Part shown: piece by piece, positions 1 through 37,620 of the stretch
How positions within the stretch are numbered: the stretch's first letter is position 1
Layout of the letters: every line of letters begins with the position of its first letter
Assembly: GCA_020718065.1 (NCBI GenBank)
Contig: DYDE01000026.1
Span: forward strand, 1 to 37,620
Length of the DNA: 37,620 nucleotides
DNA from: Marinifilum sp.
GTDB taxonomy: Bacteria > Bacteroidota > Bacteroidia > Bacteroidales > CG2-30-32-10
Direction: 5' to 3'
Translations under genes and position numbers: made by a program
The notes under the pieces: generated by a model
The model's input: the letters and a program-made list of their open reading frames with translations, nothing else
What the model was told of the DNA's origin: nothing
The model's database searches: none

Positions 1-23
1 TTGAAAAATCTATTTTTTGTTAG

Positions 24-326
24 AAGGTATATAAACAAAAAAAAGAACAAGCCCCCGTTTATTTTGAGTTTATAGATCAGGAAACTCATCCTTCAGGACG
101 TCAGATTGGATTTATTGCCCAGGAAATTCAACCACTTTTCCCGGAACTGGTTAAAGAAGACTCAAATGGATATTTGTCAGTTGATTATTCAAGAATGTCT
201 GTAGTGTTATGGCAGGTGTTTAAAGAACAACAACAAATTATCAACAATCAGGAACAGGAAAACCTCAAACTCAAAGTACAGATAGAAGAAATATTGAAGC
301 GACTTGATAAACTTGAAAATAATTAA
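24..326 (+). pseudogene. C-terminal fragment of a peptidase S74 / tail-fiber intramolecular chaperone domain protein (partial, possibly truncated or frameshifted)
   Basis: Frame 3 reads ...PVYFEFIDQETHPSGRQIGFIAQEIQPLFPELVKEDSNGYLSVDYSRMSVVLWQVFKEQQQIINNQEQENLKLKVQIEEILKRLDKLENN*, the GFIAQE..LPE.V..D..GY.SV.Y motif plus C-terminal coiled coil of S74 domains; in-frame TAG at 21-23 at the window edge. Confidence 0.6.
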
Positions 327-613
327 GGATATTGTTTTTTACCTATAATCCTCTCTCCTTTTGGCTTAAGCTGTGCCTCATAGTCGCACATCTATCTTTC
401 CATGCTTTTTCTGTTTTAAAAAAATATTGTCTTGCAAAAAAGGTATATTTCTGCAATCTTCGAAACAAGATACTTGCTCCTATTCATTTGACTTCAACTT
501 GTTTGACTTCTGAATAAAATTGAATTACTAAATTACTTGATTATACTAAGGGTTGGGGGGGCACAAGAAATATTCTTAATTTTTTTTTAAATTATTATAC
601 TAAATAAAATTAT

Positions 614-646
614 TGTTGTATTTTGCAACTGTTTTAAAATACAACA
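614..646. promoter_or_regulatory. Perfect 11-bp inverted repeat TGTTGTATTTT-N11-AAAATACAACA just upstream of the MarR gene; candidate operator
   Basis: Read directly: arms 614-624 and 636-646 are exact reverse complements, 22 bp apart (arm start to arm start), ending 4 bp before the MarR ATG at 651. Confidence 0.7.
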
Positions 647-650
647 GTAT

Positions 651-1124
651 ATGACAAATAAAGTTGATGATCAGACAATTAAAAAATTCAGGGAAATTCT
701 GCGGCGTTTCGAAAGGGAAATTTTCGTACAGAGCAATGATTGTTGCTGCAATGGAGTAACGCTTGCCCAATGCCATACGCTATTAGAAATAGAAAACAAA
801 GGCAATATCAGCATTACTGAATTATCAAAAATACTTGGTCTTGATAAAAGTACAATTAGCAGGACTATAGATGGACTGGTTAATATTGGACTGGTTGATC
901 GTAGCATTCCTGAAGAAAACAGACGTATGACAATGCTGCAACTCACAAAGGCAGGGAAAAAAATTTGTCAATCTATCAATGCTAAAAACGACGAATACTT
1001 TGCTGCCATTTTGTCGTCGCTTACCGGTCCTGAAAAAAGTGAGTTTCTTAAAATATTTGAAAAGATCACCGGCCAAATGGTTCAGTTAAGGTCGGTATGT
1101 ACGCAAACTATATGCAAGGATTAA
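651..1124 (+). CDS. MarR-family winged-helix transcriptional regulator with Cys cluster (NDCCCNGVTLAQCH)
   Basis: wHTH core ISITELSKILGLDKSTISRTIDGLVNIGLVDRSIPEENRRMTMLQLTKAGKK is typical MarR. Confidence 0.9.
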   Translation: MTNKVDDQTIKKFREILRRFEREIFVQSNDCCCNGVTLAQCHTLLEIENKGNISITELSKILGLDKSTISRTIDGLVNIGLVDRSIPEENRRMTMLQLTKAGKKICQSINAKNDEYFAAILSSLTGPEKSEFLKIFEKITGQMVQLRSVCTQTICKD

Positions 1125-1136
1125 AAAAAAAAGTAC

Positions 1137-1598
1137 ATGATTACCTATTTATTTGCAGATAAAAACGATCTCAGCAACATATCCCTTTTGTTGAAAGAAA
1201 GTAATTTACCTTTTGAGGATATAGAGGAAAGTGGTGTTCACTTTATCATGGCAAAAGAAAACGAACAAATTGTAGGTTGCATTGGATTGGAAAAATATGA
1301 AACAGATGGATTGCTTCGTTCATTTGCAGTGGATCGTCATTTTCAGGGAAAAGGGTACGGCTATGAGTTATTTAACAGACTTTTAGTTTATGCTGTGCAA
1401 AATGGGATTCAAACCTTACACTTGCTCACTAATACTGCAACCGATTATTTTATTAAAACCGGGTTTCGCATGGAAAGAAGAAGCAAAGCCCCAGAAGTTA
1501 TTCAAAACAGCAGAGAATTCAAAAGCATTTGTCCTTCCTCCTCAAATTATATGGTACTAGAGGAAATTTCAAAATATGTAACTAATCATGTTGAATAA
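1137..1598 (+). CDS. arsN2: GNAT-family N-acetyltransferase, ArsN2-like (arsenic-resistance-associated)
   Basis: GNAT motif RSFAVDRHFQGKGYGYELFNRL; ArsN2-like tail LHLLTNTATDYFIKTGFRMERRSKAPEVIQNSREFKSICPSSSNYM. Confidence 0.8.
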   Translation: MITYLFADKNDLSNISLLLKESNLPFEDIEESGVHFIMAKENEQIVGCIGLEKYETDGLLRSFAVDRHFQGKGYGYELFNRLLVYAVQNGIQTLHLLTNTATDYFIKTGFRMERRSKAPEVIQNSREFKSICPSSSNYMVLEEISKYVTNHVE

Positions 1599-3012
1599 AT
1601 TTAATAACAATATGAAATTTCCCCTAAAAAAACATGCAGTTATTGAAGAAAGCATAAAAGCTGAATCAAATATTAAGCAATTAATACAGTTGGCACTACC
1701 CGTAATTGCCATTTCCTTCATGTCGATGGCATACAGTTTTATCAATATCCTATTTGTGGGTAAACTGGGTAGCAATGCTGTTGCAGCTGTCGGATCTGCA
1801 AGCTTTTTCATGAACTTGAGCTGGGGGATTTCGGCTTTGCTCACTGTGGGTATTGGAATTAAAGTATCCCATTCCATGGGAGAGAAAAATATACTATTAT
1901 CAAAGAGCTATGTAAGAAGCGGAATACTGGCCATCATCTTTCTTGCCATTGTTTACTATTTATTAATAGCAATCTTTAGAACTTCCCTGATTGGCTTTAT
2001 CAGTTTAAACAATCCTGAAATTGAACAATCGGCAGCCAACTATTTGTTTTTGGTTGGAATGAGTATCCCATTTTCGTTCCTGAACCTGTTTTTCTCGAAT
2101 ATATTCATAGGTTATGGAGATAGCAGGTTACCATTTAAGATTACCGGTATCGCATTTGGCCTTAACATGCTGTTGGATCCTTTGCTTATTTTTGTTGCAG
2201 GTATGGGCATAAATGGAGCAGCCTTTGCCACTATTATTTCACAAGCTCTGGCAAGCATATTGTTTTACAGAAAATTAAATCACAGCGAAGCTTTACGACC
2301 TAGCGGTGTTACTTTTCGCAGGGCTCATCTTAAAAATTTATTAGGATTAGGGTTAAGTCCGGCTATTCAGCGAATTTCATTTACCATTATTGCCATAATC
2401 ATGGCTCGGATTATAAGTAATTGGGGGGCAACTGCCATTGCCGTGCAAAAAGTAGGAATTCAGATTGAGGCAATAACTTATATGACAGCAGGTGGGTTTA
2501 TGTCTGCCCTGTCGTCCATTTCAGGAAAAGCCTTTGGAGCAAAAGACTATAACAAACAATGGGCCACTTTTCGATCAGGAACGTTCCTTGCCTTCATTAT
2601 CGGCATAATAACTTCGTCTCTCTTTATTGCTTTTCCTGAAAGTCTGTTCTCAATCTTTCTCAAAGAAAAAAAAAGTATTGAGATGGGGAGTGAATACCTG
2701 ACCATACTTGGATATTCTCAATTATTTATGTGTATGGAATCGATGGCTACTGGAGCCTTTTTTGGCTGGGGAAGAACCAGTATACCAGCAATCACAGGAA
2801 TATCACTTACTGTCATTCGAATACCGATGACCCTCTTATTCATCCACTTCTGGCAAAATTCCCTGATATCAGTTTGGTGGAGCATAAGTATAAGTAGCAT
2901 TGCAAAAGGCATCATTCTTGTATTGCTATATATTATTCTTTTTAAACTATTTATAAAAAAACAAAAACCATTATTATATGAATCAGGCAGTTTGTTATTT
3001 AAATACGAATAA
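1588..3012 (+). CDS. MATE-family efflux transporter
   Basis: 474 aa multi-TM protein with MATE features (IQLALPVIAISFMSMAYSFINILFVGKLGSNAVAAVG...); overlaps the ArsN2 3' end by 11 bp (alternative ATG at 1612). Confidence 0.92.
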   Translation: MLNKFNNNMKFPLKKHAVIEESIKAESNIKQLIQLALPVIAISFMSMAYSFINILFVGKLGSNAVAAVGSASFFMNLSWGISALLTVGIGIKVSHSMGEKNILLSKSYVRSGILAIIFLAIVYYLLIAIFRTSLIGFISLNNPEIEQSAANYLFLVGMSIPFSFLNLFFSNIFIGYGDSRLPFKITGIAFGLNMLLDPLLIFVAGMGINGAAFATIISQALASILFYRKLNHSEALRPSGVTFRRAHLKNLLGLGLSPAIQRISFTIIAIIMARIISNWGATAIAVQKVGIQIEAITYMTAGGFMSALSSISGKAFGAKDYNKQWATFRSGTFLAFIIGIITSSLFIAFPESLFSIFLKEKKSIEMGSEYLTILGYSQLFMCMESMATGAFFGWGRTSIPAITGISLTVIRIPMTLLFIHFWQNSLISVWWSISISSIAKGIILVLLYIILFKLFIKKQKPLLYESGSLLFKYE

Positions 3013-3088
3013 AAAAAATTATTTAAGTAAATCACAGAATTTCATGAAATGTTGTCCAGGGACTTATGTTAAGAAAAAATCAATACCT

Positions 3089-5395
3089 ATGAACGAGAAT
3101 ATGTTTAAATCAGTATCTGCTCAAATAAAAGGAGATTTATGGCTGGATGCTTTGTTTGGAATCGAAAAGGAAAACATTCGAGTGGATGAGGCTGGCAATT
3201 TAGCACAAACACCACATCCGAAGGTATTTGGAAACAAAAGGAAACATCCCTATATAACTACAGATTTCTCAGAAAGCCAGGTAGAAATGATTACTCCCCC
3301 CCTACCCGACATAAAGCAAACACTGGGCTTTCTTGAGACCCTGCATGATTTGATTAGCCTTGAGTTATCTAATGAATATCTCTGGCCGCAAAGTATTCCG
3401 CCTATTTTACCAGATGATAAACAAATACCCATTGCTCAATTTGATGAAGATGGAAAAGAATCACAGCAATACCGCGAGTTTCTTGCCCAGAAATATGGTC
3501 CTAAAAACCAGTTATTTTCAGGAATCCACTTTAATCTTTCTTTTGGCGAAAAACTACTGAAAATGCTTTATAATAAAAGTGAGACATCCTTATCTTACGA
3601 AGATTTCAAGGATGAGGTTTATTTAAAAACTACCAGGCAGCTACTCCGGTTGAGATGGTTGTATGTATTACTTTTTGGAAATAGTCCTGTAGCTGACTCA
3701 TCGATGGAACTCAAATGCAAACAATCGCCTTTTAGCATTGATAAACATGTACTTGGACTTTCAATACGGAATAGCTGTTATGGTTACCAGAATATAAATG
3801 AATTATTTCCAGATTACAGTTCGGTAAAGAACTTTAAGCAAAGTATAGACAAAATGGTGGAGGAAGGAAAACTGGCATCTTCAAAGGAATTGTATTCTCC
3901 TGTACGACCTAAGTTTACGAAAGACCCTGAACATATTTCTTACATAGAAATCCGCTTTATTGATATAGATCCATTAGCAAAAGCCGGAATAACCGAAGAA
4001 GCATTATATATTCTGCATACGCTGGCTATTTATGGCCTGCTTACGGATGAACCTGATAATTTTGAAGCCGGAGCCCAATCGCAGGCAAACAAATATCATG
4101 GATATGTTGCCTTATTCGGATTGAATCCATTACCCTTTGTACACAATCAGTCAGGAGAATATATTGATATTTGGTCCAAAGCTGGTAATCTTATGCAAGC
4201 AATAACTGAATTATTTCAACGACTTTCGGTGAATAACGCAGCCTATAGAAAAGCATGGGAAATGGCAACATCTTTAATCAATAATCCCAAACAGCGCAGG
4301 GTTTATGAGGTATTGGATGGAATTCTAAAAATGGGATATGTCCCTTTTCATATGGAAAAAGCGCGTCAATATTTTAGTGAAAGCAATCAAAGAAATTATA
4401 ATTTTATTGGATTGGAAGATATGGAGTTATCTACCCAATTATTACTGCGTGAGGCGCTGAAAAGAGGAATTTCTTTTGAAATTCTCGACAGGAAAGAAAA
4501 TTTTATCCGTCTGCAACAAAATGGAAATATACAATATGTGAAGCAGGCGACAAAAACCTCCCTCGACAATTATGCCAGCATATTGGCAATGGAAAACAAA
4601 CTGCTTACAAAAAAAATTCTCCATGAAGCTGGTCTTCGGGTTCCAAAAGGACTGGAATATACCCAGGCAGAAACAGCAAAAAACGACTTTTTTTTGTTTA
4701 AAGAAAAACCCATTGTAGTAAAACCAAACCAAACCAATTTTGGTATTGGTATTACCATTTTAAAAGAAAATACAGATGAATCTATATTTCAAAGAGCCAT
4801 AGACATTGCTTTTGAGCATGATACAACCATCTTGATTGAAGAATTTATTGCTGGCAAAGAATTCCGTTTTTTTATCATTGGCAATGAGGTAGTGGGAATA
4901 TTGCATCGGGTACCTGCAAATGTTACCGGTAACGGTAAACTATCGATTCATGAATTAGTACAAATTAAAAATCAGGATCCATTAAGAGGAAAAGGATATC
5001 ACACCCCATTGGAAAAGATTCAGTTGGGTGAGGCAGAGGCTATGTTTTTAAAGTCACAGCAAAAGGATTTCCAATATACACCTGCCCCCGGTGAAATTGT
5101 TTTTTTACGGGAAAATTCAAACATCAGCACTGGTGGCGACAGTATAGATTTTACAGATGATATACCCGATAGCTATAAACAAATTGCTGTAAAAGCAGCA
5201 CAAGCACTTCAAGTAAAAATTACAGGACTGGACATGATTATTCTGGATTATACGCAAGAACCAACAGCAGCAAATCATGCCATTATTGAATTAAATTTTA
5301 ATCCGGCTATACATATTCATTGCCATCCATATAAAGGTAAAAACCGTAAATTGAATGAAATATTAATGGATATATTGGGGTTTCAGGTTGTATAA
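3089..5395 (+). CDS. gshF: Bifunctional glutamate-cysteine ligase / glutathione synthetase (GshF/GshAB)
   Basis: GCL N-terminal half (FGIEKENIRV, TDFSESQVEMITPP, GIHFNLSFG, SSMELKCKQSPFSIDKHVLGLSIRNS) fused to an ATP-grasp C-terminal half (KPIVVKPNQTNFGIGITIL, IEEFIAGKEFRFFIIG, ELNFNPAIHIHCHPYKG). ORF open from 2978; start at 3089 (MNENMFK) is more plausible. Confidence 0.93.
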   Translation: MNENMFKSVSAQIKGDLWLDALFGIEKENIRVDEAGNLAQTPHPKVFGNKRKHPYITTDFSESQVEMITPPLPDIKQTLGFLETLHDLISLELSNEYLWPQSIPPILPDDKQIPIAQFDEDGKESQQYREFLAQKYGPKNQLFSGIHFNLSFGEKLLKMLYNKSETSLSYEDFKDEVYLKTTRQLLRLRWLYVLLFGNSPVADSSMELKCKQSPFSIDKHVLGLSIRNSCYGYQNINELFPDYSSVKNFKQSIDKMVEEGKLASSKELYSPVRPKFTKDPEHISYIEIRFIDIDPLAKAGITEEALYILHTLAIYGLLTDEPDNFEAGAQSQANKYHGYVALFGLNPLPFVHNQSGEYIDIWSKAGNLMQAITELFQRLSVNNAAYRKAWEMATSLINNPKQRRVYEVLDGILKMGYVPFHMEKARQYFSESNQRNYNFIGLEDMELSTQLLLREALKRGISFEILDRKENFIRLQQNGNIQYVKQATKTSLDNYASILAMENKLLTKKILHEAGLRVPKGLEYTQAETAKNDFFLFKEKPIVVKPNQTNFGIGITILKENTDESIFQRAIDIAFEHDTTILIEEFIAGKEFRFFIIGNEVVGILHRVPANVTGNGKLSIHELVQIKNQDPLRGKGYHTPLEKIQLGEAEAMFLKSQQKDFQYTPAPGEIVFLRENSNISTGGDSIDFTDDIPDSYKQIAVKAAQALQVKITGLDMIILDYTQEPTAANHAIIELNFNPAIHIHCHPYKGKNRKLNEILMDILGFQVV

Positions 5396-5493
5396 AGATA
5401 TGATTATTTTTTCATTGAAAACAAAAGTTAGAATTGTCAATTTCTTTAACTTATCAGTTTAATTATGCTTGACATTTTAAATTTCAAAAAAAA

Positions 5494-5845
5494 GTGATTA
5501 CAACTTTATACAGGCCAGTTGGTCCGAAAGAACTTGAGTTGATTGAGCAGTCTGGTTGGAAAAAGTTCCACCCCGATTACCCGAACAACCAATTTTTTTA
5601 TCCCGTTATGAATGAGGAATATGCGATACAAATTGCAAGAGAATGGAATGTTCCTGCATCCGGTTCTGGCTTCGTTACAAAGTTTGCAATTAAAACAGAT
5701 TATTTAAGAAAAGTTTGACATACAAAATGTTGGTGGACAAATTCACAACGAACTATGGGTTCCTGCAGAAGAACTTGAAGAATTTAATAATAACATCATA
5801 GATCAAATTGAAATAACTAAGTCATTTTATCTAACAGATGAATGA
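5494..5845 (+). pseudogene. Frameshifted small protein of the type often annotated 'ADP-ribosylation/crystallin J1'-like
   Basis: GTG-initiated frame TTLYRPVGPKELELIEQSGWKKF...FVTKFAIKTDYLRK stops at 5718; the other frame continues KFDIQNVGGQIHNELWVPAEELEEFNNNIIDQIEITKSF* to 5845. Junction lies at the AAAA run around 5709-5712. Confidence 0.75.
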
Positions 5846-5870
5846 GAAACTCTGGCTATAACAAGTAATT

Positions 5871-5936
5871 ACTTTCAATGACAAGATATAAGATTGTTTT
5901 GAAAAACAGAATTAATTTTAAAATATTTGGCACATT
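5871..5936. repeat. 66-bp imperfect direct repeat, copy A (partner 7550-7615)
   Basis: actttcaatg...gaaaaacagaattaattttaaaatatttggcacatt; 58/66 identical by eye to copy B, same length, no gaps. Confidence 0.85.
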
Positions 5937-5993
5937 GTTAATATTTATAGTAAATTTCGTTATTGAAAAACAATTATCAAAATATTACTTAAA

Positions 5994-7490
5994 ATGCGAT
6001 GTTTAGCTACAAAATTGAAAATAACAATGTATATGAAAAACAACATTATTTACCAGCTTAATTCTTTTTTATTAAAAAAGGCATTTTATAATGCAGTCTT
6101 ATTAACTGTTTTTTGCTTTAGCACAAATGCCCAGCCAGGTGCCAACGACCCTACATTTAACCCCGGTACGGGAGCAAACAGTTGGGTCTGGACAACCGCC
6201 CTACAAAGCGATGGTAAAATTATTATAGGAGGCGATTTCACTTCCTATAATGGAATTACAAGAAACTATATTGCCCGCCTTAATACCGACGGAACGTTGG
6301 ATGATACATATAACACTAGTATGGGTGCAAATAATCATGTTTTTACAACTGCCTTACAAAACGATGGTAGAATTATTATAGGAGGCGATTTTACTTCTTA
6401 TAATGGAACTTCAAGAAACTATATTGCCCGCCTCAATGTCGATGGAACGCTTGACGCAACTTTTAACCCAGGTACAGGTGCAAACAATACTGTCGGCACT
6501 ACAACCATGCAAAGCGATGGTAAAATTATTATCTGCGGTAGTTTCACTTCCTATAATGGAACCATAATACACCGTATTGCTCGCCTCAATGTCGATGGAA
6601 CGCTTGATGCTAATTTTAACCCCGGGACGGGAGCAAATAATGCAGGATTAAATTGTGGGGTATACACAACATCCATACAAAGCGACGGGAAAATTATTAT
6701 AGGTGGTGATTACACTTCATATAATGAAACTCCAATAAACGGTATTGCCCGCCTCAATACAGATGGAACGCTTGACGCAACTTTTAACCTCGGTATGGGT
6801 GCAGGCGGTTATGTCTATTCTACTTCTATACAAAGTGATGGGAAAATTATCATTGGTGGCGCATTCAATTCCTATAATGGAACTACAAGAAACAGTATTG
6901 CTCGCCTCAATGCCGATGGAATGCTTGATGCTAATTTTAACCCTGGTTCGGGCTTGGGAGGAGTATACCCCTATGTATCTACAACTGCAGTACAAAGCGA
7001 TGGTAAAATTATTATCGGAGGCACATTCACTTCCTATAATGGAACCATAAGAAAATTTATTCTCTGTCTCAAAGCCGATGGAACATTGGACACTACTTTT
7101 AACCCCAGTATTGGAGCAAACGATTGTGTCAATACAACCGCCATACAAAGTGATGGTAAAATTATTATCGGTGGTAATTTTACATCCTATAATGGAACGG
7201 GTAGAAATAGAATTGCAAGAATTTTAGGCGGTAATGCAGGAATAAGCTCTATGCAGTCAAAAACAATATACATTTATCCCAATCCTGTTTCTGAAGAATT
7301 GAATATTGAAGCAAAAGGAAATAATGAACAACTATACTATGAGATTATGAATTTATACGGAAAAGTGCTTTTTACAGGTAATTTCTATGAAAAAACTATT
7401 GTTCAATTAGCTGATCTTGTTCCGGGAGTTTATTTAGTTAAACTTGTAACTAACAAAGGCTTTGAAATTAAAAAAATTATAAAGGAATAG
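5994..7490 (+). CDS. Secreted delta-60 repeat protein with T9SS type A C-terminal sorting domain
   Basis: About seven repeats of SDGKIIIGGDFTSYNGTxRNxIARLNxDGTLDAxFNPGTGAN; signal peptide; C-term IYIYPNPVSEELNIEAKGNNEQLYYEIMNLYGKVL...LVPGVYLVKLVTNKGFEIKKIIKE. Start could be 6033 (MKNNIIYQL). Confidence 0.88.
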   Translation: MRCLATKLKITMYMKNNIIYQLNSFLLKKAFYNAVLLTVFCFSTNAQPGANDPTFNPGTGANSWVWTTALQSDGKIIIGGDFTSYNGITRNYIARLNTDGTLDDTYNTSMGANNHVFTTALQNDGRIIIGGDFTSYNGTSRNYIARLNVDGTLDATFNPGTGANNTVGTTTMQSDGKIIICGSFTSYNGTIIHRIARLNVDGTLDANFNPGTGANNAGLNCGVYTTSIQSDGKIIIGGDYTSYNETPINGIARLNTDGTLDATFNLGMGAGGYVYSTSIQSDGKIIIGGAFNSYNGTTRNSIARLNADGMLDANFNPGSGLGGVYPYVSTTAVQSDGKIIIGGTFTSYNGTIRKFILCLKADGTLDTTFNPSIGANDCVNTTAIQSDGKIIIGGNFTSYNGTGRNRIARILGGNAGISSMQSKTIYIYPNPVSEELNIEAKGNNEQLYYEIMNLYGKVLFTGNFYEKTIVQLADLVPGVYLVKLVTNKGFEIKKIIKE

Positions 7491-7549
7491 AAATCAAAAG
7501 GACAGACTATTGACAGAGAAGAATAACAACCCATTCAAAATACACAATA

Positions 7550-7615
7550 ACTTTCAATGGCGGGTCATAAGAATGTTTAGAAAAACAAAATTAATTTTAA
7601 AATATTTGGCACATT
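7550..7615. repeat. 66-bp imperfect direct repeat, copy B
   Basis: Matches 5871-5936; the last 36 bases differ at only one position. Confidence 0.85.
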
Positions 7616-7728
7616 AAAACAATTGCCAAAAAATTATTAATAATGCAATTAAAAAAGTATTGATATTTAAAACCTTAAATTTGACAATAAATTTAATTAA
7701 ACTTTTTTAAAAACTAAAAAAACACCCC

Positions 7729-9096
7729 ATGATTGCTAACTTTTCTAAAAGAATTAAATCAGGTTTCCTCATTCTATTACTCATTATGCCATTAATATCA
7801 TTTTGTCGTATAGATAAACATGATATTGTAATTACCAATGTTAACATTGTTGATGTAAAAACAGGGAAAATATTAAAAAATAAAACAATAGCTATTGACA
7901 ATAATCGAATCACTGCCATTTATGATAAGGAAATTATAAGCTCAGATTCAACTATTGTAATTAACGGAAAAGGTAAATATCTCATCCCCGGACTTTGGGA
8001 TATGCATGCTCACTATAAATGGAGCCATGTAGATCTGGATCCCTTACTAATTGCCAATGGTATAACAGGAGTTAGAGAAATGTGGGGTAATATGCCAGCC
8101 TTTGTATATATACCAATAAGAACACAACAGCAAAAGTTATTATCTCCGGATGTTTATCTTTCAGGTGATCTTCTTGATGGAAATCCGCCGTCTTTTCCTG
8201 CAGGCTGTTTAGTAATTACAACACCAAATGAAGCTATTGATGCAGTACAAAGTCAAATTGACAAAAAAGTTGATTTTATTAAAGTTTACAGTAGCTTATC
8301 TGAAGATTGTTTTATGGCTATTGCTAAAGAAGCCAAGAAAAAGAACATCACATTCGCCGGTCATATACCCAATGGAGTTTCAATCTACAAGGCAATTGAA
8401 GCAGGAATGGTCAGCTCGGAACATTTATATGGGTTTCTGAATGCATGCTCATCTGTTGACACATCAAATCAAGCACTTATTAGTACATTTTCCGAAAAAA
8501 GGTTTGATTCTCTATGCTCTGTGTTAGCTAAGAGTGGTATGTGGTTATGCCCAACCTTAACAGTTAACAGGGCAATGGAATATTTAAACGATACGACATT
8601 TACAAATGATAATAGAATGGCGTATCTTCCCGGATATGTTATTGACATATGGAATCAAAAAATAAACCCTTATACAAAAACCGAAATAGATAATTTTGCT
8701 ATAAGTGCAAAAACAAGGTATCTTTTTGAGCTAAACTTAATAGGCAAAATGAATAAGAATGGTGTAAAATTTCTTGCAGGAACCGATTTTCCAAATCCTT
8801 ATGTTTTCCCTGGATTTTCTCTGCACGATGAATTGTCGCTTATGGTTAAGGGAGGTATGCAGACACTTGATGCTTTAAAGACTGCAACAATCAATCCTGC
8901 AATATTTATGAACAAAGAAAATGATTTTGGTTCTGTAGAGGTTGGAAAAATAGCAAGTTTATTACTTTTAAACATGAACCCACTGGAGAATATTGAAAAT
9001 ACAAAAACTATTGAAACTGTTATCATACGAGGAAAGGTGTATAATAGGAAAGCGCTGGATTTAATGTTAGTACAATCAAAATCCAACGGCAGATAA
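7729..9096 (+). CDS. Amidohydrolase-family protein with N-terminal signal/TM segment
   Basis: GLWDMHAHYKW metal-binding motif, FAGHIPNG, SSEHLYGF, GTDFPNPYVFPG, C-terminal GSVEVGKIASLLLLNMNPLENI. Confidence 0.88.
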   Translation: MIANFSKRIKSGFLILLLIMPLISFCRIDKHDIVITNVNIVDVKTGKILKNKTIAIDNNRITAIYDKEIISSDSTIVINGKGKYLIPGLWDMHAHYKWSHVDLDPLLIANGITGVREMWGNMPAFVYIPIRTQQQKLLSPDVYLSGDLLDGNPPSFPAGCLVITTPNEAIDAVQSQIDKKVDFIKVYSSLSEDCFMAIAKEAKKKNITFAGHIPNGVSIYKAIEAGMVSSEHLYGFLNACSSVDTSNQALISTFSEKRFDSLCSVLAKSGMWLCPTLTVNRAMEYLNDTTFTNDNRMAYLPGYVIDIWNQKINPYTKTEIDNFAISAKTRYLFELNLIGKMNKNGVKFLAGTDFPNPYVFPGFSLHDELSLMVKGGMQTLDALKTATINPAIFMNKENDFGSVEVGKIASLLLLNMNPLENIENTKTIETVIIRGKVYNRKALDLMLVQSKSNGR

Positions 9097-9150
9097 ATTG
9101 TTCTATAGATCAGAAACCAAGACAAAACTAAAGTAAGCAGTAAATTATAG

Positions 9151-9615
9151 ATGGAAAACATAACACTACAAGGAGAAGAAAACTTTTTATCTATAACTTT
9201 TGACGATGTTTATGGATTTCCAAACTCAACTTGCCATTGGGGCGGATACGAAGTTCGCACAAATTTAAAAATCAAATCAGGAAACTTTCAAGTTAACTCC
9301 ATACTTTGGACATCGACCGGAGAATTGCATGAATTCTTTCAACAACTAAAAGAATGTAATCGCAACTTGAAAGGAATTGCCAATTATATGTCCTATGAGG
9401 GGAATTTAATATTCACTGCTACTTACGATACAATGGGTCATGTAACTATTAAAGGTGAATTTTCAGAACAAAATCAATTTAATAACAATTTAAGATTTGA
9501 ATTTTTATCAGACCAGACATTTATTTCCAATACAATTCAAGACCTTGAACGAATTTCTGAAAAATATGGAAACATGTTTGGTGTGAAAAAACAAAATAAA
9601 CATACAGTAAATTGA
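9151..9615 (+). CDS. Small cytosolic protein, possibly a WapI/DUF6228-like immunity family protein
   Basis: 154 aa with no signal peptide; CHWGGYEV...GELHEFFQQLKECNRNLKGIANYMSYEGNL...GHVTIKGEF resembles small bacterial immunity proteins from memory only. Confidence 0.4.
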   Translation: MENITLQGEENFLSITFDDVYGFPNSTCHWGGYEVRTNLKIKSGNFQVNSILWTSTGELHEFFQQLKECNRNLKGIANYMSYEGNLIFTATYDTMGHVTIKGEFSEQNQFNNNLRFEFLSDQTFISNTIQDLERISEKYGNMFGVKKQNKHTVN

Positions 9616-9869
9616 TTTCAGCAGTAGAGAATGTGCAATTATATATCGTAAATCCCTTTGTATGCCTTCGAGCAAACCCTTTGTACACCTTCGTGGTAAA
9701 AATAACTGCAAATCAAAAATTTCTACTAATGTAATCGTAAGTAACTTTACTATCCCCGTAATACATCATTTATTTTTTTAATTGAAACATGCTAAATTTT
9801 ACAAACAAAAAAAACATTTAACTAAATTTGTAATTAATTGCGTTATATATCTCAAACAATTCAATTAAA

Positions 9870-10254
9870 ATGGAAATAAAAGAAAATTCTTTAAAAGCAG
9901 GAGAAAAAATAGCAACATCAGTCTGGTGGCGAAAAAAGAGGATAAAATATAATATTGGCCTTATTATTAGTGGTATTATTGCATTTATCATTTACCGCAA
10001 TTATTGTAGAAAAACTTGTTAAACCCAATAATCCCGATGCAGAAATGAATTTGATTTTTATATTTATTCAGGGGCTCTTTTATCTAATATGCATGCTAAT
10101 CGCTAATATTTTCTATTTTTTAGGACCAATAGCAGAAAAGCTAATAAAACCAAAAAATATAAACATATACCGAAAAATAACCTTTGGATTGGGTTTTTGG
10201 TTTTCTTTCGCTTTGCCTTTTTCAATTCCAGTGGTTCTCCTTATAAATATTTAA
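9870..10254 (+). pseudogene. Frameshifted small multi-TM protein
   Basis: ATG 9870 frame: MEIKENSLKAGEKIATSVWWRKKRIKYNIGLIISGIIAFIIYRN..*; the frame then shifts to ...IIVEKLVKPNNPDAEMNLIFIFIQGLFYLICMLIANIFYFLGPIAEKLIKPKNINIYRKITFGLGFWFSFALPFSIPVVLLINI (ORF 9955-10254). The two halves look like one protein. Confidence 0.65.
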
Positions 10255-10520
10255 TGAAATATGAAACAATCTCCTCTTGTGCGAAGATTGTAGGCATCAT
10301 CAAATCGCAAACCCCAAACTTCCAGCAAGTGCAATCGTAAATCAAAAATCGTAAATCGTAAATAACGTTGTGTGCCTTCGTGCAAATCCTTCGTGTTTGT
10401 GGTTAAGAAAAATCGTAAATCCCAAAACTTTCAGCAAGTGCAATCGTAAATAAAAAAGACTTTTTCAAATTTTTTTCCTCTTTAAAAAATTCTACGAATC
10501 AATTCCCTGCCATTCTGTCA

Positions 10521-11000
10521 CATCCCGAGGCTCCGCGACGACGTCCGCTGACATTCTGTCACGTTCGGAGACTCCGCAACAACATCCGACGACTCCTTGA
10601 CCTCGTCCAAACTCTCTGCGACATCATCCCAAGACTCCGAAAACACATCCAAACAGTCAGAGACCTCGTTCAGACAGTCCGAGATCTCGTCCAACGTCTC
10701 AGCGATGACGGCCAGATAGTCCGAGACAACATCCCAAAACTCCGAAAACACATCCAGACAGTCCGCAAACTAGTCCAACAACTCTTCGACAACATCCAGA
10801 AACGCCGCTATCTCATCCAAACAATCCGCAACAACGTCCAACAACTCCGAGGCCACATCCAGATAATCCGAGGCCTCGTCCAGATAATCCGAGGCCTCGT
10901 CCAAACAATCTGCGACGATGTCCAGATACTATGCAATGACTTCCAACGATTCCGAGATATCATCCAAACAATCCACGACCTCGTCCTACTAATCCTCTCT
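10521..11000. repeat. 21-bp-period tandem minisatellite, about 23 degenerate units (consensus near CGTCCAGATAATCCGAGGCCT)
   Basis: The TCC core recurs every 21 bp at 10564, 10585, 10606, 10627, 10648 ... 10984 with no indel; two further units at 10523 and 10544 are offset by 1 bp. C/A-rich on the + strand, GC-richer than flanks. Confidence 0.93.
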
Positions 11001-11395
11001 CAAGTCCACCCCTCCCCTATCAATGTTAAATATTTATAAGTTCACGTCCAAAAACATGCTGACTAATTGAAACAATTCCTCCTACCCGCAAATTCTCAAA
11101 ACATATTACAAAAAAGACATTCGTACATACCAAAAGCCAATTCCACAAATTACCAATCCTATAATACCAACTTCTCTGTAATTTCCACCTCCTTAATCGT
11201 AAATCGTAAATCCAAAATCGTAAATTTCTCTAGGGTTCTCTGCGTATTCTTTGCGAATTCTATATTAAAAAATTCACAAATCTTAAATCCAAAACTTGCA
11301 GCATAGTCGAACTATCGCAAATCGTAAATTATAAAATTATTTTTTTATAATAAAATTAGATATATCTTTACTTTTGTTTTTTAAAGTAACATCTT

Positions 11396-12079
11396 ATGGG
11401 TTTAGATTTCAAAAAAATAAAAAACTTATTTGTAGTTGAAAGCGACATAGATCAATCTCAAGCAAATTTAAAAAAAGAAGAAACTTCTACTCCAAATCAA
11501 AACAATATACAAAAAAATAATACCAATCCACCTCCAGTTTCAAATTTAAACCAAACAAACACAGGTGGAAACTACGATCAAAAAATCTTCGATTCGCTCA
11601 TTAAAGTATTAGAAGACAAAAATCTTCCTGGAGAAGATTATATGGAGTTTATGGAAGCACTCCAGAACATGAAGAACATTCAGCTCGACGAATCGGTTAA
11701 AATGCAAACAGTATTAGCAACCCTTTCTACCAAAGGACTCTCAAAACAAAAAATCCTCGAAAGTGCCGATTTCTATATAAAAGTTTTAGAAGATGAAAAA
11801 AACAAATTTAATGAAGCCCTAAAACAGGAAACAGCAAAGCAAGTCGAATCTAAACAAAAAGAAATAAAGGATCTTGAGGAGCAAAACAAAGCAAAAGCTG
11901 ATCAAATAGCACAACTAACTTCAGAAATAAATCAAAATCAACAACAAATAACCAAAGTAAAAACATTGCTCGACGAAGCATCATTAAAAATAAAAGCGAC
12001 AGAAAACAATTTCATATTTACCTTTGAAGCAGTTATTTCTCAAATTAAAAACAATTCAAATAAAATCAATTCAATATAA
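11396..12079 (+). CDS. Hypothetical coiled-coil protein (no signal peptide)
   Basis: 227 aa; central QESKQKEIKDLEEQNKAKADQIAQLTSEINQNQQQITKVKTLLDEASLKIK coiled coil; 26 bp before the next ORF, with an AGGAGG motif in the gap. Confidence 0.7.
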   Translation: MGLDFKKIKNLFVVESDIDQSQANLKKEETSTPNQNNIQKNNTNPPPVSNLNQTNTGGNYDQKIFDSLIKVLEDKNLPGEDYMEFMEALQNMKNIQLDESVKMQTVLATLSTKGLSKQKILESADFYIKVLEDEKNKFNEALKQETAKQVESKQKEIKDLEEQNKAKADQIAQLTSEINQNQQQITKVKTLLDEASLKIKATENNFIFTFEAVISQIKNNSNKINSI

Positions 12080-12105
12080 TTTAAACAAATAGGAGGTTCA
12101 TTATT

Positions 12106-13146
12106 ATGTTAGATATGTCATCATCAGGCTCAGGCAATAAAACACCAAAAAGTTTCTGGAAACGACCTGAAGGTATCACAGGGGGTCTTTTTTTGGGAGG
12201 TATTATTTTAGGAGCAGGGTATCTTTTATATACTTTCTTGCCTTTTATCGTTTCAATATTACAGAATACGCTCAAAGCTACCATCTTTTTTGTTCTATTA
12301 GCTGCTTTGATATATGTTATTCTCGATAAAAAATTCAGAACACTAATTTGGTACATGTATAAAAGCATAATGCGTGCTGTTACTTCTTGGTTCGTTCAAA
12401 TAGATCCCATCGGAATATTAGAAACTTATGTTGAAGACCTATACAAAAACCTCCGTGAAATGGATGGACATATTGCTAAATTAAAAGGTCAGGTAGCAAA
12501 ACTTCAAAGAGTTATCGACGACAATTCCCGCGAAATGGAAGAAAGCATGCGCATGGCCGAACAGGCTAAAAAAGCAGGCAACAAAGATATTCTTATTATT
12601 AATACCCGCCAATATGGGAGACTAGAAGAATCTAACAAACGATATAAAGAACTTCTGAGTAAAATGGAGATTTTATATCGCATTCTTTCCAAAATGTATA
12701 AGAACTCTGGTTATCTTATCAAAGATATAGAAAACGAAGTTCGTATGCGCAAACAAGAACGTGCAGCAATTCAGGCTGGATATTCAGCAATGAAAAGAGC
12801 AATGTCAATTATCAATGGTGATCCCGATAAAAAAATGATGTTCGATATGGCTATGGAAGCTATTGTTGACGATGTCAGCAACAAAGTTGGAGAAATGGAA
12901 CGATTTATGGAAGTATCATCCACCTTTATTGACAGTATTGATCTGCAAAATGGCATTTACGAACAAAAAGGGCTGGAATTGTTAGAAAAAATGGAAAACG
13001 ATGGCATTTCATTCTTAATGGCAAGCAACAAAACAAAAGAAATTCCAACAGCCGAAGAAGCAAAAATTATTCCGAATAGCGAAACAGATAAAAATACAGT
13101 TGACGATAAGGCTACAGATAATAACTACAAGAGTTTCTTTAATTAA
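12106..13146 (+). CDS. Membrane-anchored coiled-coil protein, possibly PspA/Vipp1 (ESCRT-III-like) helical architecture
   Basis: Two N-terminal TM segments (GGLFLGGIILGAGYLLYTFLPFIVSIL; ATIFFVLLAALIYVIL), then long helical ILETYVEDLYKNLREMDGHIAKLKGQVAKLQRVIDDNSREME...; ORF and membrane topology strong, family tentative. Confidence 0.7.
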   Translation: MLDMSSSGSGNKTPKSFWKRPEGITGGLFLGGIILGAGYLLYTFLPFIVSILQNTLKATIFFVLLAALIYVILDKKFRTLIWYMYKSIMRAVTSWFVQIDPIGILETYVEDLYKNLREMDGHIAKLKGQVAKLQRVIDDNSREMEESMRMAEQAKKAGNKDILIINTRQYGRLEESNKRYKELLSKMEILYRILSKMYKNSGYLIKDIENEVRMRKQERAAIQAGYSAMKRAMSIINGDPDKKMMFDMAMEAIVDDVSNKVGEMERFMEVSSTFIDSIDLQNGIYEQKGLELLEKMENDGISFLMASNKTKEIPTAEEAKIIPNSETDKNTVDDKATDNNYKSFFN

Positions 13147-13168
13147 AATCTGACTTTAATATATTATT

Positions 13169-13232
13169 AGCCAACATTTCATAGAATTATTAATACAACT
13201 TTTAATAATCTGTGAATTGTTGGCTTTTTTTA
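13169..13232 (+). terminator. Long hairpin terminator after the 12106-13146 gene, between convergent genes
   Basis: AGCCAACATTTCATAGAATTATTAA ... TTAATAATCTGTGAATTGTTGGCT followed by TTTTTT. Confidence 0.8.
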
Positions 13233-13243
13233 TTGCTTTTTCC

Positions 13244-14623
13244 TTAGCCTTTCACCAATTCTTTAAACAATCTACCCCGTTCTTCAAAATTTTTAAACAT
13301 CCCATAACTAGCTGCAGCAGGAGATAACAAACAAATTGTATTTGTTCGGGTTTTGTTTTTAGCAACGTCCACAGCCTCTTCAAAAGTCTTTACAGTAAAG
13401 TATTGCTGCGAATTAATATTTTCATATTTATTTAATTCAAATAATATTCTTAAACCTGCTTTTTCTATAAAAATAAAATGTTCAATTTTTGTATTAATTA
13501 AAAATGCAGCCAAATCGCAATAATTAATACCCCTGTCAAAACCTCCCAGGATTATCGTATTGACATTTTTTAAAGTTTTAATAGCTTCTATCGTCGCTTC
13601 AGGAATTGTTGCAATAGAATCGTTATAATAAATTATATCATTATATTTTCCAACATATTCAATTCGGTGTTCCAATCCTTTGAATTCAGTAATTCCTTTT
13701 TTAATATATTCATCAGGTATCACTTTTGCTTTACAAGCAATAGTCGCAGCTATGATGTTCAACAAATTATGATCTCCTTTCAAAAAAAGATCTTTGCTTA
13801 TTTCAAACTCAAAAACAAGCTGATTATTCGGTTTTAATATTATAGAATTATTGCTCACAAATACATCGTTTTCTGAATTTTCTGTAAGCGAATAAGGTAG
13901 TACTTTACTTTTTATTTTGTTTTCATTTAACAATGATTTTATAAGCTCATCTTCTTTATGAAAAATAAAAAAATCTCTTTCCTTCTGATACTTGGCAATA
14001 TTAAACTTTGAAAGTTGATAATCTTTATAATTATTGTAATGATCAAGGTGCTCCTGAAATAAATTAAGTAATATGGAAATATGGGGTGATACAGATACGT
14101 ATTCTAACTGATGAGAAGATAATTCACAAACAATAATAGTGTTATCGTCAATATTATCAATCATATCAAAAGGAGGAACACCAATATTTCCAACTAAAAT
14201 GGAATTATTATTAAAAGAATGAACAATATTAAATATCAGACTTGATGTTGTGCTTTTTCCTTTGGTTCCAGTAATACCTATTATTTGATTTCTGTATTGA
14301 CTCAAAAACATATTGGTTTGCGAAGTAATATTTTCCTTATTTACTTTCGTTTGCAAATTGTTTAATGAAATTCCTGGTGTTTTTATTATTAGATCAAATT
14401 CATCAATAAAATTTAAATATTCCCTTCCCAAAATAAAATGCACGAATTTGTCTTTTTTCAATGCATCCGATTTATTCAAAATGTTTTCATCTAAATCTGC
14501 AATAGTAATAATAAGTTCTGGAAAATACTTTCTAAATGTTTTATAAGTTGATTCCCCCTCGCGACCATAACCAAGAATCAATATGTTTTTATTTTGAATT
14601 AACTGATATAGATATTCCTTCAT
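13244..14623 (-). CDS. murD: UDP-N-acetylmuramoyl-L-alanine--glutamate ligase (MurD family; likely MurD2 given the adjacent murL)
   Basis: Mur ligase motifs IIGITGTKGKSTTSSLI, VCELSSHQLEYV, LNLFQEHLDHYNNYKDYQLSK, GLEHRIEYVGKYNDIIYYNDSIATIPEAT, LLSPAAASYGMFKNFEERGRLF. Confidence 0.93.
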   Translation of the reverse strand: MKEYLYQLIQNKNILILGYGREGESTYKTFRKYFPELIITIADLDENILNKSDALKKDKFVHFILGREYLNFIDEFDLIIKTPGISLNNLQTKVNKENITSQTNMFLSQYRNQIIGITGTKGKSTTSSLIFNIVHSFNNNSILVGNIGVPPFDMIDNIDDNTIIVCELSSHQLEYVSVSPHISILLNLFQEHLDHYNNYKDYQLSKFNIAKYQKERDFFIFHKEDELIKSLLNENKIKSKVLPYSLTENSENDVFVSNNSIILKPNNQLVFEFEISKDLFLKGDHNLLNIIAATIACKAKVIPDEYIKKGITEFKGLEHRIEYVGKYNDIIYYNDSIATIPEATIEAIKTLKNVNTIILGGFDRGINYCDLAAFLINTKIEHFIFIEKAGLRILFELNKYENINSQQYFTVKTFEEAVDVAKNKTRTNTICLLSPAAASYGMFKNFEERGRLFKELVKG

Positions 14624-16003
14624 TTACATATATTTCTTTAAAGTATTTTCAAAATCAACATTTAAAAAATGTTCCTCATTAAATTGTTTCAAAAGTTTAA
14701 CTTCATCAATTCCTTTAAAACGCTCATAATTCTTTAGGGTTTTATAATAATTCAATAAATATGGTAAATCTTCATTTGATGAATAATGCTTTTTTAAAGT
14801 TAAACAAAGCGCAATATTCACTTCATCAACAGTTCCAACGCATTCAAAAGGCTTAACATTCTCATTTCCTATCAGTTGATTAAAGTAATGCATCATTTCA
14901 GAATCATTTAGAATATTTTCACCATAAATTCTAATCAACTCATTTGATGATATGAATGGAGAAAGAATAATAAAAGTAAATAAACATTTTGGGCATTTAC
15001 AGCACCATTCATCAACTTTGCTTCCAACATTACAACTTCTGAAAGACTTGAATTGTTTTTTGCAATCAGAAAATAACTTCGCTATCTGCAATTCACTTAA
15101 AGGTCTTAAAAAACTAAAATAATTAAAATCCTCCGAAACAAACTCTTTCACATACAATCTAAAATCTCTTTCAAATTCATATGACTTAGAATACTGATGA
15201 TTAATATTGCTGCCATCTACCGTTGCTTCATTAGCACTTGATTCGTTAGATAATGCAATGTTTTTTCTCTTCACTATTGCTGCTATTAATATTGAAACAA
15301 AAGCCAATAATGCCGAAAAAGGCGTATGTCCATTTAAAAACCCTTTATTGTTTAAATCAATAAGATTTGGGTCAATCGTTCTATATATTTTTATAATGCT
15401 ATCATCATTAAACCCAGCATTTTTTGCAGTATCAATACTTGCTTTTCTCGGATTTAAAATTAAACATAAATTATCTTTGTATTCTCTGTTCAATAATTCC
15501 ATTGTTACTATTGAATCTTTTCCACCACCAACTGGAATTATATTAGAATCAATAAGTTCATATTTTTCTTTCTCAGACTTAATTGTTGCATTACATTCAA
15601 TTTCCATAAAAGAATCTTCATTTATATCAATAGAATTGATGTAAAAAAACTCTCCCAGTCCATTGTAATATATTTTTTTCCAAAAAGATATTTGTTTTTC
15701 CTCAAGCAAAAATGGTTTAATAATAACCTTTTTTGAACAAGTCGCTTTCCAGTAACTTATTAATTCAACCATTCCAATATGAAAAACCAGATTATTCAAT
15801 TTCTTTTTTGACAATATTTCATATTTTAACGAATTTGTTATTGGAATTCTAATAGTTGGTTTAAAATAAAACCTCTCAGAAATATTAAAGAAATAAGTTA
15901 TTAACAATTCATTTTCTTTAAGTTGTACTTTAAAATCATCAAAAGAAAAAAGAGGATAAGAATTTCTCAGGTCAATAAATTTGTTATGATTTGAAGTTCT
16001 CAC
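14624..16003 (-). CDS. murL: UDP-N-acetyl-muramoyl-L-alanyl-L-glutamate epimerase (MurL)
   Basis: IIPVGGGKDSIVTMELL, GFLNGHTPFSALLAFVSILIAAI, ALSNESSANEATVDGSNINHQYSKSYEFERDFR, FSFLRPLSELQIAKLFSDCKKQFKSFRSCN, WCCKCPKCLFTFIILSPF; stop TAA abuts the downstream mur ligase ATG with no gap. Confidence 0.88.
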   Translation of the reverse strand: MRTSNHNKFIDLRNSYPLFSFDDFKVQLKENELLITYFFNISERFYFKPTIRIPITNSLKYEILSKKKLNNLVFHIGMVELISYWKATCSKKVIIKPFLLEEKQISFWKKIYYNGLGEFFYINSIDINEDSFMEIECNATIKSEKEKYELIDSNIIPVGGGKDSIVTMELLNREYKDNLCLILNPRKASIDTAKNAGFNDDSIIKIYRTIDPNLIDLNNKGFLNGHTPFSALLAFVSILIAAIVKRKNIALSNESSANEATVDGSNINHQYSKSYEFERDFRLYVKEFVSEDFNYFSFLRPLSELQIAKLFSDCKKQFKSFRSCNVGSKVDEWCCKCPKCLFTFIILSPFISSNELIRIYGENILNDSEMMHYFNQLIGNENVKPFECVGTVDEVNIALCLTLKKHYSSNEDLPYLLNYYKTLKNYERFKGIDEVKLLKQFNEEHFLNVDFENTLKKYM

Positions 16004-16095
16004 TATTGATTTTATATATGGTATTATTTTTGATAAAATATTATTAGTTCACAATTCAAAAGTATAAAATTGCGTTAATAATTTAGGAACGAATT

Positions 16096-16692
16096 ATGAA
16101 AAATATTACTTTTATAAAGAATTTTCAAATGAAACCTAATCAAATCAAACCGGCGCAAGGGAAATTATTAATTTCCGAACCTTTTTTAACTGATTTTTAT
16201 TTTAAGAAATCAGTTGTTTTACTTGCAGAACATAATGAAGAAGGCTCTTTTGGGTTTATAATTAATAAACCTTTAGAAATAAAAGCATACGACTTACTAA
16301 AAGATTTTGCAGATTTTGAACCCAAAATCTATTTGGGAGGTCCTGTAAAAACAGACACCATTTATGCTATTCATTCACTTGGCGATACAATTCCAGAAAG
16401 TAAGCAAATAACAAATGGATTATATTGGGGAGGCAATGTCGAAATTATTTTTGAATTAATAGCTAGTAAAAAAATAAGTACCAATGATATATGTTTTTAT
16501 ATTGGTTATTCTGGCTGGAGTGCAAATCAATTAAACAATGAGCTCAAAGAAAAATCCTGGATAGTTATGAATCCAACAAATGAGCATATACACAGCGCAA
16601 AACCCGAAAACTTATGGAGTGAAATATTAAAAAGTATGGGTAACGAATATGCCATTTGGGCAAATCCTCCACTTAATCCCTCTCTAAACTAA
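16096..16692 (+). CDS. yqgE: YqgE/AlgH family protein
   Basis: PAQGKLLISEPFLTDFYFKKSVVLLAEHNEEGSFGFIINKPL; YLGGPV; YIGYSGWSANQLNNELKEKSWIV. Start may be 16129. Confidence 0.93.
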   Translation: MKNITFIKNFQMKPNQIKPAQGKLLISEPFLTDFYFKKSVVLLAEHNEEGSFGFIINKPLEIKAYDLLKDFADFEPKIYLGGPVKTDTIYAIHSLGDTIPESKQITNGLYWGGNVEIIFELIASKKISTNDICFYIGYSGWSANQLNNELKEKSWIVMNPTNEHIHSAKPENLWSEILKSMGNEYAIWANPPLNPSLN

Positions 16693-16706
16693 AACAAACA
16701 GATAGT

Positions 16707-17102
16707 TTATTGAATAGCCTGTTTTATTTTATTTGCAATTTCTAAAAACTGAATTTCTGATAATTTAAGTTTGGTTTTCTTAAAATCAATATCATAAATA
16801 GTGTTAATAGGCACAAGATGTATATGAGCATGTGGTACTTCCAATCCTATTACAACAATTCCTACTTTTTTACAAGGAATAACCTTTTCAATTGCTTTGG
16901 CGATTTTCTTAGCAAACAAGAACAAACCCTTATAATTTTCGTCTTCAATATCAAAAATGTTGTCAGTTTCTTTTTTAGGTATAACAAGAGTATGACCTTC
17001 AGCTAATGGATTAATATCTAAAAAAGCAAAATAGTTATCATCTTCTGCTATTTTATAAGAAGGTATTTCATTGTTTATAATTTTAACAAATATAGAAGTC
17101 AT
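16707..17102 (-). CDS. HIT family protein
   Basis: SIFVKIINNEIPSYKIAEDDNYFAFLDINPLAEGHTLVIPK...VPHAHIHLVPI (HxHxH). Confidence 0.95.
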   Translation of the reverse strand: MTSIFVKIINNEIPSYKIAEDDNYFAFLDINPLAEGHTLVIPKKETDNIFDIEDENYKGLFLFAKKIAKAIEKVIPCKKVGIVVIGLEVPHAHIHLVPINTIYDIDFKKTKLKLSEIQFLEIANKIKQAIQ

Positions 17103-17114
17103 AAATATAACATT

Positions 17115-17588
17115 TTATCTTATTATTTCAACAATTTGAAACATTAAAATACCTGAAGGTACTTGTATTTGCACTTTTTCTCCAACAGATTTCCCCAAAA
17201 GCCCTTTTGCTATTGGTGAGTTTATAGATAATTTACCAACTTTTATGTCTGCTTCATTTTCTGGAACCAAAGTGTAGGTCATTAAAGCATTTGTTTTAGT
17301 ATTTTTAATTTTAACAGTTGATAAAATTAAAACTTTAGAAGAATCAAGCTTTGTTTCATCAATAATACGAGCATTAGTTATAATATCCTCTAATTTAGCT
17401 ATTCTCATTTCTAACATACCTTGTGCATTTTTTGCTGCATCGTATTCAGCATTTTCAGATAAATCTCCTTTATCTCTGGCTTCAGCGATTTGTCTTGAAA
17501 TTGAAGGTCTTTCAAAATTTACCAATTGATGTATTTCATCTTTTAGTTTTTGAAGGCCTTCTTTTGTATAATATTTTATTTCTCCCAT
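17115..17588 (-). CDS. greA: Transcription elongation factor GreA
   Basis: MGEIKYYTKEGLQKLKDEIHQLVNFERPSISRQIAEARDKGDLSENAEYDAAKNAQGMLEMRI...SINSPIAKGLLGKSVGEKVQIQVPSG; the ORF extends upstream to 17639 but M at 17588 fits the family. Confidence 0.96.
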   Translation of the reverse strand: MGEIKYYTKEGLQKLKDEIHQLVNFERPSISRQIAEARDKGDLSENAEYDAAKNAQGMLEMRIAKLEDIITNARIIDETKLDSSKVLILSTVKIKNTKTNALMTYTLVPENEADIKVGKLSINSPIAKGLLGKSVGEKVQIQVPSGILMFQIVEIIR

Positions 17589-17627
17589 AGCTAAATGATT
17601 TGAAAAAGTAATTTTCTTATAAACCAC

Positions 17628-17653
17628 AAGAAGACCCAAATAAGGGTCCTCTT
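17628..17653 (-). terminator. Stem-loop AAGAAGACCC-AAATAA-GGGTCCTCTT between the PorV-like gene and greA
   Basis: 10-bp stem with one non-Watson-Crick position; only a weak U-tract follows on the - strand, so terminator versus leader hairpin is unresolved. Confidence 0.45.
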
Positions 17654-17693
17654 GCTAATTATAAGAAATAAAATTTAAGTTAAATTAAAAATT

Positions 17694-18794
17694 TTATAAG
17701 TTTATTCTAACACCAAAACTATGTGTTCCTTGAAAAGGATTTGTAGCTCTATAAGAATAATCTATTCCTAAAGTAGTAGATTTGTCTTTATTCAATGGCA
17801 ATTCAATAGTCATACCAGCACAAGGACCTGTTAAAACATTTGTGTTATCAGTAATATAACTATCTGATTCTTTATCTGATTTTTTTTCAAATACATACCC
17901 ACCTCTAAGCATTAAAATTGACTTCAAACTATACTCTAAACCAAATGAAAACTGATCTTTTGTAAATGCATTAGAAGTGAAATTAGCTGCTAAAGTAACT
18001 CTATGGTTAACTTGAGTTGTATCTTCACCCGAGAAAATCAGAAAATCATATGAAGCACCAATATTAATTAAAGAAGGTAATTCGTAATCAGCAGATTTTT
18101 GTTGAACTGTTATTTGGTTAGGGCTATTAACATCAAATAGTGCTCTTTTATCAAGTCCATCACCCCCAAATCGTAATTTTGTTCCGACATTTTTCATAGA
18201 AACACCAAATTTTATTTGTTCTTGTTCGCCAGTAATATATTGAATACCAGCATCAATTGCAACGCCCGTAGCTTTTGCATTTGATATTGCTTCATTAATG
18301 ATCTTTAAATTGAACCCTCCAAATATACTATTGGAAAATGCTTTTGAATATGCAATTCCAATATTAGATAATGAAGGTTTAAACTTACCTATTCCTCCAT
18401 CAGGTAATTCTGTTTTAGTAATTTCTATCTCTCCAAAACTCATCGTCATTAATGAAAGACCTAAAACTCCACTTTCCCCTACACGTTGAGAAATACCAAA
18501 ACTACTAATATTAACACCAGATCCTTTCAACCATTCGGTTCTTGCAAAAATCACTTCGGTTTTAGGAGTAAATGCTAAACCTGCTATATTCAAATAAGTA
18601 GCTTCAATACCACGTATTGATGAAGAATTTGCTAATCCCCAACCAGAACTTCTACCCCAAGGGTTTATTAGTAATTCTCCACCTCCAGCTTGTCCCGATC
18701 TATCCTCATTTCCTGCATTGCTATTTTTTACTAGTAATAAAGTAAATACAGTCAACAGAATTATAACAGTGAAATTATTATAAATATTTTTCAT
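17694..18794 (-). CDS. PorV/PorQ-family outer-membrane protein
   Basis: Signal peptide; GGGELLINPWGRSSGWGLANSSSIRGIEATYLNIAGLAFTPKTEVIFART typical N-terminus; beta-barrel C-terminus ending GVRINL. Confidence 0.85.
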   Translation of the reverse strand: MKNIYNNFTVIILLTVFTLLLVKNSNAGNEDRSGQAGGGELLINPWGRSSGWGLANSSSIRGIEATYLNIAGLAFTPKTEVIFARTEWLKGSGVNISSFGISQRVGESGVLGLSLMTMSFGEIEITKTELPDGGIGKFKPSLSNIGIAYSKAFSNSIFGGFNLKIINEAISNAKATGVAIDAGIQYITGEQEQIKFGVSMKNVGTKLRFGGDGLDKRALFDVNSPNQITVQQKSADYELPSLINIGASYDFLIFSGEDTTQVNHRVTLAANFTSNAFTKDQFSFGLEYSLKSILMLRGGYVFEKKSDKESDSYITDNTNVLTGPCAGMTIELPLNKDKSTTLGIDYSYRATNPFQGTHSFGVRINL

Positions 18795-18844
18795 AGTAAT
18801 TCAAATTTGTCTTATTAATAATTCCTTTTAAATATATATTTTAA

Positions 18845-21800
18845 TTAAAATGCATTTAAGTCTACTGGTCGCATTATTCCAAACCATTTAATAACCTTTT
18901 CACCCACATCATCAACTTTTACATGTATTAAATAAACTCCTCCAGCTACAGGAATTCCTGCGGAATTTTTCAAATCCCAATCAAAAAAAGTAACTTGAGA
19001 ATCTTTTGTAAATTGGCGAATAAGTGTACCATTGACTGAAAAAATTGAAATAGTACATTTATTTGGCAGGTTAACAAATTTAATTGTATTCTCTAATTGG
19101 CTTGTTTCATATGAAGAATAAGCATAATATGGATTTGGAATAACATTTATTAAATCCAATGCATTTTTTGCAGTAGTATTATCATTATATATTGTTTGCA
19201 AATCTATAGTACTAAAGGAGTACATTGGTGCATTATTATTTGGATGTGTTGTTGTAATGTCAACTTTATTACCAAATAAAAACTTCTTATACGGTCTATC
19301 TACCCTTAATCTTATTTTTGCATCACAACTCATCCAATCAAAGTTTTTATTTGCCATAGGCATACCTACCCACATTATAGACTTAAAAGCATTTCTATAT
19401 GATGTTATAGTAGTAGAAGCTAATCTTTGAGCTAACCAAGCGCCTTCATCATATGCTGGACAATCGTCAACACCATCTCCAGCATGACCAACAATATAAA
19501 CATAATGTTGTCCACCCCAAATTACCTGTTCCGTTGATGTCATAAAATTAGTAGTTGGATTAAATTTCATATCTCTGCCATTATCACCAACTAACCATGA
19601 GTTTTCAGAGAATATAATATTTAACCTTTCACCTGTTTCAATATTAATAGCATATCCAGGAAACCATCCCATACCTGTACCAGTAGTTTCTGGATTTCCC
19701 TCTTTATCGACAGATTTTCCTTTTCTTAAATAAAACTTCTTAGCATTTCCCTCTGATAATTGATAATCTTCACATATTTCCATTACTGGACACCTTGTCC
19801 ATTTGCTTTTATCATTTGTAAATACCAAATCTACACTTTGAAGATATCCATATGAAGCTAAAGATAAATAGTTTGCTGGACCATATTTTGAATCAGAAGC
19901 TAAAATATAAGGTGCCCATGTTCCATTACCATTTATATTTGGATCAGTACTATTTGAGGCAATAGATAAAATTTTTCCAAAAAACCCTTTATTGTCAAAA
20001 CCATATGAATCATTTCCGGATTTTATCCAATTCATATTTGAAGTATAATCCACATCTCCTACTCCATTAAGCCAAGGTTTAAAAACATCAGCGTAGGTAA
20101 CACTTGAAAGTAATAAACCATTATTTACATCATTACTATCACGACCAGAGTAATAAGGTTGTCCAATTGAAATTGACAAACCTAAATCAAGTAAAATTTG
20201 CTCATTTTGAATTTTAATAGATTTTTCGGAACTAATAGTATATCCTCCTCCTATATCTGTTATTAAATCCCAATTAGCATCAACAATTTTTGTTGAATCA
20301 TTTGCTTCAAAGGTAATACCTGTAACTGCTCTTTTATAAATAACATCTTTAAACTTTAATGTAAAGTTACCACCTTTTACTCCCAATGGATCAATTACTT
20401 TAACATTAATTGGACCAAATGTATTTTCATATTCTGGATCTTCTATTCTATAAGGAGGTTGGGTTATTGCCATTATTCTATCAATACTTTCCTGAGTTAA
20501 TTCAAGAATGTTTCCTCCATTACCTTGTCCATCAAGTCTTTTTATTTTTGGGCCATATCCATAATAAGCATTAATTATTGTACCACCTCCTTCAACGGTT
20601 GGATTGTGAGGAATACCTGTAGTTACTCTAATGTTTTTTCTACCAGCCAAATATGGTTTTTTTTGTCCAAACAAACCATTTTGAATATTAGGATCCTGAG
20701 AATATTTCATATATTCATTATAACCATAAGTTATCGCCATATAATAATATTGCTTATGGTTAATAAGTCTGTCATCACCTGTTGCAAACTTGTCTTTCAA
20801 TACTCTATATGAATGAACAATTCCTTTATTATTTGCTATAACTTTTTTATAAGAGCTTAAAAATCCAGTATTTGCATCAGATTCAAAGTTTACAAGGTCA
20901 GTTACATCATCTCTAATATCACATTGAAGAACCAAACGAGCTTTATCAACATCTGTTAAATCATTTGCGGTTACACTCGCATCTCTAAGCTGATATATCT
21001 GATATCCTTGAAAATTATAAGTAGAATCCCATCTTAAACCATGAGATATATTTGTATCTTCTGGTGTTATAATAGAAGGATCATATTCCTCATAATCTTC
21101 TGGAACATTAACATAATTATTAGATCCTTTTCTATTGGTAATATATATAATAAGCTCTTTGTCTAATTCCTGAATAGCTAAATCTGGCGCTGTAGGACCA
21201 TCAATAACTTTAAAACAATTATCAAATAAAGTTTGACATTTATCATCTGCTTGTTTAAGTAATTCAACTGATGCCCATGCACCACCGGAACTTGCTCTTG
21301 CCCATGGCATTCCAACTGTAATATAATTAACAGCACCTGATTTTAGGACAAATGGACCTGCTGAATGCATAAAACGTCTATCCCCTTTTGCATTACCAGC
21401 AGTAAGTTCACTCCATTCTGGCATTTGAACACCACCAGTTCCCCAATTGCAAGGATCTGTTTTACCAGGAAACATAAAATCAGCTGGAATATTTGTACCA
21501 CCGTTTCCACCATGACCATCTCCACCATAAGTCATTCTGGCTCCATCTTTCCATATTCCTCTTAAATAATTATAATAATCAATTGCAATCTCTGGATCAT
21601 TTTGATAATCAGGTCCGGTTCTATTGTGATATACGAATCTTCTCATCCCAAAACGTTCATTATCAACAATACCATCACCAAAATTAACACCATTTACTGC
21701 TTCATTACAATTTTCGAGCGTTACTTTGTTAAATTTAGAATTATCTATTCCATCTGGATCCATATATGGTCCTTGAAAAAAGTCTATTCCTATAGCAGGT

Positions 21801-22909
21801 GGTTGTGGACCATATTCGTTTGGCTTACCACTTCCATCAATGTCATCTCCATTATAGCAATATCCTAATCCTCTAATAACATCGCAGCCACAATAATCAT
21901 CATTAGAATCACCTAAATCTGTATCTGCCCATTGACTAAAATAAGTTCCTGTTAATTCATATGTTGACCGATTAATAATTTCATATGAAAAGAAAGACAT
22001 ATTATTAATTTCGTCATTTGTTGAAAAAGCAAACGCCTGTGCTCTAATTTCAAATCCAATTGGTTGTCCTTTTGATTCGGAATGTGTATTTCCTTTATCA
22101 TTAAATACCCACCATACTGTTTGGTCACCTTTTAAGACTTGATCAGAAAGAATACCTATTCCTTCTGCAGGAATTGCAGGAGGTTTGCCTATATTTTCTG
22201 GGTTTCGAGGACAAAGTTCATTGGTAATATCATAATAAGGGTAATCACCATCAGCAGGATCGTATTCTCCATCACCATTAACATCTTTAAATGGTGCTAA
22301 ATAATGACTCATTTTATCGGATAAGGGAACTGTAGTTATAGGATGAGCTGGGTATTGATCAGGTTTAAAATAATCTGGCATTATATATTCTGGAAATCTA
22401 GCTGGTTCACTTCTCCATGCAAGGAAATCATCTACATCTTTTCTATAAATTGTAAAATGTTTATCATATGTAACACAGGTTACAGGATCTACTTGAGCAG
22501 TACCATCAACTGTAAGAGGACCAGGCCAATAATCATTGCCGCTAGACCTATACATAAGTGCAGCAACTTTTAATTGTCCATTAATATCAATTCCTCCAAT
22601 CCATAATGAACCAGAAAACATTGAAGTTTTTTTACTGTTACCAGGTATAAAATATTTTGGATTAGAAAAATCCCAGAACATATCTCCACCTGTGTTAATA
22701 CGACAGTTTACATTATTTATATTTAAGTAAGTAGATCCACGAGCTGGTACACATCCAGCAGCAAGATTCTTAATTGTTTTACCGCCACCAGAAGGTTCTA
22801 TAGGACGAACATTTTCTGCTTGAATACTATTAACAAAACTTATAATAATAAATAAGCCTAAAACAACTTTAATAGTATTTTTCATATATTTAATTGATAT
22901 TAATTTCAT
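18845..22909 (-). CDS. Large secreted protein (1354 aa) with C-terminal T9SS/FlgD-Ig-like domain
   Basis: N-terminal signal peptide; C-term NVIPNPYYAYSSYETSQLENTIKFVNLPNKCTISIFSVNGTLIRQF...WDLKNSAGIPVAGGVYLIHVKV. Confidence 0.85.
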   Translation of the reverse strand: MKLISIKYMKNTIKVVLGLFIIISFVNSIQAENVRPIEPSGGGKTIKNLAAGCVPARGSTYLNINNVNCRINTGGDMFWDFSNPKYFIPGNSKKTSMFSGSLWIGGIDINGQLKVAALMYRSSGNDYWPGPLTVDGTAQVDPVTCVTYDKHFTIYRKDVDDFLAWRSEPARFPEYIMPDYFKPDQYPAHPITTVPLSDKMSHYLAPFKDVNGDGEYDPADGDYPYYDITNELCPRNPENIGKPPAIPAEGIGILSDQVLKGDQTVWWVFNDKGNTHSESKGQPIGFEIRAQAFAFSTNDEINNMSFFSYEIINRSTYELTGTYFSQWADTDLGDSNDDYCGCDVIRGLGYCYNGDDIDGSGKPNEYGPQPPAIGIDFFQGPYMDPDGIDNSKFNKVTLENCNEAVNGVNFGDGIVDNERFGMRRFVYHNRTGPDYQNDPEIAIDYYNYLRGIWKDGARMTYGGDGHGGNGGTNIPADFMFPGKTDPCNWGTGGVQMPEWSELTAGNAKGDRRFMHSAGPFVLKSGAVNYITVGMPWARASSGGAWASVELLKQADDKCQTLFDNCFKVIDGPTAPDLAIQELDKELIIYITNRKGSNNYVNVPEDYEEYDPSIITPEDTNISHGLRWDSTYNFQGYQIYQLRDASVTANDLTDVDKARLVLQCDIRDDVTDLVNFESDANTGFLSSYKKVIANNKGIVHSYRVLKDKFATGDDRLINHKQYYYMAITYGYNEYMKYSQDPNIQNGLFGQKKPYLAGRKNIRVTTGIPHNPTVEGGGTIINAYYGYGPKIKRLDGQGNGGNILELTQESIDRIMAITQPPYRIEDPEYENTFGPINVKVIDPLGVKGGNFTLKFKDVIYKRAVTGITFEANDSTKIVDANWDLITDIGGGYTISSEKSIKIQNEQILLDLGLSISIGQPYYSGRDSNDVNNGLLLSSVTYADVFKPWLNGVGDVDYTSNMNWIKSGNDSYGFDNKGFFGKILSIASNSTDPNINGNGTWAPYILASDSKYGPANYLSLASYGYLQSVDLVFTNDKSKWTRCPVMEICEDYQLSEGNAKKFYLRKGKSVDKEGNPETTGTGMGWFPGYAINIETGERLNIIFSENSWLVGDNGRDMKFNPTTNFMTSTEQVIWGGQHYVYIVGHAGDGVDDCPAYDEGAWLAQRLASTTITSYRNAFKSIMWVGMPMANKNFDWMSCDAKIRLRVDRPYKKFLFGNKVDITTTHPNNNAPMYSFSTIDLQTIYNDNTTAKNALDLINVIPNPYYAYSSYETSQLENTIKFVNLPNKCTISIFSVNGTLIRQFTKDSQVTFFDWDLKNSAGIPVAGGVYLIHVKVDDVGEKVIKWFGIMRPVDLNAF

Positions 22910-22939
22910 CTTTATATATGTTTTATAAATTTAACTTCA

Positions 22940-25900
22940 TTAAAAATTAATAGAAACACCTAATCTTATCCTTCTAGGTAAACTATAATTGAATGGACTA
23001 TTTGTACGAATACTATATTGATCTTTGTATGCAACAACATCTCTTTGAGAATTTATTTGAGACTGAAATTCTGCAGCTGCAAGAAAACCATCATCATCTG
23101 CATTTCCTGTATAAGGATATACATTTACAATATTTTTAGTATTAAGAACATTTAAAATTAGAATATATACATTTACAAATGTTTGTTTTTTTCCAATTTT
23201 TAATTCAATATCCCTGTCAATTTTTGCATCAATTCTGTAAGACCAAGGCATTCTAGAGCCATATCTTGTTCCTTCTAACTGAGAATTAGGGCCTGGTTTA
23301 TTAACTCTACTATAAGGAGTGCCTGATCCGGCTCCTAAAATAAAATTCACACCAGTATTTTCGAGCCATTTTATTTGCTTAGTACTGTCTCTTTGAGTTA
23401 TAGGTCCATTGTAGTCATTACCTCCTCCAAAACGAAAATCTATAATGGTTTGAATTGCATGCCTTCTATCAGATTCCAAAGGAAATAATGTTCTAAGATT
23501 TGGTTGTCCTGCTGCTACCAAAGCCTGACTTGATGTAGCATCAGATCCTGTTCCATCAGCAAATTGAAGTGTATATGAGGCTTTAATCCATATGTTTTTG
23601 GTTCTTCTCAGGTCATAAGATAATATTAATCCTTTTACTGTGGAAAAATCGACATTACCGTAAGTAATGTATGTTCTTGGATAAGCATCAAAATATTGAA
23701 TATTCTGAATTTGGTTTCTGGATTCTTTATAATATGCTTCTATTTTAAGAGAAGAACTATTATTTAATTTTTGTTGAAAACCCAACGAATAATCGACTGT
23801 TTTTTCAGGTTGTAAATTTGGATTATCTATAATATTATTAACCTCATTGATAAATAAATAATCAATAGGATTTAATTGATTGTTTGATTTTGGTCTTTGA
23901 TTTAATACATCATAGTGAAATTGGAAATTAGCGACATCGGAAATAGGAAAAGAAAAAGCAATACGTGGAGATAAAGTTGTTTGAGGTTCATAATCTTTAA
24001 ATGCTCCTGAATTAACCTCATCTTGATCTGGATTCTTTAAATAAGGAGCTATAGTTCCAGAAGAACCATGAATTGTAATTGGGTCAGTAATTTCTGTTCC
24101 GCTAGCATTATACCATTTATTCCCATTTCTATAACCTCTAATTGAAGTAGGGTTTTTTATATCATTCACATATACCACATAATCAGAGCCTATATTCGAA
24201 GGATGATCTTTTAAAGCATCAGGAATCCCAGTTAAACCATTTGTTTCTGAAACAGTATATGCTTCGTACATTAAAAATGGATCTTTTAAAACTTTTTGAT
24301 TTGCATCAAAACGGTCAACACGCAATCCTAATTTAACAATTAAGTCATTTAATGTAAATTTGTCTTGAATCCAACCTGCTATATAAATTGGTTCAAAAGG
24401 AGCAATTTCACGTTTAAAGTTATTATTTTCATCTTTTGCAGTAAAGAAATCATCAAAACTTGGTTTGTTCGTTAATAGTTTTCCCGTATAATCATAACCA
24501 TAATAGTTTACAATTCCTCTACCACTTCTTAATAATTCGTCTGCACTAAACATATCTATGGATAAAATGCTTGGATCTAAATTGTCTGTATCAATCCATT
24601 CTGTACTATTAGGAGCCATGTTTAGTTTTTTTCTTAAACTCCTTGAAAATTGATACTCTGTACTTTCATTATAAAGTCTATTATAATAAATAGTATCTTG
24701 AAAAATACCATTTTGATCAAAAATTTGTATTGGATTACTTTTATCTAACTCAGAAATATGGAAGTTGGTATTTTGTCTCATGATAGTCCATAATTCAGCA
24801 GGTTGAATATTGTATAAACTTGATTTATTTTGTTCATAAATAAAACCAACTTCAATTGAATGTTTTTTTATATCCGCTGAAAAACTAAATACACCACCAA
24901 ACTGACTTCTATCAAACTTTTGATATTGATTCCAAGTAGTACCAGGAAGGCTCCATAAACCATAAGAAGCACCTGGTAAAGATCCATTTAACAAAGCATT
25001 ACCAAGTTGAAGAGTAGTTAGACTATTAATTGCATTAGGATACTTACCATAAAGGTCATAATACTCTTGGGTATATGCAGCTAAATCTGGATTTAAATCT
25101 GATCTTTCAAAAGTTACAAGCGTATCTACCATTCCTCTATAAAGCATCCCATATAACCCAGTAATAGAATCTTGTCCAAGTGTATAGTTTGGCTCCCTGA
25201 ATGTATTAAATTTACCTAAATAACCATAATCAAAATATCGATCTCCAAATTGTTCACTACCATATCTTAGTTGTCTTTTAGTATAATTAACTTGCAATTG
25301 ATAATAAACATTCTTTAAAATTGAATTTGAATTGGCATCAGTATTAAATTTTTGAGATAATCTACCCCATATGTTCCATGTTTGGTCGATACGTAATGGA
25401 TTATTTTTATAATTAAACATCGAATAAGCATAAACATAATCGTTTCCTCTATCATAATTAAATTTTCCCCCTACAGTAAAATTCGTATTTTTATTTAGTT
25501 TAAAATCTAATTTACCATTAAGATTAATATTTTTAGAAGCTGCATTTTGCTTAGTTCTTATTTGTTTCATATCATTTTTTGAAAGATATTCACTTTTAGG
25601 ATATGCCACAATATTTGTAATATTCAAAACAGATGGTATATATGGTAATTTTTCCAAATCTGTTAATACTTCATCCTTTGCTGTCCACATTTTGATAGCT
25701 GATGGATTATCATCTTTGATGTAAGATCCTTCAACTGACAACCAGAATCCTGCAAGAGAATTGTTGGTTTTTTTTCCTAATGAATCCTTTTGAAAAAATA
25801 ATGGTCCATATAAATTAATTCCAATCAAATTATATCCATATTTATCAAGAACCTGAGATGTTACACCTTCTGCTCCAAATCCCCAAACACTTGAAGGTCC

Positions 25901-26578
25901 TTTAGTAACAATGTTAATAACACCACCAGTAGCATCACCATAAGATGCAGGTAAACCTCCTGTCATAACATCCACCTGATCTATAGCTGATTTTGGTATA
26001 TTTGTAGAACCCATTACTTTAACACCATCAATATAAGTAACAACACCTTCTGTTCTAGAGCCTTTTATACTTATGTCACCTACTTTTTCTGAAGTAGAAA
26101 AAGTACCACCAGTTGTTATTGCAATAGAACCAGCATCTCTACCAGGCATTTTATTAATTTCTTCAGCTGTTATTGTTTGACCTGTTTTTGTTTGATCTTT
26201 ATCTATAAGGGGAACTTTGTAAGAAACAACTTCTACAATAGTAAGTGTAGTAGTTTTTGGATCAAGACTCAAGTCCTGAAAAGTTATTTTATCTGAACCT
26301 ATTACAATGTTTGTAATCAATACTGTATTGAAACCAACATTTGTCGCCCTTAAGTCATAGGTGCCAGGAGGTATTGGCTTAATAGTAAATTCACCATTAA
26401 TATCAGCAGCAGTTCCGCCAATTTGTTTACCACCTTTCTCTATCACAACACTTGCAAAAGGGATGGGTTCTTTTGTGCTTTTATCAACGACAGTTCCTTT
26501 TAAGGAACCCGATTGTGCCATTACTAACACATTGGTCGCCAGCACAACACCAACTAAAATGAGTAATTTTCGTAGCAT
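22940..26578 (-). CDS. TonB-dependent receptor with N-terminal carboxypeptidase-regulatory-like domain
   Basis: GSLKGTVVDKSTKEPIPFASVVIEKGGKQIGGTAADINGEF...; plug domain EEINKMPGRDAGSIAITTGG, GGLPASYGDATGGVINIVTKGPSS; C-term LPRRIRLGVSINF. Confidence 0.95.
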   Translation of the reverse strand: MLRKLLILVGVVLATNVLVMAQSGSLKGTVVDKSTKEPIPFASVVIEKGGKQIGGTAADINGEFTIKPIPPGTYDLRATNVGFNTVLITNIVIGSDKITFQDLSLDPKTTTLTIVEVVSYKVPLIDKDQTKTGQTITAEEINKMPGRDAGSIAITTGGTFSTSEKVGDISIKGSRTEGVVTYIDGVKVMGSTNIPKSAIDQVDVMTGGLPASYGDATGGVINIVTKGPSSVWGFGAEGVTSQVLDKYGYNLIGINLYGPLFFQKDSLGKKTNNSLAGFWLSVEGSYIKDDNPSAIKMWTAKDEVLTDLEKLPYIPSVLNITNIVAYPKSEYLSKNDMKQIRTKQNAASKNINLNGKLDFKLNKNTNFTVGGKFNYDRGNDYVYAYSMFNYKNNPLRIDQTWNIWGRLSQKFNTDANSNSILKNVYYQLQVNYTKRQLRYGSEQFGDRYFDYGYLGKFNTFREPNYTLGQDSITGLYGMLYRGMVDTLVTFERSDLNPDLAAYTQEYYDLYGKYPNAINSLTTLQLGNALLNGSLPGASYGLWSLPGTTWNQYQKFDRSQFGGVFSFSADIKKHSIEVGFIYEQNKSSLYNIQPAELWTIMRQNTNFHISELDKSNPIQIFDQNGIFQDTIYYNRLYNESTEYQFSRSLRKKLNMAPNSTEWIDTDNLDPSILSIDMFSADELLRSGRGIVNYYGYDYTGKLLTNKPSFDDFFTAKDENNNFKREIAPFEPIYIAGWIQDKFTLNDLIVKLGLRVDRFDANQKVLKDPFLMYEAYTVSETNGLTGIPDALKDHPSNIGSDYVVYVNDIKNPTSIRGYRNGNKWYNASGTEITDPITIHGSSGTIAPYLKNPDQDEVNSGAFKDYEPQTTLSPRIAFSFPISDVANFQFHYDVLNQRPKSNNQLNPIDYLFINEVNNIIDNPNLQPEKTVDYSLGFQQKLNNSSSLKIEAYYKESRNQIQNIQYFDAYPRTYITYGNVDFSTVKGLILSYDLRRTKNIWIKASYTLQFADGTGSDATSSQALVAAGQPNLRTLFPLESDRRHAIQTIIDFRFGGGNDYNGPITQRDSTKQIKWLENTGVNFILGAGSGTPYSRVNKPGPNSQLEGTRYGSRMPWSYRIDAKIDRDIELKIGKKQTFVNVYILILNVLNTKNIVNVYPYTGNADDDGFLAAAEFQSQINSQRDVVAYKDQYSIRTNSPFNYSLPRRIRLGVSINF

Positions 26579-26879
26579 ATTTATAAATTTATGTATGGAT
26601 TAATGTTTATTATGCTTTTTTAAGGTCGGTAAAGATAAAAAGATTTAAATTACAATTACAAAAAAATCTGTCTTTACCTATAATTTTTTTTTACTTATTT
26701 CATAATCAATTATTTTAAGTTAATTTTACTAATTATTTTAATACATTATATATATAATATAAAATCTTGTTAATTAATTATAATGTAAAAATAATATAAA
26801 AACAATTATAAAATTAAGAAATTTATTAACGGTAGTGATTTTTAATTTAACGGTAAAAAAAATTGAAAATTGAAAAATT

Positions 26880-27623
26880 TTATTTGCTTAAAAGCTGATT
26901 TATGTAGTCTCTCTTTCTCCTTGCTACCGGAACTTCCATTTTATTAGATAAAACCAAGATTCCACCATCTGTTCTTATGTAATTTTTAATGTGTTTCTTA
27001 TTAACTAAATATGATTTGTGATTTCTGATAAAGTTTGTATCATCAATTAACTCTTCTAAATCTTTAAGAGAACGTGTTATATAAAATTTTTTATCATCAG
27101 TTGCATATATACAAGAGTAGCAGCCATCGGCTTCGCAACAAATAATCTCGTTTAGCTTAAAAATATAAATCCCCTGCATTGTAGATAAAGCTAATTGCCT
27201 TTCTTCGCTATCTGTTGCATCAAGATTCTTAAATAAAATTTTTAAATTATTTACATTTCCTGTGTTTTTTTTTAATTCTGCTTTTTCAATAGCATTTTTT
27301 AAATCATCAGGCACTATAGGCTTAAGTAAATAATCCAATGCACTATATTTTATTGCCTTAATAGCATATTGGTCATATGCAGTAGTAAATATTACTTCAA
27401 AATTAATATCTTTGATGGTATCTAGCAATTTAAAACCACTTCCATCTGCCATCTGGATATCTAAAAAAACCAAATCAGGTTTATAGAGATGTATTGATTC
27501 AACACCACTAATAAAACCATCAGCTTTATCAACTACATCAACATTAATACAATATCGGGCTAACATATTTATTAAGGTGTCTCTAGAAGTTTTTTCGTCA
27601 TCAATAACAATTGCACGCAACAT
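26880..27623 (-). CDS. LytTR-family response regulator
   Basis: REC domain (AIVIDDEKTSRDTLINML, PDLVFLDIQMADGSGFKLLD, TTAYDQYAIKAIKYSALDYLLKPI) plus LytTR domain (IRNHKSYLVNKKHIKNYIRTDGGILVLSNKMEVPVARRKRD). Confidence 0.96.
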   Translation of the reverse strand: MLRAIVIDDEKTSRDTLINMLARYCINVDVVDKADGFISGVESIHLYKPDLVFLDIQMADGSGFKLLDTIKDINFEVIFTTAYDQYAIKAIKYSALDYLLKPIVPDDLKNAIEKAELKKNTGNVNNLKILFKNLDATDSEERQLALSTMQGIYIFKLNEIICCEADGCYSCIYATDDKKFYITRSLKDLEELIDDTNFIRNHKSYLVNKKHIKNYIRTDGGILVLSNKMEVPVARRKRDYINQLLSK

Positions 27624-27660
27624 ATTATTTAAAATTTTGTTTTATTAATAATAGCATATC

Positions 27661-30600
27661 TTATATATCCTTCAAAGGTAATATTATTTCGATTTTGGTT
27701 CCTGACGATACTCCATCATTGTTCTTTAGATCAATTATTTTTACATTTATTTTTTCAGAATTCTGACGGTTGATCAAATCTATTCTTTCTTTAATAATCA
27801 TCATTCCTCTTGGTTTATGAGTTAATCCTGATGTTTTTTCAATTTCTGCAGCTTTTTCTCTTCCAACTCCATTATCTTCAATATTACAAATAATGTAATT
27901 GTCATTTAAAGCAAAAGTAATTATTAATTTCCCTTTATCTTTTCTATGATTTATACCATGTAATATGGCATTTTCAACATATGGCTGTATAATCATTGGA
28001 GGAATAGCAATAAATTCAGCATCTATACTTTTGTCTAAAGAAATATAATAATCGAACTTATTATCAAATCTGAGCTTTTCTAAATCCAAATAATAAGTTA
28101 GTGATTTTATTTCATCTTGTATTGATATTTCTTGTTCTCTCGAATTAGCTAATATCGTTCTCATTAATTGCGAAAATTTCGAGAGGTACATTACGGCTTT
28201 ATCAACATTGTTATTAAGTATAAAAGATTGAATGGAATTAAGGGAATTAAAAATAAAATGAGGATTCATTTGCAATTGCAATGCTTTTTGCTCTAATTCA
28301 AAGAAATGCTTTTCTATTGATAGCATTTTCTTTTCCAAAGCATTTCTTTTTCTTATTTGTCTTACTCTTCTGAAAATTATAAACCATAAAATGCTTGTAA
28401 TCAAAATACCAAAAAAGATTCTAAAAGTCCAAGTGTTCCACCAAGCAGGTCTTATTATTATAACTATTGAAATCCCCTTTTCATTCCATAAGCCTTCGTT
28501 ATTAGTTCCTTTTATTATTAATTTATAAGTTCCAGGAACAACCTTTGTATATTCGGCAAAACGCTTGTCTGCATTACAATAGTTCCAATATTTATCGAAA
28601 TTTTCGAGTTTATACGCATACTTATTCTTATATGGATTTCTATAATCAAGAGCAGCAAACTCAAATGAAAAGAAATTTTGATTGTATGAAAGTTTTATAG
28701 TGTCTCCATCTGAAATTGTTTTTTTTTGTACTTCATTAAGTATTTTAAAAGAAGAAATAACTATAGGTGGGATATAGTCATTGTGAACTACCTCTTCGGG
28801 TATAAAAGAATTAAATCCATTCATCCCACCAAAAAACAATTCTCCATTTGAGCTTTTATAAGCAGCACCAAAATTAAACTCATGACTTTGCAAACCATCA
28901 TTTACATCAAAATTTACAAAACTATGATCCTTTTTATCAAATCTAGATAATCCGTTATTTGTGCTTAACCATAAATGATTGTGATTATCTTCTAAAATAG
29001 CATAAACCATATTATTGGATAAGCCATCTTTCTCTGTATATGAATGGATCTCCCCTGTTTTTGGGTCTAATTGATTTAATCCACCATTAAAGGTACCAAT
29101 CCATATTATTCCCTTATCGTCTTCATAAATAGTAAAAATACTATTATCACTCAAACTATTCAGATTATCCAGATCTCGCTTATAAATTATATATTTATTA
29201 TTTTTAATATCAATTCTATTTAATCCATCATAGGTACATGCCCAAAGATAACCTGCTTTATCAAAATAAAGTGTAAATACAAGATTATGACTTAAAGAAT
29301 TCTTGTTCTCAGTATCATGAATGTAATTATAGAATGTATTAGTTTTGTTATCATATTTACTTATTCCTTTTCCTGTTGCAATCCATATATTTCCATTATT
29401 ATCTTCACATACATTATAAATAAAATCATTTAAAATAGTGTTTTTTTCTTTATCATTGCTTAAATACCTTGTAAACTTATTTGTTTGAGGATTGTACTTA
29501 TTTAAACCATAACCATATGTACCTATCCAGAAAATACCAGTTTTATCTTGATATATATTTCGGACATTGTTATTACTTAAGCTATTAATATTGTTATTTT
29601 CATGAACAATATATGAATACTTACCCGTATTTCTATTTAGCTTATTAATCCCTTTATCTGTTGCAATCCAAAGAATGTTTTCTTTATCTTCATAAAAGCA
29701 CCAAATAATATTATTATTTAAGCTGTTGCTTGTATTGGAAACATATTGGTATAAATTAAATCTATTCGAATTTTTAATAATTTTATTAACACCTTTAGCT
29801 GTACACACCCAAATAATTCCTGATTTATCTTCAAAAATTGAATAAACAACATTGTGCGTTAAACTATTTTCAACATTAGGTTCATTGTAATAATGAATGA
29901 ATTTATCAGTTTTTTTATTATAAAAATTCAAACCCCCACCAAATGTACCAATCCAAATCAAATCATTTTTGTCAATATATACCGAAAATACTTTGTTTTC
30001 ACTTAAACTGTTAATATTACTTGTTTTATTTTGGTAATGTATAATTGTTCGTTTTGGTATATCAAGTTTATCAAGTCCATTTTCTGTTCCTATCCATACA
30101 AAGCCTTCTTTATCTTCACACAATGAATGAATAGTATCACTCGAAAGACCTGTTTTATCTGATGATTTATAATAATATGTAATTACTAATCCTTTAATGG
30201 TATTAAAAGTGTTTAATCCTTTTTCGGTAGCTACCCATAAAATATGATTCTTATCAAAATACAAATAATTTATTTTGTTGTTACTTAAACTCCGTTTATC
30301 ATTAGGAAGATTTTTAAATTGATAAAATTTATTGTTTTTTTTATCAAATTTATTTAATCCGTTTTTTGTACCAAACCAAATAAAACCATTTTCGTCTTCT
30401 ACAATTGAATTAATTGTATCATTACTGATACTGTTTACATCATTTGGATTATTCTTATATTGTGTAAAAATTAATGTATTTTTATCCAGACGATTTAATC
30501 CATTTTCAGTGCCAACCCATATATCACCTTTGCTATCTTCAAAAATAGCATGAATAGTTGGGTTACTTAAATCCTGATTTTTATTAAAAGAATTAGGCTC

Positions 30601-30840
30601 AAATATTGTAAAATTATACCCATCAAATTTGTTTAATCCATCCCAAGTGCCAAACCATAAAAATCCTTTACTGTCTTGCATCATACAAAAAACTGTATTT
30701 TGTGAAAGACCTTTTACAATTTTAATATTTTCAGAAGATATATGTTCAAAACGAATATTATTTAATTGACCCACAACAAATAAAGGAAACATTAAAAAGA
30801 AGAACAGTAAATATCTATTAATATATAATAATGTATTCAT
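27661..30840 (-). CDS. Two-component propeller / Y_Y_Y / LytS-type histidine kinase sensor
   Basis: Multiple GFLWFGTWDGLNKFDGYNF-type propeller blades, Y_Y_Y domain, TM, then LQMNPHFIFNSLNSIQSFILNNNVDKAVMYLSKFSQLMR and ATPase motifs NAILHGINHR, DNGVGREKA. Confidence 0.96.
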   Translation of the reverse strand: MNTLLYINRYLLFFFLMFPLFVVGQLNNIRFEHISSENIKIVKGLSQNTVFCMMQDSKGFLWFGTWDGLNKFDGYNFTIFEPNSFNKNQDLSNPTIHAIFEDSKGDIWVGTENGLNRLDKNTLIFTQYKNNPNDVNSISNDTINSIVEDENGFIWFGTKNGLNKFDKKNNKFYQFKNLPNDKRSLSNNKINYLYFDKNHILWVATEKGLNTFNTIKGLVITYYYKSSDKTGLSSDTIHSLCEDKEGFVWIGTENGLDKLDIPKRTIIHYQNKTSNINSLSENKVFSVYIDKNDLIWIGTFGGGLNFYNKKTDKFIHYYNEPNVENSLTHNVVYSIFEDKSGIIWVCTAKGVNKIIKNSNRFNLYQYVSNTSNSLNNNIIWCFYEDKENILWIATDKGINKLNRNTGKYSYIVHENNNINSLSNNNVRNIYQDKTGIFWIGTYGYGLNKYNPQTNKFTRYLSNDKEKNTILNDFIYNVCEDNNGNIWIATGKGISKYDNKTNTFYNYIHDTENKNSLSHNLVFTLYFDKAGYLWACTYDGLNRIDIKNNKYIIYKRDLDNLNSLSDNSIFTIYEDDKGIIWIGTFNGGLNQLDPKTGEIHSYTEKDGLSNNMVYAILEDNHNHLWLSTNNGLSRFDKKDHSFVNFDVNDGLQSHEFNFGAAYKSSNGELFFGGMNGFNSFIPEEVVHNDYIPPIVISSFKILNEVQKKTISDGDTIKLSYNQNFFSFEFAALDYRNPYKNKYAYKLENFDKYWNYCNADKRFAEYTKVVPGTYKLIIKGTNNEGLWNEKGISIVIIIRPAWWNTWTFRIFFGILITSILWFIIFRRVRQIRKRNALEKKMLSIEKHFFELEQKALQLQMNPHFIFNSLNSIQSFILNNNVDKAVMYLSKFSQLMRTILANSREQEISIQDEIKSLTYYLDLEKLRFDNKFDYYISLDKSIDAEFIAIPPMIIQPYVENAILHGINHRKDKGKLIITFALNDNYIICNIEDNGVGREKAAEIEKTSGLTHKPRGMMIIKERIDLINRQNSEKINVKIIDLKNNDGVSSGTKIEIILPLKDI

Positions 30841-30841
30841 T

Positions 30842-31195
30842 TTAAAAAAACAATTTGTATTTCAATTTCTTTTCCTGTTTCTTATAGTGTTTTTTCATTC
30901 TTTTTTTGGTAGGTTTAGATTGTATTTTCTTATGGTATTTATAGTGGTTATCGTATTCACCTTGTTTATCGTGGTTTTTCTTATATTCCTTTTTGCGTTT
31001 TCTAAACTCTTTTCTGCCAATTTGTTTTTTTAATTTTCGTTTTCCCTTTCTAAATTCCTTTTTTGATTTTTTTTCATCTTTTTTGATTTTTTTCTTTTCT
31101 TGTTTATTGATGGTTTTTATATTTGAGATTTGAGATTTAACAACTATTGGACTGAAAAGAAATAACACAATAAGTATTTTTAAAAAGAATTTCAT
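30842..31195 (-). CDS. Small lysine-rich secreted/periplasmic protein
   Basis: 117 aa with signal peptide MKFFLKILIVLFLFSPIVVKSQ; 40 Lys by manual count; stop lies 1 bp before the histidine kinase ATG. Confidence 0.7.
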   Translation of the reverse strand: MKFFLKILIVLFLFSPIVVKSQISNIKTINKQEKKKIKKDEKKSKKEFRKGKRKLKKQIGRKEFRKRKKEYKKNHDKQGEYDNHYKYHKKIQSKPTKKRMKKHYKKQEKKLKYKLFF

Positions 31196-31219
31196 AGCAT
31201 ATTTATTTCGTTTCCTATA

Positions 31220-33130
31220 TTATGAGTTTAACATAATTTTATTACAATATTTAACTATTTCGCTTTTAGCTTCAAAGATACCTAAATTTAATGCATTTTT
31301 AAAATCATTACAAGCATTTGTTTTTTTATTAAGTTTTATATAAGTCAATCCTCGATAATAATAAGCACTGGCTAAATTATGATTCAATGAAATAGCTTTT
31401 GTAAAATCAGATATTGCTTCATTTAACCTGTTTAGATTTAATTCAGCATTTCCTTTATTAACCATTGCTTCTGCATAATCAGGTTTAAGAGTAATTGCTT
31501 GAGTAAAATCATTAAATGCCAGAAGATATTCTTTTGTTATTCCATAAAAAATACCCCTTTGATTGAACAAAACTGCGTCTTTAGGATTTAAGATGATTGC
31601 TTGATTCATATCACTTATAGCTCCATCGAAATCATTATAAAAACTCCTTATTAATCCTCTGGAAACATAGGTATTATAATCAACTTTGCCAATTTTTATA
31701 GCATTATTATAATCAGAAAGAGCTTCATTGTATTGTTCTAATTTCGAATATATCATAGCTCTGTTGATATATGCATCGCCAGCATTTGGTTCTAGTTTAA
31801 TTGCTTCAGAATAATCTTTTATTGCTTCTATAAAACTACCTTGTATTGAAAAAGCATTGCCCCTATTTATAAATGCGGCAGATATTTTTGGGTTATTTTT
31901 TATAACATCATTCCATAGAGTAAAACTATTCTCCCATTTTTTTACTCTATCAAATGTTACAAAAGTAAAACCTAAAACCAAAGCAATGAAAACAACCTTC
32001 TTAATTAAATAAATTAATTTTCTTTCTCTACAAAAGAATATCAAACTTATCCCAAAACAATAATAGATACCAATTGATGAAATATAGGTATATCTTTCTT
32101 TTGTAACCTGCAATCCAACTGGTATTATTTCCATCATCACTGATATTGTGATACCAAAAAATAGTAGTCCCCAAATTATATCCTTTCTGTTTTTCCATAC
32201 TTTATAAACTAAAAAAGCCAAAAATAAAAGTATAATTGAAGAAATGTAATAAAAAACAGGTAATAAGTCTGCTGATTTATCTGGATATGGATGAAATGCA
32301 GATAATTTAACAGGTACAATCAACTTAAATATATATATAAATAATGAATGTAAAATAATAAAAAACCTGTCAAACAGATTAAATCTACTGGAAATATTGA
32401 TTATATGTTCTGCTTCTTTTCGGGCAATAATTGTAATTATTCCAAATATGATTGCTAGAATAAAAAAAGGGATTTTCTCAAAAAATACTTTCTTATCTGC
32501 TTTTCTTTGAAAATAATAGTCGAATAAAAAAAAGAGAACAGGTAATGTTACTGCTGCAGATTTTGATAAAAGTGAAAAAACAAAAAACAAAAAAGACAAA
32601 AATAGAAAAGATTTTTTTTGATTTGATTTAATATACAATATATAATATAGTAATGACAACAAATAAAAACAACTGAATGTTAAAGTACTAAATGCAGAAA
32701 CCCAAGCAACTGCTTCTACATTTAATGGTGTAATTGCAAACAAAGTTGATACAATAATTGGTAGTTTTTTATGCTGTGTGATTTTCATTATCAGAACATA
32801 AACCAAAATTATATTTACACAATGAATAAGCAAACTAAGTGAGTGAAAATAAAGGGGATTTAATTTGAATAAAGAAAAAACCAAAGCAAAAATCAATGTT
32901 GGTAGAGGTTGGTACATTCCAACATAAAAAGAAGAGAATATTTTTTTTATATTTTGAAAAGATAGTGACTTAATGTCATTGTTATTGGTGACTTGTTGAA
33001 TATCGTCCCAATTTGTAAAGCCGTTAGCAAATATCGATATATAAGTAATAATTGTAACTACAATAATACCAGTAATCCAAAACCAGTTTTTTGTTTTAAT
33101 ATCTTTTAGATTATATACTATTTGCTTCAC
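31220..33130 (-). CDS. Multi-TM protein with C-terminal TPR repeats (TMTC / glycosyltransferase-39-like)
   Basis: ITYISIFANGFTNWDD, YQPLPTLIFALVFSLFKLNPLYFHSLSLLIHCVNI, FAITPLNVEAVAWVSAFSTLTFSCFYLLSLLYY, then several TPRs (AFINRGNAFSIQGSFIEAIKDYSEAIKLEPNAGDAYINRA...). Confidence 0.85.
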   Translation of the reverse strand: MKQIVYNLKDIKTKNWFWITGIIVVTIITYISIFANGFTNWDDIQQVTNNNDIKSLSFQNIKKIFSSFYVGMYQPLPTLIFALVFSLFKLNPLYFHSLSLLIHCVNIILVYVLIMKITQHKKLPIIVSTLFAITPLNVEAVAWVSAFSTLTFSCFYLLSLLYYILYIKSNQKKSFLFLSFLFFVFSLLSKSAAVTLPVLFFLFDYYFQRKADKKVFFEKIPFFILAIIFGIITIIARKEAEHIINISSRFNLFDRFFIILHSLFIYIFKLIVPVKLSAFHPYPDKSADLLPVFYYISSIILLFLAFLVYKVWKNRKDIIWGLLFFGITISVMMEIIPVGLQVTKERYTYISSIGIYYCFGISLIFFCRERKLIYLIKKVVFIALVLGFTFVTFDRVKKWENSFTLWNDVIKNNPKISAAFINRGNAFSIQGSFIEAIKDYSEAIKLEPNAGDAYINRAMIYSKLEQYNEALSDYNNAIKIGKVDYNTYVSRGLIRSFYNDFDGAISDMNQAIILNPKDAVLFNQRGIFYGITKEYLLAFNDFTQAITLKPDYAEAMVNKGNAELNLNRLNEAISDFTKAISLNHNLASAYYYRGLTYIKLNKKTNACNDFKNALNLGIFEAKSEIVKYCNKIMLNS

Positions 33131-33449
33131 TAATATTTATTAAAAAATTTTAATTAATTGAATTGCTAAAATTAATTAAAAAATAAACCATGGAGTATAA
33201 TATTAAAAATCATAAAATATTTTTTTAATATAATTTTACTTTACCTCATTCTAAATTAAATATTCGTCCATTTGATTAGAAAAAAAATTTTTAAGCAAAT
33301 CTCATTAATATAAAAATAAAATTTTGCTTTAAATTTTGGTATTTAACAAATTGTTAATCTAATATTTAACAATTATATCTTATAAAAAAAGATTATCAAA
33401 AGCAAAAATTAATTTGTACTTTTGATTTTTTATAAAGAGCAAATAATAT

Positions 33450-34295
33450 ATGGCTAACATATCAGAATTAGAAAATATCTCCACACAAGTAAGGAGAGAT
33501 GTATTACGTATGATTCATGCAGTAAAGTCGGGTCATCCGGGAGGAGCATTGGGTTGTGCTGATTTTTTTACTGTTTTGTATAATGAAGTGCTTACCCATC
33601 AACCCAATAAGTTTATGATGGATGGGGTAAATGAAGATATTTTCTTTTTATCAAACGGACATCTTTCGGCTGTTTGGTATAGCACATTGGCTCGTTACGG
33701 CTATTTCAACATCAAAGAATTATCAACATTTCGCAAATTACACAGTCGTTTGCAAGGTCATCCAACAACTGCTGAAGGATTAGAAGGAATAAGAATTGCA
33801 TCAGGTTCTTTGGGTCAGGGGTTATCTGTTGCTTTGGGAGCGGCATTATCTAAGAAATTAAATAATGACGATTCGTTGATTTATGTTTTACTTGGAGATG
33901 GGGAATTACAAGAAGGACAGAACTGGGAAGCTATTATGTTTGCAGGTGCAAAAAATGTTGATAACATTATAGCTACTGTTGATTGTAATGGGAAACAAAT
34001 TGATGGTCCTATTGAAAATGTTGTTTCACTAGGAAATCTAAGAGCAAAATGGGAGGCTTTTGATTGGACTGTATTGGAAATGAATGGTAATAATATAAGT
34101 GAAATAAAAGAAACTCTTCAAGTTGCAAAAAATCAAACTCATAAAGGAAAACCAATTGTAATTCTTATGAAAACAGAAATGGGATATGGAGTTGATTTTA
34201 TGATGGGCACACACAAATGGCACGGGCAGGCACCTAATGATGAACAACTAGCTAATGCACTTTCTCAATTGAAAGAAACTTTGGGGGATTATTAA
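33450..34295 (+). CDS. Transketolase, N-terminal (TPP-binding) subunit
   Basis: RRDVLRMIHAVKSGHPGGALGCADFFTVLY, LSNGHLSAVWYS, RLQGHPTTAEGLEGIRIASGSLGQGLSVALGAAL, YVLLGDGELQEGQNWEAIMFA. Confidence 0.96.
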   Translation: MANISELENISTQVRRDVLRMIHAVKSGHPGGALGCADFFTVLYNEVLTHQPNKFMMDGVNEDIFFLSNGHLSAVWYSTLARYGYFNIKELSTFRKLHSRLQGHPTTAEGLEGIRIASGSLGQGLSVALGAALSKKLNNDDSLIYVLLGDGELQEGQNWEAIMFAGAKNVDNIIATVDCNGKQIDGPIENVVSLGNLRAKWEAFDWTVLEMNGNNISEIKETLQVAKNQTHKGKPIVILMKTEMGYGVDFMMGTHKWHGQAPNDEQLANALSQLKETLGDY

Positions 34296-34315
34296 TAAAA
34301 TACTGCTTTTATTAT

Positions 34316-35689
34316 ATGTTTAGATTATTAAAGATATTCTTAGCTATATTATTTCTGTCTATAATAAATAATAGTTATTGTCAAGATAAGAAAACAAAGC
34401 AACAAACACGTATCTTATTTGTTTTTGATGCATCGCAGAGTATGTATGGTAGGTGGCAAAGTGATATGAAGATCAATATTGCTCAAAAAATATTATCAGA
34501 AATTCTCGATAGCCTTAAATCAGAAGAAAATGTAGAACTTGGACTCAGGGTTTATGGGCATCAAAAAAACTATCCGCCACAGGACTGTGATGACACCAAG
34601 CTTGAAGTGCCTATTGGGAAAAATAATGTAGAAAAAATTCAACAAAAACTAAAGACGCTTATTCCAAAAGGGACTACTCCCATAGCAGCCACATTAGCAG
34701 AATGTGGAAATGATTTTACTCCTTGCGATAATTGCAGGAATATTATAATACTGATAACTGATGGGCTTGAAGAATGCAATGGAGACCCTTGTGCTGTTTC
34801 TCAAGCGCTTCAAAAAGAAGGAATAATATTAAAACCTTTCATTATTGGTATTGGGAAGAATTTTAAAACTTCTTTCGATTGTGTGGGTAATTATTATGAC
34901 GCTTCCAGTGAAGAATTTTATAAAATTGCGCTTAAAACCGTAATTGCTCAGGCATTAAATTCTACTACAGCTCAGGTTAATCTATTTGACACTTATGGAA
35001 AACCAACCGAAACAAATGTTGATATGACTTTTTATGATAATTTTTCGGGGCTTGTTCAGTATAATTTAATCCATACTATTAATAAATTTGGATTTCCAGA
35101 CACACTCGTTCTTGATCCATTGATGAAATACAACTTAGTTGTCCACACTTTGCCTCCTTTATATGCAAATAATATTGCAATAGAACCAGGCAAACACACC
35201 ATAATAAATTTAAATGCCCCACAGGGCTTTCTAATGCTTAAAGTTGGAGGAACAAAAGGGATACAGAAAAATCCAAAATGTATTGTCCGCCAAACAGGGA
35301 AATCTGAAATAGTTAATGTTCAAAACTTCGACGATTTAGAAAAATATATAAAAGGGAAATATGATCTTGAGATTTTAACATTGCCAAGATTATATATCTC
35401 AAATGTAGATATCCCACAAACATTAACTACAACAGTAGAAATTCCAGAACCTGGAGTTGTTACTATAGATAAGCCTGCTATTGGGGTGGGATGTATATTG
35501 GTTGAAGAAAAAAACAAACTCAATTGGGTTTGCAATCTTGACGAGTTTGGTATGAAAGATATTTTCAATTTACAACCCGGCAATTATAGGGTTATATACC
35601 GTTCAAAAAACTTATATAGTTCGGTATTTAGTATTGAAAAGAAATTTAAAGTTGAATCTAGCAAATATATTACAGTTAAGCTTTATTAA
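34316..35689 (+). CDS. Secreted VWA-domain protein
   Basis: Signal peptide; MIDAS FVFDASQSMYGRW; IPKGTTPIAATLAE; IILITDGLEECNGDPC. Confidence 0.9.
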   Translation: MFRLLKIFLAILFLSIINNSYCQDKKTKQQTRILFVFDASQSMYGRWQSDMKINIAQKILSEILDSLKSEENVELGLRVYGHQKNYPPQDCDDTKLEVPIGKNNVEKIQQKLKTLIPKGTTPIAATLAECGNDFTPCDNCRNIIILITDGLEECNGDPCAVSQALQKEGIILKPFIIGIGKNFKTSFDCVGNYYDASSEEFYKIALKTVIAQALNSTTAQVNLFDTYGKPTETNVDMTFYDNFSGLVQYNLIHTINKFGFPDTLVLDPLMKYNLVVHTLPPLYANNIAIEPGKHTIINLNAPQGFLMLKVGGTKGIQKNPKCIVRQTGKSEIVNVQNFDDLEKYIKGKYDLEILTLPRLYISNVDIPQTLTTTVEIPEPGVVTIDKPAIGVGCILVEEKNKLNWVCNLDEFGMKDIFNLQPGNYRVIYRSKNLYSSVFSIEKKFKVESSKYITVKLY

Positions 35690-35710
35690 AAAAATACATA
35701 ATTTTTGTTT

Positions 35711-36664
35711 ATGAAGAAATACAACTATACAGAAAAGCAAGAAACCCGTGGTGGATTTGGAGAAGGATTGCTTGAAGCAGGAAAAACGAATCAAAATGTG
35801 ATAGCATTAACTGCAGATTTGCTAACTTCTATGAAAATGGATGCTTTTGTAAAAGAATTTCCTGACAGATTTGTTCAGGTAGGTATTGCTGAAGCAAATA
35901 TGATAGGTATTGCTGCGGGATTGACCATTGGTGGAAAGATTCCTTTTGCAGGAACCTTTGCTAATTTTGCTACAGCCAGGGTTTACGATCAAATAAGGCA
36001 ATGTGTAGCTTATTCAAATAAAAATGTAAAGATTTGTGCTTCTCATGCGGGATTAACTCTTGGAGAAGATGGTGCAACTCACCAGATTTTAGAAGATATT
36101 GGATTGATAAAAATGTTACCCAATATGACAGTGATTGTTCCTTGCGATTTCAATCAGACAAAAGCTGCAACCATTGCGATTGCTAACTATAATGGACCTG
36201 TTTATCTTAGGTTTGGAAGACCAAAAGTACCAAACTTTACATCTTTAAATGAAAAATTTGAAATAGGAAAAGCTATTGTATTGAACAAAGGTAAAGATGT
36301 TACCATATTTGCATGTGGTCACCTGGTATGGAAAGCAATAGAAGCCGGAGAAATTCTTGCTCAAAAGGGAATTGATGCGGAAATAATAAATATACACACC
36401 ATTAAACCTTTAGATACGTTGGCAGTATTAAATTCTGTTAAAAAAACCAAATGTGTGGTTACAGCAGAAGAACACATGATCAATGGAGGATTAGGAGACA
36501 GCATTGCGCAATTATTAGGGAGAAATTTTCCTTTACCAATAGAAATGGTTGGCGTTATGGATAAATTTGGTGAAAGTGGAACCCCAGAAGAACTAATGGT
36601 TGCATACGGTTTAGACACTATTAATATTGTTGATGCTGCATTAAAAGCTATTTCGAGAAAGTAA
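35711..36664 (+). CDS. Transketolase, C-terminal subunit
   Basis: TRGGFGEGLLEAGKTNQNVIALTADLLTSMKMDAF, VGIAEANMIGIAAGLTIGGKIPFAGTFANFATARVYDQIRQCVAYSNKNVKICASHAGLTLGEDGATHQ. Confidence 0.96.
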   Translation: MKKYNYTEKQETRGGFGEGLLEAGKTNQNVIALTADLLTSMKMDAFVKEFPDRFVQVGIAEANMIGIAAGLTIGGKIPFAGTFANFATARVYDQIRQCVAYSNKNVKICASHAGLTLGEDGATHQILEDIGLIKMLPNMTVIVPCDFNQTKAATIAIANYNGPVYLRFGRPKVPNFTSLNEKFEIGKAIVLNKGKDVTIFACGHLVWKAIEAGEILAQKGIDAEIINIHTIKPLDTLAVLNSVKKTKCVVTAEEHMINGGLGDSIAQLLGRNFPLPIEMVGVMDKFGESGTPEELMVAYGLDTINIVDAALKAISRK

Positions 36665-36775
36665 GCATTCTTATTATTTGTAATGTTTGATTGTAGATTT
36701 ACAAATTTTTAAAATTTGGAATACTACGTTTTTTCAAGGGTTTTCTTTATAACCTTAAAATAAACCGACTGGATT

Positions 36776-36807
36776 AAAAAAAGCCCCATCCCTTTCGGAA
36801 CGAGGCT
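36776..36807 (-). terminator. Intrinsic terminator: 11-bp stem with GAAA tetraloop and 7-T tract
   Basis: Minus strand: AGCCTCGTTCC-GAAA-GGGATGGGGCT-TTTTTT; all 11 positions pair when G-U is allowed. Confidence 0.9.
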
Positions 36808-36832
36808 AAACTATCAATCCATTTTTTTATTA

Positions 36833-37447
36833 TTATGGAACCACTTTCATGATTGGTTCGCACCATGGCAACACTCCTTGTGGAACAACTGCCGCTACCC
36901 TAAACCAATACTTACCAGCACTGTCTAAATTCTGGATTACACACTTTGCCTGTGTGCTAATACCGGCATATATCCAAAGTTTATCATCATCCGGCAAAGG
37001 ACTTAGAACGTACTGCCATGCGTATGCACCTGCTCCTTTAACAGCTTTTCTTATTAATACTATACTGCCTTCTTCTGCACCAACCATTACTCTAAATTCT
37101 GGCCTGTTTGCAGGTGAAGGTTGCTTGCTTGCATGATAACCCGAACTGGCTATAATGGCTTCGTTGCCTTTTGCTATCCGGTTTACGTACAAAGCATTTA
37201 TTTTCAACAATTCTTCGAGTTCTTCCCGAAGAATTATCACTTCCTCTTTGGCCTCCTTGTCGCCTTTGAGAGCTTTTATATGTGTAACCTTAATATTATT
37301 TATCAATGTTTCTATATCTGATATGGATACATCAGGTGTAGGAAACTTTGGGTTTGTTTTCATACTGTCTATTATGCTTAAACAGAAGTCGATGAACATA
37401 ACCAACGACATTGGAATAAAATCCAATAAAACCTGTGTTTTTTTCAT
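36833..37447 (-). CDS. Hypothetical protein with C-terminal fibronectin type III-like domain
   Basis: C-terminal WQYVLSPLPDDDKLWIYAGISTQAKCVIQNLDSAGKYWFRVAAVVPQGVLPWCEPIMKVVP; terminator directly downstream. Confidence 0.75.
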   Translation of the reverse strand: MKKTQVLLDFIPMSLVMFIDFCLSIIDSMKTNPKFPTPDVSISDIETLINNIKVTHIKALKGDKEAKEEVIILREELEELLKINALYVNRIAKGNEAIIASSGYHASKQPSPANRPEFRVMVGAEEGSIVLIRKAVKGAGAYAWQYVLSPLPDDDKLWIYAGISTQAKCVIQNLDSAGKYWFRVAAVVPQGVLPWCEPIMKVVP

Positions 37448-37546
37448 TTTATGATTTATTTAAGTTAATAATTTTGATTTATTAAATGGAATTGATAGTA
37501 TATCTTAACTAATTGTTTTACAAGCATTATTTGTTAAAAAAAAGAG

Positions 37547-37620
37547 AATCGGGTTGGTTTTTTCCAAAATCGGGGTGATTTTACCTCAAATCGGGTTGAT
37601 TTGATGTTAAATCGGGTTGA
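37547..37620. repeat. 21-bp-period tandem array of palindromic core (A)AATCGGGTTGATTT (at least 3.5 units, truncated by window end)
   Basis: Cores begin at 37547, 37568, 37589 and 37610, exactly 21 bp apart; AAATC-GGGTT-GATTT arms are reverse complements; 7-nt inter-core sequences differ. Confidence 0.9.

Follow-up and report, generated by a model that had tools for sequence, protein, structure and literature searches.

Heptanucleotide repeats, among them TAACTGA, were found in some Bacteroidetes by a survey of repeat units of 1-11 nt (Mrazek 2007, as cited in PMC4679880). The BrickBuilt minisatellites of Porphyromonas gingivalis are built from a 23-nt unit of one sequence family and have inverted-repeat ends (PMC4596501). 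Tandem repeats of the archaeal Borgs consist of perfect units of varied length, with 18, 20, 21, and 36 nt among the examples (PMC9879509). Here we describe a tandem array in Marinifilum sp., located in a 37,620-nucleotide stretch of DNA that we refer to as the window (Table 1). The window array belongs to a class of intergenic arrays that occur genome-wide and are locked at 21 bp. Repeat arrays are normally explained by the sequence of their unit or by slippage. In this genome, unrelated sequences converge on one length, the length of two helical turns of DNA. No precedent for a genome-wide 21-bp lock was found in the open-access literature searched, and priority is not claimed.

Results

A regular, diverged array

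The window array is 447 bp long, and cyclic profile alignment gave 124 mismatches (28% of bases off consensus) and 0 indels. Positions 10501-11010 contain 37 occurrences of the trinucleotide TCC, of which 19 fall in a single phase of 21 and 14 in another, shifted 9 bp downstream. Autocorrelation over 10500-11010 yielded identities of 0.53-0.57 at lags 21, 42, 63, 84, 105, and 126, and below 0.37 at every other lag tested between 5 and 129. Mean identity over lags 21-105 was 0.62 for positions 10561-11001; a null distribution, taken as the best of periods 15-30 in each of 1000 Markov-resampled sequences, averaged 0.30 with a maximum of 0.33. These data confirm the proposal of an earlier note that TCC recurs at 21-bp steps without an indel although the units have diverged strongly. 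The units run head to tail without spacers and in more than two copies, which makes the array a minisatellite (unit 10-100 bp).

The left end of the array, its head, consists of a 41-bp direct repeat in place of 21-bp units. A search of the same genome found this head, at 80-85% identity, in three further arrays, located on contigs C92, C26, and C149, which have a different unit. The search also returned a related second array at C81, and no full copy of the window array.

Table 1. Positions of the repeat features and the open frame in the window.
Feature	Position	Strand	Remarks	Method
21-bp-phased array	10561..11007	.	~21 units, consensus roughly ACGTCCAAACACTCCGCGACC	autocorrelation, profile alignment, unbiased periodicity scan
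Head of the array (41-bp unit, twice)	10507..10588	.	unit contains TGACATTCTGTCA	TRF; own-genome search
Left arm of perfect 15-bp inverted repeat bracketing the array	10240..10254	+	probably chance	
Right arm of this inverted repeat	11026..11040	-		
Second 21-bp array	37547..37620	.	unrelated unit AATCGGGTTGATTTTACCCAA, cut by contig end	TRF
Stop-free frame over the array	10419..11039	+	206 codons; lacks a usable start; not considered a gene	

A perfect inverted repeat encloses the window array, the element on C92, C149, and C26 is dispersed in at least three copies, and a 23-bp minisatellite within a MITE is known from P. gingivalis (PMC4596501). A MITE-borne minisatellite of the BrickBuilt type is very unlikely even so, as the 15-mer has about the same genome frequency as its reversed-pattern control, and none of the 19 other testable arrays has a comparable flank-to-flank inverted repeat. 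We also considered shared MITE ends for the arrays in general and rejected them, there being no terminal inverted repeats in common.

Degenerate AATCGTAAATCGTAAATC and CCAAACTTCCAGCAAGTGC repeats flank the window array at 10333-10457 and 11181-11329, and similar repeats adjoin the C92 and C149 copies. Upstream of the array, positions 9151-9615 hold a gene for a WapI-like immunity protein (Pfam PF24716, E = 6e-26), and 5994-7490 a coding 153-bp repeat in a DUF5122 beta-propeller protein, whose type IX secretion tail domain is in keeping with Bacteroidota. The proteins encoded at 7729-9096 and 12106-13146 had no match in five other genomes of the family, and consequently these genomes offered no orthologous intergenic region for comparison. 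The unit type of the second array in the window is also found at L139:16567-16972 and L249:4-199.

A genome-wide class of 21-bp arrays

Periods of 7-90 were scanned first in 706 kb and finally in 960 kb, i.e. 24% of the 4.08 Mb genome, a draft in 206 contigs (90% complete) in which several arrays lie at contig ends. The scan returned 32 intergenic arrays, a count in which one array split at a piece boundary was entered twice and three arrays belong to one dispersed family. Periods were 21 (18 arrays), 42 (3), 63 (2), 84 (2), 7 (5), 43 (1), and 64 (1), so that 25 of the 32 are multiples of 21. Intergenic periods of 8-20 and 22-41, and with them 14, 28, and 35, were absent from the 960 kb. The same scan found no arrays in 553 kb of locally shuffled sequence. 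In approximately 722 kb of contigs that had not been chosen for arrays there were 16 with 21-multiple periods, which extrapolates to about 90 arrays per genome. In approximately 744 kb from other organisms, with pattern-matched parts masked, intergenic periods were 15, 22, 29, 38, and 74, with no 21, and the scanner thus has no preference for 21. A contig search with a 21-bp pattern returned arrays from other Bacteroidota, Treponema, and cyanobacteria; being biased towards period 21, these were left out of the evidence for the lock. Placement of the arrays is much like that of intergenic space in general, and a lack of convergent sites was not significant.

Among the relatives, G003 has chiefly 7-bp arrays together with periods 21, 42, and 63, G002 and G001 have periods 42 and 7, and G004, of the same family, had no arrays in the 151 kb scanned. 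Intergenic 7-bp arrays, with the units TGGATGT, GGTCAAT, TATTGAC, and AATTAAC, lie at L188:10576-10925, L179:1151-1425, and L184:1426-1675 in G003 and at L165:4826-5050 in the Marinifilum genome. The arrays with periods 43 and 64 (L170:6001-6375 and L254:3376-3725) each exceed a multiple of 21 by one base, and the 43-bp unit contains hairpins (ATACCC...GGGTAT).

Many units, one period

Unit profiles were compared in 325 pairs, in all rotations and on both strands. Similarity averaged 0.306, against 0.297 for permuted profiles, and two pairs stood out: L139 with L249 (0.95) and the window array with C81 (0.83). Judged by these profiles, the units are mutually unrelated, the exceptions being two groups of relatives and an element present in three copies. 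Common ancestry of all arrays was accordingly rejected as a candidate, since strong relationship is confined to the two groups and a common head. Inside the 21-bp arrays, lags of 7, 14, 10, and 11 gave no signal (z = -0.9 and -1.1 at 7 and 14), so that 21 is primitive, neither three 7-mers nor two half-turn units. A heptanucleotide repeat, or a trimer of one, was rejected as the origin of the 21-bp units, which have no lag-7 or lag-14 match.

Dyad-symmetric units occur in 6 of 26 arrays (p<0.05 each), where one or two were expected, as might be seen if the arrays acted as structured RNA. The window array, in contrast, has no dyad symmetry (p = 0.97), its two strands fold with z-scores of -1.5 and -1.25, no Rfam family was found in the window, and no motif is common to the units. 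We regard a role as RNA as highly improbable. A common dyad-symmetric binding site was likewise discarded as a candidate, dyad symmetry being limited to a minority of arrays that does not include the window array.

Small indels are depleted in a three-copy element

A dispersed element of about 700 bp, 21-bp periodic throughout, has three full copies (L016:1433-2223, L017:1485-2239, and L018:1448-2133) and a fragment at a contig end (L019:1-160), and has its palindromic TGACATTCTGTCA head in common with the window array. The copies on C92, C149, and C26 differ at 60-66 positions per pair, with 89 variable columns in all. The sole indel among them is 63 bp, i.e. three units, which is the whole-unit variation in copy number of a minisatellite; no small indel was found in the roughly 700 bp. 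As a control, we aligned further dispersed repeats from intergenic DNA of this genome (873 mismatches and 131 gaps in all). With divergence limited to 5-20% and each family represented by a single pair, the control comprised 9 families with 160 mismatches and 19 gaps, or 0.119 gaps per mismatch. At that rate about 11 small indels would accompany the approximately 93 substitutions that separate the array copies, and 0 were counted (Poisson 1.6e-5, Fisher 3e-4). In those control families that agree least with a deficit, gap/mismatch ratios were 0 to 0.04, from few events, so that the deficit is provisional. Together, 26 arrays totalling 7446 bp had 14 indels as against 2009 mismatches to consensus, a count biased by the loss of strongly shifted arrays, which would be overlooked or cut short. 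Changes of length that break the period are thus rare in the three-copy element, and the other arrays give an indication of the same.

The window array is non-coding

The earlier note had read the minus strand as coiled-coil-like heptapeptides broken by two stops and the plus strand as proline-rich heptapeptides broken by three. Both stop counts were borne out within the array. A present or recent gene for such a heptad-repeat protein would agree with a unit of seven codons, with the long open plus frame, and with the amphipathic heptads of the minus frame with just two stops. Selection on a protein would also be expected to leave an excess of change at third positions, and column entropies by position modulo 3 were 0.91, 0.76, and 1.08 (p = 0.47). 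The check by codon position that the note had called for thus gave no column bias, and variable columns in the three-copy element were equally indifferent to codon position (29/28/32, p = 0.85). Stops in the six frames of the window array numbered 5, 3, 0, 5, 4, and 2, compared to 4.6, 2.2, 1.8, 6.7, 3.9, and 4.3 expected after shuffling of columns among units, and the three-copy element has 10-23 stops in every frame. The open plus frame, which had escaped the earlier note, contains no ORF of at least 30 aa from ATG, GTG, or TTG, and its Pfam matches were generic coiled coils below the curated cut-offs. The window array is non-coding DNA, its heptad look is a consequence of 21 being a multiple of 3, and the heptapeptide claim does not hold; a heptad gene, present or recent, is extremely unlikely.

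Unit composition and predicted bending

Neither A/T, purine, nor G/T profiles of the units contained a 10.5-bp harmonic (second harmonic 0.080, 0.1 expected). Predicted bend, compared to column-permuted controls, had a mean percentile of 0.53 in one model and a marginal 0.61 (se 0.057) in another. Phased A-tract curvature was rejected as a candidate on these values.

Discussion

B-DNA has 10.5 bp per turn, so that 21 bp make two turns, and no smaller integer number of base pairs keeps phase over a long array. We hypothesize that the period is constrained by these two helical turns, a reading that we favour over a purely mutational ruler and to which we give close to an even chance. An exact 21 bp common to unrelated sequences, taken with the slips to 43 and 64, points to the double helix as the ruler. 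Periods of 43 and 64 fit neither codons nor 7-mers and are near whole turns (10.75 and 10.67 bp per turn); with two cases only, they might just as well be single-base errors that became fixed within a larger block.

Arrays gain and lose whole units or blocks, as the 63-bp indel and the higher-order periods of 42, 63, and 84 show. Base substitutions build up, and changes of length that break the 21-bp step are rare in the three-copy element and, by indication, in the others. According to our hypothesis, something may read the array as a helically phased lattice, for example through coherent curvature or as an architectural protein that binds one face of the DNA without sequence specificity. An out-of-phase indel would break the lattice and hence be lost.

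A serious rival, which we consider a real possibility though short of even, is that in this lineage replication slippage or repair favours duplications of 21 bp (and 7 bp) and that the arrays drift without function. Such a ruler explains the common period about as well as a helical constraint does, and it is in keeping with the 7-bp arrays of this genome and its relatives, with arrays wherever there is intergenic space, and with whole-unit higher-order blocks, which are typical of slippage or unequal exchange. By itself, however, it leaves the missing small indels of diverged copies unexplained, and it sits poorly with the absence of intergenic 14-, 28-, and 35-bp arrays in the scanned part of the genome and with 21-bp units that retain no 7-bp residue.

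Of the earlier proposal that selection acts on length or period, either through translation or through two helical turns, the constraint on period is supported, given 0 small indels where about 11 were expected and one period common to unrelated arrays, and the translational arm is not. Two helical turns appear to be the best reading of the period, by inference, and predicted curvature is not clearly optimised. The broader idea that intergenic DNA of this Bacteroidota family holds a sequence-independent element, defined by its period alone and selected for phase, which might serve a nucleoid protein as a lattice or form segments of coherent curvature, is more speculative and we think it rather unlikely.

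If phase is selected, the arrays would be a regulatory or structural feature of DNA that is invisible to sequence-similarity searches. If the cause is mutational instead, they would suggest that replication or repair works with a 21-bp ruler, of which we found no report in the open-access literature searched.

Bacterial intergenic minisatellites and VNTRs resemble the arrays described here in their head-to-tail units of 10-100 bp, intergenic position, and copy number that shifts by whole units; here, however, many arrays of unrelated units have one period, high divergence, and a depletion of small indels. The heptanucleotide repeats have in common with them a favoured unit length irrespective of gene content, and 7-bp arrays are present in this genome too, but the 21-bp units have no 7-bp sub-period, and the survey, as cited in PMC4679880, stopped at 11 nt. 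BrickBuilt is likewise non-coding, a minisatellite that has a leader and a tail and is dispersed through the genome of a member of the Bacteroidota, whereas the arrays here have a 21-bp period, many unrelated units, and no common ends (PMC4596501). Borg repeats likewise form many independent arrays with differing units scattered over one genome; in contrast to them, the present arrays are diverged and locked at 21 (PMC9879509).
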